Assembly (NCBI GenBank): GCA_024998565.1
Contig: JACOEM010000005.1
Coordinates: 186,001 to 250,000 of the forward strand
From: Nitrospira sp.
Lineage (GTDB): Bacteria; Nitrospirota; Nitrospiria; Nitrospirales; Nitrospiraceae
Length of the DNA stretch: 64,000 nucleotides
Direction: 5' to 3'
Shown here: positions 1 to 64,000 of the stretch, in pieces
Numbering within the stretch: the first letter of the stretch is position 1
How the letters are laid out: each line of letters opens with the position of its first letter
Made by a program: the position numbers and the translations under genes
The notes under the pieces: generated by a model
What the model was told of the DNA's origin: nothing
Database searches by the model: none
The model's input: the letters and a program-made list of their open reading frames with translations, nothing else

Positions 1-1
1 A

Positions 2-1477
2 GTGCAGGCGCAGACCATCGCCAACGTCAACCTGGCCATGGGCAACCACCATACGATTATTCCGGTCATCAATAAGATCGATCTCGCCAGCGCCGACGTC
101 GAAGGCACGAAACAGCAAATCTCCGATGTCCTCACCCTGGACGCCAGCGATGCCATGTTGGTGAGCGCCAAGGAAGGGCGCGGGGTTCCGGAAGTGCTCG
201 AGGCGATCGTCAAACGTATTCCGCCGCCCTCCGGCGATCCCGATCGTCCGCTCAAGGCGTTGATTTTCGATTCTTGGTTCGATAACTACCAGGGCGTGAT
301 CGTCCTCACCCGCATCATCGACGGCTCCGTGCGCCCCGGGATGAAGATCAAGGTGATGTCCAACGACCGGCTCTTCGAAGTCACCGAGGTCGGACAGTTC
401 ACGCCGAAACGAACCAAGGGCACCCAGCTCATGACGGGGGAGGTCGGCTACCTCTGCGCCAATATGAAGGAAGTGGCCGACGTGAAGATCGGTGACACGT
501 TGACCGAGGCGGCACACCCGACTGAGCAACCGTTTCCCGGCTACAAAGAAGTCAAACCCCTGGTGTTTTGCGGACTGTATTCCACGGACACCGCACGCTA
601 CGAAGATCTGCGGGATGCGCTCTTGAAATTGCGATTGAACGACTCGTCGTTTATTTATGAGCCGGAAACTTCGCTCGCCCTTGGATTCGGCTTCCGTTGC
701 GGCTTCCTCGGTCTGCTCCACATGGAAATCATTCAGGAGCGGCTGGAGCGTGAATACGGACTGACGCTTATCACCACTGCCCCGACCGTCATCTACCGGA
801 TTCTGACGACCAAAGGCGACGTGCTCGAACTCAACAACCCGGCGGAACTTCCCGAACCCAGTTCGATCGCCTCGTTCGAGGAGCCGTTTATCCTTGCAAC
901 GCTGATCGCGCCGGAGCGTTATCTCGGCACCCTGCTGCAATTGTGTCAGGAGCGGCGCGGTATCCAGCGAAGCATCCACTACCTGGATCCCACCCGCGTC
1001 GTGATCAGCTACGAGCTGCCGCTCAACGAAGTCATCCTCGATTTCTACGACAAGTTGAAATCGAAGACACAGGGCTATGCGTCGCTCGACTACGAACTCC
1101 TCGGGTATCGGGAATCCGAATTGGTGCGCCTGGATATTCTGCTCAACGGTGAGCCCGTCGATGCGTTGTCTTTCATCACGCATAAAGAGCGGGCGTATCA
1201 GCGCGGGCGTCAGGTCGCGGAAAAAATGAAAGAACTGATTCCCAAACAGATGTTCGAAATCGCCATCCAGGCGGCAATCGGCAACAAGATCATCGCGCGG
1301 GAAACAATCGGCGCCATTAAGAAGAATGTCACCGCAAAGTGTTACGGCGGCGACATCTCGCGCAAGCGAAAGCTGTGGGACAAGCAGAAGGAAGGCAAGA
1401 AACGCATGAAAGCGGTCGGACGGGTGGAAGTGCCCCAAGAGGCGTTCCTGGCCATCTTGAAGGTGGGCGAGGAATGA
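2..1477 (+). CDS. lepA: Elongation factor 4 (LepA), 5' end outside window
   Basis: Ribosome-associated translational GTPase that back-translocates stalled or mis-translocated ribosomes. The reading frame is open at the left edge, so the first roughly 105-110 residues (with the P-loop and switch regions) lie outside; 491 residues are visible against about 600 in the family. The G4 motif NKID is at visible residues 24-27, followed by the G5-type SAKEG motif, domain II and the EF-G-like domains. The C-terminal signature rich in basic residues, [19 protein letters not shown], is specific for LepA. The stop overlaps the lepB start codon (ATGA), so the two are translationally coupled. Confidence 0.97.
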
Positions 1478-2253
1478 GTCTCGACCCCAATCCACGCCCC
1501 GACGACAGGTCCTCAACGACGGGACCGGTAACGCCCCCCGCACCCTCAGACCAAGCGACAGAGGCCCCCACGGTCGTCGCGGTCGGTCAACCGGCCCACA
1601 AGTCGATCCTGCGGGAATATGCGGAAGCGATCATCATCGCGATGTTGCTCGCCTTTGCCATTCGCGTCTTCGTAGTGCAGGCCTTCAAGATTCCCTCCGG
1701 CTCGATGATTCCTACGCTGCTGGTGGGTGATCATATTCTCGTCAGCAAACTGTCCTATGGCTTGCAATGGCCGACCGACTGCAAGATTCAGCCGGGCTTT
1801 CCGCCGGTCACCTGCTACTCCTCGCGCACGCTCATTCCGTTCGGCTCGATCCAGCGCGGCGATATCATCGTATTCCGGTTTCCCGAAGATGAAGACAAGG
1901 ACTTTATCAAACGCGTCATCGGTCTCCCCGGCGATACCATTCACGTGCGAAATAAAGTCGTGCACATCAACGGGACGCCGTTCGACGACCATGCCTTCAC
2001 GCAGCACACTGATCCCCCCGTGCATGACGGGCGTATCAGTCCGCGCGACAATTTCGGCCCTGTGACAGTGCCGGAAGACGCGTATTTCGTGATGGGAGAC
2101 AATCGGGACCATAGTCTCGATAGTCGCTTCTGGGGCTATGTCCGCACGGAAAAAGTGCGCGGCAAAGCATTTCGCATTTACTGGTCGTGGAGCGGCCAAG
2201 GATCATGGACGGAATGGGTACGATGGGAAAGGTTAGGAAAAGCCATCCAGTAG
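1474..2253 (+). CDS. lepB: Signal peptidase I
   Basis: Membrane serine protease (family S26) that removes signal peptides from exported proteins. The 259-residue product has a proline-rich cytoplasmic N-terminus, one membrane segment at about residues 50-70, the nucleophile Ser77 in SGSMIPTL and the general base Lys146 in [11 protein letters not shown]. The box [14 protein letters not shown] lies near the C-terminus. The ATG at 1474 overlaps the lepA stop; the lepA-lepB pairing is common in bacteria. A much longer upstream reading frame exists but lies inside lepA and is not needed. Confidence 0.95.
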
Positions 2254-3287
2254 GGCGAACCGGACAGACCGGGACGTCGAGCGGGCAACCGGGCGAGGAC
2301 ACGACGCTTGATCACGTCGCACTCAGCGCCTACGTCCAGCGTTTCTCCCAAGCCAAAGTGCTGGTGATCGGTGATTTGATCCTCGACCACTACGTCTGGG
2401 GACGGGTGAGCCGGATTTCTCCGGAAGCGCCGGTTCCGGTCGTCCACGTTGAATCGGAATCCCTCAAGCTGGGCGGCGCGGCCAACGTCTTCAACAATAT
2501 CCTCGCGCTCGGCGGGCAGGCGGATATCTGTGGCGTGATCGGAGCCGACGAAAGCGGGCGGTTGCTCTTGAAAGAACTGGGCGGGCGCCGGCAGGGCCGC
2601 GGCGGCGTGGTCATCGACCAGAGCCGGCCGACGACCAGAAAATCCCGGGTGGTCGCCCACAATCAGCAAATCGTTCGCTATGACGTCGAACGCCGCACGG
2701 AACTCTCGGCGCTGCTCCAGCGCCGCATTCTCCGGTATGTGGAGTCGCGCTTGAAAGAACTCTCCTGCCTGGTCGTCTCGGACTATGCCAAGGGGGTCGT
2801 CACCGCGTCGCTCATGACAGAGTTGACTCGACTGGCGGGGCAGCGCAAAATTCCCATCGTGGTCGATCCCAAGGTGGAGCATTTCAGCTATTACAAAGGT
2901 GTGACCGTCATCACCCCCAATCACCTCGAAGCCACCCAGGCTGCCGGCGTGCAAGGGGAGGATGACAAAGCGATTACAAAAGCCGGCACGATTCTTCGGC
3001 AGCGATTGGGATGCCAAACCGTTTTGGTGACGCGGGGTGAGCGAGGAATGAGTGTGTACCAGGCTCATGGCGACCATTGGCATATCCCCACGCGCGCCCG
3101 ACAGGTCTATGATGTCACCGGTGCCGGTGATACCGTCGTCGGAACACTCGCGCTGGCGCTCTCGACGGGCGCAAGCATGCGTGACGCCGCGGTGCTTGCC
3201 AACCAAGCCGCCGGGGTCGTCGTCGGCATGATCGGCACCGCCACGGTCACAGCCGCGCAACTCACGGATGCCCTGGGACAGAACTGA
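2205..3287 (+). CDS. D-glycero-beta-D-manno-heptose-7-phosphate kinase (HldE1/RfaE1 domain)
   Basis: PfkB/ribokinase-family sugar kinase that makes heptose 1,7-bisphosphate for the lipopolysaccharide inner core. The core begins KVLVIGDLILDHYVWG; substrate motif GGAANVFNNILALGG and the anion-hole/catalytic motif DVTGAGDTVVG are both present. Only the kinase half exists. The nucleotidyltransferase half of bifunctional HldE is missing, so a separate HldC/RfaE2 is expected elsewhere. The start is uncertain: GTG 2187 and ATG 2205, 2214 and 2223 are in frame. All overlap the lepB 3' end. I chose 2205 because an AAGGA lies just upstream. The stop is followed one base later by the kdsB start. Confidence 0.9.
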   Translation: MDGMGTMGKVRKSHPVGRTGQTGTSSGQPGEDTTLDHVALSAYVQRFSQAKVLVIGDLILDHYVWGRVSRISPEAPVPVVHVESESLKLGGAANVFNNILALGGQADICGVIGADESGRLLLKELGGRRQGRGGVVIDQSRPTTRKSRVVAHNQQIVRYDVERRTELSALLQRRILRYVESRLKELSCLVVSDYAKGVVTASLMTELTRLAGQRKIPIVVDPKVEHFSYYKGVTVITPNHLEATQAAGVQGEDDKAITKAGTILRQRLGCQTVLVTRGERGMSVYQAHGDHWHIPTRARQVYDVTGAGDTVVGTLALALSTGASMRDAAVLANQAAGVVVGMIGTATVTAAQLTDALGQN

Positions 3288-3288
3288 C

Positions 3289-4059
3289 GTGAAACGTTCG
3301 GTGACGGTGGTGATTCCAGCCCGGTACGGTTCTTCACGATTCCCGGGCAAACCGCTGGTTGAGTTGCTGGGCAAACCGATGATCCAACATGTCTATGAGC
3401 AGGCGAAGGCTTGTCGCGCGGTCGATGACGTTCTGGTCGCCACGGATGACGAGCGCATCAAAACGGCGGTGCAGCGCTTCGGCGGACAGGTCGTGATGAT
3501 GACGGAGCCCTATCGCACCGGTACCGACCGCGTCGCCGCCGTCGCCGACAGCCGCACCGGCGACTGTTTCGTCGACCTGCAGGGAGACGAGATCCTACTC
3601 CATCCCGATCTCATCACCGACCTGGTCGAGCCCTTTCTGGCCAGCAAGGCCACGATGGGCACCTTGAAACGACAGATCGATTCCGATCAGGATCTCCACA
3701 ACCCGGGCGTGGTCAAAGTGACTACCGATCGCGAGGGCTATGCCTTATATTTTTCCCGCGCGCCGATTCCGTTGGTGCGGGACGATCCGAAGCGGGCTGC
3801 GGTGCCGGGACTGCATTTCATTCACCTGGGCTTGTACATCTATACCCGGGAAACATTGCAACGTCTGACGGCCTTGCCAACAGGGACTTTGGAAGAGGCC
3901 GAAAAACTCGAACAACTGCGCGCCTTGGAAAACGGAATGCGTATCCGCGTGTGGGAAACCACCCACGGCTCCTTGCGCATCGATAGCCCCGAGGACGTGC
4001 CCGGCGCCCTGAAACAACTTCACAGCCGTGCAACCGGACTCGGCATCACTCACTCATGA
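3289..4059 (+). CDS. kdsB: 3-deoxy-manno-octulosonate cytidylyltransferase
   Basis: Activates Kdo with CTP to give CMP-Kdo, the donor for lipid A core assembly. The N-terminus [19 protein letters not shown] is the nucleotide-binding signature of KdsB. Further motifs are the VDLQGDEI metal-binding box and YFSRAPIP. Length 256 residues matches the family (about 250). I chose GTG at 3289 rather than the ATG at 3268 because it places the beta-strand motif at the usual distance from the start and avoids overlap with the kinase gene. It sits between the heptose kinase and pyrG, whose product CTP is its substrate. Confidence 0.94.
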
Positions 4060-4076
4060 CGAGAGAAGGTGCCACG

Positions 4077-5678
4077 ATGAGCAAACTGATTTTTGTGACC
4101 GGCGGTGTCGTATCGTCGCTCGGAAAGGGGCTGGCTTCCGCATCCATCGGCAATCTGCTGGAAAGCCGCGGGCTGAAGATCACGTTCCTCAAGCTCGATC
4201 CCTACATCAACGTCGATCCGGGCACCATGAATCCGTACCAGCATGGAGAGGTCTACGTCACGGAGGACGGGGCGGAAACCGACCTCGATCTGGGCCACTA
4301 TGAGCGGTATACCTCCCTGACTCTGACGCGCGAGAACAACTACACCACCGGCCGCATTTACCACGCCGTCATCACCAAGGAACGGCGCGGCGATTACCTG
4401 GGCGGAACGGTGCAAGTCGTGCCCCATGTCACGGACGAGATCAAGCAATGCATCATGCGCATTTCGCAAGGCATGGACGTCACGATCGTCGAGATCGGCG
4501 GGACCGTCGGCGACATCGAGAGCCTGCCGTTCCTGGAAGCCATCCGGCAAATCCCCTACGACGTCGGACGGGACAATGTCCTCTACGTGCACCTGACGCT
4601 GGTGCCCTACATCGGAGCCGCCGGCGAATTGAAAACCAAACCGACGCAGCATTCCGTGAACAAGCTGCGGGAAATCGGTATTCAACCGAACATTCTCCTG
4701 TGCCGCACCGACCGCTATCTTCCACCGGAGCTCAAGGCGAAGATCGCCATGTTCTGCAACGTGGAAAAAGATGCGGTCATCACGGCCAAGGATGTCGAGA
4801 CCATCTACGAAGTGCCCATCGTGTTTCGCAAAGAAGGACTGGATGAACTGATCGTCCGCCAGCTCAAGCTGGAAACCGGTCCGCCGAATCTCCGCGAGTG
4901 GGATGCGATGGTACAGAAGATCAAGCATCCCAAACACGAGGTGTCGATCGCGCTGGTCGGGAAATATGCCGGCTTGAAGGAATGTTATAAGAGCCTGGCG
5001 GAAGCGCTGGTGCACGGCGGCATCGATCATGAAACCCGCGTGAATGTGAACTGGATCGAATCCGAAGAGGTAGAGCGTCAGGGGACCGAGCGTATTCTCC
5101 GCGAAGCCGACGGCATTCTCATTCCGGGCGGATTCGGGGCGCGGGGAATCGAAGGCAAGATCGTCACCATTCAATATGCGCGAGAACATCAAATTCCGTT
5201 CCTCGGCCTCTGCCTGGGCATGCAATGCGCCACGATCGAATTTGCGCGCAACGTCGCCGGCCTCACCGGTGCCAACAGCGCGGAATTCGATGAAAAGACC
5301 CCGCATCCGGTGATTCACCTGATGTCCGACCAACAGTCGGTCAACGACAAGGGCGGCACCATGCGGCTCGGCGCCTATGCCTGCAAGCTGGGCGAGGGGA
5401 CGCTGGCGCAAAAGATGTACGGGGTCAGCGAGGTACGCGAACGGCATCGCCATCGATATGAATTCAATAATGCCTATCGCGAGCAATTGACGGCCAAGGG
5501 ACTGATTTTGAGCGGCTTGTCTCCGGACGGTCGCCTGGTGGAAATCGTCGAGTTGCGGAACCACCCCTGGTTCCTGGCTACGCAGTTTCATCCGGAATAC
5601 AAGTCACGGCCGCATCACCCGCATCCGTTATTCAGCGGGTTTGTGGGGGCGGCGTTGCGCCGCAAATGCGGCCACTAA
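4077..5678 (+). CDS. pyrG: CTP synthase
   Basis: Converts UTP to CTP using glutamine. The N-terminal amidoligase domain begins with [14 protein letters not shown], its P-loop. The C-terminal class I glutamine amidotransferase domain has the nucleophile in FLGLCLGMQ and the His/Glu pair in FHPEYKSRP. Length 533 residues is typical. The ATG at 4077 has GAGAAGG seven bases upstream; an in-frame ATG at 4056 overlaps the kdsB stop and would add seven unconserved residues. Coupling to kdsB fits CTP supply for CMP-Kdo. Confidence 0.97.
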
Positions 5679-5681
5679 ATG

Positions 5682-5800
5682 GGATGCTGAAACTGCCTTT
5701 CGGCGGCGTTCTCGACTCGGCACAATCCTCGACGTAGCTCCGCTACGCCTCCGGTTCTGCCTTGTCTGCGGCCTTGCTGAAAGATCAGTTTGAGCATCCC
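5682..5800. repeat. REP-like 119-bp palindromic repeat, copy 1
   Basis: Intergenic element between pyrG and kdsA with terminal inverted repeats GGGATGCTGAAACTG and CAGTTTGAGCATCCC (14 of 15 pair). In the middle is the small palindrome CGTAGCTCCGCTACG. A related sequence lies at 20404-20524 in the opposite orientation. The two share TGAAACTG, CGTTCTC, the central palindrome followed by CCTC, CTGCGGCCTTGCTG and TTTGAG in the same order. It forces the kdsA start downstream to 5822. Probably a non-autonomous REP or MITE-type sequence. Confidence 0.75.
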
Positions 5801-5821
5801 GTGAATTCAGAAGAGACGACT

Positions 5822-6643
5822 ATGGCGTACGACGTAGACTTAGGACAATTTAAGATCGGGGCGGGGCATCGGCCGTTTTTGATCGCGGGTCCCTGCGTGA
5901 TTGAGAATGAACAGCTCGTCATGGACACGGCAGGGCGTATTGCCGACATCACCAAAGCGATCGGCATGCCCTACGTCTTCAAGTCATCCTTCGACAAGGC
6001 CAATCGCACCTCCATCACCTCGTTTCGTGGACCAGGCTTGGAGAAGGGCTTGGCCGTGCTCGCCAGGGTTAAGCAACAGATCGGTGTGCCGGTGTTGACC
6101 GATGTCCATTCGGAAGAGCAGGCCACAGAGGCTGGTCGCATCGTGGATATCCTGCAGATTCCGGCCTTTCTCTGTCGCCAGACCGACCTGCTGATCGCCG
6201 CTGCCAAGACCGGCAAGGTCGTCAATATCAAAAAGGGACAGTTTCTCTCCCCGCCCGAAATGGGCAACGCGGTGAAGAAAGTGGAAGACAGCGGGAATCG
6301 ACGCATCGTGTTGACCGAACGTGGCTCCTCCTTCGGCTACAATAATCTGGTCGTGGACATGCGCTCCTTTCCCATCATGCGCCGGTTCGGCTATCCGGTG
6401 GTCTTCGACGCGACCCACAGCGTGCAACTCCCCGGCGGAGGCGGCACGAAATCCAGCGGTCAGCGCGAATTCGTGGAACCATTGGCCTGTGCGGCGGCAG
6501 GCGCCGGCTGCGACGGGTTCTTCATGGAAGTGCACCCCGACCCGGATTCCGCGTTGTCTGACGGACCGAACATGGTCCCGCTACATACGCTCCAATCACT
6601 TCTCGAACGGGTACTACGTATATGGGACGCAGCCGCAAAATAA
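5822..6643 (+). CDS. kdsA: 3-deoxy-8-phosphooctulonate (Kdo-8-P) synthase, metal-dependent class
   Basis: Condenses arabinose 5-phosphate and phosphoenolpyruvate to Kdo 8-phosphate. The 273-residue TIM barrel carries [28 protein letters not shown] and [15 protein letters not shown] cysteine in AGPCVIENE replaces the asparagine of the E. coli enzyme, which places it in the metal-dependent class. The other expected ligands (His in DATHS, Glu and Asp in [10 protein letters not shown]) are present. The ATG at 5822 follows an AGAAGAG ribosome site. A longer frame from 5762 runs through the repeat and is rejected. The 3' end overlaps kdsD by 22 bp. Confidence 0.95.
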
Positions 6644-7659
6644 CCGGATCCGCAGCATCAACAACGCCCAAGCGTGGCGCTGGACGGCCCTCGCAGGATG
6701 CCAGTGTGCGGGAGGGGAGGCGCGTCTTGGAGATCGAAGCGCGAGCCGTCCAGGAGTTGACGGCCCGACTGGACGGCCGTTTCGCCCAAGCCGTCGATAT
6801 TCTGTATCGCTGCACGGGCAAGGTGGTCATTTCCGGTATGGGTAAATCGGGCTTGATCGGCCAAAAAATTGCCGCGACCATGGCGAGTACCGGCACGCCG
6901 TCCTTCTTCCTCCATCCGGCCGAGGGTATCCACGGCGACCTGGGCATGCTGGCTCGCCGGGACGTATTGATTGCCATTTCCAATAGCGGCGAGACACAGG
7001 AAGTCCTCCAATTGCTGCCCTTCGTGAAACGCATGAATATTTCAGTCGTGGGCATGACGGGGAAAATGGCTTCCACGCTGGCGAAAAACAGCGATGTCAC
7101 CCTGGATGTATCGGTCGATGAAGAAGCCTGCCCGCTGGGACTGGCCCCGACGGCCAGCACCACCGCGACCCTGGCCATGGGTGATGCGCTCGCAGTCGCG
7201 CTGCTTCAAAAGCGCGGCTTCAAGCACGACGATTTCGCACAGTTTCACCCCGGCGGCACCCTGGGGCGACGGCTGCTGGTGAAAGTGCGGGACCTCATGC
7301 AGCATGGCGATCACCTGCCGCGTGTGCGCGACACTGTGTCCGGCGCGGATACGATCCTGGAGATGACGTCGAAGAAACTCGGGATGACGACGGTGATCAA
7401 CGCCAAGGGGGCGCTATACGGAATCGTAACCGACGGAGATTTGCGGCGCTTCATTCAAGCAGGCGGGGACTTCAGCAAAGTGACCGCCGGGGATCTCGCC
7501 AGTCGCCAACCCAAAACCATCGGGCCGGACGAACTGGCTACGACGGCTGTCGCGCTGATGGAACAGTTTTCCATCACGGCGCTGGTGGTTCTGGAAAAGC
7601 CGAATCGCTTGGCCGGTGTCATTCACTTGCATGACCTGCTCAAACACGGCATTGTGTAG
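6622..7659 (+). CDS. kdsD: Arabinose-5-phosphate isomerase (KdsD/KpsF)
   Basis: Interconverts ribulose 5-phosphate and arabinose 5-phosphate, the first step of Kdo synthesis. A SIS domain starts around residue 60 ([17 protein letters not shown], then [11 protein letters not shown]). Two CBS domains follow in the C-terminal third ([12 protein letters not shown] onward and the final ITALVVLE region). At 345 residues it is slightly longer than E. coli KdsD because of a basic N-terminal extension of about 30 residues. It overlaps kdsA. No kdsC phosphatase gene follows, so that step must be encoded elsewhere. Confidence 0.93.
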
Positions 7660-7704
7660 GGGAGCCATCACGCGCTGCAAATCGAAGGGTTTGTCGAAGG
7701 ATTT

Positions 7705-8319
7705 ATGGCAGAAAACTGGAAACAAGCCGGGCTGGTACTGATGCGGTCGGCAGGGCAGGAAAGCAACATCAATCTGCCCAACGTGCTGACGCTCGTCCGG
7801 ATTCTCTTGATCCCGGTCTTCGTCATGCTGCTCATCGACCCGACGCCGGATCGAGCCTTGGCCGCGGCCATCGTATTTGTCGTTGCAGCTGTGACAGATC
7901 TACTGGACGGATATGTCGCGCGCAAGACCGGCCAAATCACCAAACTCGGGCGACTCTTGGACCCGATTGCGGACAAACTGCTCGTGTTGTCCGCATTGAT
8001 CCTGCTGGTGCAAGTCGATCGGGTCAGTGCGCTGGTGGCGATTCTGATTATTGCGCGGGAAGTCGCGGTCACCGGACTCCGGGCCATCGCGGCCTCCGAA
8101 GGTTTGATCATGTCCGCCGAGGTGACCGGCAAATATAAAATGGCCCTGCAGGTCATTGCCATCGTCCTCCTGTTGCTCGAAGGCACCGTGGTGGAAGCGA
8201 TCGGCAATCTGCATCTGGCCGGTATCGTCACCTTGTATCTGTCACTCATCCTGGGCTATGTGTCAGGCGCACAATATGTCTGGAGCTTCTGGCGTCAGGT
8301 CGGAGCGAAAGGTCTCTAG
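7705..8319 (+). CDS. pgsA: CDP-diacylglycerol-glycerol-3-phosphate 3-phosphatidyltransferase
   Basis: Integral membrane enzyme that makes phosphatidylglycerophosphate. The CDP-alcohol phosphotransferase motif D-G-x2-A-R-x8-G-x3-D-x3-D is seen in DLLDGYVARKTGQ and GRLLDPIADK. The N-terminal INLPNVLTLVRILLIPVF is characteristic of PgsA, and about four to five further membrane segments follow. Start ATG 7705 has GAAGGA five bases upstream; ATG 7741 is an alternative. It lies 45 bp after kdsD and just upstream of plsY, forming a phospholipid pair. Confidence 0.93.
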   Translation: MAENWKQAGLVLMRSAGQESNINLPNVLTLVRILLIPVFVMLLIDPTPDRALAAAIVFVVAAVTDLLDGYVARKTGQITKLGRLLDPIADKLLVLSALILLVQVDRVSALVAILIIAREVAVTGLRAIAASEGLIMSAEVTGKYKMALQVIAIVLLLLEGTVVEAIGNLHLAGIVTLYLSLILGYVSGAQYVWSFWRQVGAKGL

Positions 8320-8367
8320 CCGGACGACCTGGCCGGCTCTCGCATCCGGCTATCCGGTCAACGATTG

Positions 8368-8970
8368 ATGGACAGTCCCTGGCTCATCGGGTTCCTTATC
8401 CTTTCCAGCTATCTCCTTGGATCGATTCCTTTTGGAGTCGTGGTATCACGCCTTCTGGGTGCTGTGGATCCACGCACCGCCGGCAGCAGGAACGTGGGAT
8501 TCACCAATGTCCTGCGCGTGAGCGGGAAAAAGGCCGGCATCCTGACGCTGCTTGGCGACATCGGAAAGGGCTGGCTGGCCGGGTGGGTCGGGACGGTACT
8601 ATTGCATGAGGAGTCGGCCATTCTCTGGGTCGCGCTGGCTTCGGTCATTGGTCATCTACACTCGGTGTTTCTGGGATTCAAGGGCGGAAAGGGTGTGGCG
8701 ACCGCACTGGGCGCAGCCCTGGGAGTCGCTCCGTGGATCGGACTGACCCTGATGGGTTTGTGGGTCGGCGCCGTATTCCTGTGGAAATATTCGTCAGGTG
8801 GCGCGCTGTTCGCCTTTGCCATGTTTCCAATTGTGGCGTTGCTGTTTCATCGATCCTGGACGTTTATCGGGTTTGCCTGCGTCGTCAGTCTCTTAATTTG
8901 GGTGAGACACAAGGACAATCTGGTCCGGTTGTGGAGTGGGACGGAATCTCGAATCGGACAAGCAAGTTGA
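8368..8970 (+). CDS. plsY: Acyl-phosphate:glycerol-3-phosphate acyltransferase
   Basis: Membrane acyltransferase for the first step of phospholipid synthesis, using acyl-phosphate made by PlsX. The 200-residue product has the PlsY motifs YLLGSIPFG, GSRNVGFTNVLR (SGNxGxxN-type, glycerol-phosphate site) and FKGGKGVAT, with about five membrane segments. ATG 8368 is chosen over the TTG three bases upstream. It follows pgsA in the same direction after 48 bp. Confidence 0.94.
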   Translation: MDSPWLIGFLILSSYLLGSIPFGVVVSRLLGAVDPRTAGSRNVGFTNVLRVSGKKAGILTLLGDIGKGWLAGWVGTVLLHEESAILWVALASVIGHLHSVFLGFKGGKGVATALGAALGVAPWIGLTLMGLWVGAVFLWKYSSGGALFAFAMFPIVALLFHRSWTFIGFACVVSLLIWVRHKDNLVRLWSGTESRIGQAS

Positions 8971-8999
8971 CATAATATATCTTATCGGACATTTATCCG

Positions 9000-9638
9000 A
9001 TGCTGTCTTTTGAGCTGCTAGCTCGCCTTCGCAAAGAACTGTTCCTCACCGGCAGCGCACTTTACGAGACGATTGTCGCCATCGCGGAACGCGTCAACCG
9101 CAAGGTCCATGTCCTGCGTCTCCATGGTCAGGCCACCACGATTCTCAATCAGACTCACGCCATTCATCGACAGATCGGTCGCCGCATCGCAGAGCTGGGA
9201 GCCAAACCCTCCGGCACCATGCCGTCGGCCGCTCCCGCCACTCTTCCGACCCTGGAAGACACTATCCGCACAGCCTCCGATCGCATCAAGGGGCAACAGG
9301 TCGCCTTACAACAGATCGAGCGGCATATCCGTGACCTGAAGATCGAACTGGCCCACGAGGACCTGCTGACCATGCAACGTGAACTGGGTCTGCGTGACGC
9401 GACCATCGAACGCGTGGTCGTCGCCCGTGGCGCCCCGGTCATCGGCCATCCGATCGGCGAATTCGACCTGCCGTCGACGACCCGCATCGTCGCGGTGTTT
9501 CGAGGTCCATTCCTGCTTCCGCTGTCTGATTCCATGACCCTCCGGCCCGACGACATCGTCATTCTGGTCGGCCTCCGCCACGACCTGGTTCATTGGCTCC
9601 CGCATTTTCAGCGGCCGGCTGCATCGAAATCTGCCTAG
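9000..9638 (+). CDS. Soluble coiled-coil protein with C-terminal TrkA-C (RCK_C) domain
   Basis: A 212-residue protein without signal peptide or membrane segments. The first 120 residues are charged and helical, probably a coiled coil. Residues from about 135 (ERVVVARGAPVIGHPIGEF) to the end match the RCK_C fold, including FRGPFLLPLSD and LRPDDIVILVGL. RCK_C domains bind ligands and gate K+ transporters or channels, but no RCK_N domain or channel is encoded here. TTGACA lies at 8967-8972, and the inverted repeat CGGA/TCCG lies just before the start. Function is unknown; a regulator of an unlinked ion transporter is a guess. Confidence 0.75.
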   Translation: MLSFELLARLRKELFLTGSALYETIVAIAERVNRKVHVLRLHGQATTILNQTHAIHRQIGRRIAELGAKPSGTMPSAAPATLPTLEDTIRTASDRIKGQQVALQQIERHIRDLKIELAHEDLLTMQRELGLRDATIERVVVARGAPVIGHPIGEFDLPSTTRIVAVFRGPFLLPLSDSMTLRPDDIVILVGLRHDLVHWLPHFQRPAASKSA

Positions 9639-9728
9639 ACCTTCTCCGGCTTCCGTTGCCGCGCAGCAATCTGTTATTCTAAATTGCAGGCCGGCTAACC
9701 CCGTTCAGATCACGGAGCTTGTCCCAGC

Positions 9729-11135
9729 ATGAAGACACTGACCTCCCTCACCTCAGCACTCATTCTCGGCCTTAGTTTCTCCTGGTGGCTGACGGGCCCT
9801 TCAGCGATCACACTGGCCGCGACCGACATCGCATCCCCCCCACGGAAGGAGTCGCCGGGGCTACGCATGCTCGAAGAACTCCAAACCGTGATCACAGACT
9901 TGGCTGAGGAGGCCAAACCCTCCGTCGTGAGCATTTTCCCGATCCAAACCCTGGGCAAGTCGCGCGACGGATCCGGCGAGCGGGTCCCCAACTCCACCGG
10001 CTCCGGTTCCGGCGTCATCGTCGATCCCAACGGCCACATTATTACGAATAACCATGTGGTGGGTGATGCCACGGAAGTCGAGGTTCGCCTTTCCGACAAG
10101 ACGAAATTGTTCGCGCAAGTCGTCGGTAAGGATCCGGATACCGATCTGGCCGTTATCAAAGTGACAACCGACCACCCCCTCCCCGCCGCCCGTTTCGGTG
10201 ACTCCACTGGAGTGAAGGTCGGTCAATGGGTACTGGCTGTCGGAAATCCATTCGGTTTGGATCGAACGGTCACACTCGGCGTGGTCAGCGGCATCGGTCG
10301 GGAAAACATCAATCTCTCACGGTATGAAAACTTCATCCAAACCGACGCCTCCATCAATCCGGGGAATTCCGGCGGGCCGCTCTTCAACCTGCGGGGAGAC
10401 GTGATCGGCATCAACACAGCGATCATCAACTTTGCCCAGGGAATCGGATTTGCGATTCCCTCCAACATGGCCAAGCAGGTGATGAACCAACTCATCTCGA
10501 AGGGAAAGGTCGTGCGGGCCTGGCTGGGCGTTGGCCTGCAACCGCTGACACCGGACTTGGCCAGCAAGTTCGGCGTCGATGAGAACGAAGGGGTCCTGGT
10601 GAATGAAGTGTTCGAACGGGACCCGGCCGCGCTGGCCGGCATCAAGCCGGGCGATGTGATCACCAAAGTCGACGGCGCGCTCGTCGATACCCCGAATAAA
10701 CTGTCCCGTCTGGTGGCCGCATTAGACCCCGGCTCCTCCACGCGCGTGGAAGTCGTGCGGGACGGCAAACGCCTCACCCTCAATGTTGCCCTGAGCGAAC
10801 GCCGGGATGCGGTGGTTACGGCCTCCCTCCCTCAGAGCAGAACGGACTTGAAGTTGGGCATCGACGTGCAAGACCTGACCGCGGGTCTGGCGGAGAAGTT
10901 TCGACTGAACGAGAGCAGAGGCGTGCTGATCTCAAAAGTGGAAGCAGGAAGTCTGGCCCAGGCCGAGGGGTTGCGGGAAGGCGATCTGGTCAAGGAAGTC
11001 AACCGTGTCGATACAGGCACGGTCGGAGAGTTCACCGTCGCCGTCTCCAAAGTTAAACGCGGCGACACGATTCTCTTGCGCGTCCTGCGTGAGGGGCGGG
11101 CCTTCTACGTCGTGCTGAAGCCCGCCGATCGGTAA
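9729..11135 (+). CDS. Periplasmic Do-like serine protease (HtrA/DegP/MucD family)
   Basis: Protein quality-control protease of the envelope. The 468-residue product begins with a signal peptide (about residues 1-31). The trypsin-like domain carries the triad His109 (TNNHVVGDA), Asp139 (DTDLAVIKV) and Ser214 (NPGNSGGPLF). Two PDZ domains follow, starting near residues 265 and 370; the second begins LGIDVQDLTAGLAEKF. Length and two-PDZ layout match DegP/MucD. A weak promoter-like A/T patch lies around 9670-9690. It converges with the EF-G-like gene. Confidence 0.94.
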   Translation: MKTLTSLTSALILGLSFSWWLTGPSAITLAATDIASPPRKESPGLRMLEELQTVITDLAEEAKPSVVSIFPIQTLGKSRDGSGERVPNSTGSGSGVIVDPNGHIITNNHVVGDATEVEVRLSDKTKLFAQVVGKDPDTDLAVIKVTTDHPLPAARFGDSTGVKVGQWVLAVGNPFGLDRTVTLGVVSGIGRENINLSRYENFIQTDASINPGNSGGPLFNLRGDVIGINTAIINFAQGIGFAIPSNMAKQVMNQLISKGKVVRAWLGVGLQPLTPDLASKFGVDENEGVLVNEVFERDPAALAGIKPGDVITKVDGALVDTPNKLSRLVAALDPGSSTRVEVVRDGKRLTLNVALSERRDAVVTASLPQSRTDLKLGIDVQDLTAGLAEKFRLNESRGVLISKVEAGSLAQAEGLREGDLVKEVNRVDTGTVGEFTVAVSKVKRGDTILLRVLREGRAFYVVLKPADR

Positions 11136-11144
11136 GCGGGATAG

Positions 11145-11167
11145 CCGGCCACTTCATGCTTCCGGCG
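11145..11167. terminator. Possible bidirectional terminator
   Basis: Between the convergent htrA-type and EF-G-like genes a stem GCCGG/CCGGC encloses a 13-base loop. There is no T-tract, so assignment rests on position and symmetry only. Confidence 0.3.
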
Positions 11168-11178
11168 GATCCTGCTGC

Positions 11179-13284
11179 TCAATGCGCCACGGCCCCGTGG
11201 CGCTCCATCTTGTGTTCCTCAATGATCCGGCCGGCCAACTCGCGTGGCACCTCTTCGTAGTGCGCATATTCCATCGCGTAGCTCCCCTGCCCTCCCGTCA
11301 TTGAATTTAATGACGCAGCATAATTGAGCATCTCGGCTTGCGGCACCAGGGCCTTGACGATTTCAATATGACCGTTCGCTTCGACCATGAGGATCCGGCC
11401 CCGTCTCGCATTGAGGTCGCCAAGGACCGTCCCCACACATTCGGCGGGCACCTCGACTTCAACCGTCATCAGCGGCTCCAGCAAGATCGGGTGGGCCGCT
11501 TCCAGCGCTTTTTTCACTCCCATCGACCCGGCGATTTTGAAGGCCAACTCGGATGAATCCACCACATGGTAGGAGCCATCGTAGACGGTCACCCGCACAT
11601 CGACGGCAGGATACCCGGCAAGCGGCCCTTCATGCAGTGCCTCCACGACACCCTTTTCGACCGCCGGCACGAAATTGCGCGGAATCGCGCCGCCGACGAT
11701 TTTATTCTCGAACTCGAACCCCTGGCCGCGCGGCAACGGACCGACTTCCAACCAACAATCACCATACTGGCCATGCCCGCCGGTCTGCTTCTTATACTTC
11801 CCCTGTGCCTGAGCCACGCTGCGGATCGTTTCCCGATAAGGAATTTTCGGCGCGTGCACCATCACGTCCGCGCCGTATTTGCGGTGCAGTTTTTCCAACG
11901 CGACATCGATGTGTAATTGGCCCATGCCGCTCAGGACCATCTCCTTCGTCTCGATATGCCGCACGAACTCCAGGCTCGGATCCTCCTCGATCAACTTATG
12001 CAGCCCCAGGCTCACCTTTTCGATATCCGTCTTCGATTTCGGCTCGATCGCAAACGACACCACCGGCCTGGGAAATGGAATCCCGGGATATCGGATCGGA
12101 GCATGCTCATCACAGAGCGTATCCCCCGTCACCGTATCCTTCAGCTTGCCGATCGCCACGATCTCGCCGGCCGTCGCACGCGTGATCGGCATGTATTTTT
12201 TGCCGAAAATTGAGAACAGGTGCCCGCCTCGCTCTCTGACCTGCCGCGTGGAATTGTAGATAGCGGTATCCGCCTCTAAGGTTCCCGAATACACCCGAAT
12301 GTAAGAAAGACGACCGATGAAGGGATCGATGAGGGTCTTGAATATGAGGCCTGAGAACGGCTCAGTGGGCACCGGACTCCTGCTGATCGGCTCTCCCCCC
12401 TCAATCAGACCTATCCCCTGCAAGGGCGCGACGTGAGCCCGACCGGCCGGTGAGGGCAATAGATCAACGAGACTCTGCAAGAGCGTATGCACACCGATGT
12501 GTCGAATGGCGGATCCTCCGACAATGGGTACCAGCGACCCGCATTGAACTCCGGTCTGCAGTCCCTTCAGTAAGGCCTCCTCCGTCAAGGCGCCGTCGGT
12601 CAAATAGCGTTCGAGCAACGCCTCGTCCCCCTCTGCCACGAGCTCCATCACGCGACGTCTGGCTTGATCGACCCGCTCATGCCACTCAGGCGGCACCGGC
12701 CCCTGTTGCGATTGCGGACGGTCGGGACGCGACGTCACCACACGATTCTGCAGCAGATCCACGATGTCGCCCAGTTGCACACCGTTGCCCATCGGCAGGA
12801 TCAGCGGAACAGCAGTCATCTCCAATTCCTTGGTCAGAGCTTCCACCGTGCTGTCGAACGCCGTGCCGTCCTTGTCCAGATCGTTGACGAACACGACACA
12901 GGGCAACCCGGAATCACGGATCATCGACCAGAGCCGCTGGAGGGCGCTGCGCACGCCTGTTGCCGCACTCACGACCACTATCACGCCGTCTGCCGCACGC
13001 AGTGCCGATCGCGTCTCACCAATGAAGCTGGGCGAGCCCGGGGTATCCAGAAGATTGAGCACTCGATCCTGATAGGAGCAACGAAGAACGGCGGTGCTGA
13101 GAGAGGTTCGGTGGTGGATTTCTTCCGGTTCAAAATCCGACACCGTGGTTCCGGCGAAGACAGAGCCGGGAGCGGGGAGACTACCCGCACAGTAGGCCAG
13201 CGCTTCGACTAATGAGGTTTTGCCCGATCCCGCATGCGATACCACAGCCACATTCCTGATGGATTCGGTGAGGGGAACGTTCAT
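11179..13284 (-). CDS. Elongation factor G-like GTPase (EF-G paralogue)
   Basis: Translational GTPase of EF-G architecture: G domain with P-loop SHAGSGKTSL, switch II LLDTPGSPSF and G4 region VNDLDKDG, then domains II-V including VEVPAECVGTVLGDLNARRG. The P-loop differs from canonical EF-G (GHIDAGKT), and the G4 motif is atypical (NDLDK for NKxD). Both mark the non-canonical EF-G-like subgroup whose exact role is not settled. The start ATG at 13284 has a strong GGAGGAGGT five bases upstream; a further 23 residues upstream are unlikely. Length is 701 residues. Confidence 0.88.
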   Translation of the reverse strand: MNVPLTESIRNVAVVSHAGSGKTSLVEALAYCAGSLPAPGSVFAGTTVSDFEPEEIHHRTSLSTAVLRCSYQDRVLNLLDTPGSPSFIGETRSALRAADGVIVVVSAATGVRSALQRLWSMIRDSGLPCVVFVNDLDKDGTAFDSTVEALTKELEMTAVPLILPMGNGVQLGDIVDLLQNRVVTSRPDRPQSQQGPVPPEWHERVDQARRRVMELVAEGDEALLERYLTDGALTEEALLKGLQTGVQCGSLVPIVGGSAIRHIGVHTLLQSLVDLLPSPAGRAHVAPLQGIGLIEGGEPISRSPVPTEPFSGLIFKTLIDPFIGRLSYIRVYSGTLEADTAIYNSTRQVRERGGHLFSIFGKKYMPITRATAGEIVAIGKLKDTVTGDTLCDEHAPIRYPGIPFPRPVVSFAIEPKSKTDIEKVSLGLHKLIEEDPSLEFVRHIETKEMVLSGMGQLHIDVALEKLHRKYGADVMVHAPKIPYRETIRSVAQAQGKYKKQTGGHGQYGDCWLEVGPLPRGQGFEFENKIVGGAIPRNFVPAVEKGVVEALHEGPLAGYPAVDVRVTVYDGSYHVVDSSELAFKIAGSMGVKKALEAAHPILLEPLMTVEVEVPAECVGTVLGDLNARRGRILMVEANGHIEIVKALVPQAEMLNYAASLNSMTGGQGSYAMEYAHYEEVPRELAGRIIEEHKMERHGAVAH

Positions 13285-13417
13285 GATGACCTCCTCCGGT
13301 GAGTCGGCGGCCGCAATGGGCCTGGTTAGAGTGACACGTGCAGGTGATGCCATCCTTTCTCAAAACATCCGATCGAATTCTGCCGGGAAGAAAGCGAGTG
13401 CAATCGATTGCCGCGGT

Positions 13418-14134
13418 TCATGCCCTCACGCCTTCCCCGTTCAGCCACCCCTGGTCGGCAAAACTGACATACCGGCCGTCCCCCACAATGAGGTGATCCA
13501 GAACTTGAATTCCGAGGAGAGAACCGGCAGACACCAGCCTGGCCGTCAACACCCGGTCTTCCTGGCTCGGCGTGGGATCCCCGCTGGGATGATTGTGGAG
13601 GAAAATGACTCCGGCTGCAGACGCACGCATGGCGGGAATAAAGACTTCCCTCGGGTGCACGATACTCAAGGTCAGACTGCCTTCAGAAATCGTCACGTCG
13701 CGGATGACTTGGTTCTTGGCGTCCAGCAGCACCACGGCGAAAATCTCGTGCCGTAAATCCCGCAACCGTGCGTGGTAATGCTGAAACAGGTCGGCGCTCG
13801 AGCTGATGCGCGTCCCGGTCGTGAGCGGCGCAGACACCGCGCGTTTCCCGACTTCTACGGCCGCCTTCAACTGCGCGGCCTTGGCAGGCCCCACTCCAGG
13901 AATGGCGCAAAGCTCCTCGGCACTGCAATGTAGGAGACCGAAGATGCCTCCGACACGATCAAGCACCTCCATGCCGACTTTGACAGCGGAGGCTTCCTGA
14001 CGTCCCACGCGCAACAGAATGGCCAGCAATTGCGCATCCGAGAGGCTTTCGGCCCCCTCGCGGAGCAAACGTTCACGTGGACGTTCAGTCTCAGGCCACT
14101 TTCCGATCCCGCGCCCTGTTTTTTTGGGTGTCAT
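13418..14134 (-). CDS. radC: RadC family JAB/MPN-domain protein
   Basis: 238 residues. An N-terminal helix-hairpin-helix region (CAIPGVGPAKAAQLKAA, about residues 85-105) is followed by a C-terminal MPN/JAB metal-binding domain. The metal motif is HNHPSGDPTPSQED, with the partner Glu in VHPREVF. RadC was named for a repair phenotype later withdrawn, so its true activity is unclear; a metallo-hydrolase or nuclease acting on DNA has been proposed. It is divergent from the small zinc-ribbon gene on the right. Confidence 0.92.
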   Translation of the reverse strand: MTPKKTGRGIGKWPETERPRERLLREGAESLSDAQLLAILLRVGRQEASAVKVGMEVLDRVGGIFGLLHCSAEELCAIPGVGPAKAAQLKAAVEVGKRAVSAPLTTGTRISSSADLFQHYHARLRDLRHEIFAVVLLDAKNQVIRDVTISEGSLTLSIVHPREVFIPAMRASAAGVIFLHNHPSGDPTPSQEDRVLTARLVSAGSLLGIQVLDHLIVGDGRYVSFADQGWLNGEGVRA

Positions 14135-14258
14135 CGATGACTTCCTGCGACAAAAAAATGTCGGCTTGCACCTTTTTGTGCCGGAGACTTGACGCCTAAC
14201 CGATCTCCTGCTAGGCAGTCGACTGACATAACCAATTGAAATAATTACATTTTACATT

Positions 14259-14276
14259 TTGGTGCAGCTCTTGCTT
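14259..14276 (+). promoter_or_regulatory. Candidate sigma-54 promoter (-24/-12)
   Basis: TTGGTGCAGCTCTTGCTT has the GG-N10-GC spacing and the TTGC -12 element of RpoN promoters. It follows an A/T-rich stretch (14235-14260) and lies about 45 bp upstream of the zinc-ribbon gene. The -24 half (TGGTGC) is one to two bases off the TGGCAC consensus. No enhancer-binding-protein site was recognised. Confidence 0.5.
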
Positions 14277-14319
14277 GAGAGGTGACACAGCTGTAAACGT
14301 CACCACCCAGGAGGAGCAA

Positions 14320-14493
14320 ATGGAATGTCCGAAGTGCAAAGGCATGATGATGTTGGAACGGTTCTCAGACTTCTTCCTCATTTTCTACGCCTGGAAGTGC
14401 ATTAACTGTGGAGCCATCATCGATCGGACGATTTCGGCGAATCGGAGAAAGAGCCTCGCCGCTCGCGAAGCTCAGCCTGTCGCGACCCGCTAG
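14320..14493 (+). CDS. Small zinc-ribbon protein
   Basis: A 57-residue protein starting MECPKCKGMMMLER with two CxxC knuckles (CPKC and CINC) about 25 residues apart, consistent with one bound zinc. The middle is hydrophobic and aromatic (FSDFFLIFYAW). A perfect AGGAGG precedes ATG 14320 at good spacing, so this start is preferred over an upstream in-frame one at 14275. A sigma-54-like promoter lies upstream. Similar tiny zinc ribbons are common in Nitrospirota and Deltaproteobacteria; function unknown. Confidence 0.8.
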   Translation: MECPKCKGMMMLERFSDFFLIFYAWKCINCGAIIDRTISANRRKSLAAREAQPVATR

Positions 14494-14803
14494 TCCGGCG
14501 CGTTCGCTGCTCTGTTCTCTGTGTGATGTGGTGGTGTGACGAGCCTGGAATTTCGGCCACCCCCTCAGCCCGCGTGAACCGAGTCTTGGTGTCGCCCGAT
14601 TATAGCGAGCCGCTTCCCACGCGTCAAAGCGCGCGCACTCCTCCTCGACGTCTGCAGCGCTCCCCGCCCCTCGGCGGGGAGAAGACCTTTTCGGCGCCCC
14701 CATCCTCCTCATCACACCCGGTCACCTTGACCCCTTCAAAAACGCTGTGTTAGAGTCTCTCACTTCTTAGCCAGAGACGAATGGCTCTCACCCGAATACG
14801 ATC
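14494..14803. other. Intergenic region with weak promoter for rsmD operon
   Basis: No credible gene. Short frames on both strands have no recognisable sequence and no ribosome site. TTGACC (14727-14732) and TAGAGT (14751-14756), 18 bases apart, form a plausible sigma-70 promoter about 50 bp before rsmD. Confidence 0.5.
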
Positions 14804-15376
14804 ATGCGCGTCATCGCAGGGCTTCATCGGGGCCGACGGTTGCTTGGTCCCAGAGGACAGGCGATTCGACCGACGTCCGACCGAGTGAAAGAGGCCCTCT
14901 TTTCGATCCTTGGCGAACGGACCACGGGAGCTCGTGTGCTCGACCTCTATGCCGGTACCGGCTCGATCGGAATTGAAGCGCTGAGCCGCGGAGCGGCCCA
15001 CGTGACCTTTGTGGAAGCCGATCGTCAGGCCCTGCGCCTGGTCAACTCGAACCTTGAGCAATGCGGCCTGCAGCAATCCGCCAATGTCTGCGCCTGCCAG
15101 GTCAGCCAGTTTTTCCGTCGGGCAACCGAATGGTCGGGCCCCTACGACATTGTGTTCTGTGATCCACCCTACCAGTTGACCCCCGAACTGATCGCAATGG
15201 CCCAGGAGTGGAGCGCCGGATGGCTGGCCGACGACGCCGTGGTGGTCATCGAGCACGGGAAGAAAGCGGAGATCCCGCAGACCCTTGGCCTGCTCTCGCA
15301 GGTCAAACGATACGACTACGGCGACACCGCGCTCACACGATTTCACGTGACAGCGAAGGCAGCCCAACCACAATGA
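14804..15376 (+). CDS. rsmD: 16S rRNA (guanine966-N2)-methyltransferase
   Basis: 190 residues. Starts MRVIAGLHRGRRL, then RPTSDRVKEALFSIL, the SAM-binding LDLYAGTGSIGIEALSRG and the catalytic FCDPPYQ, all in RsmD order. Methylates G966 of 16S rRNA during 30S assembly. The stop overlaps the coaD start, a very common rsmD-coaD arrangement. Confidence 0.95.
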   Translation: MRVIAGLHRGRRLLGPRGQAIRPTSDRVKEALFSILGERTTGARVLDLYAGTGSIGIEALSRGAAHVTFVEADRQALRLVNSNLEQCGLQQSANVCACQVSQFFRRATEWSGPYDIVFCDPPYQLTPELIAMAQEWSAGWLADDAVVVIEHGKKAEIPQTLGLLSQVKRYDYGDTALTRFHVTAKAAQPQ

Positions 15377-15861
15377 AGATCGCCGTCTATCCCGGCACAT
15401 TCGATCCGATCACGCACGGACACAGCGACATCATCCGGCGCGGATTCCGCATGTTCGAGAAGATGATCGTGGCGATCGCACCCAACCCGTCCAAACATCC
15501 GCTGTTCAGTGCGAAGGAACGACTGGAGATGGTTCGCCTCGTCACGAAGGATCTCCCGAACCTGGAGGTGACGACCTTCGAAGGGCTCCTCGTGGATTTT
15601 GTGCGGAGCAGCGGCGCCCATGCTATTCTGCGAGGGCTGCGGGCGATTTCGGATTTCGAACACGAGTTTCAAATGGCACTCGTCAATCGCAAGCTGGCGG
15701 AGACCGTCGAAACGGTCTTCCTGATGCCCAGTGAGGAATATTCCTATTTGTCTTCCACCATCATCAAGGATGTCGCCAGCCACGGCGGATCACTCAAGGA
15801 TTTTGTGCATCCCGAAGTGGCTCGGAGGATCCAAGAACGAATTCGGAGTTTCAAAGGATGA
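15373..15861 (+). CDS. coaD: Phosphopantetheine adenylyltransferase
   Basis: Penultimate step of coenzyme A synthesis. The 162-residue protein has the nucleotidyltransferase motif YPGTFDPITHGHSDII at the N-terminus, RGLRAISDFEHEFQMA in the middle and SSTIIKDVASHGGSL near the C-terminus. Start ATG 15373 overlaps the rsmD stop by four bases; the longer frame from 15208 lies within rsmD and is discarded. The last four bases overlap the next gene. Confidence 0.96.
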   Translation: MKIAVYPGTFDPITHGHSDIIRRGFRMFEKMIVAIAPNPSKHPLFSAKERLEMVRLVTKDLPNLEVTTFEGLLVDFVRSSGAHAILRGLRAISDFEHEFQMALVNRKLAETVETVFLMPSEEYSYLSSTIIKDVASHGGSLKDFVHPEVARRIQERIRSFKG

Positions 15862-17051
15862 AACTTGCAGCCCGTGTCGGACGGATTGTCCCCTCTCCCA
15901 CACTCAGCATTACCGCCACCGCCAAGTCGATGGCGGCCCAAGGGATCGATGTCATCGATTTCGCGTCCGGAGAACCGGACTTCGATACACCCGAACCCGT
16001 GAAGGCCGCGGCAGAAGCCGCGATTCGCGCCGGCTTCACGAAGTATACGCCGTCGTCGGGCATCGATGAATTGCGCGGAGCGATCGCGGATAAGTTGAAG
16101 GAGGAGCAAGGCCTCCAGTACGACAAGTCCCAGATCCTCGTCTCCTGCGGCGCCAAACATTCACTTTACAACCTGGCGGAGGCCCTGCTTGAAGCCGGCG
16201 ATGAACTAATCATCCCCGTTCCCTTCTGGGTCTCCTATCAGGACCAGACCCTGCTCAACGACGCCACGCCCGTCCTGCTCCAGACGCGGGAGGAGGACGG
16301 GTATACGATCAGCCAGGAAGCGCTGGAAGCCGTCATCACGCCACGGACCAAAGCCATCATTGTCAACAGTCCCTGTAACCCGACCGGCGCCACCTACGAT
16401 CGGAAAACCCTCGAAGGTATTGCGGCCGTAGCCCTACGCCACGACCTGGTGATCATCTCGGACGAGATCTACGAGAAAGTGCTCTACGACGGCACCCAGC
16501 ACATCAGCATTGCGACCTTGAGCCAGGAAGTGGCGGCTCGAACCGTCGTCATCAACGGGGTCTCAAAAGCCTACGCCATGACCGGCTGGCGCATCGGGTA
16601 CGCCGCGGGACCCAAGCCTTTGCTGACGGCCATGGCGAATATTCAAAGCCAGAGCACCTCGAACCCCTGTTCGATTTCGCAAAAGGCTGCGGTGGCCGCG
16701 CTTCGCCTTGGAAATCCCTTTACCAAAACCATGGTGACGGAATTCGACCGTCGCCGACGCGTGATGGTCGAGCGTCTCAACAAGATGCCCGGCGTGGCCT
16801 GCCGCATGCCCACGGGAGCGTTTTATGCCTTCCCGAATGTGAGCGGCCTGCTGGCCAAGCGCTGGAAGGATCAGCCCATCGGCTCCGCAGCGAACCTGGC
16901 GACCTATCTACTCAATGAAGCCCAGGTGGCGGTGGTGCCCGGTGAACCGTTCGGCAGCGACGTCCACATTCGGCTGTCCTATGCGACCGCCATGGAAGCG
17001 ATCGAGCGAGGACTGACCCGTATCGATGCGGCGCTCCGCCGGTTGTCCTAA
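15858..17051 (+). CDS. Class I PLP-dependent aminotransferase (aspartate aminotransferase type)
   Basis: 397 residues of the fold-type I aminotransferase Ib subgroup, which includes aspartate/prephenate aminotransferases. Motifs: DFASGEPDFDTP near residue 35, YTPSSGIDELR, NSPCNPTGA, SDEIYEKV and the PLP lysine in SKAYAMTGWRIGYAAG. The ATG overlaps the coaD stop (ATGA). Likely substrates are aspartate and 2-oxoglutarate, but prephenate cannot be excluded from sequence alone. Confidence 0.9.
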   Translation: MKLAARVGRIVPSPTLSITATAKSMAAQGIDVIDFASGEPDFDTPEPVKAAAEAAIRAGFTKYTPSSGIDELRGAIADKLKEEQGLQYDKSQILVSCGAKHSLYNLAEALLEAGDELIIPVPFWVSYQDQTLLNDATPVLLQTREEDGYTISQEALEAVITPRTKAIIVNSPCNPTGATYDRKTLEGIAAVALRHDLVIISDEIYEKVLYDGTQHISIATLSQEVAARTVVINGVSKAYAMTGWRIGYAAGPKPLLTAMANIQSQSTSNPCSISQKAAVAALRLGNPFTKTMVTEFDRRRRVMVERLNKMPGVACRMPTGAFYAFPNVSGLLAKRWKDQPIGSAANLATYLLNEAQVAVVPGEPFGSDVHIRLSYATAMEAIERGLTRIDAALRRLS

Positions 17052-17052
17052 G

Positions 17053-17068
17053 CTCAGAGGATCTGAGC
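17053..17068 (+). terminator. Hairpin after aminotransferase gene
   Basis: GCTCAG-AGGAT-CTGAGC right after the stop, followed by CTTTCAT. The stem is short and the T-run weak, so termination is only possible. Confidence 0.4.
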
Positions 17069-17185
17069 CTTTCATAGCACTTGATTTTCTCGATATCGAA
17101 GCTACTACCAGATGGCGCCGCGGATCCGGGCAAATCGAGCATCAGGACAGCGCGCGACGCTAGCTGATCAGAGGAGGAATGACCC

Positions 17186-17590
17186 GTGCCAATATATGAA
17201 TATCAATGTACGAGCTGTGCCCACCGCTTCGAGGTGAAGCAAAGCATTAAGGACGAGCCCATCAAGGAATGCGCGCGGTGCGGAAAAGAAGTGACGAAAC
17301 TGATCTCGTCCCCTGCCATCATGTTCAAAGGGAGCGGGTGGTATATCACCGACTATTCGGACAAAATGAAACCCGGCTCGGGAAGCGATACCTCCGAGAA
17401 ACCAGCGGCCTCCACCACGGATAAAACAAAAGCACCGGCTTCCTCTGAAGGCGGAAGCACGAGTTCTACGACAACGCCGGCGCCCGCCGCTGCGGCAGCT
17501 TCAAGTTCGACGGCATCGACGAGTACAAGCACTTCCACATCGAGCCCGAGCACCTCTGGCTCAAGCTCCTCATCGTCCTCAAGCACCTAG
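17186..17590 (+). CDS. FmdB-family zinc-ribbon protein with Ser/Thr/Ala-rich tail
   Basis: 134 residues. Residues 1-50 are a typical FmdB putative regulatory zinc ribbon: MPIYEYQCTSCAHRFEV, then CARCGKEV and a conserved GSGWYITDYS. From about residue 65 to the end it is almost only Ser, Thr, Ala and Pro, including long serine runs. Start is GTG 17186 behind GAGGAGG. The ribbon probably binds zinc; the tail is low-complexity and probably disordered. Many FmdB proteins in this group carry shorter tails of this sort. Confidence 0.85.
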   Translation: MPIYEYQCTSCAHRFEVKQSIKDEPIKECARCGKEVTKLISSPAIMFKGSGWYITDYSDKMKPGSGSDTSEKPAASTTDKTKAPASSEGGSTSSTTTPAPAAAAASSSTASTSTSTSTSSPSTSGSSSSSSSST

Positions 17591-17910
17591 CAGGCTCCTG
17601 CCGGAGGGCTGCCTAGCCCCTGTGCGCTTCAGCACCGGCGGCGGTCAGGCATTCCCTGCACATCCTCCTCAGGCCATTCGAACTCGCTGCTCGGTGAAGC
17701 CGCAGCGAAGCCTGCGGCGCGACGGCAGAGGAGCCTCAGGTCGCTGGACGCCGGCGAGACGGTACGCTGCAGTGTTGTAGGCCCGACGTGTCTCCCTCCA
17801 GTACGTGGAATCACCGAACCAGGCAGCACACCGTTGACGATTTGTTCAACGTGTATCGGTTCGGCGTGCAGAAGGGAAGGACTCCACCGGCAACAGGAGC
17901 GGCGAAGTAT
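17591..17910. other. Intergenic, no gene recognised
   Basis: Region between the convergent FmdB and lipoprotein genes. It contains small GC-rich dyads (for example around 17595-17620) but no frame with a ribosome site or recognisable product. A reverse frame at 17629-17829 looks like chance. Confidence 0.5.
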
Positions 17911-18354
17911 TTACCTCACCGGGGCAGGTTTTGTTTTTTTGGTGGTGTGGGACCTGACTGAGGACTTCGCGGCGGGCTTGTGCGTCGGCTTGACGGACTT
18001 CTTCACGGCTGGTTTAGCGACCGGCTTGACGGCATTGCTCTTCGTGGCTTTCACCGCGCGTTCTCTTGCGGCGGCGATCGTATGTTCCAGATTCGCGATC
18101 ATCGCCGACTTTTCTTTGTTCACCCGCGTCAAATCTTCCACCCGAATCTGCAGTTCCTCTTTCGCCTTGTTCGCGGCGTTGAGCTGATTCTGCAGCAGCG
18201 CCTTATCTGCGGCCGCCTGTTGGGCTTCCGAGTGCAACTGTTCGATCTGAGCCTGAAGAGCCGGCGGCCAGAAATCGCACCCCGACAGCAGAAGCATCGC
18301 ACCGACCCCGAGCGTAGACAGTCCCATCACCGCGCGACGTGAACGAATGAGCAT
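17911..18354 (-). CDS. Lipoprotein with coiled coil and Lys/Ala/Pro-rich tail
   Basis: 147 residues starting MLIRSRRAVMG at ATG 18354, with GGGAGGA upstream. A signal peptide ends in the lipobox LLLSGC. Residues 25-80 form a heptad-rich coiled coil (LQAQIEQLHSEAQQAAADKA), and the C-terminal 60 residues are Lys/Pro/Ala-rich (VKPVAKPAVKKSVKPTHKPA). The basic tail resembles histone-H1-like or peptidoglycan-contacting tails. Last gene of the purH-purD-tsaC run. Function unknown. Confidence 0.78.
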   Translation of the reverse strand: MLIRSRRAVMGLSTLGVGAMLLLSGCDFWPPALQAQIEQLHSEAQQAAADKALLQNQLNAANKAKEELQIRVEDLTRVNKEKSAMIANLEHTIAAARERAVKATKSNAVKPVAKPAVKKSVKPTHKPAAKSSVRSHTTKKTKPAPVR

Positions 18355-18402
18355 AAGTGATCCTCCCATGAGGGTGAATTATACCGACAACCGAGCATCA
18401 AA

Positions 18403-19050
18403 TCATGATGAAAGTTCGAATCCCTGCCGCGCCAGCGCTGCGCGAATGAGATCCGTGGAAAGGGCCCCGGCTCGAAGCAGATGCGGGCGGTCTCGCGCGT
18501 CCACCATGGTGGACGGCAGCCCTCCCGGCGTGCGCCCTCCATCCAGAATGAGCTCCACCCCTGCTCCCAATGTGCGCTGCACGGCCACGGCGTCGTCGAG
18601 CGGGGGTTCTGAAGAACGATTGGCGCTGGTCCCGGTCAGTGGTCCTGTACCCTGCAACAAATGCTGAAGCTGGAGCAACGGAGACTGCCGCACCCCGATC
18701 GTTCCGGTCCCCGCGGTCAACAGCGCCGGCAAGTCAGGCGCCGCCGGAAACACGATCGTCAACGGCCCGGGCCAGAACAGTTCCATGAGAAGGGCGGCGG
18801 CGGGAGGAACGGAACGCACCAACTGAGGCAATTGGTCCGGACTTCCGATGAGCACTAAGATCGGCTTATCCGCCGGCCGACCTTTCAATTCCATCAATCG
18901 CTGCAGCGCCGCTGTATCCGTCGGGCTGACCGCCAAACCGTAATACGTTTCGGTGGGCAGCGCGATGACGCCATGCGCATCCAGCACCCGCCGGACATCA
19001 GGCAGAACGCGATCGCAGGTGGTGTCGGTAAAGGGAAGGACCAGAGCCAT
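18403..19050 (-). CDS. tsaC: Threonylcarbamoyl-AMP synthase (TsaC/YrdC)
   Basis: Makes threonylcarbamoyl-AMP for the t6A37 modification of tRNAs reading ANN codons. The 215-residue protein has the YrdC signature: VIALPTETYYGLAVSP, LKGRPADKPILVLI, FWPGPLTIVF, GTIGVRQ and TGTSANRS. The start ATG at 19050 (MALVLPFTD) is preferred over a frame that extends into purD's 3' end. It follows purD after 28 bp. It lacks the C-terminal Sua5 domain. Confidence 0.93.
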   Translation of the reverse strand: MALVLPFTDTTCDRVLPDVRRVLDAHGVIALPTETYYGLAVSPTDTAALQRLMELKGRPADKPILVLIGSPDQLPQLVRSVPPAAALLMELFWPGPLTIVFPAAPDLPALLTAGTGTIGVRQSPLLQLQHLLQGTGPLTGTSANRSSEPPLDDAVAVQRTLGAGVELILDGGRTPGGLPSTMVDARDRPHLLRAGALSTDLIRAALARQGFELSS

Positions 19051-19078
19051 GGAGTAAGAAGACCGGAAACTGCCCGGA

Positions 19079-20356
19079 TCAGATCTTGTGCGGCAAGGCC
19101 CGATGCGCGATATCGGTTCGATAATGGCGGCCTTCAAATAAAATCGAAGGCACGGCTTGATACACCTGCGCCCGTGCATCGAGCAACGACGGCCCCCAGG
19201 CAGTGACCGCCAGAACTCGTCCGCCCGCGGTCACCACACGCCCCGACTCCCGTTTCGTGCCGGCGTGGAACACCGCGACCCGTGATTCATCGGATGGAGC
19301 AGGCAGCCCTTGAATGGGAAGGCCGGTCGGATAGGAACCGGGATAACCCGGCGAGGTCATCACGACGCACACGGCCGTCTCCGGATGCCATTCCACCGTC
19401 AATTCATCCAGACGGTGCTCGACCACCGCCTCCATCACCTCGACAAGATCGGTTTTCAGGAGCGGCAGCACCACTTCCGTTTCAGGATCCCCCATGCGCG
19501 CATTGAACTCCAGCACATACGGGATTCCCTTCACGACCATGAGGCCAGCGTAGAGCACTCCTTGAAAGGGGCAACCCAGACGGGCCAGTGCATCCACCGT
19601 CGGCTGCAGCACCTGACGCGTCACCTGTTCACGAAGCGCGGCCGTGGCGATCGGCGCCGGGGCATAGGCGCCCATGCCGCCGGTATTGGGTCCGCTGTCC
19701 CCATCTCCCACTCGTTTGTGGTCCTGAGCCGGCACCATGGGGACCACGGTTTTCCCGTCGGTGAAGGCCATGAGCGTCAACTCTTCGCCGTCCAGAAACT
19801 CTTCGATCAACACACGATGTCCGGCCTGGCCGAACAGGGACTTTTCCATGGCATCGCGAACCGCCTGCTTGGCCTCCTCGCGCGTCGTGGCCACGACCAC
19901 CCCTTTGCCCTGCGCGAGTCCGTCGGCCTTCACGACGATCGGAACCGGCTGCTCGTCCAGATAGGCCAACGCCTGGTCCATACGCTCAAAGCTGCGTGCA
20001 GCCGCGGTGGGGATTCGATTGGCGCCCATGATGTCTTTGGAGAAACTCTTGCTGGATTCCAGGCGAGCGGCGGCCTTGGTCGGACCGAAGATTTTCAGTC
20101 GTGCCTTGCGGAATTCATCCGCAATGCCCAACGCCAACGGCGCTTCCGGGCCGACTACGGTGAGATCGATCTGCTCCTTGAGCGCAAACGCCTTGAGACC
20201 CTCGATATCGTCGGCCTTGATCGGGACACAGGTGGCGAGACCGTCGATGCCGGCATTCCCCGGTGCACAGAAAATTTCCGGCTTCCGCGGACTTTGGGCG
20301 ATCTTCCACACCATGGCATGTTCCCGACCACCGCCACCGACAACAAGAATCTTCAC
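19079..20356 (-). CDS. purD: Phosphoribosylamine-glycine ligase
   Basis: Second step of purine synthesis: phosphoribosylamine + glycine + ATP to GAR. The 425-residue ATP-grasp protein starts MKILVVGGGGREHAMVWK and carries VVGPEAPLALG, KADGLAQGKGVVVA, GPNTGGMGAYAPAP and LEFNARMGDPETEVVLP, all PurD hallmarks. Transcribed with purH upstream (170 bp apart, with a REP-like repeat between them) and tsaC downstream. Confidence 0.96.
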   Translation of the reverse strand: MKILVVGGGGREHAMVWKIAQSPRKPEIFCAPGNAGIDGLATCVPIKADDIEGLKAFALKEQIDLTVVGPEAPLALGIADEFRKARLKIFGPTKAAARLESSKSFSKDIMGANRIPTAAARSFERMDQALAYLDEQPVPIVVKADGLAQGKGVVVATTREEAKQAVRDAMEKSLFGQAGHRVLIEEFLDGEELTLMAFTDGKTVVPMVPAQDHKRVGDGDSGPNTGGMGAYAPAPIATAALREQVTRQVLQPTVDALARLGCPFQGVLYAGLMVVKGIPYVLEFNARMGDPETEVVLPLLKTDLVEVMEAVVEHRLDELTVEWHPETAVCVVMTSPGYPGSYPTGLPIQGLPAPSDESRVAVFHAGTKRESGRVVTAGGRVLAVTAWGPSLLDARAQVYQAVPSILFEGRHYRTDIAHRALPHKI

Positions 20357-20403
20357 AGCTCAACCTTTACTTTATGGGAAGTGCACACGATGCTCACACC
20401 TGA

Positions 20404-20524
20404 GGCTTCTCAAAATGGTCGTCCAGCAAGGCCGCAGGGAAGCCAGAGGCTGAGGCGTACCATCGTTGGTACGTTGAAGCATCTGGCTGACTGAGAACGC
20501 AGCTGGCGGCCAGTTTCAGAAGCC
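20404..20524. repeat. REP-like 120-bp palindromic repeat, copy 2
   Basis: Lies between purH and purD, ending two bases from the purH stop. Outer ends GGCTTCTCAAAATGG and CAGTTTCAGAAGCC form imperfect inverted repeats. The centre has the palindrome GTACCATCGTTGGTAC. Reverse-complemented it aligns with the 5682-5800 element over its whole length with conserved blocks (TGAAACTG, CGTTCTC, TACGCCTC, CTGCGGCCTTGCTG). Confidence 0.75.
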
Positions 20525-20526
20525 GA

Positions 20527-22080
20527 TTAGTGGCGGAAGTGGCGCATACCGGTCAGTATCATCGCCATCCCGTGTTCGTCCACAGCCTTCGTCACTTCAG
20601 GATCGCGGATTGAACCGCCCGGCTGAATCACACAGGTAATGCCGGCTTCCGCCGCCGCATCAATGCCGTCACGGAACGGGAAAAATGCATCGGATGCCAT
20701 CACGCAGCCCTTCACAGGCGACTGGGCTTTCATGACGGCCAGTTTCACCGAGTCCACCCGGCTCATTTGTCCGGCCCCGATTCCGACGATTTCGCCCGGC
20801 CGCCCGTAGATGATGGCGTTCGACTTCACATGTTTACAGACCACCCAGGCAAACGCACAGGCCGCATATTCTTCTTCGGTCGGCTTGCGCGAGGTCGGAA
20901 CCGCCAGTGCCTTGATGTCCTTGATCGTCCCCAGATCGCGATCCTGCACGATCAATCCACCGACCAGCTTCTTGAGGTCATATCCTTCCGCAGTCGCCTT
21001 GCTCAGCGGTCCCACGTCCAGGAGGCGGATGTCCTTCTTGCGCTTGAGTTCAGCCAGCGCGTCCTCAGCGAAGCCTGGCGCGATGACCACCTCCACGAAG
21101 GTCGAGGTGATTTCCTTGGCCGCAGCCAGATCCACGGGACGGTTGAACGCAATCACGCCGCCGAATGCCGACACGGGGTCGGTCGCGCGCGCTTTCACAT
21201 AGGCTTCCACCGGCGTCGCGCCGAGCGCGCAGCCGCAGGGATTGTTGTGCTTAATGATCGCCACAGCGGTCTGATCGAACTCTTTCACCAGCTCAAGCGC
21301 CGAATTGGAGTCGAGGAAGTTATTGTAGGACATGGCCTTGCCGTGCAGGATTTTCCCGCGCGACACGGCGGGTTCCTTGGCATTCATTTCACGATAGAAG
21401 GCCCCTTGCTGATGCGGATTTTCTCCATAACGCAGTGTTTCCACCCGCTCGAACTGCAGCGAGAGGATGGCGGGGAATTTCACCTCGCTCCCCTGGACCT
21501 GCTTTTCAAGATACCCGGCGATCAGACTGTCGTACCGGGCCGTGTGCTGAAACACCTTCATGGCCAATTCGCGTCGCAGCGCGGGCGTCACGGAACCGGA
21601 CTTCAGCGCCTCCAGCACCCGGCCGTAGTCGGCGGGATCGACCAGCACCAACACGTCTTCATGATTCTTTGCGGCGGATCGCAACATCGACGGCCCGCCG
21701 ATATCGATATTTTCGATGGCCTCTTCGAACGGACAATTGGGCTTCGCGATCGTCGACTCGAAGGGATAGAGATTGACCACCACCACATCGATGTTGCCGA
21801 TGCCGTGCTGCTGCATCTGCGCCACATGATCGGGCACACGACGGCGGCCGAGGAGTCCGCCATGAATTTTCGGGTGCAATGTTTTCACGCGCCCGTCCAG
21901 GATCTCCGGCGATCCCGTATAGGCGGCCACGTCGGTGACAGCCACGCCGGCCTCACGCAAGGCTTTCGCGGTTCCACCGGTGGACAATACTTCGGCGCCC
22001 AGGGCCGCCAGCCCCTTCGCCATCTCGACGACTCCGGTCTTATCAGAAACACTGATCAGTGCCCGCGCAATGCTGGCCAT
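20527..22080 (-). CDS. purH: Bifunctional AICAR transformylase/IMP cyclohydrolase
   Basis: Last two steps of IMP synthesis. 517 residues. The N-terminal MGS-like cyclohydrolase domain has [32 protein letters not shown] and [11 protein letters not shown]. The C-terminal transformylase domain has [13 protein letters not shown], the catalytic [11 protein letters not shown] and [15 protein letters not shown] 22080 (MASIARAL) has AGGAG six bases upstream; an in-frame ATG 15 bases earlier is less likely. Confidence 0.96.
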
Positions 22081-22432
22081 GATGAACTCCTTCAACTATT
22101 GATATCGTGTGGGTGGGAAACCATGAGCTAGACGAAAAGCGCCGTGACAATACCAGATGGCTCACGGCGACTGCAAGCCGAACACCCCTCAACCCGACCC
22201 CCGAACGGCACGGCTGCGCGGCACGAAATCACCCGGCAGAATCCGGCCTCTTCCGAAGAATCCAGGCTAGCATGAGTGCTGGTGATGTGATACCCTTCCG
22301 CCGATAGAGATGCGCCGACAGAGATCACGCATCAGCTTAATCAAGTAACACTCGAAGTCTTGAAACGACACCAGCCCACGGCGACTCGATGCCGCAGCGG
22401 GGCCTCGTACCTGAGACGATAAAGGCTTGCGC
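22081..22432. other. Divergent intergenic region between purH and OmpA-type gene
   Basis: No gene recognised. Short frames have no ribosome site. The only repetition seen is the pair GCCGATAGAGATGC / GCCGACAGAGATCAC around 22300-22330. Promoters for both flanking genes should lie here, but none stands out. Confidence 0.45.
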
Positions 22433-23338
22433 ATGTCGCGCGGAATTATTTTCGGCGTAGGACTCTTCGCCCTCACATTGTTGGCATTCCTCTGTATCCC
22501 TCGGCATCTGCCGGTGACGTCGTCGGCGACCGGTCATCCCGCGTTCAGTGCCCACCTTGAAAACGGCCACCTGACACTGTCCGGCGCGGTGGCCAGCGAA
22601 GAGACCAAAGCCGCCGCGCTAGCGCGCGCACAGGATCTTGCCAAGAGCCTCAGGTTACGGGTCACCGACAATCTGGAGGTCCTCGAAGACGGCCAGGCCG
22701 CTGGATGGGAAGCCGCCCTCCCCGCGCTCCTCACACAGGTCATGACACTCCAGCACCATCAGGCCACGGTCTCCCTCTCAGGTCAAACCGCCACCGTCAA
22801 AGGGACCGTGACCGGCACAGATCTGAAGAACAAACTTCTCCACGAAGTGGCCTCACTGCTCGGCACATCCGTTCACGTGCAGGATCAGGTCGCTGTCGCA
22901 TCGGCAGGCTCGACGAGCCCGGCGAACCTTTCGTCGGCAAGCCAGCCCTCACCGGCGCCCCATGCATCCCGGGCCCAGGTCCAAGCCGGGTTGGATGAGA
23001 TTTTGCGGGGCGAGCATATCGCATTCGAAAGTAACAGCGCGGTTCTCACCTCCAAGGGGCGAGCCGTGGTCGACAAGCTGGTTCCCGCACTCAAGCGGGC
23101 ACCCGAGGCCATCATCGAAATCGGCGGTCACACCGATTCCTACGGCGACCCCGACTACAACCTCCAATTGAGCCGCACCAGAGCGGAGGCGGTCCGGCAA
23201 TACCTCGTGGAACATCAGGTGCCGAATCGGCTGACCGCCGTCGGTTATGGATCGACGCGCCCCCTGAGCCAGGACCGGACGCGCGCCGCGTCGAAGAAGA
23301 ACCGGCGCATCGAATTTCGCGTGAAAGAGGAACGGTGA
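22433..23338 (+). CDS. OmpA-family protein with N-terminal BON-like region
   Basis: 301 residues. An N-terminal membrane anchor (about residues 3-22) is followed by two BON-like repeats (HLENGHLTLSGAVASEETKA and ATVSLSGQTATVKGTVTG). After a Pro/Ser linker comes a C-terminal OmpA peptidoglycan-binding domain, with EIGGHTDSYGDPDYNLQLS and LSRTRAEAVRQYL. Layout resembles mycobacterial ArfA/OmpATb. ATG 22433 is chosen; a TTG two codons earlier is possible. It is followed after 4 bp by a coiled-coil/H3TH gene, probably in one operon. Probable role: envelope to peptidoglycan tether. Confidence 0.85.
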   Translation: MSRGIIFGVGLFALTLLAFLCIPRHLPVTSSATGHPAFSAHLENGHLTLSGAVASEETKAAALARAQDLAKSLRLRVTDNLEVLEDGQAAGWEAALPALLTQVMTLQHHQATVSLSGQTATVKGTVTGTDLKNKLLHEVASLLGTSVHVQDQVAVASAGSTSPANLSSASQPSPAPHASRAQVQAGLDEILRGEHIAFESNSAVLTSKGRAVVDKLVPALKRAPEAIIEIGGHTDSYGDPDYNLQLSRTRAEAVRQYLVEHQVPNRLTAVGYGSTRPLSQDRTRAASKKNRRIEFRVKEER

Positions 23339-23342
23339 ATCT

Positions 23343-24593
23343 ATGGGAGCCATGATTCTGCAAATGGTGGGGTGCTTGCTGGTGGCGGCGACCATCGGAC
23401 TGATGATGGGCTGGCTGCTGCGCAGCTTTGCCACGTCTGAAAAACGTCAGCAGCTGTCCGAAATCGCCACCCGACTCCGTGGGCGTGAACATGAGCTGGA
23501 TACCCTCAACCACGAGTTGAAGGTGCGCACCTCTGCCGTCCAGATGTTGGAAGGCAAGATGATCACCTCCGAAGCGGCCCTCAAAGACCTGACCGCCGAT
23601 CTCGCCACCAAGGTCGAACAACTCACCACCTTGCAGACGGAAGTCCGGGAAAAGGGTGTACGCCTGCATGCCGCCGAACGTGAACGGGATACCCTCCGAC
23701 GCGAGGTCGAAGAAGCCGAAGCCAAGATCAAGGCACAATCGACTGGATTTGCCGAGATGCAGGCACAGATGGAGAATGCCGAAGACGTGTTGATTGCCCG
23801 CGACCAGGAGATTGCCACCTTAAAAACCTGGGTGGAGCAACTGGCGCCGAAAGATGCCGAGATCGCCCGACTGCGCGCCCGTACGGAAGAGTTGGAACCG
23901 TTCCTGGAAAAGAGCCGCCGATTGGAGCGCGAACAGGAACAGGATCGCGCCCGCGCGTCGTCCATGCTGCAGGCCAAGGAACAGGACCTCGCCCGGACCC
24001 AGGCACGCCTCACTGCGATCGAGCTGGACCTCGCCAATCTGCGAACACAAAGCCAGGAAGACCTCGCGCGATTCGGCGAAACATTGCAGGAGCGGGACGC
24101 GGAGATTCAGCGTCTACAGGCAACCGTCGAAGAGTTGGAGATGTTCCGGGGCGAGGTGGAGAAAAAAGACCTTGCGCTCCGCGAGGCCGAAGAGCGTCGT
24201 GTGATGGATGTGAGCGAGCGGGAAGAAGAGATCGGAGCGCTCCGCAAACGACTCGTCGAGTATCGCGTAGCCCAGCGGTTCAGCGCGCAAGCCAAGTCGA
24301 CGGGAACCACCGAGTCAGGATCAACCGGCAGCGCCACAACAAAACGGGGTGCAGGAAAAGGTCACCCGGCCCAAAAAGACGATCTCAAACAGATCCACGG
24401 GATCGGCCCGGTGATGGAACGCGTCCTCAATCGCATGGGGATGTTCACGTTCCGGCAAATCGCCGAGTGGAAGGAGCAAGACGTCGAACACATGGCTTCG
24501 GAGCTCAATACGTTCCCCGATCGCATCCGACACGACAATTGGATCGACGGCGCCAAGGAGCAGCACTTCCTGAAGTACGGCGAGGAACTCTAA
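23343..24593 (+). CDS. Membrane-anchored coiled-coil protein with C-terminal helix-hairpin-helix (H3TH) domain
   Basis: 416 residues. One N-terminal membrane segment (QMVGCLLVAATIGLMMGWLL), a long charged coiled coil (about residues 35-310), a Ser/Thr/Gly linker, then a C-terminal helix-hairpin-helix. That domain reads DLKQIHGIGPVMERVLNRMG and FTFRQIAEW, and is of the type called predicted flap-endonuclease-1-like 5' DNA nuclease (COG3743). No catalytic nuclease domain is seen; the H3TH alone suggests nucleic-acid or protein binding. Pairing with an OmpA protein suggests an envelope complex. Confidence 0.8.
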   Translation: MGAMILQMVGCLLVAATIGLMMGWLLRSFATSEKRQQLSEIATRLRGREHELDTLNHELKVRTSAVQMLEGKMITSEAALKDLTADLATKVEQLTTLQTEVREKGVRLHAAERERDTLRREVEEAEAKIKAQSTGFAEMQAQMENAEDVLIARDQEIATLKTWVEQLAPKDAEIARLRARTEELEPFLEKSRRLEREQEQDRARASSMLQAKEQDLARTQARLTAIELDLANLRTQSQEDLARFGETLQERDAEIQRLQATVEELEMFRGEVEKKDLALREAEERRVMDVSEREEEIGALRKRLVEYRVAQRFSAQAKSTGTTESGSTGSATTKRGAGKGHPAQKDDLKQIHGIGPVMERVLNRMGMFTFRQIAEWKEQDVEHMASELNTFPDRIRHDNWIDGAKEQHFLKYGEEL

Positions 24594-24695
24594 CCGGCAG
24601 CACGTCGGTCCATCCGGGTTCCCGACCACCTGCACCGCGTCAACCACCTCCACTACTTCACCGATCGGCAGGCCCTCAGCCCTCTTCCCCTTCCC

Positions 24696-25880
24696 TCATT
24701 CATCCAGGCTGGGGCGAACAAGATACGGCCCATAGACCAGAGCAAACAGCAGATAGGCCCCGCTCCATGCAGCCCCGGCGGAGCCCAAGACCAGATTTGT
24801 CGGAAGACCGGTGCCGGGAGCGAAGACCCGCAACGTGGCGCCGAGGATCACCAACCCATAGATGCAGACCGTCGCGGCACCGGCCCGTTTGGGACGGCCC
24901 GTATGGCCGAGGCTGGCGCGGGTCATGACCGCCAGGGTCATCGCACCGACGGCACCGGTGGTCAATGCATGCACCGCATCTTCTTTCGCGAGCCCGATTC
25001 CCAGCAGCGCGCACCCCAGAGCCAGCATCGACAAGGCGAGCCAGCCGTACCCCACATGCAGGCTCAGCACGAGCGGTTCACGCCACGTGAGCCAGCCGTA
25101 CCAGCGCACGAGCCGACCGAGATTCACGGCCCCGGCAGCGAGAAAGATCCAGCCCGTCGCCGGCGCCGCCGGGAGCATCGTCCAGGCCAGCGCGCCCATG
25201 AGGACAAGCGCGATCGAGAGTGCATCGAAGCGGGAAAACGGTGCAGGTCGTTCCTTCTTTCCGTGACCCGCCAGAAATTCTCGCGTAAAGTTCGGCGTGA
25301 GTCGTCCGCCGATAAAGGTCAGCAGGAAGAGGTCCAGCGCGAGCGCGAGCCGCAGCGCAAGGTCCGTCTCCGCGCCCTTCAGTGCAAGAACATGGAAGGT
25401 CACATTCGCGGCGGCGTACAGACTGATCGCCACGCCTACCGGTGCATGGTTCCAGCTGTGCCCGGCCGCAAGTTCCCGCCATAACAGACCCACCAATACC
25501 ACCAGAAACGCCGCATCCACGACGGCCGCGAACAGCGGTACCAGCAGGGAACTCGCCATGGCCGCACGCCCGGCCAGCCATAGGATGAAGAGGATCATCA
25601 GCTCCCTGCCTTGAATCGCCGGACGATCCGTCCAGTTAGGCACCGCCGTGAGGAGGAAGCCGGCGATCACCGCAGGGAGAAATCCGAAGAGCATCTCATG
25701 CACATGCCAGTCGCGAGCGGCGGAGAGCAGGACCGGATTCCCGGTTCCGGCCAGGATCAGAATCCAGACGGGAATCGCCACACCGGCGAACAGTGCAGCT
25801 CCCAGGAAAAACGGCCGGAATCCGTATGAAAAGAACGTCGTCATCGGCGAGACTGCGCGTCGTTCCACTCCATTACCCAT
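24696..25880 (-). CDS. NnrS family membrane protein
   Basis: 394 residues, about twelve hydrophobic segments. The start FFSYGFRPFFLGAALFAG, DWHVHEMLFGFLPAVIAGFL and AVPNWTDRP are NnrS signatures; the histidines in HVHEM and later segments are probable haem or copper ligands. NnrS proteins protect against nitric oxide and nitrosative stress, which suits a nitrogen-oxide-handling organism. ATG 25880 is used; ATG 25844 (MTTFFSYG) is an alternative. It stands alone, 155 bp after the PLD-like gene. Confidence 0.9.
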   Translation of the reverse strand: MGNGVERRAVSPMTTFFSYGFRPFFLGAALFAGVAIPVWILILAGTGNPVLLSAARDWHVHEMLFGFLPAVIAGFLLTAVPNWTDRPAIQGRELMILFILWLAGRAAMASSLLVPLFAAVVDAAFLVVLVGLLWRELAAGHSWNHAPVGVAISLYAAANVTFHVLALKGAETDLALRLALALDLFLLTFIGGRLTPNFTREFLAGHGKKERPAPFSRFDALSIALVLMGALAWTMLPAAPATGWIFLAAGAVNLGRLVRWYGWLTWREPLVLSLHVGYGWLALSMLALGCALLGIGLAKEDAVHALTTGAVGAMTLAVMTRASLGHTGRPKRAGAATVCIYGLVILGATLRVFAPGTGLPTNLVLGSAGAAWSGAYLLFALVYGPYLVRPSLDE

Positions 25881-26035
25881 GGTCCCTCACTCCTCCCCCT
25901 CGTCTATCCGGGCCGATACATCGATGCATCGACGTGACCGCCATAGCGCCATAGTAATACCACAGCGACCGCGATGTCTCGGCAGGGAACAATCGATGTT
26001 CCGAACAGGTGGTGAGGAATAAAGGAAAACCTGCC

Positions 26036-27028
26036 TTACTCCAGATCGTACCCGCGAACCGGCAGGTACGGACCCGGCGCGTGCAGCAATTGAAACGCCT
26101 CGCGCGTATCGACCCGCGCAGTTTCCGCGGAATGTGCGGCAACCGGAGCAGCCCCGATCTCCACCGGCTCCCGCCGGATCTCCTGACCGGTTCGACTGCG
26201 GTACACCAGTTCGTCGGTATCCAGATCGTATTCAGGCAACTCGAGGCTCTCCCATCGCTGCATGAAGTAGTGGGCATAGAACGTATACAGACCGTGCTCC
26301 TTGCGGTTCCGCTGCAAGACATACTCCGGCATGTTCTGACTATCCAGATCGGCATGGTAATGCTGCAACCAGAGAGAGTCACCGAGGATCACCAGTTTGA
26401 CCAGCGGAGCATCGGCATAGAGCTTCAGCTTCACGACCTTGCCGATCGCCTTCAGACGCTTGAGTAGCGCGATGCTCTGCCGAACCTCTTCACGAAAGGC
26501 CGGGTACGTGCAAGCAGGATGGGCCAAGGCCTGCATACGGGCGCGCGCATCCCGGTTGAACGGATTCACGAGGAGGATCTTGGCCTCCAGGCATTTGTCG
26601 AGGACCGACGACAGATCGCCGACCTGGTCCACCAGAGTTCCGGCTCCACTGGATCCAATGACCATCACCGAACGACCGGAGCCCTGCTCATCTTTCAACG
26701 CTTGAATACGCCGGCGCGCCTCCGGCCCGCGCCGGGGAAAGAACGAGACGAGTCCGGCGCCGAGCGCTGCTTCGGCGAGCGCCCGATCCCGCAAACTGCG
26801 GTGGACATAGTTGAAGCAGCCCATCAACAGAACGGCGGCGGTCATCTCGACCGCAATCAGTGAAAATGTGTCATGTTCCACCTGCGACCAGAACGACAGG
26901 AACCGGCCGGCTCCGGCCGGCAGGAGGAGCGCAATGCCTGCGCTCATGGCGACGATGACGATGTGATACAGACTCCCTGCCGCATGGCGGAGGAATGCCC
27001 GGAGAACGGAACAGAATTCGTGAAACAA
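26036..27028 (-). CDS. Membrane protein with phospholipase D-like domain (unknown function)
   Basis: 330 residues. Two membrane segments in the first 100 residues (HIVIVAMSAGIALLLPAGAG; LIAVEMTAAVLLMGCFNYV). The cytoplasmic part begins VMVIGSSGAGTLVDQVG, then AKILLVNPFNRDARARMQAL and KLKLYADAPLVKLVILGDSL. This alternation resembles single PLD-type domains of predicted sensor/effector proteins. The strict HKD motif is not visible, so it may be inactive. The extreme C-terminus is Tyr/Pro-rich. Encoded downstream of an ST7/TPR gene and a giant membrane sensor gene on the same strand. Confidence 0.6.
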   Translation of the reverse strand: MFHEFCSVLRAFLRHAAGSLYHIVIVAMSAGIALLLPAGAGRFLSFWSQVEHDTFSLIAVEMTAAVLLMGCFNYVHRSLRDRALAEAALGAGLVSFFPRRGPEARRRIQALKDEQGSGRSVMVIGSSGAGTLVDQVGDLSSVLDKCLEAKILLVNPFNRDARARMQALAHPACTYPAFREEVRQSIALLKRLKAIGKVVKLKLYADAPLVKLVILGDSLWLQHYHADLDSQNMPEYVLQRNRKEHGLYTFYAHYFMQRWESLELPEYDLDTDELVYRSRTGQEIRREPVEIGAAPVAAHSAETARVDTREAFQLLHAPGPYLPVRGYDLE

Positions 27029-27157
27029 CGAGACACCTCTAGAACAGGTAAAGAAAGATTCCCACGGCGGTGACGAGCTGGCGGTGCAAACGACGGAGGA
27101 ACAACCTTCGGCGGTAGGCTCAGCGGAGACGGCACATCTGCGGGCACAAACAACAAT

Positions 27158-27215
27158 CGCGTAAGACTTCAGAGATTCAAGGGCTGCTGCCCCCGGCTAC
27201 AGAAGGTCTTACGCG
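27158..27215. other. Stem-loop between PLD-like and TPR genes
   Basis: CGCGTAAGAC (27158-27167) pairs perfectly with GTCTTACGCG (27206-27215). The 38-base loop contains a second GC-rich hairpin (GGGCTGCTGCCC). No T-tract. It could attenuate or protect the mRNA between the two reverse-strand genes. The surrounding 279-bp gap has no gene. Confidence 0.5.
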
Positions 27216-27307
27216 AACCTCTGCACTGTACCAGGTCCGGTCACGCGAAGCAAGGACGAGATGCTGAGAGAAGTACCCACACAGTGATTCGATACCGCTC
27301 GCTCAGC

Positions 27308-28132
27308 TCAGTTCCCCAATTGACCGGTCAACCAATCCATCGCATCAGCCGATGCCAGCCAGGCTTCGGCAAAGTTCGCAATATACAAGACCGCTTCGTT
27401 CCGGTCGCCGGGACTATAGCGTTCCGGCAAGCGAGCCGGCGGTTTCCGCTTGCCGGCAAAGAACCCCGCCACGTGCGGATTGCCGTGCATCGCCAGGACC
27501 AAATGCTCCTTTGCTGCGACCTGGTCTCCCCGGCGAAGGTCGAGCAACACGCGGCTCCACAGAAACGCGGCGGAGGCGTCGTGCGCATAGTCACGAAAGA
27601 GTCGTGCGGCTCCAATATCGTTCCCCAGCGCAAGATAGCGACTCAACAATCCATGGCGAATGCCCTGGTTGTCGTCAGGATTCAGCTCTAACAACGCTTC
27701 GCAATGCGCAAGAGATTCTCGCTTCCGGCCTAGAGCCCACAAACAATCGGCCAGCCCCTGGCGCGCGCGCATGTACGGTCTGGTTTCGATCATGCCCCAG
27801 AAGTGTCCCCTGTGCTCGTCAAAAAAGGCTTGGCCGAGGCTCCGCCGTCCGGCATCGACTCCATGCTCATACAACACCCGAGCCTCCTCAGCTGAACGTG
27901 CCTCCGCCCCTGCCAACACGGTGTAGGCGTCTGCACAGTCGGGAAACATCTCCAGCGCCCTGCGGGCCAGGGCGGCAGCTTGTCGTTGAGTCCGCGCCTC
28001 CCAGGCCCGGTAAATCAGCGCCTGTGCCTGTTCTTCAGGCGTTTGTGCCCGCATGGTCCGGCTGGGATCAGCTATGACTTCTTCGGCAGGCATTTTCACC
28101 GATGGACGGTTGCCTGTGGGTTTCTTAAGCAT
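27308..28132 (-). CDS. ST7-like tetratricopeptide repeat protein
   Basis: 274 residues, soluble. Helical repeats run through the protein. Motifs EEQAQALIYRAWEA, ARVLYEHGVDAGRRSLG, HFWGMIETRPYMRARQGLAD and LELNPDDNQGIRHGLLSRYLAL are typical of a bacterial TPR group related to eukaryotic ST7; some members carry a C-terminal SEC-C zinc motif, absent here. Start is uncertain: ATG 28132, or TTG 28147. It sits about 100 bp downstream of the giant membrane gene. Role unknown; probably protein interaction. Confidence 0.7.
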   Translation of the reverse strand: MLKKPTGNRPSVKMPAEEVIADPSRTMRAQTPEEQAQALIYRAWEARTQRQAAALARRALEMFPDCADAYTVLAGAEARSAEEARVLYEHGVDAGRRSLGQAFFDEHRGHFWGMIETRPYMRARQGLADCLWALGRKRESLAHCEALLELNPDDNQGIRHGLLSRYLALGNDIGAARLFRDYAHDASAAFLWSRVLLDLRRGDQVAAKEHLVLAMHGNPHVAGFFAGKRKPPARLPERYSPGDRNEAVLYIANFAEAWLASADAMDWLTGQLGN

Positions 28133-28228
28133 GATCGCAGGCTTCAAACAACGCGGTTGCCGTGGCTCACTCCCCTCTCATCTCACCCTGCACTGCATAG
28201 CACAGCACACCGACCGGACACGAGACCG

Positions 28229-31200
28229 TCAGAAGATCGTCGCCAGGTACTCCAGCAGGAACAGGAGACCGGTGCCCCCGGTCGGGAGCGCAATCGCCCC
28301 GAACAACGGATGGCGGGTGAACGGCAGAAACGCGCCCTCCTGATAGTCCTCGATCAACGCCACCATTCGTTCGACCTGCTTCCGCTTTTCCTTCTTGAAG
28401 ACGACTTCGCCGGATAATCCATCGAGCCGGGACTTCAATTGGACGACGGCGGCTCGTTTGGCCTGTTCGGCGGAACGACGCAGAAACACCCCGTTCCCGA
28501 ATGCATAGGCGGCGTTCACCCCGAAAATCGCCATGAGACCGAGCGGAAAGTCCCACCGGTCGAAATAACTGTGCCGGGCAACCGCCATGAGGAACACCAC
28601 CACGAACGGATAATAAATCATGGCGCTGATGACCGCCGTGCGCTTGGCAATGAACTCCACCGCGATCCACTCATGTACATAGGCCTGGTCCACTCCCCGC
28701 TTCGCAGCCTCCCGGACGAGCAGCCGGTCCGACCACCAAATAGTCGTGCCGACCATGATTTTGATCAAACGCCGGCAGAGCCGCGTCGCATCGACGACAT
28801 AAAACATCAACAGCGTCATGGCCAGGACACTGAACCCCAGTACGGCATAGCTGATCGTAAAACAGGCCGACCCGCGGCAAGGCATCACCGGAAATCCGGA
28901 GATCACCAGCAACAGGGCCCCGAACCCCAGATAACACAGCGCCTGCGGCACGATGCGCACAAGTCGCTCCTTCCAGCTCCCCAACGCCCGATATTCCCGC
29001 CACAACAGAGCCGCCTCCGCATCGCCCCTCGGTTGCGGACGCCAGTGGTGAATGCCGACGAGTGAGCCGGCCTGAATCGAGAGCGGCGCCCGTGGACGGA
29101 GGAACCGGAAACGGCGGCTCAGCTGCTTTTCATTGTCTCGCAGCCGTCTCCACGAATGTCCGAGAAAGAGCAGACAGAGCAGGAATGCGAGAAGCCTGAG
29201 CACCGTGGTCGGCCAGACACTGATCCCGTCGGTCAGCGAGAAGGGTTCACCCGCCGTTCGATCGCTCATCGCCCAGCAGAGCAGGCCGAGCAACAGGCAC
29301 ACCATCAAGACAAGACCGACCACAGCTCCCTGGACCCAACGAGATTGCGCCCATTGCCACAACTCGCTGTTGATCAACAGCGCACAGAGGGCCATGAGAC
29401 TGAGGGCAGATAAGAACAACACAATCGTCTGCGGGCTGAGCACGCGCAATTCACCGGTATCCGGGTCCAGATCGGGACGCGGAAGATGCAGGTTCGGAAG
29501 CGCCTCCGGTCGCCGACCGGCATCGTAGGGTCCATCGAGGCTGATATCGACGGGGCCATGACGCCCGACTTCATACAACCGCGGGGGCACCGTCTTCGGG
29601 AACGTCACCGTCGCCGGAATCTGCAGTTCGCCCGGGCCCGGGCCCGGCACGATATCATTCACGGCCCGCAGCACCGAATAGAACAACGCGGTCTGATAAC
29701 TGTCGCGAAACGGCGGAATGGGTGTCTGAATCAACGGATGAAGTTCCAGACCGAAATGGGACGCGATCACCAGATTCCTGGTCCACTGGAGCTGGCTCGG
29801 ATGGGTCAATCGTGCATCGAGATCGGTCGTGAAAAACAGGGCGTGGGGAAAGTCGCTCCGCAAAGCCTGGAGAATCATCAGCTTGTCATACACGTCGCTG
29901 CCCAACACGCCAATGGCCTTGAACTCGCCGTCGTTACTCGCTTCTTCGCGCTTGAGGGTTTCAACCAGCCGTCGAAGATAGTCCAACTGACTGCGGCCGG
30001 CGGGCGTCTCCGCCGGACTCTGCTCCACACGCAGTCCCCCGTCTCCGATTTTTCCTTTCGTCTGAGCGCCACCGGAATCCTTCTCGGTATTCTTGGGCGG
30101 CAGCTCGCCGTCGAGGCCGGCCAGGTACGAATAGCGGTGCACCCAGTCCGGATACTGTTCACTGCGCAAGCGATTAAAGTGATACTCGAAGCCTCTCATC
30201 GCGCGATCAGTCCCTGTCTCCGCCAGGCTGCGGGCCATCGCGACGAATGTACGCGGCAGGGACCTCCCGTAGAGCGTGTCCCATTCTGAGATCAGAGCGA
30301 TATGAGGAATCCGGCACTTCCCGTCCGAATGCCGGGATGACACCGCGGCAGAATCGGAGTCTGCCTCCTTGCACGGCCCAGCCTCCCCCCGCGGAATCGT
30401 CAGGTCGATCCGGCGACGTTTGAGCTCCTCCACCAGTTGCTCTGCCAGCACGGCATCCGTGCCGATGGTCCGGATCAAGCGCAGTCCGCCCGCCTCGAAC
30501 CACTGCTCCACGCCGCGTGCCGCATCCGGCCCTTGAAGTTCACCCAACAGAACCGGATCTGCCGCCGTCGCCCAGGATGAATAGAATTGAACACCTTTCA
30601 GCGAATCCAACCGCCGCCGGGAGGCAGCAAGAGAAGCCGCGGACGAGCCGCCCGAGGATTGATCGGCACCGTACAAGGCCGTCAGTTCGCCGACCATGGC
30701 GCCCAGCGAACCGGAGGAGCGTGGCCCCACCACACGATAGGACACCGTACTCTGCTTGAACGCCTGTTGAACTTCCGTCACCAGCTCACTGAGCGACAGC
30801 AGCGGCTTCGGACTGAAGTCCTGTTCCTTCAGCCAAAGCACCAATACCTGCGTAGACTGCTTTGGCTCAGCCGGTTTGGGCCTCCCGAGAAACGCCTCGA
30901 CGGGGACAACGAGATGCCCGTTTCCCGGTCGGACAAAATATCTGATGGATTCGCCGGACTCCGGCTGATATCCCGCCGCCCCTAAGGCCGACACGAGGGC
31001 GTAGCGATCCCGCAACCTCGACTCGACTCCGCTGGCATAGGGACTTCCGTCCACAAAGACCGGCAACAATAAAAAATCGGAAGGTGCTCCGGCTTGAGAC
31101 ACCGCCGTCAGCAGTTTGAGAAAGGTGTGGTGTGCGTCCGAATCGGGCTGTTTTTCGACAGCAGCCTCTTTCTGTCGGTGGGTCGAGACCGCTTCAAAGG

Positions 31201-31387
31201 GATCCTGCCAGAGTCGCGCCTGCACCCGATCCGCCCCGATAGACACAGCCTTCTCCGCTTCCTTGTCGATCGGCCGCGACGTCTTGAGCGGGACCTGATA
31301 GATGATGAGGCTGCTGACCACCGCCAACAACAAGGCCACGATGCCCGTCAGCGGCAGCTTGGCTTTCTCTTCCTTCTGTTCGGCCAT
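28229..31387 (-). CDS. Large polytopic membrane protein with predicted periplasmic sensor region (unknown function)
   Basis: 1052 residues from ATG 31387 (MAEQKEEKAKLPL); in-frame starts at 31453 and 31462 would add about 22-25 residues. One membrane segment at about residues 12-32 is followed by roughly 590 residues probably outside the membrane. About eight segments fill the C-terminal 400 residues, beginning TIVLFLSALSLMALCALLI and ending FLLEYLATIF. The outer region alternates strand and helix like a type-I periplasmic-binding fold, for example GVLGSDVYDKLMILQALR, FPHALFFTTDLDARL and NLVIASHFGLELHP. I do not recognise a named family. Likely a receptor or transporter-like sensor; the two downstream genes may act with it. 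Confidence 0.7.
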   Translation of the reverse strand: MAEQKEEKAKLPLTGIVALLLAVVSSLIIYQVPLKTSRPIDKEAEKAVSIGADRVQARLWQDPFEAVSTHRQKEAAVEKQPDSDAHHTFLKLLTAVSQAGAPSDFLLLPVFVDGSPYASGVESRLRDRYALVSALGAAGYQPESGESIRYFVRPGNGHLVVPVEAFLGRPKPAEPKQSTQVLVLWLKEQDFSPKPLLSLSELVTEVQQAFKQSTVSYRVVGPRSSGSLGAMVGELTALYGADQSSGGSSAASLAASRRRLDSLKGVQFYSSWATAADPVLLGELQGPDAARGVEQWFEAGGLRLIRTIGTDAVLAEQLVEELKRRRIDLTIPRGEAGPCKEADSDSAAVSSRHSDGKCRIPHIALISEWDTLYGRSLPRTFVAMARSLAETGTDRAMRGFEYHFNRLRSEQYPDWVHRYSYLAGLDGELPPKNTEKDSGGAQTKGKIGDGGLRVEQSPAETPAGRSQLDYLRRLVETLKREEASNDGEFKAIGVLGSDVYDKLMILQALRSDFPHALFFTTDLDARLTHPSQLQWTRNLVIASHFGLELHPLIQTPIPPFRDSYQTALFYSVLRAVNDIVPGPGPGELQIPATVTFPKTVPPRLYEVGRHGPVDISLDGPYDAGRRPEALPNLHLPRPDLDPDTGELRVLSPQTIVLFLSALSLMALCALLINSELWQWAQSRWVQGAVVGLVLMVCLLLGLLCWAMSDRTAGEPFSLTDGISVWPTTVLRLLAFLLCLLFLGHSWRRLRDNEKQLSRRFRFLRPRAPLSIQAGSLVGIHHWRPQPRGDAEAALLWREYRALGSWKERLVRIVPQALCYLGFGALLLVISGFPVMPCRGSACFTISYAVLGFSVLAMTLLMFYVVDATRLCRRLIKIMVGTTIWWSDRLLVREAAKRGVDQAYVHEWIAVEFIAKRTAVISAMIYYPFVVVFLMAVARHSYFDRWDFPLGLMAIFGVNAAYAFGNGVFLRRSAEQAKRAAVVQLKSRLDGLSGEVVFKKEKRKQVERMVALIEDYQEGAFLPFTRHPLFGAIALPTGGTGLLFLLEYLATIF

Positions 31388-31823
31388 CCAGACGATCCGT
31401 CTTCCGGAGAATGGTGTCAGCGGCGCCTGTGCATCACGGCTCGCGCCAGGCATCTTCTTCACGTCGAAAACAGCGACAGGCTAGTCTTGGGCAACACAAC
31501 TGTCAATGGAGGCAATGAGGAAATGATGGTGCCTCGATAGCACCCTAACTGCATCCTCGGATACGCATCATCACAATGCTCCCTCCAAGCTCGCTTCCCT
31601 TATTTCCCAGGAGGGTGGTCAGGGTAGCCTCCAACTGCACGCGTCCAACGAATTCCGAATCAGCTGCTCCCATCTCTTCATGGAGGGGGGCCTGGTGGTT
31701 TCCGACTGTGCGCGTCCAACGAGGGGCTTCCGAGCCCGCGCGTTGCGCGAACAAAGGAGACCACCAAGCCCCCCTCCTTCCCCTCCGTTTGACTTCAACT
31801 TTCCCTCTCACTACAATTCGCCC
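31388..31823. other. Divergent intergenic region upstream of dnaE
   Basis: No gene recognised. It holds a 22-bp near-perfect inverted repeat (separate entry) and two copies of CGCGTCCAACGA (about 31640 and 31710). Short frames on both strands cover the inverted repeat but look accidental. Confidence 0.5.
31682..31777. repeat. Long inverted repeat upstream of dnaE
   Basis: Arms 31682-31703 (GGAGGGGGGCCTGGTGGTTT plus CC) and 31756-31777 are complementary at 20 of 22 positions, around a 52-base spacer. The right arm ends 46 bp before the dnaE start. It could form a stable mRNA stem-loop, act as an operator, or be the remnant of a mobile sequence. Confidence 0.65.
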
Positions 31824-34800
31824 GTGGCTTCACAATTCGTTCATCTGCATCTCCATACCCAATACAGCCTCCTCGACGGCGCCAATCAGATCGAACCCCT
31901 GATGCAACGGGTGAAGTCGTTCGGGCAACCGGCCGTCGCGATGACCGACCATGGCAACATGTTCGGCGCGGTGGAGTTCTACCGGAAGGCCAAGGAAGCG
32001 GGCGTCAAACCCATCATCGGGTGCGAAGCTTACATGGCTCCGGGCAGCCGATTGGAAAAGAATTCTCATCTCGCACACAACGACTACTACCACCTGATCC
32101 TGCTCGCGACAAACCTCAAGGGATACCATAACTTAATCAAACTGGTGAGCAAAGCCTATCTTGAAGGTTTCTACTATAAACCGCGGATGGATAAGGAAAT
32201 TCTTCAACAGCACCACGAAGGGTTGATCGGCCTCTCCGGTTGTCTCAGCGGCGAGGTCGCCTACCTCATCGGACAGAAAGATCTGGCGGGCGCCACCAAG
32301 GCGGCCGGCGAGTACCGAGAGATTTTCGGGAAGGACAATTATTACCTCGAACTCCAAGCCAACGGGCTCGAGCACCAACGCATCGCCAACGACGGTCTGC
32401 TGGAGATCCACAAGAAGCTCGACATCCCGCTCGCCGGCACGAACGACTGCCACTACCTGAAGAAGGAAGACTCCCGTCCGCACGACCTCATGCTGTGCTT
32501 GCAGACCGGCAAGACCATCAACGATCCCAACCGCATGAAGTTCGATACGGACCAGCTCTACGTCAAATCGACCGAGCAGGCGCTGTCCGAGTTCAAGGAA
32601 ATGCCGACGGCCGTCTCGAACACCGTCAAGATCGCCGAAGCCTGCACCCTCGACCTGGCGCTCAATAAGACCTACCTGCCCCAGTTCAAGGTACCGGAAG
32701 GATTCACCCGCGAAACCTACGTGGAGCAGTTGGCCATGGAAGGATTGGCGGCGCGCCTCAAGGAACGGCCGAGCTCCATTCCCGAGATCGCCTATCAGGT
32801 CCGCTTGAAAGAAGAAGTCGCGGTGATCTGCTCGATGGGATTCGCCGGGTACTTCCTCATCGTGTGGGACATCATCAAGTTCGCCCGCTCGCGCGGCATT
32901 CCGGTCGGACCTGGACGCGGCTCCGCTGCCGGCAGCCTCGTCGCCTATGCCCTGCGCATCACCGATCTCGACCCGCTCGTCTATTCCTTGCTCTTCGAGC
33001 GATTCTTGAATCCTGAGCGTGTGTCCCTCCCCGACATCGACATGGACTTCTGCATGGATCGCCGGGATGAAGTCATCAATTACGTCATCCAGAAATACGG
33101 CGAAGACCACGTCGCGCAGATCATCACGTTCGGAACCATGAAGGCCAAGGCCGCCATTCGCGACGTCGGCCGCGTGCTCGAAATGCCCTATGCTGAAGTG
33201 GATCGAATTGCGAAGCTCGTCCCGGACGATTTGAAGATGACGCTCGACAAGGCGCTCGAACAGGAACCGCGCCTGAAGGAACTCGTCGATAAAGATGTGA
33301 AGGTGAAGGAGCTCATGTCCGTGGCGCAGTCGCTCGAAGGCCTCGCCCGCCATGCCTCCACCCATGCGGCCGGTATCGTGATCTCCGATCAGCCGCTCAC
33401 CGAACACGTGCCGCTCTATAAAGGCCCCAAGGACGAAATCGTCACCCAGTATTCGATGGGCGATGTCGAAAAAATCGGCCTGGTGAAGTTCGACTTTCTC
33501 GGACTAAAAACGCTCACTATGATTCACCGCGCGGAGACGCTGGTCAACGAGGTGCGCCCCGATCAGCCGCCCCTGCGCGTCGAGCAACTGCCGTTCGACG
33601 ATCCCGACACCTTCGCGCTGCTGTCGTCCGGAAAAACCACCGGCGTCTTCCAGCTCGAAAGTTCCGGGATGCGCGATCTCTTAATGGGGCTGAAGCCCGA
33701 CCGGTTCGAAGACATCATCGCCATCATCGCGCTCTATCGCCCCGGCCCGATGGACCTCATTCCGGACTTCATCAAACGCAAACAGGGCAAGATTCCGATT
33801 GCCTACGAGATGCCCGAACTCGAGCCCATCCTGAAGGACACGTACGGCGTCATCGTGTACCAGGAACAGGTCATGGCCATCGCCAACAAGGTGGCCGGCT
33901 TCTCGCTGGGACAAGCGGATATTCTCCGTCGCGCCATGGGTAAAAAGAAGCCCGAGGAGATGGAGAAGCTCCGCGTCCAATTCCTGGAAGGCGCAAAACA
34001 GAAGAAAATATCCGAAAAGAAGGCCGACAAACTTTACGAACTCATCCAGAAGTTTGCGGGCTACGGCTTCAACAAATCGCACGCCGCCGCCTATGCGGTG
34101 GTCTGTTATCACACGGCCTACCTCAAGGCGCATTACCCGACCGAGTTCATGGCGGCGCTAATGACCACCGACATGGGCAACGCCGACAAGATCGTCGGCT
34201 ACTTCACCGAATGTCGCGGGCTCGGCATTCCGGTGCTGCCGCCGGACGTGAACCAGAGCCAGAAGAATTTCGCCGTCGTCGATCAGAGCATCCGCTTCGG
34301 GCTCGCGGCGATCAAAAATGTCGGCGAAGGAGCCGTCGAGGCCATCATCGAAGTACGCAACGAAACCGGGCCGTTCCGCTCGTTCTTCGATCTCTTTCGC
34401 CGGGTCGATCTACGCAAGTTGAATAAGCGCATGATGGAAGGGCTGATCAAGGCCGGAGCCTTCGACTCCATGGGCGGACGACGCTCGCAATACCTGGCCG
34501 TCCTCGACCAGGCCATGGATGAAGGGATGAGCATCCAGAAAGAGCGCGCGCTCGGCCAGACCAGCATCTTCGGCGATGACACGGTCGGCTTGCCGCAGCA
34601 ACTGGATGAACCGGCCCTGCCGGATGTTCCCGAATGGAGCCAAGGCGAGCTGTTGAAATACGAGCGGGAGTTGACCGGCTTCTACATCAGCGCCCATCCG
34701 CTGGCGCGGTATGAAGCGGCCATCCAGCTCTTCGCCAACACCACGACGATGCAGATCCCCGATGTGCCGGACGGACGCGAGGTCAAACTCTGCGGGATCA

Positions 34801-35276
34801 TCACAGCGGTGAAATCCATGCTCACCAAAAAGGGCGACCGCATGGCCTACATCACGCTGGAGGATTTACATGGGCTGGTAGAAGTGATAGCCTTCCCCGA
34901 TCTGTATCGAGACCATGCCGACATGATCGTGCCGGAACGGGTCGTGCGATTGACGGGCACCGTGGATCGCGGAGACAAAGGCACCAAGTTGCGCGGGACC
35001 AAAATCGAACCGCTGGCTGATTTACAGAACACAGGGATTTCGCGGGTGATGATTCGCCTGCACGACGGACCGACGGCCTCCACCAGACTGCCGATGCTCC
35101 GGCAGGTGTTCCAGAAATATCCCGGTGCCTCGAGCGTCTCCCTGGTCATGGCCCTCGGCGGCACGATGGAAGCGCGGACCTCTCCCCTCCCCAACGTCAA
35201 GATCACTCCCAGCGAGCATTTCGTCGCCGATATTGAGGAAGTGCTAGGCAAGGGCGCCATCACTTTGGTAACCTAG
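31824..35276 (+). CDS. dnaE: DNA polymerase III subunit alpha
   Basis: Replicative polymerase catalytic subunit, 1150 residues, type DnaE1. N-terminal PHP domain opens with FVHLHLHTQYSLLDGAN. The palm carries PGRGSAAGSLVAY and catalytic aspartates in PDIDMDFCMDRRDEV at about residues 404-409. Then come TFGTMKAKAAIRDVGR, the fingers (YRPGPMDLIPDFIKRKQG; GYGFNKSHAAAYA), a helix-hairpin-helix and a C-terminal OB fold. No intein. Start is GTG 31824; the longer frame from 31680 runs through the inverted repeat and is rejected. Followed by accA, a frequent dnaE neighbour. Confidence 0.96.
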   Translation: MASQFVHLHLHTQYSLLDGANQIEPLMQRVKSFGQPAVAMTDHGNMFGAVEFYRKAKEAGVKPIIGCEAYMAPGSRLEKNSHLAHNDYYHLILLATNLKGYHNLIKLVSKAYLEGFYYKPRMDKEILQQHHEGLIGLSGCLSGEVAYLIGQKDLAGATKAAGEYREIFGKDNYYLELQANGLEHQRIANDGLLEIHKKLDIPLAGTNDCHYLKKEDSRPHDLMLCLQTGKTINDPNRMKFDTDQLYVKSTEQALSEFKEMPTAVSNTVKIAEACTLDLALNKTYLPQFKVPEGFTRETYVEQLAMEGLAARLKERPSSIPEIAYQVRLKEEVAVICSMGFAGYFLIVWDIIKFARSRGIPVGPGRGSAAGSLVAYALRITDLDPLVYSLLFERFLNPERVSLPDIDMDFCMDRRDEVINYVIQKYGEDHVAQIITFGTMKAKAAIRDVGRVLEMPYAEVDRIAKLVPDDLKMTLDKALEQEPRLKELVDKDVKVKELMSVAQSLEGLARHASTHAAGIVISDQPLTEHVPLYKGPKDEIVTQYSMGDVEKIGLVKFDFLGLKTLTMIHRAETLVNEVRPDQPPLRVEQLPFDDPDTFALLSSGKTTGVFQLESSGMRDLLMGLKPDRFEDIIAIIALYRPGPMDLIPDFIKRKQGKIPIAYEMPELEPILKDTYGVIVYQEQVMAIANKVAGFSLGQADILRRAMGKKKPEEMEKLRVQFLEGAKQKKISEKKADKLYELIQKFAGYGFNKSHAAAYAVVCYHTAYLKAHYPTEFMAALMTTDMGNADKIVGYFTECRGLGIPVLPPDVNQSQKNFAVVDQSIRFGLAAIKNVGEGAVEAIIEVRNETGPFRSFFDLFRRVDLRKLNKRMMEGLIKAGAFDSMGGRRSQYLAVLDQAMDEGMSIQKERALGQTSIFGDDTVGLPQQLDEPALPDVPEWSQGELLKYERELTGFYISAHPLARYEAAIQLFANTTTMQIPDVPDGREVKLCGIITAVKSMLTKKGDRMAYITLEDLHGLVEVIAFPDLYRDHADMIVPERVVRLTGTVDRGDKGTKLRGTKIEPLADLQNTGISRVMIRLHDGPTASTRLPMLRQVFQKYPGASSVSLVMALGGTMEARTSPLPNVKITPSEHFVADIEEVLGKGAITLVT

Positions 35277-35313
35277 GCAAACCTAGGCAACACCCTTAAG
35301 GGGGTTCAGCAGT

Positions 35314-36282
35314 ATGAGAGATTACCTCGACTTTGAAAAACCGATCCGCGAACTCGAAGAGAAAATCGAGAAGCTGGCCTCCGCCGAGTCGCCCAAGTCC
35401 GGCACGCAGGACGAGATCCGCAAGCTCCGGACGAAACTCGCGCAGGTCGAGCACCAGCTCTATACGACCCTGACGCCCTGGCAGCGCACCCAACTGGCCC
35501 GCCATCCTCAGCGGCCCACGACCCTCGACTATATCAACGAGCTCTCCCGTGAATTCCTCGAACTGCACGGCGACCGCAACTTCGGCGACGACCGCGCGAT
35601 CGTAGGAGGGTTTGCCCGCTTTAACGACCGGTCGGTGATGATCATCGGCCATCAGAAGGGAAAAACCCTCAAAGAGCGCATGCAGCGGAACTTCGGTATG
35701 CCCAATCCGGAAGGCTACCGGAAGGCGTTGCGGCTCATGCGACTGGCGGAAAAGTTCGGCCGTCCGATCATTACGCTGATCGACACCCCCGGCGCCTATC
35801 CCGGTATCGGCGCGGAAGAACGAGGACAGTCTGAAGCCATCGCCAGAAACCTGTTCGTCATGTCTCGACTGTCAGTGCCCATCATTTCCGTCGTCATCGG
35901 CGAAGGCGGCAGCGGCGGCGCCCTGGCGTTGGGCGTGAGCGACCGCATCCTCATGCTGGAACATTCCGTCTACTCCGTCATTTCTCCCGAAGGGTGCGCA
36001 GCGATTCTGTACGATGATCCGGCAAAGGTTCCGGATGCCGCCGCATCGCTGAAGATGACCGCGCAGGATCTGGTCGGACTCGGCATCGTCGATGAAGTGA
36101 TTCCGGAGCCGTTGGGCGGCGCGCATCGTGACCCCCGGGCCATGTGCGACCGGGTCGCCAAGGCCTTGGCCAATCAGCTCTATGCCCTGGTTGAACTGCC
36201 GACCGACCAGCTCATCGCGCAGCGCGATCAGAAGTTCCGCAAGATCGGGGTGGTCGGCGGACTCGTACCGGTAGGAGCCTAA
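35314..36282 (+). CDS. accA: Acetyl-CoA carboxylase carboxyltransferase subunit alpha
   Basis: Pairs with AccD to transfer CO2 from carboxybiotin to acetyl-CoA in fatty-acid synthesis. The 322-residue protein has LDFEKPIREL at the start, the crotonase-fold segments LHGDRNFGDDRAIVGG, GRPIITLIDTPGAYPGIGAE and GEGGSGGALALGVSDRI, and SPEGCAAILY. AAGGGGG lies just upstream of the start. The 37-bp gap from dnaE contains the duplicated decamer ACCTAGGCAA, probably a trivial tandem repeat. Confidence 0.96.
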   Translation: MRDYLDFEKPIRELEEKIEKLASAESPKSGTQDEIRKLRTKLAQVEHQLYTTLTPWQRTQLARHPQRPTTLDYINELSREFLELHGDRNFGDDRAIVGGFARFNDRSVMIIGHQKGKTLKERMQRNFGMPNPEGYRKALRLMRLAEKFGRPIITLIDTPGAYPGIGAEERGQSEAIARNLFVMSRLSVPIISVVIGEGGSGGALALGVSDRILMLEHSVYSVISPEGCAAILYDDPAKVPDAAASLKMTAQDLVGLGIVDEVIPEPLGGAHRDPRAMCDRVAKALANQLYALVELPTDQLIAQRDQKFRKIGVVGGLVPVGA

Positions 36283-36456
36283 CCACTCTCGAATTCCCAA
36301 CCTCGTTCGTCCACACCACAAACCCGGAGCGGTTTTCGTCCTCTGCATCCGCCCCGGCTATTCAGATCCGTTGAAACCACCTACAGATTTGTCCTGATTT
36401 TCCATCGCCCGACGACTTGTTACACTGCCGCCCGCCTGCGTAGGCCGAGTGGGTGC

Positions 36457-36482
36457 CGTATCGATGGAGACACCTCGATACG
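36457..36482. other. Perfect stem-loop between accA and porin
   Basis: CGTATCGA (36457-36464) and TCGATACG (36475-36482) with a 10-base loop. No T-tract follows. Could be an operator or a weak terminator in the 281-bp gap. Confidence 0.4.
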
Positions 36483-36563
36483 CGCCGTCACCAGCGTCAT
36501 CTTCACGCGCAGCGTCATCATTCAACACATCTCGGGAGATTTTTACAGGAGGCAGGTACGGGT

Positions 36564-37880
36564 ATGTCGAAGTCGATCGTGAACGCATTCGTGGTGTCAC
36601 TGTTATGCAGTTGGGGCGCCTTGACGGGCAACGCATTCGCACAGTCGCTGCCCACCGGCGTGCCGCTGGGCGGAATTCCCTCCCCCGTATTTTCTTCGCA
36701 AGCATCCGGAACCGAGGCCGGGGTTGCTCCGGATCCGCTGTGGACCGACGCCCTCTGGCATGCGGATGAGAAGGGCATCAACCGCTTTTTTCCGCAGGAC
36801 GGATTCCTCCGCGTGCGCGGCTGGGTGGACGGCGGGTATACGTATAACGCAAGCAACCCGCGCAGCAACTTCAGCGGACCTTACAACGCCATCGACCGTG
36901 ACATTCCGGTCCTCAACCAGTTGTACATGATTGTCGAAAAACCGCTGACCGCCTCGGGCAGCAATTGGGGCATCGGCGGGCGCTTGGATTTCATGTACGG
37001 CTACGATTACTTTTTGACGCAGAGCAATGGAGTCGAGCGGCGGGAGAACGGCGCGCAGCGCTGGAACGCGCAGGGGCAGCACTACGGGCTGGCGATGCCG
37101 CAGGCCTATGCTGAAATCGGAAACCAGACGTTCTCGGTGAAGGTCGGCCACTTCTATACGATCATCGGCTACGAAGGTGTGCCGTCCATCAACAACTTCT
37201 TCTACTCCAAATCCTTTGCCTACCAATTCGCCGGCCCCTTCACCCACTGGGGCGGACTGGCCACCTGGCATGTGAACGATCGCGTGACGCTGCAAGGCGG
37301 CCTGGTGAACGGCTGGGATTCGCTGGACCGGACGAAGGACAGCACCACGGGTCTGGCCAGCATCAAGTACACCGCGCCGGAGAACCTCTGGTCGCTCTCA
37401 TTCTCCATGGTCACGGGCAACGAACCCAGCGCCGTGGCCACACAATTTGAAACCCGCACGCGATACAGCCTGATCTTCACGGCACATCCGGCCGAGCGAT
37501 GGGAATACGTCTTCCACCATCACTATGCCTATCAAAACCAGGGCAAGGTCGACGGCGGCACCGCGCGCTGGTACGGCATCGACAACTATCTCTACTATGC
37601 GCTCACCGATCAATGGCGGGCGGGTCTGCGCTTCGAGTGGATGCGCGACGAAGCCGGCACCAGGGTCGGCGGCAACCCGGTGCGCGACAACCCGAACCTC
37701 GGGCCGTTTGCCGGGTCCTTCTATTCGCTCAGCGCCGGCCTCAACTACCGGCCCCATCCCAATGTGTTGATCCGTCCGGAGGTGCGCGCCGACTGGTTCG
37801 ACGGGCAGCGCTCGCCATACAACGACGGCCTGAACAAGAATCAAGTCCTGGCCGCCATCAACGGCACGCTGCAGTTTTAG
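36564..37880 (+). CDS. Outer-membrane beta-barrel porin (BBP2-like)
   Basis: 438 residues. Signal peptide ends at GNAFAQ (about residue 26). The mature protein is rich in alternating aromatic strands: RVRGWVDGGYTYNASNPRS, SVKVGHFYTIIGYEGVP, WEYVFHHHYAYQNQGK, and a terminal aromatic (AAINGTLQF) as in outer-membrane barrels. The pattern matches the BBP2 (DUF1597) porin group. ATG 36564 follows AGGAGG. Substrate unknown. Confidence 0.85.
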   Translation: MSKSIVNAFVVSLLCSWGALTGNAFAQSLPTGVPLGGIPSPVFSSQASGTEAGVAPDPLWTDALWHADEKGINRFFPQDGFLRVRGWVDGGYTYNASNPRSNFSGPYNAIDRDIPVLNQLYMIVEKPLTASGSNWGIGGRLDFMYGYDYFLTQSNGVERRENGAQRWNAQGQHYGLAMPQAYAEIGNQTFSVKVGHFYTIIGYEGVPSINNFFYSKSFAYQFAGPFTHWGGLATWHVNDRVTLQGGLVNGWDSLDRTKDSTTGLASIKYTAPENLWSLSFSMVTGNEPSAVATQFETRTRYSLIFTAHPAERWEYVFHHHYAYQNQGKVDGGTARWYGIDNYLYYALTDQWRAGLRFEWMRDEAGTRVGGNPVRDNPNLGPFAGSFYSLSAGLNYRPHPNVLIRPEVRADWFDGQRSPYNDGLNKNQVLAAINGTLQF

Positions 37881-37912
37881 CGCGAGATGGAACGGAGCAG
37901 GCGGGTCGGAGA

Positions 37913-38497
37913 TTACCGGCCTGCCTGCCCGGCAGGCAGCAAGCCCAATGCAATGAATCGCTCCCGAATGACCGACAGGATGTGGTGCCGAAGTTCGGTC
38001 CGGTATGGCGCGAGGGAGGGATCACCGAGATACCGGTCCACCGTGCGAGGCAGCTTCTTCCACCAGGTACGGGCCGCCTCCCGCGCCTGCTGAGCTCCGG
38101 TCTCCCCGCCCGCCAGAATCACCCTCAATTCCTTCTCGAAGAATCCGACATGCACCTGTTCGTCTTCGAGGATGTCCGCCAGGTCCGGCCGCACCGTCGC
38201 GAGGAGCGTCGCGAATTCCAGTCCGAGCGCCTCATACCCGAACAACAATACCGCCAGCATTTCCCACTGCGACGGCACAGTCGGCAGAGTCGGTGCCCGC
38301 TGCGAAGTGGTACCCAGCATCCCTTCGAATTGCCGCAGGTGATCCTGCTCGTCGGTCTCGTGGCGCTGGAGAAACGTCTGGACGTGGCGTGGAAGATTCT
38401 GCGTCTGAGCAGCCCGCACCGCCCAGAGCGCCATGGCTTCGGCGCGCAAAAACCGTTCGAGCAAGGCTCTTTCACAGGTCTGAGGCAGAACCATCAT
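37913..38497 (-). CDS. Ferritin-like four-helix protein
   Basis: 194 residues from ATG 38497; GTG 38515 is possible but overlaps the upstream gene. Glu/His ligand patterns of a carboxylate-bridged di-iron four-helix bundle are visible: RFLRAEAMA, QRHETDEQDHLRQFEG and ILEDEQVHVGFFEKEL. The C-terminal 50 residues are basic. Probable oxygen- or iron-handling protein; the specific activity is not evident. Co-directional with and just downstream of the 66-residue gene. Confidence 0.72.
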   Translation of the reverse strand: MMVLPQTCERALLERFLRAEAMALWAVRAAQTQNLPRHVQTFLQRHETDEQDHLRQFEGMLGTTSQRAPTLPTVPSQWEMLAVLLFGYEALGLEFATLLATVRPDLADILEDEQVHVGFFEKELRVILAGGETGAQQAREAARTWWKKLPRTVDRYLGDPSLAPYRTELRHHILSVIRERFIALGLLPAGQAGR

Positions 38498-38504
38498 CGC
38501 ACTA

Positions 38505-38705
38505 TCAATCCTCACTCGGCGGGACGATCGGACCGGCCCACTCGCCCTTCGTCAGTCCGACTTCCTGCGAGGCCCCATCGGGCCATTGGAAATACCCCAC
38601 CGCATCGACATAGAGGATCAGCGGGTCCATGTCCTCTCCCAGCCCGCGCCACCAATACCACCCGGCCTTGGCCGGTTTGTCGCTTGTCCATACTAAGCTC
38701 GTCAT
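38505..38705 (-). CDS. Small Trp-rich hypothetical protein
   Basis: 66 residues starting MTSLVWTSDKPAKAGWYWWR at ATG 38705 with GGGAGG upstream. Rich in aromatic residues (GWYWWRG, YFQWPDG). The pattern (W, then PxxxGWYWWR) is seen in small phage or host proteins of unknown function that bind no obvious ligand. Its stop lies 8 bp before the ferritin-like start, so the two are probably co-transcribed. Confidence 0.65.
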   Translation of the reverse strand: MTSLVWTSDKPAKAGWYWWRGLGEDMDPLILYVDAVGYFQWPDGASQEVGLTKGEWAGPIVPPSED

Positions 38706-38841
38706 GATCCTCCCGTGCATCCTATTTCGTCGAAGATAAGAGCGTATGCCAGTGGCTTATCCCCTATGGCCGGACGAACAATACGCTCACTGCTCCGGCG
38801 ATAGGCGATTCGCTCCGGCCCCTATCCCAATCACTATAGGC

Positions 38842-38875
38842 CATGTGCTATAGGCTATAGCCTCTTCAGGAGACG
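38842..38875. repeat. CTATAGG-rich short palindromes before hrpB
   Basis: The stretch reads CTATAGG-CCATGTG-CTATAGGCTATAGCC, containing the palindrome GGCTATAGCC and three TATAG units. It lies directly upstream of hrpB and divergent from the small Trp-rich gene; a promoter or operator role is possible. Confidence 0.35.
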
Positions 38876-38884
38876 CACCCTACC

Positions 38885-41383
38885 ATGGTCCAATTACCAA
38901 TAGAAGAGGCGATCCCGGCGCTGCGCCAAACCCTGGCAACCGGACGCGCGGCCTTGCTGACGGCGCAACCGGGCGCAGGAAAAACCACACGTGTCCCGCT
39001 GGCCCTGCTGCATGAACCCTGGTTGGCCGGACAGAAACTGGTGCTGCTCGAACCCCGGCGATTGGCCGCCCGCGCGGCCGCAACTTACATGGCTGCCATG
39101 CTGGGTGAGCCCGTCGGCAAAACGGTCGGGTACCGCATCCGCCACGACACCAGGGTCGGGCAGGATACGCGGATCGAAGTCGTCACCGAAGGGATTCTCA
39201 CCAGGCTGCTGCAGCACGACCCGTCACTCGCCGGATACGGCCTCGTCATCTTCGACGAGTTTCACGAACGCAGCCTGCAGGCTGATCTTGGCGTGGCCTT
39301 CGCCAGGGAATCACAACGTCTGTTCCGGCCGGACCTGCGTCTGCTTGTCATGTCGGCGACGCTCGACTGCGCAGCAGTCACGCGCCTCCTGCATGATGCC
39401 GCCACCATTTCCTGCGAGGGTCGCCTCTTCCCGGTCACCACGCAGTATCTCGACCGGCCGATTGAAGGGCATCTGGAACCGGCAGTGGTCCGGAGCATTC
39501 GCCAGGCATTGGCTCGTGACGAGGGCAGTCTGTTGGTGTTTCTTCCCGGCATGGCCGAGATCCGGCGCGTCGAGCGGCAACTTGTCGAGGCCTCCCTCGG
39601 CCCGGATATGCTCATCGCCCCGATGCATGGTGAACTCCCGCAGAGTGAACAGGAACAGGCGATTCTCCCCGCGCCGACAGGGCGACGGAAAATCGTCCTC
39701 GCGACCTCGATCGCAGAAACCAGTTTGACCATCGAGGGTGTGCGGGTCGTCATCGATGCAGGTCTGATGCGGGTTCCGCGCTTCGATCCCCGCTCGGGCC
39801 TCACCAGGCTCGATACCATTCGTGTGACCCAGGACGCAGCCGATCAACGACGCGGTCGCGCGGGCCGATTGGAACCGGGCACCTGTTATCGCCTCTGGAC
39901 GACGGCGGAGCAGCAAGCGCTCCTCCCTCGCCGCCCTCCGGAAATCCTGGAGGCGGACCTGGCCCCCCTGGCGCTGGATCTCGCGGAATGGGGTGTGATT
40001 GAAACAAGCGAACTGTCCTGGCTCGACCCGCCGCCGGCAGGGGCGTTGGCCCAGGCCCGTGAACTTCTGCGAGAGCTCGGAGCGCTCGATGCGCGAGGAG
40101 CCCTGACCGCACACGGCCGCCGGCTGGCCCACGTCACTGTTCATCCAAGACTGGCCCACATGATGGTGACCGCCGTGCCGATCGGCCTGGGAACTCACGC
40201 CTGCGACCTGGCGGCGCTGCTGAGCGAACGTGACATTCTGCAAGGGGGACCGGGTTGGCGAAATGCCGACCTGCGCATCCGAGTTGAAGCCTTGCACGGC
40301 GCCAGAGACCATCTTGCCGGTGCAACGATCAATCGTGCCGGTTGCGAACGGGTGCGGCGGGCATCGGAGCAGTGGCGGCGACAGCTCCAACTTGGCGGCT
40401 CATCCGGCGATGGTACCGAACACACCGGCACACTACTCGCTCTCGCCTATCCCGACCGCATTGCGCAACGGATCGCAGGCAGCGAGGGTCGCTATCGTTT
40501 GGCCAACGGACGAGGCGCGGCATTCCACACCGTACAAGGTCTCTCTCAAGAAGAGTATCTGGTGGTGGCACAACTCGACGGCACCGGTGACTGGGCGCGT
40601 ATTCTCCTAGCCTCGCCGGTTGGATTGCCGGATCTACGGCACCATTGCGCCGGGCAGATCAACACCGTCGATGTCCTGGAGTGGGACGACCGGTTGGAAT
40701 CCGTCCGCGCCAGACGGCAGCGCCGGTTGGGGCAACTCATCCTCGATGATCGGGCCACCCACGACCCGGACCCGACTCAAGTCACCGCCGCCTTACTGTT
40801 CGGCATCCGTCGGGCGGGGATCACCTGTCTGCCCTGGACCAAAGATCTGCAACAGTGGCGCGCACGCGTCGGGTTTCTCCATCGCATCGACTCCACTTGG
40901 CCGGACCTGTCAGACGACGCGCTCACAAACAACCTCGACGCGTGGCTGGGGCCATTTGTCAGCGGCCTCACAAGCCTCGCGCAGGTTCGTCGCATCGATC
41001 TCCAACCGCCGCTCGAAAGCCTCCTCACATGGCAGCAGCGGCAGGAGCTTCCCAGGCTCGTGCCCACACACCTCACCGTGCCGAGTGGTTCCCATGTGAA
41101 GCTGGATTACGATCAGAACGAGACGCCAGTGCTGGCCGTGCGACTCCAGGAGATGTTCGGCTGTCAGGAGACACCGCGCATCGCGGGTGGAAGGGTGCCG
41201 GTGATGGTGCATCTGCTCTCCCCGGCGGGACGGCCTGTGCAGGTCACGAAAGACCTGGCCAGTTTTTGGCGCTCGGCGTATCAAGAGGTGAAGAAAGAAT
41301 TGCGAGGCCGCTACCCACGCCACCACTGGCCGGATGATCCACTCACCGCACCACCGACGAACCGCACGAAACGCCGTACCTAG
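38885..41383 (+). CDS. hrpB: ATP-dependent RNA helicase HrpB
   Basis: 832 residues. DExH-box helicase: motif I AQPGAGKTTRVPLALL, motif II FDEFHERSLQADL (DEFH rather than DEAH), motif III MSATLD, motif V TSIAETSLTIEGV, motif VI DQRRGRAGRLEPG. An HA2 region and the HrpB-specific C-terminal domain follow, with HVKLDYDQNETPVLAVRLQE and RYPRHHWPDDPL. Role in bacteria is poorly defined. Start ATG 38885 lies after a GAGACGC stretch. Confidence 0.95.
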   Translation: MVQLPIEEAIPALRQTLATGRAALLTAQPGAGKTTRVPLALLHEPWLAGQKLVLLEPRRLAARAAATYMAAMLGEPVGKTVGYRIRHDTRVGQDTRIEVVTEGILTRLLQHDPSLAGYGLVIFDEFHERSLQADLGVAFARESQRLFRPDLRLLVMSATLDCAAVTRLLHDAATISCEGRLFPVTTQYLDRPIEGHLEPAVVRSIRQALARDEGSLLVFLPGMAEIRRVERQLVEASLGPDMLIAPMHGELPQSEQEQAILPAPTGRRKIVLATSIAETSLTIEGVRVVIDAGLMRVPRFDPRSGLTRLDTIRVTQDAADQRRGRAGRLEPGTCYRLWTTAEQQALLPRRPPEILEADLAPLALDLAEWGVIETSELSWLDPPPAGALAQARELLRELGALDARGALTAHGRRLAHVTVHPRLAHMMVTAVPIGLGTHACDLAALLSERDILQGGPGWRNADLRIRVEALHGARDHLAGATINRAGCERVRRASEQWRRQLQLGGSSGDGTEHTGTLLALAYPDRIAQRIAGSEGRYRLANGRGAAFHTVQGLSQEEYLVVAQLDGTGDWARILLASPVGLPDLRHHCAGQINTVDVLEWDDRLESVRARRQRRLGQLILDDRATHDPDPTQVTAALLFGIRRAGITCLPWTKDLQQWRARVGFLHRIDSTWPDLSDDALTNNLDAWLGPFVSGLTSLAQVRRIDLQPPLESLLTWQQRQELPRLVPTHLTVPSGSHVKLDYDQNETPVLAVRLQEMFGCQETPRIAGGRVPVMVHLLSPAGRPVQVTKDLASFWRSAYQEVKKELRGRYPRHHWPDDPLTAPPTNRTKRRT

Positions 41384-41478
41384 GACTTGCCCGACCGTGC
41401 ACCTTCGGCCGGCGCTTGCTAATCTTCCACAATTGCAGCATTCTACGCGCAACCTGTTCCTTGCTTGCGACCCACGAG

Positions 41479-42033
41479 ATGCCGATGGACCATTTCGCGA
41501 TCATCACCGCCTTCGGACAAGACCGCCCCGGTATCGTCGCCTTGATGGCCGATAGCCTCTACCAGCTCGGCTGTAATATCGAAGACACCTGCATGACCCG
41601 GCTACGCGGCGAGTTCACCATGATGCTCATGGTGCGCCTGCCGGAAGGCATCGCCGCCGAAGATCTTGGCCAACGCCTGACGCCCTATACGACGCCACTG
41701 GACCTTGCCGTCTTATGCAGAGCGATGCCGGACCAGGCAGCCACCAGACAGACAGCCCTGGAAACCCCGACGTTCATGTTGTCGGTTTACGGGGCCGACC
41801 ATCCGGGCATCGTGGCGCAAGTGGCCCGCACCGTCGCCCAGCACCAAGGCAACATTACCGACATGAATACCCGCGTGGTCGGATCGGGAGAGCGTCCCAT
41901 CTATGTCATGGTCCTGGAGGTTCAATTGCAGGAAGCCGGGCAAGCCGACCAGCTCAGACAGGCCCTGGAACAATTGAAGCCGCTGCTGGGCGTCGATCTG
42001 ACGTTCCGACCGCTTGAAAGTGTCACCTTCTGA
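41479..42033 (+). CDS. ACT-domain regulatory protein (GcvR type)
   Basis: 184 residues with two tandem ACT domains, first HFAIITAFGQDRPGIVALMA and second FMLSVYGADHPGIVAQVART, the layout of the glycine-cleavage transcriptional repressor GcvR. ATG 41479 or 41485; the longer frame from 41416 adds an unlikely N-terminus. It is two bases upstream of def, so they are probably co-transcribed. Ligand and target here are unproven. Confidence 0.82.
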   Translation: MPMDHFAIITAFGQDRPGIVALMADSLYQLGCNIEDTCMTRLRGEFTMMLMVRLPEGIAAEDLGQRLTPYTTPLDLAVLCRAMPDQAATRQTALETPTFMLSVYGADHPGIVAQVARTVAQHQGNITDMNTRVVGSGERPIYVMVLEVQLQEAGQADQLRQALEQLKPLLGVDLTFRPLESVTF

Positions 42034-42035
42034 TC

Positions 42036-42527
42036 GTGGCTATCCGTCCGATTCTGCAGTATCCCCACCAGGCACTCAAATCCGCGAACGCCCCCGTCGT
42101 CCCCTCCGATCCCGCCGTGCAAGCGGTGGTTCAAGATATGCTGGATACGCTCGCCGCGTCACCCGGTGTCGCACTGGCAGCGCCCCAGATCGGACAGGCG
42201 GTGCAGGTGATCGTCGTCGATGTGTCGCGTAAGAAAGGCGAGCGGGGCCATGGATTGGTCGTGCTGTTGAACCCGGTCATTCTCTCGCTGGAAGGAAAAA
42301 AGACCGTGCGGGAAGGCTGCCTGAGCGTGCCGGACTATACGGGGAATGTGCTGCGCTACGAAGAGGCGCTGGTGGAGGGGGTGACGCCGGACGGACGGGT
42401 CGTCACGGTGAGTGCGTCAGGATTCGAAGCGCTCGCCTTTCAGCATGAAGTGGACCATCTGAACGGCCTGCTCTTCCTCGACCGCATCCAGTCGCTCAGC
42501 ACCGATCTCTTCAGACGAAAAAAATAA
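42036..42527 (+). CDS. def: Peptide deformylase
   Basis: Removes the formyl group from nascent proteins. 163 residues. The three PDF motifs are present: GVALAAPQIGQ (motif 1), REGCLSVPDY (motif 2, metal Cys) and FQHEVDHLNG (motif 3, HExxH). Start is GTG 42036, two bases after the preceding stop. Confidence 0.95.
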   Translation: MAIRPILQYPHQALKSANAPVVPSDPAVQAVVQDMLDTLAASPGVALAAPQIGQAVQVIVVDVSRKKGERGHGLVVLLNPVILSLEGKKTVREGCLSVPDYTGNVLRYEEALVEGVTPDGRVVTVSASGFEALAFQHEVDHLNGLLFLDRIQSLSTDLFRRKK

Positions 42528-42544
42528 CGTCCGACACCGACGAA

Positions 42545-43012
42545 TTATTTTCTCGGCCGCCATCCCTTGAGACGTGCCGCAATGGCTTCATGTTGTTCGG
42601 CGGTGAGCATCGCGGCCAATGCGTCACGGCGGAGTCTGGCACGGCTGCTGTCCTGACGACTCGCGAGGGAATACCAGAAGAACGCCTCCAGCACATCTTG
42701 CGTCACCCCCTGCCCCTGCTCATACAACATGCCCATGTCCCGTTGCGCCAAGACGTGGCCCTGGTCGGCCGCCAGCTGCAGCCACCGCACCGCCTCGGCC
42801 TCATCGGTTTCCCCGAGACTGCCCGTGAGCAAGGCCTGCCCCAACATCCATTGCGCGTTCGCATCGCCCTGGCCGGCGAGCGCCTGCAGCTGATGCTGGG
42901 AGGACGGGTCGGCCAAGGCCGACGATACCGGACAGGACAACAGCACCATCATCGCCGCCGACAGCCATCGCCATCCGAAATGATTCGTGACCGGCACTCT
43001 CCGTCCGCTCAA
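42545..43012 (-). CDS. Exported Sel1-repeat protein
   Basis: 155 residues. Signal peptide or anchor at about residues 14-35 (WLSAAMMVLLSCPVSSALAD). Sel1-type repeats follow: GDANAQWMLGQALLTGSLGE, EAVRWLQLAADQGHVLAQRD and QDVLEAFFWYSLAS. Start is TTG 43012 or GTG 42997. Probably a periplasmic adaptor; no specific role visible. It ends convergently with def, 17 bp apart. Confidence 0.72.
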   Translation of the reverse strand: MSGRRVPVTNHFGWRWLSAAMMVLLSCPVSSALADPSSQHQLQALAGQGDANAQWMLGQALLTGSLGETDEAEAVRWLQLAADQGHVLAQRDMGMLYEQGQGVTQDVLEAFFWYSLASRQDSSRARLRRDALAAMLTAEQHEAIAARLKGWRPRK

Positions 43013-43037
43013 GCCCGTCTCCCGTCTGCGAGTCTAT

Positions 43038-44288
43038 TCAATGGTCGGCCAACAACGCCTCGGCGGCTTTTCGCCCGGACAGCAGCGCCCCATCCAACGT
43101 CCCGGTCTCGCAATAGTCACCGCATTGATACAACCCCGGTCTCACGCGCGGCGACGCGTTCGACGCCTGCGCCGTGAGCCCCTCAATCGGCGGCAGCGCT
43201 CTCTTGATGTGATCGGTCCGCAAATGTCGCCAGGCACTCACCTCCTCACCGAACCACTCGCGCAACTGTCGGCGCACTGCCTGTTGGAGATCATCGCCGG
43301 CGTGCGAAGGCTGCCGAGACAAACTGACCGAAACCAGCGCCCGTCCCGAGGGCGCATAACCGGAGGCGACCTCACTCAAGACACAGGCGGTGCCGACCGG
43401 CCCCTGACCCTCTCCGTTTAGCATCAACCAGGGCCCGCGGACCGGTGGAGCGGGCGCGTCGAAATACAGGCAGATCGCATCGCGTCCGGGCGCAGCGGGC
43501 CAGCTCTCGCCGCGTAACCTGGCAGCGGTGGCATCATCCGTGGCCAGGACCAGCGCATCGGCCGCGAGTCGTTCACCGGACGCCAGCACCACGGCGGCGC
43601 CGCCCAGGTGACTGACCGCGGCGTTCAAGCGGATCGACTCCGTTGGAAGAGTCGCGGCCAGCTGACTCGCAATCGCGCCCATGCCCTGTTGCGGCAGCGC
43701 GATGTCGCCGCGAGAAAACGCCGCCCAGACCCATTCAAACAGCCGGCAGGGCGTGGACAACGTCTCATCCAGAAACACGCCACTCAGAAACGGCTGGAAA
43801 AACCGCTGCTGCATGGCGGGAGAAAACCCATAGGTCTGCAAGACCTCCAGCATGGTGCGCTCGCCTCCGCCCGCCTGCCCGCAAAGCCGTCGTTGCAATG
43901 CATCCCGGCGGAGCCGGAGCACCTTAAGCTTGTCACTGAACGAGCCGATCGGGCTGGCCATCGTGGAGAAACAATCCTGCGGGCGGCGAAACGGGTCGCT
44001 GATTCGATGAAAACCTCCGGCATATCGCACCATCGCGCCGGGGTAAAACGGTTGGAGTTGCAGCGCCGCATAGTCCAACATCTTCCGGGCTTCTGGATAC
44101 CCGGTCAGAAACACCTGAAACCCTCGATCGAGTTGGAATCCCTCTACCCGATCGGTCCTCACCCGCCCGCCCACGGCATCGGATGCCTCAAGCAGGCTAC
44201 AGGCGAGTCCGGTCTTCGACAGATGTCGCGCACAAGCCAAGCCGGCGACACCGGCTCCGATGATGATGACACGAGGGGTAGAAGACAT
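43038..44288 (-). CDS. FAD-dependent amine oxidase/protoporphyrinogen-oxidase-like protein
   Basis: 416 residues. The dinucleotide-binding motif RVIIIGAGVAGLACARHLSK is followed by LLEASDAVGGRVRTD. The C-terminal FAD motif appears in GLYQCGDYCETGTLDGALLS with the ADH end. This is the flavin amine oxidase/phytoene-desaturase superfamily; the substrate cannot be assigned. ATG 44288 (MSSTPRV) is preferred to 44300. Confidence 0.85.
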   Translation of the reverse strand: MSSTPRVIIIGAGVAGLACARHLSKTGLACSLLEASDAVGGRVRTDRVEGFQLDRGFQVFLTGYPEARKMLDYAALQLQPFYPGAMVRYAGGFHRISDPFRRPQDCFSTMASPIGSFSDKLKVLRLRRDALQRRLCGQAGGGERTMLEVLQTYGFSPAMQQRFFQPFLSGVFLDETLSTPCRLFEWVWAAFSRGDIALPQQGMGAIASQLAATLPTESIRLNAAVSHLGGAAVVLASGERLAADALVLATDDATAARLRGESWPAAPGRDAICLYFDAPAPPVRGPWLMLNGEGQGPVGTACVLSEVASGYAPSGRALVSVSLSRQPSHAGDDLQQAVRRQLREWFGEEVSAWRHLRTDHIKRALPPIEGLTAQASNASPRVRPGLYQCGDYCETGTLDGALLSGRKAAEALLADH

Positions 44289-44353
44289 GACGGGCGGCAT
44301 TCTAAACGCAGGTAGAACCAGACTCCAGTTTCATTAGGACGATTCTCAGCCTG

Positions 44354-44746
44354 TTACACCTTCTTACAGGCGATTTTCAACTCTGCCTCCCCGTCACTCC
44401 CGGCTGTCACCCGCGACCATTCCCTGGTTCCTTTCCCTGACTGCAACGGACGGCCCTTGCCCATCTGTGTCGCATAGTACCTGGTCTGCAGGGGACGGCT
44501 CTTGTGAGCGAGACAATCGATCTGCTTCTTAATACGCACGGAGCGATACGTCCCCTGCGGAATCTGCCGATCCACTTTGAAATCCTTCAGGGTCCAAAGC
44601 GTCACGGTCTTGCCGGTCGGACCGATGGTGGCCACGTCCACGTACCCGTCGTACTTGTGCGTGCCGCCGATCAGAATCCACTCCGCAGATGCCACGCTCC
44701 AAAAGAGCAGCGTTGAGACCATCACCAGCATCACGCATTTCATCAT
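44354..44746 (-). CDS. Exported surface-adhesin E-like protein
   Basis: 130 residues. Signal peptide to about residue 21 (FWSVASAEW). The mature part WILIGGTHKYDGYVDVATIG, TVTLWTLKDF, then CLAHKSRPLQTRYYATQMGKG matches the small surface-adhesin protein E group. Two cysteines (DCLAH, IACKK) could form a disulphide. Function in this organism unknown. Confidence 0.7.
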   Translation of the reverse strand: MMKCVMLVMVSTLLFWSVASAEWILIGGTHKYDGYVDVATIGPTGKTVTLWTLKDFKVDRQIPQGTYRSVRIKKQIDCLAHKSRPLQTRYYATQMGKGRPLQSGKGTREWSRVTAGSDGEAELKIACKKV

Positions 44747-44804
44747 GTTTGCCCCATCACCAGCGTTCCAGGTTCACGTGTCAGAGACTTCGGATCCTCT
44801 TGTG

Positions 44805-45218
44805 CTAATACCCTCGCCCGCTGCTCCCGCCTCGCCCCATGCGATCAAAGGGAAGCGCGTCATACCGCTTCTTCACATCCGGGTGCTGAGCAAGATACCC
44901 TTTGACGGCGGCCTCATCGGCGAATATGTCTTTGCTTCGTTGGCGATAGGTTTCAATCGTGAGATCGTATTTGGCCAGGAGCGGCTCGAGCTTGGCATTG
45001 ATCTCCGCCGTCATTTCCTCCATCCGCTCGGGCGACGGACGCTGCCCCTCTCCATAACGATCCCACCCCTGAAAGTAGCTGGTCATCAGCTCGCCGACCT
45101 CGACCCGCGCGTTCACAAACTTCTCCAACTCCGCCGGCTCGGCAGCCCAGCCGGCTCCGCCGCACAGGACCATCGCCGACAGGATGCCGCTCATCAGACG
45201 CACCGGATTGATCACCAT
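44805..45218 (-). CDS. Small exported protein, GRGY-tail family, paralogue 1
   Basis: 137 residues. Signal peptide ends near GGAGWAAEPAE. The mature part begins AELEKFVNARVEVGELMTSY, then ERMEEMTAEINAKLEPLL, DIFADEAAVKGYLAQHPDVK and a Gly/Ser tail ending SSGRGY. It is a close paralogue of the 47100-47519 protein. Their upstream regions share CTGAGAGGACAYCATG, so ribosome site and start were duplicated together. Function unknown; helical periplasmic protein. Confidence 0.75.
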   Translation of the reverse strand: MVINPVRLMSGILSAMVLCGGAGWAAEPAELEKFVNARVEVGELMTSYFQGWDRYGEGQRPSPERMEEMTAEINAKLEPLLAKYDLTIETYRQRSKDIFADEAAVKGYLAQHPDVKKRYDALPFDRMGRGGSSGRGY

Positions 45219-45415
45219 GGTGTCCTCTCAGAGAGTGGTCCGTCTCTCGCCGCAAAGCCGCATCCATCATACCATCACAGCCATGCGACATACATCCAAC
45301 TGATCACCGCCCCCACATCGATCAGGAGCCATCCGCTTCTCTTTCAGATCTCGTCAGTGTACAGTCCCCCCATGCAACGGCATCCCGACGCGGCCCTCCG
45401 CTTGACCCGACGAGC

Positions 45416-46267
45416 ATGACCGGTAAACCACGATCCACACAACGAGACGCGATCCCTCGGGGCAAGGCTGTTCCCGCCGGCCGAAAGCCGGCGCAGAGCC
45501 AGCCCCGCGCCAATGCAAGCAGCGCGAAACGTGTGACGCTGGATCGCCTGCTCTCCAAACTCGGCATTGCCAGCCGGAGCCAGGCGCAGGAATGGATCAG
45601 GGCCGGACGAGTCCGCATCAATCAACGCCTGGTACGCATGCCGGACACCTGGATCGACTGGCCCGGCGATGCCGTCACACTCGACGATCGACCGATCCAG
45701 CAGCGCCCTCCGCAATTCATTCTCCTCCATAAACCCAAAGGTGTAGTCACGACCCATCAGGACGAGAAGGGTCGAAAGACCATCTTCGATGTACTTCCTC
45801 CTGAGTTGAAAAGCCTGCACGCAGTCGGTCGCTTGGATCAGGCGACGAGTGGTCTCCTCTTGCTCACCAACGACTCGACGCTCTCCAGCTTCCTGACCGA
45901 TCCGAAACAGCAGGTGCCGCGCCTCTATCTCGTCACGGTGCGTGGTGAGGTCTCGGACGAGACAGGCCGGGCCGCGCTCGACGGGGTAGACGATCAGGGC
46001 GAGCGCTTGCACTGCGCCGCCGTCACCATCCAGAAACGCTCAGGCCGGGAATCCCATCTGGCCGTCACGTTGACCGAAGGCAAGAATCGTGAGATCCGGC
46101 GGCTCTTCAAGGCGCTGGGACATGAGGTAACCAGATTGAGGCGGATTCAATACGGCCCCTTCACCCTCGGCGATCTCCAACCGGGCGCCTGGCGAGAACT
46201 CCCGATCGACGCAGCCAGGGCGCAACTCCGGTTGCCGTCATTCAAGCCAGGGCGGACCACTCACTGA
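45416..46267 (+). CDS. Pseudouridine synthase (RsuA/RluB family)
   Basis: 283 residues. A basic N-terminal extension of about 40 residues precedes an S4 RNA-binding domain (LDRLLSKLGIASRSQAQEWI). The catalytic domain has the signature GRLDQATSGLLLLTND with the essential Asp, plus LYLVTVRGEV and EGKNREIRRLFKALGHEV. Closest in style to RluB, which modifies U2605 of 23S rRNA, but RsuA or RluE/F specificity cannot be excluded. Confidence 0.9.
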   Translation: MTGKPRSTQRDAIPRGKAVPAGRKPAQSQPRANASSAKRVTLDRLLSKLGIASRSQAQEWIRAGRVRINQRLVRMPDTWIDWPGDAVTLDDRPIQQRPPQFILLHKPKGVVTTHQDEKGRKTIFDVLPPELKSLHAVGRLDQATSGLLLLTNDSTLSSFLTDPKQQVPRLYLVTVRGEVSDETGRAALDGVDDQGERLHCAAVTIQKRSGRESHLAVTLTEGKNREIRRLFKALGHEVTRLRRIQYGPFTLGDLQPGAWRELPIDAARAQLRLPSFKPGRTTH

Positions 46268-46345
46268 AAAGTGGGCGTCATCGCTGATTCCCTACGCTGT
46301 TTCCCTCAGGCCCGCCGTCTCCCGGCCGGAGCGAGTGAAAGAACT

Positions 46346-46373
46346 TGCCAACCTGCTTGCCTGTGCTATGGTG
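46346..46373 (+). promoter_or_regulatory. Candidate sigma-70 promoter for cupredoxin gene
   Basis: TTGCCA at 46346-46351 and TATGGT at 46368-46373, 16 bases apart, in the 262-bp gap before the cupredoxin gene. The predicted transcript would have a leader of about 150 bases. Confidence 0.4.
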
Positions 46374-46529
46374 AATACAGCAGACGAAATTCCGGAGCGT
46401 GACAGACCGCATCGTCGCAAGAGTTACCCCCAGCTGTAGTCCACCACCAACAAGACTCGCAGCCACCCGATCACAGGGGAATGGTAGATCTGCGATCGCA
46501 GGCGGTCTCAATAGAGGAGCACGAGAGCA

Positions 46530-46979
46530 ATGACCCAACTGACAAAGCGATTGGCAACCGTGGCCACCATGCTGGCGTTCGTCGCGAGCGTCGCCGGACC
46601 GGCGATGACCGCCGCGGCCACCCCGGAAAAGACACCGGTCGAGATCAAGGTTCGAGTCAGTGAAAAGGGGTTCCTGGATGAGAAGGGCCGACCCTACGGG
46701 GCGAAGCGCGCCCTGCAGGTGCCGAAAGATACGATGGTGAAGATCACCTTCGTCTTCGGTGAAGACATGACCAGCCTGGCCGTGGGAGACACGCACCAGA
46801 TCACGATCCGCGCCGAAGACGGCTGGAAGCAGGAGACCGGCTCAGTCTGGGTCATGAACCGGGAATCGAGCGTGAGTTTTCTCGCCGGAGAAAAGAACCG
46901 AACCCAATATCGCGCCTACTGCATCCTCGACTGCATCGGCATGGAGCATCTCACCAACCTGCTGATCCAAGTCGTCTAA
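46530..46979 (+). CDS. Exported cupredoxin-like protein
   Basis: 149 residues. Signal peptide ends near AMTAAATP (about residue 31). The mature domain has a cupredoxin profile: VEIKVRVSEKGF, DTMVKITFVF, VGDTHQITIRAED, and a final strand YCILDCIGMEHLTNLLIQV. The terminal C-x3-C-x4-H is close to, but one residue longer than, the CuA loop (C-x3-C-x3-H). The downstream methionine ligand position is Asn. Another histidine is in GDTHQ. It may bind copper as a carrier or electron-transfer protein. ATG 46530 follows AGGAG. A strong terminator lies downstream. Confidence 0.78.
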   Translation: MTQLTKRLATVATMLAFVASVAGPAMTAAATPEKTPVEIKVRVSEKGFLDEKGRPYGAKRALQVPKDTMVKITFVFGEDMTSLAVGDTHQITIRAEDGWKQETGSVWVMNRESSVSFLAGEKNRTQYRAYCILDCIGMEHLTNLLIQVV

Positions 46980-47023
46980 CGAGACCGGTCGACCAGCCCG
47001 TGCGGCAATCCGCGGGGACATGA

Positions 47024-47065
47024 AAACGCTCGGCGTATGATGTCATACACCGAGCGTTTCTCTTT
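47024..47065. terminator. Strong intrinsic terminator
   Basis: AAACGCTCGGCGTATGA pairs with TCATACACCGAGCGTTT (16 of 17) around a two-base loop, followed by CTCTTT. It ends the cupredoxin transcript and, with AAA on the left arm, can also serve the reverse-strand paralogue gene on the right. Confidence 0.85.
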
Positions 47066-47099
47066 GTGTGCGAGCGGTCAGGCGAGAGTTGCCCGCCTG

Positions 47100-47519
47100 C
47101 TAGTAGCCTCGTCCGGTGCTGCCTCCTCCACCCCCACTCATCCGATTCAACGGGAGCGCCTCGTACCGGGTCTTCAGATCCGGATGCTGGGCGAGATATC
47201 CTTTCACCGCCGCGTCATCGGCGAATACGTCTTTGCTGCGCGCGCGGTAGTCCTCCAGCGTCAATCCATGCTTGGACAACAACGTGGTCAGTTTCGCGTT
47301 GATGTCGTCGCCCATCTCTTTCATTTTCTCCGGCGACGGCCGCTGACCCGATCCATACGACTCCCCACCCTTGAAATAATTCGTCATCATTTCGCCGATC
47401 TCGATGCGGGCGTTCACAAATTTCTCCACATCGGCCGGTTCCGCCGCTAGGCCATTCCCTGCGAACAGCACGAGGCCCAATGAGGCCGTAATAAAGAGAC
47501 GTGTCGAAAGCGTTGTCAT
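47100..47519 (-). CDS. Small exported protein, GRGY-tail family, paralogue 2
   Basis: 139 residues. Signal peptide ends at GNGLAAEPAD. Matches paralogue 1 nearly throughout: DVEKFVNARIEIGEMMTNYF, EKMKEMGDDINAKLTTLL, KDVFADDAAVKGYLAQHPDL, and a glycine-rich end (GGGGSTGRGY). The leader CTGAGAGGACATCATG is shared with paralogue 1. The two copies flank the pseudouridine synthase and cupredoxin genes. Confidence 0.75.
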   Translation of the reverse strand: MTTLSTRLFITASLGLVLFAGNGLAAEPADVEKFVNARIEIGEMMTNYFKGGESYGSGQRPSPEKMKEMGDDINAKLTTLLSKHGLTLEDYRARSKDVFADDAAVKGYLAQHPDLKTRYEALPLNRMSGGGGGSTGRGY

Positions 47520-47707
47520 GATGTCCTCTCAGATGGTGAATGAAGATCCGGTCGAGCAACCATCGTCATCATACCATTCTTGCCGCCAGTTTCGAACGGA
47601 GGATTGAGCCTAGAGGTCGAGCAGGCGAACCAAATGGGCCAGAATGAGCGGACCCGCACAGACGGAGCCTCCGCTGGTCGGTTGCCTACAGCGAAACGTG
47701 CGCGATG

Positions 47708-48610
47708 TTACCGCGGCAGGCCTTTCAGAAAATTTCCCAGCACGGTGCGAAACTGGTCGGGGTCTTCGGCCATCATGAAATGGCCGGTATCGAATTCGAC
47801 GACCTTCGCGCCGGGGATTTGCGCCTGAATGCCCTTGGCGATAGTCGGCGTGGCCACTCCGTCTTTTGCTCCGACCATAATCAGGGTCGGCACGGTGATG
47901 CGGCTGAGCTGTCCATGCACGTTGAATTGCGACATGGAAGTCAGCGCCTCCCGGATCACCGTGGCATTCCAGGTGGGGATCCGCTCAAGCAAGGGCCTGT
48001 AGGTATGAGCCGGCGCATCGGGAGGAAAACTTTCGACGATCATGTTCTTCGACACCTCCCGATAATCACGCGGCGCGCCGATGGTCGGAATGTCGTCGTC
48101 GAGAATCATCGCTCCGTCGGTTGTGGACACCAGGACCAGCGCCCGTACCCGCTCAGGATGATCCAGCGCGAGGCGCTGCAGAATCATCCCGCCCATGGAC
48201 ACGCCCACCCACACCGCACGGTCGATCTTGAGCGTATCGGCCAGGGTAATGAGATCCTTCGAAAACTGCTCGATCGTGAACCCGCCCGGCGGTTTCTCCG
48301 AATCGCCGTATCCACGCAGGTCCACCGCAATACCTCGGAAATCAGGCGAAAAGGCACTCACATATTGGGGAAAGATATTGCTGGTCGTCACCACGCCGTG
48401 GACAAAGATAATCGGATCGCCGCTGCCTGCCTCCAGCACGCTGAGGGTCAAGCCGTTGAGATCGATCATATGGCGTTGGAACAGATGGCCCGGGGGCATG
48501 GACTCGGCCAAGGCCTGCTGGGTGCGATTGTTACGAGCGGGCTGAGTGGGGTCCGCACAGCCGGACGCGCCGAGAACACTCAACGTGAGCAGGATCGTCA
48601 TCAGCCGCAT
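47708..48610 (-). CDS. Alpha/beta-hydrolase lipoprotein
   Basis: 300 residues. Signal peptide with lipobox LGASGC, so probably lipid-anchored. The alpha/beta-hydrolase fold shows the oxyanion motif IIFVHGVVTTSN, nucleophile in WVGVSMGGMILQ, acid in VGAKDGVATP and the catalytic His in EFDTGHFMMAED. Resembles 3-oxoadipate enol-lactonase-type hydrolases, but the substrate is not evident and an exported location makes that pathway role unlikely. Confidence 0.85.
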   Translation of the reverse strand: MRLMTILLTLSVLGASGCADPTQPARNNRTQQALAESMPPGHLFQRHMIDLNGLTLSVLEAGSGDPIIFVHGVVTTSNIFPQYVSAFSPDFRGIAVDLRGYGDSEKPPGGFTIEQFSKDLITLADTLKIDRAVWVGVSMGGMILQRLALDHPERVRALVLVSTTDGAMILDDDIPTIGAPRDYREVSKNMIVESFPPDAPAHTYRPLLERIPTWNATVIREALTSMSQFNVHGQLSRITVPTLIMVGAKDGVATPTIAKGIQAQIPGAKVVEFDTGHFMMAEDPDQFRTVLGNFLKGLPR

Positions 48611-48881
48611 GCAACTCCCCTTTCTGCAGAGGTCACTGAATCTCCATGCAGCCTAAGCTGTCAGGCGAGCAGATGCAATGCTGAGCTGCCACCCGGTATT
48701 CTCCCTCCCACACAATTTCTTGGACTCTTCGAATTGATGATTCCCGGCACTGAGTGGCTGCCCTGCGCACAGGAACACAGGAATGCCATCCGGCCCATCG
48801 TCGGGCCCCTCAGATCGACGGCCGATAGCGCCGCGCTGGTGGGTCACGCAGACAACATGCCGACCGCGCGATCATCCGAAC

Positions 48882-49190
48882 TTACTTGATCCGCGAGACA
48901 ACCGCCCGGACCGGCGCCCATTCGATCTGCGGCTGCAGAGTGAACAGGACCTGCGCAAGACCCCGATACGCCGCCTCCAGTTCACGACAGCGCTCGACGA
49001 ATCGACCGGAGGCCAGTCGAGGGAAATAGTCGCGGTGACGCTCGTAGAACAGCGCTCGCCGTCTCCAGCGATCGGCATTGACCCTGAACAACCGGGCAGC
49101 CAACCCGGAGGGACCGGTGAGTGCCAACCAGTGCCGGTTCCGTCTGAGCGGACGTTCAGCCATTGAGGTGGATGTGGTCACTGCTTTCAT
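48882..49190 (-). CDS. Small basic hypothetical protein
   Basis: 102 residues, rich in Arg and Leu (FRVNADRWRRRALFYERHRD), predicted helical, no signal peptide. A very good ribosome site (AGGAGGAG) precedes ATG 49190. I do not recognise a family. The 271-bp gap to the hydrolase gene on its left contains no recognisable feature. Confidence 0.55.
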   Translation of the reverse strand: MKAVTTSTSMAERPLRRNRHWLALTGPSGLAARLFRVNADRWRRRALFYERHRDYFPRLASGRFVERCRELEAAYRGLAQVLFTLQPQIEWAPVRAVVSRIK

Positions 49191-49642
49191 CGTTTCTCCT
49201 CCTTGTCTTTCGCCTGTGTCATCGCTTCGAACGACGTGACAGAGGCGGCTGTGATGACACCAGTCCCGGATTACCCCTCGCCTACTGTAGTCCCGCTACA
49301 TGAGGAGATGATTAGTGCAGCATGAGAAAGACTTCATACAAGCACAGCGGGCCGGGGCCTCCGCCGCAGTAGCTCCACAATTCCGGGATTCGAAATCCTA
49401 TAGGTCTATCCCTGCTGACGGCCCAGTCTCTACGGACGTGGCTGTGACAGATCCCGCGCCTGCGCTCAAACAGGGCGCAGGTCCACTGCCTGCCGCGACT
49501 GTGGGAACAAAGGCAGGCGATGGCGGATTTAGCGACAATCTCCCCGTGAAAGTCTTTCCGGACACGATCATAATGACGGTAGCGTGTGCTCCAATCCGAT
49601 AGGTTCACACACTAGATGCAGGGATCCGCACAGGGAGGGAAC
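49191..49642. other. Intergenic region upstream of histidine kinase
   Basis: Promoter region for two divergent genes. Two overlapping frames of about 95 codons (49315-49602 forward, 49312-49608 reverse) have no recognisable sequence. The forward one has GAGGAG upstream of GTG 49315 and cannot be ruled out. Confidence 0.4.
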
Positions 49643-50962
49643 ATGGCTGAAGACCAGAGCGTTGACCTTGAAGCCTGCCTGGCTCAAGCGCGGCAGTCAG
49701 AACGTCGGCTTCGTGCACAATACGCAGTCACCCGTGTGCTGGCCGAGTCCTCAACCCTGAAAGACGCAGGCCGGGAAATCCTTCGGGCCATCGGTGAAAG
49801 CCTGGACTGGGAATTGGGCATGTTTTGGGCCGTGGACAAGCAGGCTGAGTTGCTGCGTTTCGTAGACTTGTGGCATGCGCCGCAGGTGGAGGCATCCGAG
49901 TTCATACAGGACAGCCGGGAACGGACCTTTCAACGGGGTGTGGGGCTTATCGGTCGAACCTGGGAAAGCGGAACGCCTATTTGGATTCCTGATGTGAGCG
50001 GCGACCCCCATTTCCGCCGGGCCTCAATCGCGGCTCATGTCGGACTGCATGGAGGATTTGCCTTTCCAGTCCGGAAGGGCGAACGCATTGACGGAGTCAT
50101 TGAATTTTTCAGCCACCAGATCCGCAAGCCGGATCAGGATATTCTCGACATGGTGGCCGACATCGGCATCAAAGTCGGCCAGTTTGTGGACCGCGAGCAG
50201 ACAGCGGAAGCGCTGCGCCAAGCGGAGGCCCTGGCCGACGTGGCGAGACTGCTGGGAGACATCGGCCACGATATCAAGAATATGTTGATGCCGATCATGA
50301 GCGGGGCGGCGCTGCTGGAGGAAGAACTCGACGAGTGTTATCACCGCCTACCGGAGAGTGTCACCGGCAATCTGAAGCACAGTCGGGATCTGACCAAGGA
50401 ACTCCTGGATATGATCCGGAATGGGTCCCGCCGCATTCAGGACCGGGTCAGGGAGATGGCGGAATCGGTCAAAGGCCTCACTCGGCTGCCGGAATTTGCG
50501 CCCTGCCGACTCGCGGAGGTGGTCGCCGGCGTGTACGCAGCGCTCAGGATCCTGGCCGATCAACGTAAGGTCGCGCTGCGCGTGGATGGACTCGATACCC
50601 TCCCCGTGATTCAGGCTGACGAGAGCCGGCTGTTCAATGCGATCTATAATCTCGTCAACAACGCGATTCCGGAAGTGTCACCCGGCGGATCCGTCACGCT
50701 GCGTGGCCGTACGGATCAGGCGGGAAGGAGCATCCTGGTGTCAGTCATCGATACCGGTAGGGGCATGCCAGCAGAAGTCCTCAAGAGCCTCTTCACGTAC
50801 AGCGCCATCAGCCGAAAGGTCGGCGGGACAGGGCTGGGGACAAAGATTGTGAAAGATGTCGTCGATGCCCATGGAGGCAGCATCACCGTTGAGAGCGAGC
50901 CAGGCGTCGGCACCTCGTTTCACATCACGCTTCCCCTTGAGGGACCACCGCCTCGCTCGTAG
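49643..50962 (+). CDS. GAF-domain sensor histidine kinase
   Basis: 439 residues, no membrane segment. A short N-terminal coil and a GAF domain (about residues 20-190; LDWELGMFWAVDKQAELLRF, GLIGRTWESGTPIWIPDV) sense an intracellular signal. Then comes a histidine kinase with an H-box in LGDIGHDIKNMLMPI, N-box YNLVNNAIPEV, G1 VIDTGRGMP and G2 VGGTGLGTKIVKDVVDAHGG. No response regulator is adjacent. ATG 49643 follows GGGAGGG. It converges with the DUF3365 haem protein 30 bp away. Confidence 0.87.
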   Translation: MAEDQSVDLEACLAQARQSERRLRAQYAVTRVLAESSTLKDAGREILRAIGESLDWELGMFWAVDKQAELLRFVDLWHAPQVEASEFIQDSRERTFQRGVGLIGRTWESGTPIWIPDVSGDPHFRRASIAAHVGLHGGFAFPVRKGERIDGVIEFFSHQIRKPDQDILDMVADIGIKVGQFVDREQTAEALRQAEALADVARLLGDIGHDIKNMLMPIMSGAALLEEELDECYHRLPESVTGNLKHSRDLTKELLDMIRNGSRRIQDRVREMAESVKGLTRLPEFAPCRLAEVVAGVYAALRILADQRKVALRVDGLDTLPVIQADESRLFNAIYNLVNNAIPEVSPGGSVTLRGRTDQAGRSILVSVIDTGRGMPAEVLKSLFTYSAISRKVGGTGLGTKIVKDVVDAHGGSITVESEPGVGTSFHITLPLEGPPPRS

Positions 50963-50992
50963 AAGTCTCCGAAGAACCGCCTGATCAGCCCG

Positions 50993-51640
50993 TCATCGCA
51001 CCCAGGGCGGTGTAATCGTCGGCGGAGGCGGAGGCCCTTCGAGTAGTCCCGGCGCTCGCTTAGGAGGTTCCGGAGGGAGGGCCTGACCTTCCCCTTCGAC
51101 CCTGCGCTTAAGCCGGACCACCAGGGCGCCCATCACATCCCATTGCTGAAAGTTTTTGCGCACCGCACGGGGATGCTGATTGTGACAATCGACGCAGGAC
51201 CGCACCAGCGCCAAATCCACCGACACCGCCTTGAATTCCTCGCCGTCCACGAATCCGATGACCCCGCGTTGTCGATCCTTCTCCAACTGAAGTAACGCCG
51301 TCATCTCCGCGTCCGTACGGGGGCGGTTTGCCGGATTCAGCGGCGTTAAACTAATCAGGCCGATCTCCAATCCCTCCACTTGCTCGGCCGCTTCCTTGAC
51401 GAACTGGGCGGGAAGCGGGAGGAAATGAGCATCGGTTTTCCAATCCTCGCGCGGCGAGAGCCCCGCGTCTCGCGCATGTTCGACGACGTGGAGCACGTAG
51501 GCGGTACGAAACGCTCTGACAATATTGAGGATGTACCCGGCCGTCTGATCAAAGGAGGGTTCGGCCCTGATCACACCCCACCCGGGTATGGTCAGGCAAC
51601 CGGCCAGGCTGAACGCGATGACGGCGTGACGTATGCGCAT
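50993..51640 (-). CDS. Exported c-type haem DUF3365 (Tll0287-like) protein
   Basis: 215 residues from ATG 51640. Hydrophobic N-terminus (about residues 5-26) as signal peptide or anchor. The domain YILNIVRAFRTAYVLHVVEH ... VIGFVDGEEFKAVSVDLAL ... SCVDCHNQHP is the DUF3365 haem-binding sensor domain with one CxxCH site. The C-terminus is proline-rich (GPPPPPTITPP). Such domains often sense redox state or gases. The adjacent histidine kinase lacks a periplasmic sensor, but the genes are convergent, so a link is only speculative. Confidence 0.8.
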   Translation of the reverse strand: MRIRHAVIAFSLAGCLTIPGWGVIRAEPSFDQTAGYILNIVRAFRTAYVLHVVEHARDAGLSPREDWKTDAHFLPLPAQFVKEAAEQVEGLEIGLISLTPLNPANRPRTDAEMTALLQLEKDRQRGVIGFVDGEEFKAVSVDLALVRSCVDCHNQHPRAVRKNFQQWDVMGALVVRLKRRVEGEGQALPPEPPKRAPGLLEGPPPPPTITPPWVR

Positions 51641-51762
51641 AACACCTCGCAACGGATCGTTTCGGAAGCGGCAGAAATGCAGCAGGAACGCGAGGAGCCT
51701 AGCCGATTGAAACTCCACCGGTCAACCAGCGGGTGCCCCCTCTGCTTACCCACCTCACCGTG

Positions 51763-52491
51763 TCAGGCAGCGCCCAACACCTCTCGAAAGACCGTGGCCA
51801 AATCACGCAGCGCTTGCCCGCCGTCGCCGACGTACACCGAGCCGTGCATGGTCGCCAGAGTCCTGGGCTGCAGCGCCGCCAGCCTATTGATGGTGGAATC
51901 CGTCAACGTGCAATAGGGCATGTAGTTCGCCAGCGGCCCCTGCTGATATTCCATGAGTACGTCCCGACAACGACCAACCACGTCCGAATGCGTCACCGGT
52001 TCGCCATTGCCGGCTTGATGCAGGAGATCGGAGCAGAGGAGCGTCCGCTGCGTCTCCTCAAACATGTGCCCCGCTTCCCAGCAATGGGGCACATGTGGCG
52101 TGGCCAGGAAGCGAAACCGGTATTTGCCGGTCTGGAGCACCTCGTTATCCGCCATGCCCTTCGCCGGTCGAAGCGCGAGACAATCATCCACACTCACGAG
52201 TTTACCCACCACACTGCAGACGGCCTCGGACTGCGGGGCGAGTTGCTGCCACTCCGAAAGCGACCCGCACTCGTCGGCCTCGAAATGGCTGAACCCGATC
52301 CAACGCAACGTCCGGACATCGATCAACGACGCCACCGCCTCCTTCACCGCCGGGAACAACATGCGCGGGCCGGTGTGATACAGGAGCGGCTGGGCATCCC
52401 GGACGAGAAACTGGCTGAATTGCAGGTTGAACGGTTCGAGGAAGGTGGTGATGCGGAACAGGTCTGGAGCAACTTCGGTGATCTGTGCCAT
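51763..52491 (-). CDS. MBL-fold protein of flavodiiron (ODP) type
   Basis: 242 residues. Metallo-beta-lactamase fold with di-metal ligands in a flavodiiron-like arrangement: [32 protein letters not shown] and TMHGSVYVG. No flavodoxin or rubredoxin domain follows, so it is a stand-alone ODP-type domain. These reduce oxygen or NO in flavodiiron proteins or bind iron as sensors. ATG 52491 is used. Confidence 0.8.
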
Positions 52492-52736
52492 AACGCCTCC
52501 ACACAAGATGAGGCAGGCATGGTACCTGGTCGGCTAAGGCGCTTCAACTGAGCGAAATATTTGAAGACAGCCGACCGGACGGATGCGTCAAGAAGACTCT
52601 CGCCTCGCTTGTGTCACCTCCATACCCTCTCAACCATGCGTTACCTGGCCGCGTTCCTCGGTCTCCCACTGAACTCCCGCTGGTCGCTCAAGGCCAAAAG
52701 GATCTCTATCGGTGAGAAGAGATCGAACAGATCCAC

Positions 52737-53456
52737 CTACGAGCCGGGCGAGACACAGTTGGGTTGCTTGCGCAACTGACACAAGCGAAAGCGGGTCAAC
52801 TGCGACCAGTACTTCAAGGCGCCGTGCACGTCGTTCCAGGAATCGAAGACCTCCGCGTCGAGAAAGCGCCCGCCGACCCGCCGATCCACGGCGGCTGCGA
52901 GAATCTCCCCAGACTCCGCATCCATGAGTTTGCCCTCGATGGAGGCCGCGCCTTTGAACAACGGTTTTCCGGTGGTGAGCGTTTTAATGGTCGAGGCGAC
53001 GAAGGCGACGTTAAACGGCGCCGGCACACTCGAGACGATATCCAAGGCGGGATAGGATTGTTCGGTATCGGTGAGCGCGGCCTGCATCCGAAACGTCTTG
53101 GGACCCGGTTCGCTCACCATCGCATAATCCTGGGCGAGTTCCTGATACAGGAGCGCATAGAAAGAATCAGCGATCACCTGGGCCTCCTTCGGATCGAGCC
53201 CATCGACCTTGGAGTCTTTCCCCCGCCAAATCATGACCGGATCTAAGAGAATCTTGCTGTACGCGGCCTTCGCCGGCCAATCGATTGCCGGATTGCGATA
53301 CACCAGGAGCGCTTCGTCGCCCTTACCCTCGCGCATCTGCGCATAGAGGTCCTGCAGAAATCCGGACGGCTCCACCGAGCGGGCATGCCTGGTCGCCCCG
53401 CAGCCGGCGAACGCGACCGAGACCGCCACGGACAACAAGACAGATTGCCACATCAT
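52737..53456 (-). CDS. DUF3313-like lipoprotein
   Basis: 239 residues. ATG 53456 follows GGGAGG; the signal peptide ends in a lipobox VAFAGC. The mature part resembles DUF3313 lipoproteins: PSGFLQDLYAQMREGKGDEA, YSKILLDPVMIWRG, ADSFYALLYQELAQDYAM, IEGKLMDAESGEILAAAVDR and a conserved WNDVHGALKYWSQL. Function unknown. A 7-bp perfect dyad, GATCTCT/AGAGATC (about 52699-52725), lies just downstream and could help terminate. Confidence 0.75.
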   Translation of the reverse strand: MMWQSVLLSVAVSVAFAGCGATRHARSVEPSGFLQDLYAQMREGKGDEALLVYRNPAIDWPAKAAYSKILLDPVMIWRGKDSKVDGLDPKEAQVIADSFYALLYQELAQDYAMVSEPGPKTFRMQAALTDTEQSYPALDIVSSVPAPFNVAFVASTIKTLTTGKPLFKGAASIEGKLMDAESGEILAAAVDRRVGGRFLDAEVFDSWNDVHGALKYWSQLTRFRLCQLRKQPNCVSPGS

Positions 53457-53487
53457 GAGACCTCCCTGGAACAGGCGTGAGGCTCGA

Positions 53488-53832
53488 TCACTCATCATAC
53501 TTCCGGGCATTGCCATAGGACTTCTCGACCGGGTACTTGGCGTCGTTCTTCTTGAGTTTCGCCAGCACCGCGGCGTTCACATCTAAACCGAGATCATGAC
53601 ACAGGTAAGAGAGCAGGATCACGACATCGGCAATTTCATCCTCCACCCGAACCCGTGCCGGGCTTTCCAGCAAACGCGCCACCTCGTCATGCGATTTCCA
53701 CTGAAAGACCTCCAGCAACTCGCTCGCCTCAACGGCGATAGCCGCCGCCAGTTCCTTGGGCTTGTGAAACTGTTCCCAATCCCGCTTCCGTCGAAATTCG
53801 AGCACCGCCGCTTTCACGCTGTCGTTCAACAT
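53488..53832 (-). CDS. MazG-like nucleotide pyrophosphohydrolase
   Basis: 114 residues of the MazG/RS21-C6 (dCTPase-like) family. Helical core with Mg-binding acidic residues: ELAAAIAVEASELLEVFQW and RVEDEIADVVILLSYLCHDL (the ExxE ... ExxD pattern). Probably hydrolyses non-canonical dNTPs. ATG 53832 is preferred because the longer frame reads through a mobile repeat copy just upstream. Confidence 0.88.
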   Translation of the reverse strand: MLNDSVKAAVLEFRRKRDWEQFHKPKELAAAIAVEASELLEVFQWKSHDEVARLLESPARVRVEDEIADVVILLSYLCHDLGLDVNAAVLAKLKKNDAKYPVEKSYGNARKYDE

Positions 53833-53853
53833 CGAGGCCCTCTCTCTTTGTTT

Positions 53854-53877
53854 GGGGTCAGGTCTTGCAATCACACA
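53854..53877 (-). repeat. RAYT-terminus-type repeat, copy A
   Basis: GGGGTCAGGTCTTGCAATCA plus CACA on the + strand; identical to copy B over 24 bases. It lies 22 bp upstream of the mazG start. It faces the degenerate copy at 54061-54077. Confidence 0.85.
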
Positions 53878-54077
53878 AATTACTCTTTCCTTACGGCCGC
53901 CGCAGCCGGCGCGTTTCTCGTCGAACTACGCTGGAATCCTGCAATCGAATTGTCCGTTCTCTGCCCGCCCTTGTCCTGCCTGGTTGCAAATTCCGGGGCA
54001 CGGAGAAATCCAGACAGAGGAACTGGATTACCGGCGAGTGTACGGCCTCGTCAGGAATCATTGCCAGACCTGACTCA
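53854..54077. mobile_element. Putative 224-bp non-autonomous RAYT-related mini-element
   Basis: The left end is copy A (GGGGTCAGGTCTTGCAA). The right end is its inverted, degenerate counterpart TTGCCAGACCTGACTC (14 of 17 to the consensus), which also carries the short hairpin GTCAGG (54050-54055)/CCTGAC (54069-54074). Orientation of the ends is the same as around the transposase gene at 54787-55688, but the inside encodes nothing. Fits a MITE-like derivative; mobility is not shown. Confidence 0.5.
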
Positions 54078-54222
54078 CTCCAAGCGTGATGCCTGATAGA
54101 ACGGCCGGCAACACGATTGAAAAATAGGAGCGAGTGGCGTACAGGATGAGGCAGGAATGGACAGGCTGCGGCAACTCTTCAAGAGCCAGGTGGTTTCGGC
54201 ACGGCTTGCAGGAGATCCGATC

Positions 54223-54771
54223 ATGACCCTACGACTTGTGCTCGCGTTCTGTGCGCTCGTGTTGTTTGGCACGCCGGTCTACGCGCAGAGCCCCTGTTCC
54301 GATTGTTTCAACGCCGCACAAGTTGAGGCGAGAAAATGCCTCGATAATGCCATTAGTGCAGGCGATAGGAACGATTGTCTGGAGACTCGGCAAACCCGAA
54401 CCAAGGCCTGCAGCGACAATCAATGTCGGGAGGACAGAGAGGAAGTGACGACCACGGAGTCGCAACCGACGCGCAGTCGGCCAGGCGTCACGCCGTACAC
54501 ACCCACGGAAGGCGAGTGGCTGGCATTACTCATGCGAGCCGGACTGAGACGGGAGGCCACTCCCGACCATCCCTATTCGCTCGACATTGTACTCGCCGAT
54601 CCGCAAACGCTCCAAATTGTCGTGCGACATGCGTCCACGTTGGACCGGACCAGGCTGAACAAAGCCATCGAGGCCGCACGGGAAGCGATCAGAAGCACGG
54701 CCAGAAGTTATGGATGGGACAAATGGGTCAAGATCCGGGAGACGGTCGAGGTATATCCCGCCAAGAAATGA
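54223..54771 (+). CDS. Cys-rich exported protein of unknown function
   Basis: 182 residues from ATG 54223 (MTLRLVLAFCALVLFGTPVYAQ), a clear signal peptide; the longer frame from 54157 is not needed. The first 60 mature residues contain a cysteine series (PCSDCFNA, RKCLDN, NDCLET, KACSDNQC), probably disulphide-bonded. After a Thr/Pro linker comes a C-terminal alpha/beta domain (SLDIVLADPQTLQIVVRHAS). Lies between two mobile-element ends (54077 and 54787), so possibly cargo. Confidence 0.65.
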   Translation: MTLRLVLAFCALVLFGTPVYAQSPCSDCFNAAQVEARKCLDNAISAGDRNDCLETRQTRTKACSDNQCREDREEVTTTESQPTRSRPGVTPYTPTEGEWLALLMRAGLRREATPDHPYSLDIVLADPQTLQIVVRHASTLDRTRLNKAIEAAREAIRSTARSYGWDKWVKIRETVEVYPAKK

Positions 54772-54803
54772 GCCTCCCCCCTTGTCGGGGTCAGGTCTTG
54801 CAA

Positions 54804-55640
54804 TCACACATTTCTCTGTTCAACCCGCTTCAGGCGGCGGCTCACCGTAGCGGCATGCACACCCAGATGGTCCGCAATTTGGGCCAGCCGATACCCGTAC
54901 TGCCGATAGGCCTGATGGATGATCTTCTCCAGGTCCGTCTTCCGCTCAAACAGTGTCTCCAAGGACGGCCGTTGAGCCTGCGTCTGTTGGCGCGGAATGT
55001 CACGGATGACCCGATTCGGTTGGTGCTGCGCCACAAATTTTTCCGACCCCAGATAGATCTGGCCGGTGAGCTGTTCCCAGGGGCCCGCCTCTCCTCGCCC
55101 CTCGGCCACAAAGGTGCGATATCGCTCCTGCGCCGGCCCCTCGCGCTGCCCGAATTGGCTCAGAATCCAGTCCGTCGTTAGCCAGGCAGGCGCCTTCGTC
55201 TCCCCCGCTGTCGCCCGATAACTGCTCCAGGCCCACAGCCGGGGATGCGATACCATCTTCGCGCGGACGGGATTCAGCACGACGTACCGGCACAACTCAA
55301 GCAGATGCGCGTCTTTTTCGAGTAGAATCGCCGTAAACCGCCCTTGAAACAAATGCCCGACCTGCTCGTGCCGGAGGTTGTAGGCCTGCGTGTAGCGGCC
55401 GTTCAACTGCCGCATGCCAAGCGACACATTCGGCTTCGGCGTCTCGATCAACAGATGATAGTGATTGTCCATCAGGCAGTAGGCATGGCAGATCCACCCA
55501 TAGCGATCGACGACATGGGCCAGCAAGCTCAGCCACTGTGAACGATCACGGTCGTCAGCCACGATGTCCTGCCGGGCGTTACCCCGACTCGTGACATGGT
55601 AGACGGCGCCGGGGAATGAGAGACGGAGGGGACGTGCCAT
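54804..55640 (-). CDS. REP-associated tyrosine transposase (TnpA_REP, Y1 HUH family)
   Basis: 278 residues from ATG 55640 (MARPLRLSFPGAVYHVTSRG); an ATG at 55664 would add eight residues. The Y1 HUH fold shows the catalytic HxH in LMDNHYHLLIETP and the nucleophile region LNGRYTQAYNLRHEQVGHLF, followed by GRFTAILLEKDAHLLELCRY and NPVRAKMV. A C-terminal helix-turn-helix (IADHLGVHAATVSRRLKRVE) is typical of the longer RAYT subgroup. RAYTs cut and join single-stranded REP hairpins. It appears intact. Confidence 0.9.
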   Translation of the reverse strand: MARPLRLSFPGAVYHVTSRGNARQDIVADDRDRSQWLSLLAHVVDRYGWICHAYCLMDNHYHLLIETPKPNVSLGMRQLNGRYTQAYNLRHEQVGHLFQGRFTAILLEKDAHLLELCRYVVLNPVRAKMVSHPRLWAWSSYRATAGETKAPAWLTTDWILSQFGQREGPAQERYRTFVAEGRGEAGPWEQLTGQIYLGSEKFVAQHQPNRVIRDIPRQQTQAQRPSLETLFERKTDLEKIIHQAYRQYGYRLAQIADHLGVHAATVSRRLKRVEQRNV

Positions 55641-55664
55641 GAGCGGGAGTGTAGTCTGTGACAT

Positions 55665-55688
55665 TGTTCAATTGCAAGACCTGACCCC
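55665..55688 (+). repeat. RAYT-terminus-type repeat, copy C
   Basis: TGTTCAATTGCAAGACCTGA plus CCCC; right end of the transposase element, 17 bp beyond the cydB stop. Confidence 0.85.
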
Positions 55689-55705
55689 AATGAGAGAAGG
55701 CTAGA

Positions 55706-56755
55706 CTAGTGGCGAGCCATCGCAGGAGATTCAGGCTCGGCCGGGCGGGCGAAGAGGCGATGAATGTGCACTTGATACAGGATCACGAGGGCCAGGCCCG
55801 GGGGCACCCACCAGAGACCGACTTCGAGGCCGGTCCGGTCGGTTGCGGCGTTGAGGCTCGTGAGACTGTTGGCCTGTCCGGTCGTCGCAATCAACAGATT
55901 GGGGAAAATCCCCCAAGCCGCCGCGACCAATAGGCTCGCGACCGACACACTCGACGCAACGAAGCCAAGGAACGGCCGTTGACGGACAGCGCCCACGTAC
56001 CGAACGACCAGCGCGACCACCGCCGCCAGGGGCCAGATAAAGCCGATGGGAGCGGCCGCATAATGTGCCCCGAACGCAGGCTGGACTGATGGCAGCGTCA
56101 CAACCACCGCGATGAGCAACAGCACAAGCACGACCGTGGCGAACTTCGCCAGCGCCTCCACCCTTGCCTGCACCTCCCCACGCGTCTTCATCACTAGGAA
56201 ACTCGCACCCTGCAACGTCAACAAAGCGACCAGGGTCACTCCAGTCAGCAGAGTGAACCAATCCAGAATGCCGGGTAGTGGACCGGGGCTGAAGTCGGTC
56301 CAGAGCGGAAGGAAGAAATACCCGCTCGCGTTCAAGGGCACTCCCCGCAGCAGATTCCCCACCACCAGCCCCACCACGAAGGCCAGCAGCAGATTGGCCA
56401 GGAAAAAGATGGTATCCCAGAACGTGCGCCACAACGCGTGATCGACATGCTCCCGTAGCTCGAAAGCCAACCCCCTCCCCATCAGGAGCCACAGCATGAT
56501 CATCAAGGCCAAGTAGAACCCGCTGAACCCCGACGCAAAGGCCTTCGGAAAGGCCAGGAACAACAGGGCGCTGCCGGCGATCACCCACACTTCGTTGCCG
56601 GTCCATACCGGTCCGATCGTCTCCCGCACCAGGCGGCGTTCGCTCTCCTGCCGGGCCACGAAGGGCGACAGAATCCCGACACCGAAGTCATAGCCGTCGA
56701 GCACCACATAGGTGGTCAACACGAACAGCACCAGGGCATACCAGATCGTTTCCAC
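55706..56755 (-). CDS. cydB: Cytochrome bd-type quinol oxidase subunit II
   Basis: 349 residues, about eight to nine membrane segments. Starts METIWYALVLFVLTTYVVLD (GTG 56755), then GYDFGVGILSPFVAR, IGPVWTGNEVWVIAGSALLF and FPKAFASGFSGFYLAL, the CydB signatures. The start lies one base after the cydA stop. The gene ends 17 bp before a RAYT-terminus repeat, leaving no room for a CydX-type small subunit. Confidence 0.93.
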   Translation of the reverse strand: METIWYALVLFVLTTYVVLDGYDFGVGILSPFVARQESERRLVRETIGPVWTGNEVWVIAGSALLFLAFPKAFASGFSGFYLALMIMLWLLMGRGLAFELREHVDHALWRTFWDTIFFLANLLLAFVVGLVVGNLLRGVPLNASGYFFLPLWTDFSPGPLPGILDWFTLLTGVTLVALLTLQGASFLVMKTRGEVQARVEALAKFATVVLVLLLIAVVVTLPSVQPAFGAHYAAAPIGFIWPLAAVVALVVRYVGAVRQRPFLGFVASSVSVASLLVAAAWGIFPNLLIATTGQANSLTSLNAATDRTGLEVGLWWVPPGLALVILYQVHIHRLFARPAEPESPAMARH

Positions 56756-56756
56756 G

Positions 56757-58100
56757 TTAGCTCCCCACCTGCCCCACAACCGGCTCCGTCGGCCCGTGAC
56801 GCAGAGTTTCCACGAACAAGAGGACGAACAGCAGCCCCAACCCGAGATAGATCCCCAGGAAGCCGAGCAAGGTGAAGAGCGCATTGCCTGAATGGACCAG
56901 CGGCGAGATGCCCTCCTCCGTGCGAAAGAGCCCGTACACCAGCCAGGGTTGGCGGCCGAGCTCCGCCGTCATCCAGCCGGCTGTCGTCGCAAGATAGGGA
57001 AAAGGAGCGCTCAACAGCAGGAGCCAGAGCAACCAGCGGGCAGTGAAGAGCCGGCCACGCCACAACCACGCCAGGGCCAATCCCATCACCGCGAGCAGGA
57101 GCGTGCCGAGCCCGACCATGATGTGGTACGCGTAATACAGCAGCGCAATGTGGTCCGGCCACTCGCGCGGGGGAAAAGCATCCAGCCCCTTCACCTTCGC
57201 GTAAAGATCGTCATAGGCGAGCAGGCTCAGCGCCGACGGCACGACGAGCGGATTATCGATCGTCATGGTTTCCATGTTGGGCTGGCCGATCAGCACGAGG
57301 TCGGCGCCGCGCTCGGTACGAAAGAGGCCCTCGAAGGCAGCGCCCTTGACCGGCTGGAACTCGAACACCTGCCGCGCGCTCTCATGTCCCGTCGGTGTGA
57401 TGAGCAGCACCGAGGCGAACGCGCCCGCCACAACGCCCGTGCGCAGACAGGTCCTGGCCAGCGCGGGATGCCTCCCCGCCAGCTGGTAGAGGGCACCCAC
57501 CGCAGCCACCACGAACGCGCCGGTGACGACCGCCGCCGTCATGTTGTGAGCAAACTGCCAGATCAGCCAAGGGTTCGTGAGCAGCCCGACCAGACTTTCG
57601 ACCGTCAGCCGACCATCGGCCGCCACGTGATAGGCCACCGGATGTTGCATCCAGGCGTTTGTCGCCAGGATGAAATAACCGGACAACCATGAGCCGATCC
57701 ACAACAACAGGGTCGCCAGCCACAACGTGCGCCGGCTGACTCGCGATTCGCCGAACAGGAGCAGGCCGAGGAACGACGACTCCAGAAAAAAAGCGAACAC
57801 CCCCTCCATCGCCAGCGTCTGCCCGACGATGCCGCCTGCGTATTCCGAAAACCTGGCCCAGTTGGTACCGAATTGAAATTCGAGCGGAATGCCCGTGACG
57901 ACGCCGAACGCGAAGCTTAGCGCGAAGATGCCGGTCCAGAATCGCGCTACCTGGTGATAATGGTCCCCTTCACTGAGCAAGTCACGCGTCCGCAAATAGA
58001 CCAGCAGCAGGGCCAGCCCCATGGTGAGCTGAGGAAAGAGGTAGTGAAACGTGGCGGTGACGGCGAATTGCAGCCGGTCATATTGCAGCGCGGTGTCCAT
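56757..58100 (-). CDS. cydA: Cytochrome bd-type quinol oxidase subunit I
   Basis: 447 residues. High-affinity terminal oxidase oxidising quinol to reduce O2. Signatures: LQFAVTATFHYLFPQLTMGL (haem-ligand His near the N-terminus), GTNWARFSEYAGGIVGQTLA, EGVFAFFLESSFLGLLLFGE, GHESARQVFEFQPVKGAAFEG and GRQPWLVYGLFRTEEG. The Q-loop is short, as in cyanide-insensitive (CioA-like) forms. ATG 58100 is chosen over an upstream extension to 58214. Confidence 0.94.
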   Translation of the reverse strand: MDTALQYDRLQFAVTATFHYLFPQLTMGLALLLVYLRTRDLLSEGDHYHQVARFWTGIFALSFAFGVVTGIPLEFQFGTNWARFSEYAGGIVGQTLAMEGVFAFFLESSFLGLLLFGESRVSRRTLWLATLLLWIGSWLSGYFILATNAWMQHPVAYHVAADGRLTVESLVGLLTNPWLIWQFAHNMTAAVVTGAFVVAAVGALYQLAGRHPALARTCLRTGVVAGAFASVLLITPTGHESARQVFEFQPVKGAAFEGLFRTERGADLVLIGQPNMETMTIDNPLVVPSALSLLAYDDLYAKVKGLDAFPPREWPDHIALLYYAYHIMVGLGTLLLAVMGLALAWLWRGRLFTARWLLWLLLLSAPFPYLATTAGWMTAELGRQPWLVYGLFRTEEGISPLVHSGNALFTLLGFLGIYLGLGLLFVLLFVETLRHGPTEPVVGQVGS

Positions 58101-58145
58101 CACTTCCCCACCCCCTTGAACAGGCCCCCGCCATTGTGACTGATC

Positions 58146-58212
58146 AGACCTGACGGGGATGCTAGTGACTTCCCCAGGGCCGATGAAGTATTCGATTGCA
58201 AGACCTGACCCC
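58146..58212 (+). repeat. RAYT-terminus-type repeat, copy D (with partial tandem core)
   Basis: Full 24-base copy at 58189-58212 ending TTGCAAGACCTGACCCC. A partial core AGACCTGAC lies at 58146-58154, in the same orientation. The 49 bases 58164-58212 match copy E (59799-59847) at 39 positions, beginning AGTSACTTCCCCAG. Located between pssA and cydA, 36 bp beyond the pssA stop. Confidence 0.8.
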
Positions 58213-58247
58213 AAAATAGTGACCCCAAAATAGAAATAGTGCGACTT

Positions 58248-58844
58248 CTACAATTTCGGGATGTGGAGGGTTTTGCTGATCATTAAGGTGCCGGAGAGGA
58301 TGAACATCAGGGACAACGGATGCAGGTCGCCGGGGCCGACGGTCCAGACGTCTCCGTAGAGGTGCTCGCCGAGACGCTCCTGCCAGGCGGCCAGGGCGAG
58401 GATGCCGGTCAGGAGCGCGGTGGTGGGAATGGGAGTGCCTTCGAAATAGGCTACCTTGTCCCTGCCAGCGGAGAGGTTCTCGGCGGTCACGTTGTACCGG
58501 GCCAGCCGGCTCACCCCGCAGCAGACGAAGTACGTCAGGGCGATCCAGTCCCACCCTCCCCGCAGGCCAGCGGCGAACCCGAGTGCCGCCGGTGCGACGC
58601 CGAACGAAATGATGTCGGCCAGCGAATCCAGCTCCCGCCCCAGTACCGACTGCTGATGCCGCCATCGAGCGACCCGGCCGTCGAACCAATCGAAGGTCAG
58701 CGCCGCAGGCGATAGGGCGGCCGCCGCGAAAAAATGGACCGACAACCGGCTGCTCATGTACTCCATGGCAAAGAACACGCCCGCAAGTCCGCAGGCGGCG
58801 TTAGCCAGCGTGAGCACATCGGCAAGATGGAACTCGCGGAGCAT
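58248..58844 (-). CDS. pssA: CDP-diacylglycerol-serine O-phosphatidyltransferase (phosphatidylserine synthase)
   Basis: 198 residues from ATG 58844. CDP-alcohol phosphotransferase motif in FDWFDGRVARWRHQQSVLG followed by RELDSLADIISFG. N-terminal HLADVLTLANAACGLAGVFFA and about six membrane segments match the PssA type II family. It makes phosphatidylserine, precursor of phosphatidylethanolamine. No psd gene is next to it. A reading frame reaching 58976 exists but lacks conserved sequence. Confidence 0.88.
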   Translation of the reverse strand: MLREFHLADVLTLANAACGLAGVFFAMEYMSSRLSVHFFAAAALSPAALTFDWFDGRVARWRHQQSVLGRELDSLADIISFGVAPAALGFAAGLRGGWDWIALTYFVCCGVSRLARYNVTAENLSAGRDKVAYFEGTPIPTTALLTGILALAAWQERLGEHLYGDVWTVGPGDLHPLSLMFILSGTLMISKTLHIPKL

Positions 58845-59032
58845 CGAGAAATGTTTGGGAGGTGTCGCGGCCACGGCAGGAAAATCTACGCCGAATCTTG
58901 CTGAATGTCCAAACTCTGAACATTGAAGCGCGCGAAGAGCGCTCAGAGCGGCACTTCCAATCCTCACCCCGCCCACCCGAACCAGGCGGCAGGCTGCTAG
59001 GCCCGCCGCTCCGGGGCCGACGTGGGATCGGC

Positions 59033-59350
59033 TTACTTCTCAACCCGCTGCAACGTCGTCACGTGGCCTTTATCGGTGACGTAGGCTTTGACCATATCGC
59101 CTTCGACCACCTTGTCGAGCTTCGTGCTCTTGTCCACATGGACCTTCACCAGATCGCCATCTGTATTTCTGATCTGATAAAACTCACCGTCGATCTTCAT
59201 CAGCGTGCCCTTGACGGCATCCTTGGTGATCCTCTCGCCGAGGGTCGGCGTGGCTTCCTTCTCTTTCATGGGATCGGCCGCAAACGCGAGCCCTCCCCCT
59301 CCGGTGACCAGGGCTGCGACGAGCAGTATTTCAACGCTTCGTTTCATCAT
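59033..59350 (-). CDS. Small exported protein with predicted beta-barrel (OB-like) domain
   Basis: 105 residues from ATG 59350 (with GGGAGGACGT upstream). Signal peptide ends near LAFAADP (residue 25). The mature part has short strands (VKGTLMKIDGEFYQIRNTDG, LVKVHVDKSTKL, VEGDMVKAYVTDKGHVTTL), a pattern of small periplasmic OB-like proteins common in Nitrospirota. Function unknown. Confidence 0.72.
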   Translation of the reverse strand: MMKRSVEILLVAALVTGGGGLAFAADPMKEKEATPTLGERITKDAVKGTLMKIDGEFYQIRNTDGDLVKVHVDKSTKLDKVVEGDMVKAYVTDKGHVTTLQRVEK

Positions 59351-59544
59351 ACGTCCTCCCATGTTGTAACTGAGCCGGTCTCAGCTCTTACCGTACCCCT
59401 CCTGCGAAGGAGGGCATACTGGGAAGATCCCCTGACACAGGGATTCGTGGAGATATGGAACTGACAGACAGGGAAGGGGCAGTGGCAGAAGGAATACGGG
59501 TTAATTGCACAGGGATAGGCCACCACAGGTTCCTACCGCTTCGC

Positions 59545-59748
59545 CTAAGCCTCGTCAGATTGCCGCACCATGAAAAAGTCTTTCTGCGTCAGTCCGCATT
59601 CGTCATGGGTGGTGAGATTCAACGACACCTTGTTGAACCGAATGTCGATATCGGGATGGTGCTGGGTCTTTTGGCGCGCCTTAGGAGAATCTCCTTTTAG
59701 GAATGTGTGTGTCGATCGCTCCTGCCTGCGACCGGATTGGGCAGACAA
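59545..59748 (-). pseudogene. 3' remnant of pterin-4a-carbinolamine dehydratase gene (phhB)
   Basis: The reverse-strand frame ends with QHHPDIDIRFNKVSLNLTTH and ECGLTQKDFFMVRQ, the C-terminal half of PhhB/DCoH, including the His-His-Pro-Asp active-site motif. Homology fades upstream of about residue 15 of this 67-codon frame, and the expected N-terminal half (first His and helix) is absent. The upstream side runs into mobile repeat copy E at 59824-59847. Probably a truncated, non-functional gene. Confidence 0.75.
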
Positions 59749-59798
59749 CGAGGGTAAGGTTCGCGCAATTCTGCCCCACCCGACCGGACGAAGGAGCG

Positions 59799-59847
59799 AG
59801 TCACTTCCCCAGAATCGGTCGATTGTTTGATTGCAAGACCTGACCCC
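59799..59847 (+). repeat. RAYT-terminus-type repeat, copy E
   Basis: 24-base core at 59824-59847 (TGTTTGATTGCAAGACCTGA plus CCCC) with a 25-base left extension shared with copy D. Lies 22 bp beyond the hflX stop and upstream of the phhB remnant. Confidence 0.85.
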
Positions 59848-59868
59848 GAATAGGGTGGAATCCGCGCC

Positions 59869-61257
59869 TCAGCGCGGGAGCTTCTTTTTGATGGCAGTCA
59901 GGTTCTCAGGGGTCGAGCGCACCCGTATCGTGAGCCCCTCGGCATCATAGTCTTCGGACAGGATACGCATCTTGGCGCGGATCTCTGCGACGACCGCCTG
60001 AGCCGTAAACGGAATGCGCAATTCCTCGTCGAGCATATCGCTCTCAAAGTACCCCATGATGCGCTCACGGAGCGCCTGTAGATCGTCCTTGCTTCTCGTG
60101 GACAGCACAATGGCGTCGGGATATTCCGCCTTCAGGGCCGCGAGTTCATCCGGCGCGAGACGATCCCGTTTATTCAACACCAGCAGGCTGGGAACCTCCG
60201 TGGCGCCGACTTCGGCCAACACCTTCCGCGTGACATCGAGTTGGGAACGAAAGGACGGATCGGAGGCATCGACGACAAACAGCAAGAGCGAGGCACTGGC
60301 CGCTTCATCCAGTGTCGACTTGAACGAGGCCACCAGGTCATGCGGGAGCTTTTTGATGAATCCCACCGTATCGGACATGAGCACTTTTGGACGCGTGTCA
60401 GGATACAAGGGCCGGATCGTGGTATCGAGCGTGGCGAACAGCTTGTCGGCCACGAGCACCTCGCTGCCCGTCATCGCCCGCATGAGCGAGGATTTCCCGG
60501 CATTGGTGTACCCGACGAGCGCGACCGTCAATTCGTGTTCCCGCCTTGCGCGGCGCGTCTGGTGCTCGTCCCCGATCGCCGCCAATTCCGTCCGGAGCTC
60601 TTTCGTGCGATCGCGGATTCTTCGCTTATCGAGCTCCAGACTCGTCTCTCCGGCTCCTTTGCCACCAACTCCCCCGCCTTGCCGCTCGCTCCCGCCGCCG
60701 GTTTCCCGCAACCGCGGCGCAAGATAATTGAGCCGCGCGATCTCCACCTGCAGCCGGGCCGCTCTGGTCCGCGCGTGCCGGCTGAAAATCTCAATGATGA
60801 CCCCGGTCCGATCGAGCACCGGCGCGCCGGCGGCACGTTCAAGGTTTTTCAATTGGGACGGCGACAGGTCACAGTCCACGATGACGATCTGCGCCTGCTG
60901 GCCAGGGCCTGGGGAAACCTCGATGGTATCGTCCGATTCGTCGTCGCCTGATTCTTCCGTGACGTCCGGGTCCTCCGCCTCGAACTTCGACGCCGCTTTG
61001 TGCTTCGGCCGCTCAAACGCCGATTCGATTTTTCCGGACCCGCCGGTCCACAGCGCCAATTCGGCCAGTTTGCCCTGTCCCAGGACCGCCGCATATTTAT
61101 CGGAACTCCGCTTTTGCGTCACACGGCCCACGACGTGGTACCCGAGGGTCGTCACCAGACGGGTGAGCTCTTGCAGCGAACTGTCCAGCTCATCCACAGT
61201 CACGCGAGGCGTGCGGATCGCCACAAGCACGGCATTCGGTTGTGAGGGCTTCGACAT
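59869..61257 (-). CDS. hflX: Ribosome-associated GTPase HflX with acidic insertion
   Basis: 462 residues. GTPase that splits stalled 70S ribosomes. N-terminal HflX domain (LVAIRTPRVTVDELDSSLQE ... AAVLGQGKLAEL), then an unusual acidic insertion at about residues 85-118 (EAEDPDVTEESGDDESDDT). The domain resumes at IVIVDCDLSPSQLKNLE and LDRTGVIIEIFSRHART, followed by a coiled linker. The G domain has G1 VGYTNAGKSSL, G3 SDTVGFIKKLP and G4 LNKRD. ATG 61257 is preferred over 61278. Confidence 0.93.
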   Translation of the reverse strand: MSKPSQPNAVLVAIRTPRVTVDELDSSLQELTRLVTTLGYHVVGRVTQKRSSDKYAAVLGQGKLAELALWTGGSGKIESAFERPKHKAASKFEAEDPDVTEESGDDESDDTIEVSPGPGQQAQIVIVDCDLSPSQLKNLERAAGAPVLDRTGVIIEIFSRHARTRAARLQVEIARLNYLAPRLRETGGGSERQGGGVGGKGAGETSLELDKRRIRDRTKELRTELAAIGDEHQTRRARREHELTVALVGYTNAGKSSLMRAMTGSEVLVADKLFATLDTTIRPLYPDTRPKVLMSDTVGFIKKLPHDLVASFKSTLDEAASASLLLFVVDASDPSFRSQLDVTRKVLAEVGATEVPSLLVLNKRDRLAPDELAALKAEYPDAIVLSTRSKDDLQALRERIMGYFESDMLDEELRIPFTAQAVVAEIRAKMRILSEDYDAEGLTIRVRSTPENLTAIKKKLPR

Positions 61258-61351
61258 CGCAGGCCTTTCCTTGACCACATGTTCGTGAGGGTGGCCATTC
61301 TAACAGGGAATTTCGTGCAAAAGCCTACTCACGTCGCAGGACTTCTTCCGG

Positions 61352-61750
61352 TCACGTGCCCTGTTCCCAACTCTTAAAGTCCTTCAGTTGTTCAGCGATG
61401 CTGTTCAACACCCAGGCAATCACCGCCGCATCATCCGCATAACCGACCACAGGAATGAAGTCCGGGATCACATCGAGCGGACTGATGAGATACAGAATCG
61501 CCGCCACGATGGTGACGAGCTTGTGAACCGAAAAGCCGGTATAGGCTCCGCTTACGGACGCTTTCAGTAGCCGCACCAACAATTGAAGGTCGTTCAACAG
61601 CTTGCCACCGCGACCCTGCGCAATCGAAACCGCCGCGGCCAAGAGATGACGAAGCCGCTCTTTGTCCCTGAGATACTCCGCCGCCGTCTGTGTAAACCCT
61701 CGAAACATGGTCAACGCCTTCAGGAGCATTGCTGGAGTCATCGGCTTCAT
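61352..61750 (-). CDS. YkvA-family (DUF1232) membrane protein
   Basis: 132 residues from ATG 61750, with GGGAGG upstream. The DUF1232 core ILYLISPLDVIPDFIPVVGY plus ADDAAVIAWVL forms one or two membrane segments. Basic N-terminal region. Role unknown; widespread small membrane protein. Confidence 0.82.
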   Translation of the reverse strand: MKPMTPAMLLKALTMFRGFTQTAAEYLRDKERLRHLLAAAVSIAQGRGGKLLNDLQLLVRLLKASVSGAYTGFSVHKLVTIVAAILYLISPLDVIPDFIPVVGYADDAAVIAWVLNSIAEQLKDFKSWEQGT

Positions 61751-62183
61751 GAAGTCCTCCCTGAGGGGTGAACATTGCCACGGCACACCATCACGATCGA
61801 GGATAACAGGCAGTCCGTGAAGGATCAATTAGGGCGGCGGGCGAAACACAGGATCAAACCATCAGCGGCGTGGTGGGGACGGAGAGTCAGAGGCTAGCGA
61901 TGCGTGAAGCGAAAAGACTAACGGTGAACAAGCCGAAGGCACCGAGGTGTGGGGCTCACGGGAAGGATAGACTCCCGTCAGGTCAGAATGTTTGATTGCA
62001 AGACCTGACCCTATTTTAGGCCTTCAAATGACCTGCCATGACCTCAGCAATGAAACCATTCCTGACACCAATTCCGCGGTGGCTTGAACTGCCTCCATTT
62101 TGGAAACAGTTGAGATTCGCCTTGTTTTCCACAGGCAAGGGTGGTGTTGCCGACGTTAAAAGGGAAAAAGTGCTGGAGCCATC
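61751..62183. other. Intergenic region holding repeat copy F
   Basis: No gene recognised between the YkvA gene and the end of the HsdR fragment. Repeat copy F lies at 61977-62012. Sequence quality and base content do not otherwise stand out. Confidence 0.5.
61977..62012 (+). repeat. RAYT-terminus-type repeat, copy F with REP-like hairpin
   Basis: TGTTTGATTGCAAGACCTGA plus CCCT at 61989-62012. GTCAGGTC (61977-61984) pairs with GACCTGAC (62002-62009), forming an 8-bp stem of the sort RAYT enzymes recognise. Last core base differs from the other copies. Confidence 0.8.
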
Positions 62184-63998
62184 CTATATCCTCGCCTGGA
62201 TCTGAGGCTGATATAAGTATTTCTGGAACCCAGCGAATACCTGCCCGATCTCTTCCGGCTTTCCCAGGTCAGCCACGGCGTCGGCGATGGAGTTGTGGTA
62301 CTTGAGGCGCAGCAGCGGAGTCAGCTTCTCCTGTTCGAGTTCCTCCACACCGACCGTGACATAATGCGACAGCACGAAGTCGAGGAACACCTGCTGCTTG
62401 TTGTTGAAGTGATGACTGATTTCAACTTTGGCCTTCGAAGCCCGATGTTCGCGACTCAGCGGCGGCAGCGCATAGGCCACGTGCGCCAGCACATCGAAGA
62501 GGTCGCTTTTTTCGGCGTCGATAATCTTCTGCATCTCCGCCATCTGCTGCTTGCCGAAACCTTTCTCGGCCAACCGCTCCAGGAGTTTGGCTCGCGTGTC
62601 CGGCAGGCTCCACAAGGCGCGCAGTTCCGCTTCGTCTTTGAAAAACTCAGGCAGCTTGCCGAAGAGCAGTTCCATAAATTGCTGGGCCGACATCGGCGTG
62701 CCGTCAGGGTGCCAGAAGGACGTGACCATCATGTGCTGAATCGTCCTCGCCTTGCCATCGGCCAACTTCACTATGATCTTTTGTCGTTTGGCGTATTCGG
62801 CAGGCTTTTCGCGCACCCTGTCGGGCAGGAGATCCGGTCGCGGCGGGAAAGGGGCAGGCTTCGGTTCCGGCTCCAGCGGCTCCCCGTCCCACTCCGGATC
62901 ACTAAAATGGTGGTGTGCCTTCACGAAGTCGTAGATCGTGAAGTAGTCCTTGCCGTCATAGAGCCTGGTACCGCGCCCGATGATCTGTTTGAACTCGATC
63001 ATGGAGTTGATCGGGCGCATCAACACGATATTCCGAATGTTCCGGGCATCCACGCCGGTGGAAAGCTTCTGTGATGTCGTCAGGATCGTCGGAATGGTCT
63101 TCTCGTTGTCCTGAAAGTCCCGGAGATGTTGCTCGCCGAGTTCCCCGTCGTTGGCCGTCACCCGTTGGCAATAGTTCGGGTCGGCGACTGACTTCATTTG
63201 GTTGATCAGATCACGCACTGCGAGTGCATGGTCCTGGATGGCGCAGAAGACCAGCGTCTTCTCTTGCTGAATGATCAGGTCCATGAAGAGCTTTACCCGG
63301 TGCGCTTCGCGTTCCTTGATCTCGATGATCCTGTTAAAGTCCAGCTCGGTATAACGCTTGCCGGATTCGATCTCCCCTTCGATCAACTTGTCATCGGGCG
63401 TATAGACATAGTCGTCGAGCGTCGTGGTAATTTGCTTCACCTTGAAGGGTGTGAGAAACCCGTCGTTGATACCGTCTTTCAGCGAGTAGATATAGACCGG
63501 CTCCCCGAAATAGGCATAGGTATCCACGTTGTCTTTGCGTTTGGGGGTGGCAGTCAGGCCGAGTTGTACCGCCGGGGCAAAGTAGTTGAGGATGTCCCGC
63601 CAGTTGCTTTCATCATTGGCCCCGCCGCGATGGCACTCATCGATGACGATGAAGTCGAAAAAGTCCGGCGGGTACTCGCCGAACGCTTCGACAGGCTCAT
63701 CGACCGAGGTATCAGCGCCCCAGGTGCCAGGGACAGATCTGCTTTGTGATAAACGTGGCAACCGATGATTGTTTCCGGCGATCAAGGCAATTTTCTTTGC
63801 CCGGCTCCAGCCTTGCACCTGTTTTTCCCCGGCAAATGCCTCGTCAATGCGGTCGAAGGTCTCGTAATAGATGAGTTTTACAGGGCTGCGTGCTGCCGTG
63901 TGCCTTGCGCCTTCTTGATCATTATGTTGCTGCAGGCGAGTTCGCAGGTTTGTAGTGCTCCCCGTATAAAAGCTCCCATCTGAGCATTCGAGGATATA
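62184..63998 (-). CDS. Chimeric GIY-YIG nuclease / truncated type I restriction HsdR (5' end outside window)
   Basis: Reverse frame open to the right edge (604 codons visible). Residues 1-85 as visible (63998 to about 63740) form a GIY-YIG domain: YILECSDGSFYTGSTTNLRT, ARSPVKLIYYE and EKQVQGWSRAKKIALIAG, lacking only its first few residues. From about 63700 the frame continues as EcoEI-type HsdR at PPDFFDFIVIDECHRGG (motif II, 63630-63641). LTATPKRKD (III), STGVDARNI (V), QIIGRGTRL (VI) and an EcoEI_R_C-like end follow. The HsdR nuclease domain and ATP-binding motif I are absent, so the translocase is probably dead. No hsdM or hsdS is in the window. Confidence 0.8.
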   Translation of the reverse strand, partial: YILECSDGSFYTGSTTNLRTRLQQHNDQEGARHTAARSPVKLIYYETFDRIDEAFAGEKQVQGWSRAKKIALIAGNNHRLPRLSQSRSVPGTWGADTSVDEPVEAFGEYPPDFFDFIVIDECHRGGANDESNWRDILNYFAPAVQLGLTATPKRKDNVDTYAYFGEPVYIYSLKDGINDGFLTPFKVKQITTTLDDYVYTPDDKLIEGEIESGKRYTELDFNRIIEIKEREAHRVKLFMDLIIQQEKTLVFCAIQDHALAVRDLINQMKSVADPNYCQRVTANDGELGEQHLRDFQDNEKTIPTILTTSQKLSTGVDARNIRNIVLMRPINSMIEFKQIIGRGTRLYDGKDYFTIYDFVKAHHHFSDPEWDGEPLEPEPKPAPFPPRPDLLPDRVREKPAEYAKRQKIIVKLADGKARTIQHMMVTSFWHPDGTPMSAQQFMELLFGKLPEFFKDEAELRALWSLPDTRAKLLERLAEKGFGKQQMAEMQKIIDAEKSDLFDVLAHVAYALPPLSREHRASKAKVEISHHFNNKQQVFLDFVLSHYVTVGVEELEQEKLTPLLRLKYHNSIADAVADLGKPEEIGQVFAGFQKYLYQPQIQARI

Positions 63999-64000
63999 CA

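Follow-up and report, generated by a model that had tools for sequence, protein, structure and literature searches.

The 64,000-nt stretch of a Nitrospira genome analysed here (the window) holds two long hairpins, each placed between core biosynthetic genes, and the question they raise is what kind of repeat they are and whether the host makes use of them. The genus comprises nitrite oxidisers and organisms that oxidise ammonia completely. The first hairpin (5680-5801, forward strand; covariance-model match of 120.9 bits) lies between pyrG and kdsA and the second (20402-20526, reverse strand; 119.8 bits) between purH and purD, both in sense orientation. The original prediction had placed the pair at 5682-5800 and 20404-20524 as mutually inverted elements with ordered blocks in common, and both points were borne out: a 56-nt inverted pair, 79% complementary, heads the four pairs of at least 30 nt in the window. 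Upstream of the first hairpin is an open frame at 4056-5678 (+) which we take to be pyrG (CTP synthase), from the context of the original prediction and by recognition; kdsA, called from its open frame and translation, follows at 5822-6643 (+) with its start 20 nt past the hairpin, and its protein is at least 88% identical in 27 of the 29 genomes of the genus. On the reverse strand the open frame of purH (20527-22095, 522 aa) precedes the second hairpin, and the downstream frame at 19079-20356 is presumably purD, named by recognition of its start. The names kdsA and purH are those already given in the original prediction.

Both window hairpins begin at the stop codon or one base past it, between genes of the same direction. 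They fold back as had been claimed, and far better than shuffled sequence, with -58.5 kcal/mol at pyrG-kdsA (z -6.0) and -58.6 kcal/mol at purH-purD (z -6.7), values equalled in 0 of 200 shuffles each. The central stem-loops read from sequence and fold do differ, being CGTAGC-TCC-GCTACG at 5733-5747 (+) and CGTACCA/TGGTACG at 20456-20473 (-). A search of the 64-kb window against Rfam at gathering scores gave zero matches.

BLAST returned 44 matches in the genome itself (G000; 4.13 Mb in 19 contigs) at E<=10. A covariance model, R1, was built from 23 copies; 24 were first aligned and one (L023) was dropped for an insertion. With the best 150 of 2230 candidates scored, R1 gave at least 95 rows in this genome at E<=0.1, which include a few cases of a single place reported on both strands. 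A model search of the loci (102 rows) left at least 84 distinct copies of at least 47 bits each, after exclusion of opposite-strand twins, repeats from overlapping loci and one 63-nt match; three additional places, at C2:237021, C10:34353 and C18:17138, make this a minimum. The genome search that had been proposed thus shows that the window repeats are not an isolated pair. Mutual difference among 54 of the paralogues averages 25.5%, with a 5th percentile of 16.1%.

Of the 1055 cells in the 23-row alignment 87.7% pair, and in 32 of the 46 pairs both partners have changed. The covariation score is 0.348, compared with 0.121 for shuffled alignments, and 0 of 500 shuffles are as high; shifting the partner by one to three columns brings the score to 0.05-0.08. 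Covariation in the stem is therefore strong, and with the further copies both grounds named for rejecting the original prediction fall away. The original prediction had read the differing palindromes as a compensatory change that suggests selection for the hairpin. The direction of that argument holds with reservations, as dispersed copies could equally show subfamily history and orthologues in place are required; covariation among dispersed copies alone is no proof of RNA function.

Copies also occur in clusters, several per 6-10 kb and many of them one-stranded, at C2:468665-474289, C3:282745-291399, C10:70257-76755 and C11:23607-34110. The one-direction gene clustering at C2:468-474 kb prompted us to consider integron attC-like cassettes, a reading set aside in view of the transposon repeats at the ends and the target duplications around them. 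Intrinsic terminators were set aside as well, the commonest bases directly 3' of the hairpin being C, G, G, G by column counts, with no run of T.

What the hairpins belong to became apparent from longer copies. A subset in the same genome shares about 80 bp further 3', up to a terminal repeat, after which the four bases preceding the element recur. The complete element, about 199 bp long, runs from a left inverted repeat through an imperfect hairpin of 125 bp into a tail of roughly 75 bp closed by the right inverted repeat, and a YTAR duplication of 4 bp flanks the whole; the terminal repeat recurs internally as the 3' arm of the hairpin. The terminal inverted repeats of intact copies read CAGGaTGCGGAAAAa.. 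and ..TTTTTCCGCAgCCTG. In the sister species G023 and G022, which carry many near-identical dispersed copies with duplications, a recognisable right end was present in 19 of 20 copies inspected; 17 of these 19 intact-looking copies are 199-200 bp long and 17 have identical 4-bp flanks, in searches whose patterns already demanded YTAR before the element and NTAN after it. Over all loci, a rule demanding identical flanks gave 61 distinct insertion contexts, some of which may be orthologous insertions in sister species: 44 CTAG, 10 TTAG, 6 CTAA and 1 ATAG, eight of the 61 being in the window's own genome. Among these intact copies 45 of 61 measure 197-201 bp, none of the lengths listed exceeds 313 bp, and there is no transposase gene.

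Both window copies lack the right end, and they belong to the family by descent of the hairpin. A CTAA at 5675-5678 (+) fits YTAR, contains the pyrG stop TAA (5676-5678) and is, by the YTAR duplications of intact relatives, the presumed left target-site copy; the right-hand duplication is not preserved here. By its sequence, the CTAA at 20527-20530 (-), which contains the purH stop TAA, is likewise the presumed left target-site copy of the second hairpin.

Variants exist around this plan. In L204, L206 and L213 of G023, and in L074:16212-16400, L077:11819-12007 and L105:1993-2181 of the window's own genome, the hairpin is about 65 bases longer at its middle. Since near-identical hairpins in G023 carry two different tails, the hairpin and tail parts look modular. 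A second, larger hairpin family is present in the own genome (L104:1985-2173, L075:2204-2391, L075:6798-6985, L098:2417-2604 and L102:1984-2171), with ends CTAG|GAGCCTGTCCG...CGGACAGGCTC|CTAG and an inner hairpin core common to both families. Two of the five copies listed are 98.9% identical over 189 bp, so that it has moved recently.

The right end TTTTCCGCAGCCTGYTAR was present in 19 of the 29 genus genomes, a reversed control gave 0 matches, and an exact search found it absent from the window's own genome. This search exposed inverted pairs of ends 1.3 kb apart, which proved to be insertion sequences of 1314-1317 bp in sister species (G001, G023, G020), bounded by perfect 16-bp ends CAGGCTGCGGAAAAAC and flanked by CTAG or TTAG. 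Their transposase (363 aa in G001) scores 285.4 bits against the IS5-family model NF033581 (cut-off 140) and 203 bits against the IS1182 model NF033551, below its cut-off of 270; its domains are DUF772 and DDE_Tnp_1. Transposase matches at E<=1e-60 were obtained in 9 of the 29 genus genomes, five with at least 77% identity, the G023 copy among these having one internal stop, and the other four, our genome included, with only 42-43%. Across ten transposase loci the ends were perfect at six, had two mismatches at two and were not found at two. The insertion sequence of the own genome, on C9, is 1378 bp long with ends CAGGCTGTTGACAAAC and CTAG flanks, and some MITE copies there, e.g. at L074:16212, carry an end that by eye resembles CAGGCTGTTGACAAAC. 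The hairpin model gave no significant match to the four sister insertion sequences or to that of the own genome (best 15 bits).

The shared ends and duplications, together with the IS5 transposase, therefore identify a MITE of IS5 type with two or more subtypes of end, and by sequence the window repeats are almost certainly the hairpin part of this non-autonomous family, whose ends match those of IS5-family insertion sequences. The MITE would be moved in trans by an IS5-type transposase. Speaking against this partner, 20 of the 29 genus genomes gave no transposase match at E<=1e-60, including G022, G014 and G012 with their many young MITEs, and the transposase relative in the own genome, which also lacks an exact copy of the right end, is only 42% identical.

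These ends also bear on the view of the original prediction, that the repeats are REP-like (REP/BIME-type) and spread by a RAYT. Such a view could draw on the hairpins of many intergenic copies and on a Y1 transposase gene within the window itself, a RAYT-like protein of 286 aa at 54804-55664 (-) that sits amid TTGCAAGACCTGACCCC repeats in both orientations (53845-53878, 54775-54810, 55658-55687, 58182-58211, 59817-59859 and 61982-62011). It is contradicted by hairpins of about 125 bp within elements of about 199 bp, by true terminal inverted repeats with 4-bp YTAR duplications and by partners that are IS5-family DDE insertion sequences and not Y1/RAYT. REPs are described, in the text cited, as 20-40 bp long with a GTAG or CGTC tag (PMC3733652), whereas the tetranucleotide before the present hairpin is the duplicated YTAR. 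The second RAYT that had been suggested as a partner did not emerge either: both Y1_Tnp matches in the genome lie some 28 kb or farther from any copy listed. We thus regard spread by a RAYT as highly improbable. The Y1 transposase and its TTGCAAGACCTGACCCC repeats look like a separate REP-type system, and the hairpin family, as the original prediction held, gave no sign of relation to the TTGCAAGACC repeats. By extension, repeats of other genomes that lie close to stop codons and pass as 'REP-like' may also be MITEs of IS5 type.

The target site explains much about where copies lie. Because YTAR contains TAG and TAA, many copies begin exactly at a stop codon; an insertion there would preserve the stop, so that a sense-oriented hairpin would start right at it. 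Of the 84 copies, 29 directly follow the stop of a gene on their own strand and 42 start no more than 5 nt from one, and TAG accounts for 27 of the 38 stops abutted by old copies against 14 of the 54 stops of the window genes. By a simple gene caller none of the 84 lies inside a gene; 55 have both neighbouring genes on one strand (35 copies sense to them, 20 antisense), 20 lie where genes converge and 5 where they diverge, and 4 have one neighbour unknown. This caller overlooked the true kdsA start and puts the next gene 925 nt away.

Orientation was considered as proof of RNA function and set aside. The count of 42 sense to 2 antisense copies within 5 nt of a stop is misleading because the tail of an antisense copy sits between the stop and the hairpin. 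Within 100 nt, the 77 old copies comprise 53 sense and 22 antisense, and the 61 intact copies, scored at the element ends, 19 and 10; with these slightly different distance rules a stronger sense bias in old than in intact copies was not found (p 0.64). As such, target choice and geometry suffice for the abutment. G-U against A-C oppositions in the stems number 55:23 overall, 32:23 without the invariant U-G pair and 21:23 when pair 48/81 is also left out. A strand-specific role is thus unsupported both by the G-U to A-C count and by the orientation of old against intact copies.

Selection in place was judged from orthologous sites. The pyrG-kdsA site was recovered in 27 of the 29 genus genomes, 26 of them with a readable pyrG end, and one hairpin type is common to 15 of the 26. 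Outside this group are a second type (G011, G026, G018, G027), a third (G020, G001, G012), a fourth (G003, G017), the mini-hairpins of G021 and G004, and G010, which has no pyrG end. Among the 15 species the mean hairpin distance is 4.5%, compared with 40.4% for the four-fold sites of kdsA, and the hairpin value is the lower one in all 105 pairs; species are grouped here by hairpin type, a choice that itself lowers the within-group distance. In these orthologues 98.9% of 660 cells pair, three pairs carry double changes (a number reached in 3 of 500 shuffles), and the six central pairs CGTAGC/GCTACG are invariant. Compared ungrouped, the hairpins of 23 species differ by 17.4%, against 25.5% among the paralogues of the own genome; in pairs with a four-fold distance above 0.35, 93 of 212 fall under the 5th percentile of the paralogues and 30 under their minimum.

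The purH-purD site was likewise recovered in 27 of 29 genomes, and in 25 of these 27 the purH stop is followed by an element; G004 has lost it and G003 lacks most of it. One type, in 13 species, differs by 11.4% against 47.4% at four-fold sites, the window's own type, in five species, by 7.2% against 44.4%, and a third, in three species, by 8.9% against 55.4%; G011, G017, G028, G014, G003 and G004 fall outside the groups. RNAalifold on the 13-species type gives 41 pairs, two with double changes and no net covariation bonus. Ungrouped, the hairpins of 26 genomes (the mostly deleted one of G003 included) differ by 24.2%, and 81 of 285 saturated pairs lie under the 5th percentile of the paralogues, 3 of 285 under their minimum. 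Set against the 25.5% of the paralogues, the ungrouped values of 17.4% and 24.2% indicate that similarity between types is about that of the family, and that distances within types are far lower.

Occupancy at 37 other sites of the own genome was compared over 69 orthologue pairs. The element was present in 46 of these (at least 90 nt at 60% identity); the other 23 fail this rule, some of the relatives having no element. In 25 occupied pairs with a four-fold distance of at least 20%, the elements differ by 16% against 40%, and by less in 23 of the 25. Little weight is given to this comparison, as the loci were picked for holding elements and paralogues differ by only about 25%.

The hairpins might instead be MITE debris of no host function, apparently conserved through re-invasion, conversion or mere family likeness. 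In keeping with this, paralogues at 25.5% already differ by less than saturated four-fold sites, different species have several hairpin types at one site, tandem copies occur at purH-purD (two in G028, one and part of another in G014), and the hairpin distances are uncorrelated with those of kdsA (rho 0.12, p 0.06). It follows from the latter that replacement, conversion or tandem-copy sorting also happened. G004, moreover, lives without the hairpins: it has a mini-hairpin remnant only at pyrG-kdsA (its loci being L169 and L416), and its loss at both sites, with that of most of the purH-purD element in G003, marks the hairpin as dispensable. Against debris stand the 4.5% within the pyrG-kdsA type over 15 species, far below the 16.1% of the paralogues' 5th percentile, the 56% difference in the aligned 3' flank of the same hairpins, and the want of a close converter, the next best BLAST match to the window's pyrG-kdsA hairpin in its genome being 77% identical. 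We therefore hold debris to be unlikely, and on these comparisons the hairpins at pyrG-kdsA and purH-purD appear, on balance, to be under selection.

Two other features of the pyrG-kdsA site are noted here. A second, antisense element lies between the conserved hairpin and kdsA at L144, L145, L156 and L164 (in G015, G019, G022 and G006), and in three of the four loci a CTAG closes it directly ahead of the kdsA start. An N-terminal extension of kdsA through the hairpin was set aside as unlikely: the frame is open here, but the distance to the kdsA start differs from species to species and in some (G005, G009) the frame, read by eye, is lost.

The structure could also be kept at the DNA level, as a cruciform or protein site or with its arms held matched by template-switch correction, with no function in RNA. 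The lack of a G-U excess over A-C, a sense bias no stronger in old copies and the occurrence of covariation among dispersed copies too would all agree with a DNA-level structure. Simple arm correction, however, should remove mismatches and internal loops of the kind that in fact persist, for example a G facing G at alignment columns 10/120 and the unvarying blocks GTTCTC and GCGGCC that stand opposite each other. Structure at the DNA level seems to us improbable, if slightly less so than debris. By analogy with known repeats, action of the window hairpins in mRNA is the likeliest of these readings, though a little short of even odds.

Taken as a whole, the explanation that we favour, and consider fairly likely, is that these are hairpins of an IS5-type MITE exapted at the two window sites as intercistronic structures. 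This reading is adopted because hairpins within a type differ far less than synonymous sites and carry a few compensated pairs in place. Many old copies, both window ones included, have lost the right end yet retain the hairpin, and those at the two sites were probably taken into host use as structures separating two genes within a single transcript. Judging from ERIC, NEMIS and REPs, the hairpin may then act on mRNA in processing, in segmental stability or on ribosomes at the stop codon. If it does, one transposon altered many gene ends at once with the genes unbroken, since the target site keeps the stop codon. More speculatively, and with slightly less confidence than in action on RNA, the stop-overlapping MITE might have given Nitrospira many ready-made 3'-end hairpins, part of which would now be conserved regulators of core biosynthesis (pyrG-kdsA, purH-purD); the core in common with the second MITE family could make it a functional module common to different transposons.

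The family is widespread among relatives. R1 matches 59 of 61 genomes, the own one included, at E<=0.001, and in a sample of the phylum 63 of 148 genomes at E<=1e-6, of which 32 belong to the window's family, 5 to its order, 2 to its class and 24, mostly with weaker scores, are more distant; the number of matches counted per genome was capped at 57 in the first of these searches and at 23 in the second. G019 gave 99 matches at 1e-6, so that the two genomes searched in depth hold at least 84 and 99 hairpins, with two in the window between core biosynthetic genes. Phyla beyond Nitrospirota were covered by a pattern scan for the inner hairpin in named genomes, which found at least 119 stretches; among the 80 listed, all titles but one are Nitrospira (including N. 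moscoviensis), Nitrospiraceae, Nitrospirales, Nitrospirae or Nitrospirota, the exception being titled uncultured Nitrosospira, isolate NOB2. G004, a complete genome of the same genus, has 2 model matches against at least 35 in most sister genomes and is a natural near-knockout of the family. A contrast between species is thereby available at each site: the same hairpin, a different hairpin, or none (G004). Several young copies in G028 lie within 60 bases of contig ends (C9, C37, C315, C480, C483), and the element therefore probably breaks assemblies.

Literature searches on Nitrospira repeats, MITEs and IS5 returned no paper on this hairpin family among the best matches. CRISPR repeats are the only ones mentioned in the cited portion of one Nitrospira genome paper (PMC5767232), and N. 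moscoviensis stands in a table of REP numbers predicted by RepRanger (PMC12306157, from the part cited), a figure that could include these hairpins. The repeats form a new family of an already known MITE/hairpin type, with a clear stop-codon-target anatomy and signs of conservation in place.

Comparison with known systems begins with IS5 of E. coli, for which the excerpt cited gives the duplication motif YTAR (PMC10359306). The YTAR duplication is the same here and the partner insertion sequence is assigned to the IS5 family by NCBIfam; unlike the autonomous IS5, the present MITE has no transposase gene. MITEPsy1 of Pseudomonas syringae inserts after CTAG or YTAA according to the passages on it (PMC3189936), and is likewise short, with inverted repeats, a 4-nt duplication and the entry 'IS5?' in that paper's table; its repeats contain CTGAAAAAGCC, similar to CTGAAAAAG.. 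of the Nitrospira MITE. It differs in its 100 bp, its few copies and its other terminal bases, and those passages mention no conserved intergenic hairpin.

Parallels at the RNA level, too, are drawn from the relevant portions of the sources. NEMIS/Correia elements of Neisseria are MITEs that form mRNA hairpins as ours might, with RNA reported as a substrate of RNase III (PMC2229807, PMC10969869); the 24-bp inverted repeats and other sizes set these elements apart. In E. coli, REPs no more than 15 nt from a stop codon stall ribosomes and lower translation, according to a passage citing earlier work (PMC12306157). They resemble the present hairpins in their closeness to the stop, and differ in being short, without target duplications and served by another type of transposase. 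ERIC of enterobacteria has TA termini and 7-bp inverted repeats, and is likened to the Nitrospira element by description, not by sequence: it is a 127-bp palindromic intergenic MITE, co-transcribed, and reported to destabilise upstream mRNA through RNase E in an orientation-dependent manner (PMC2229807, PMC10969869).
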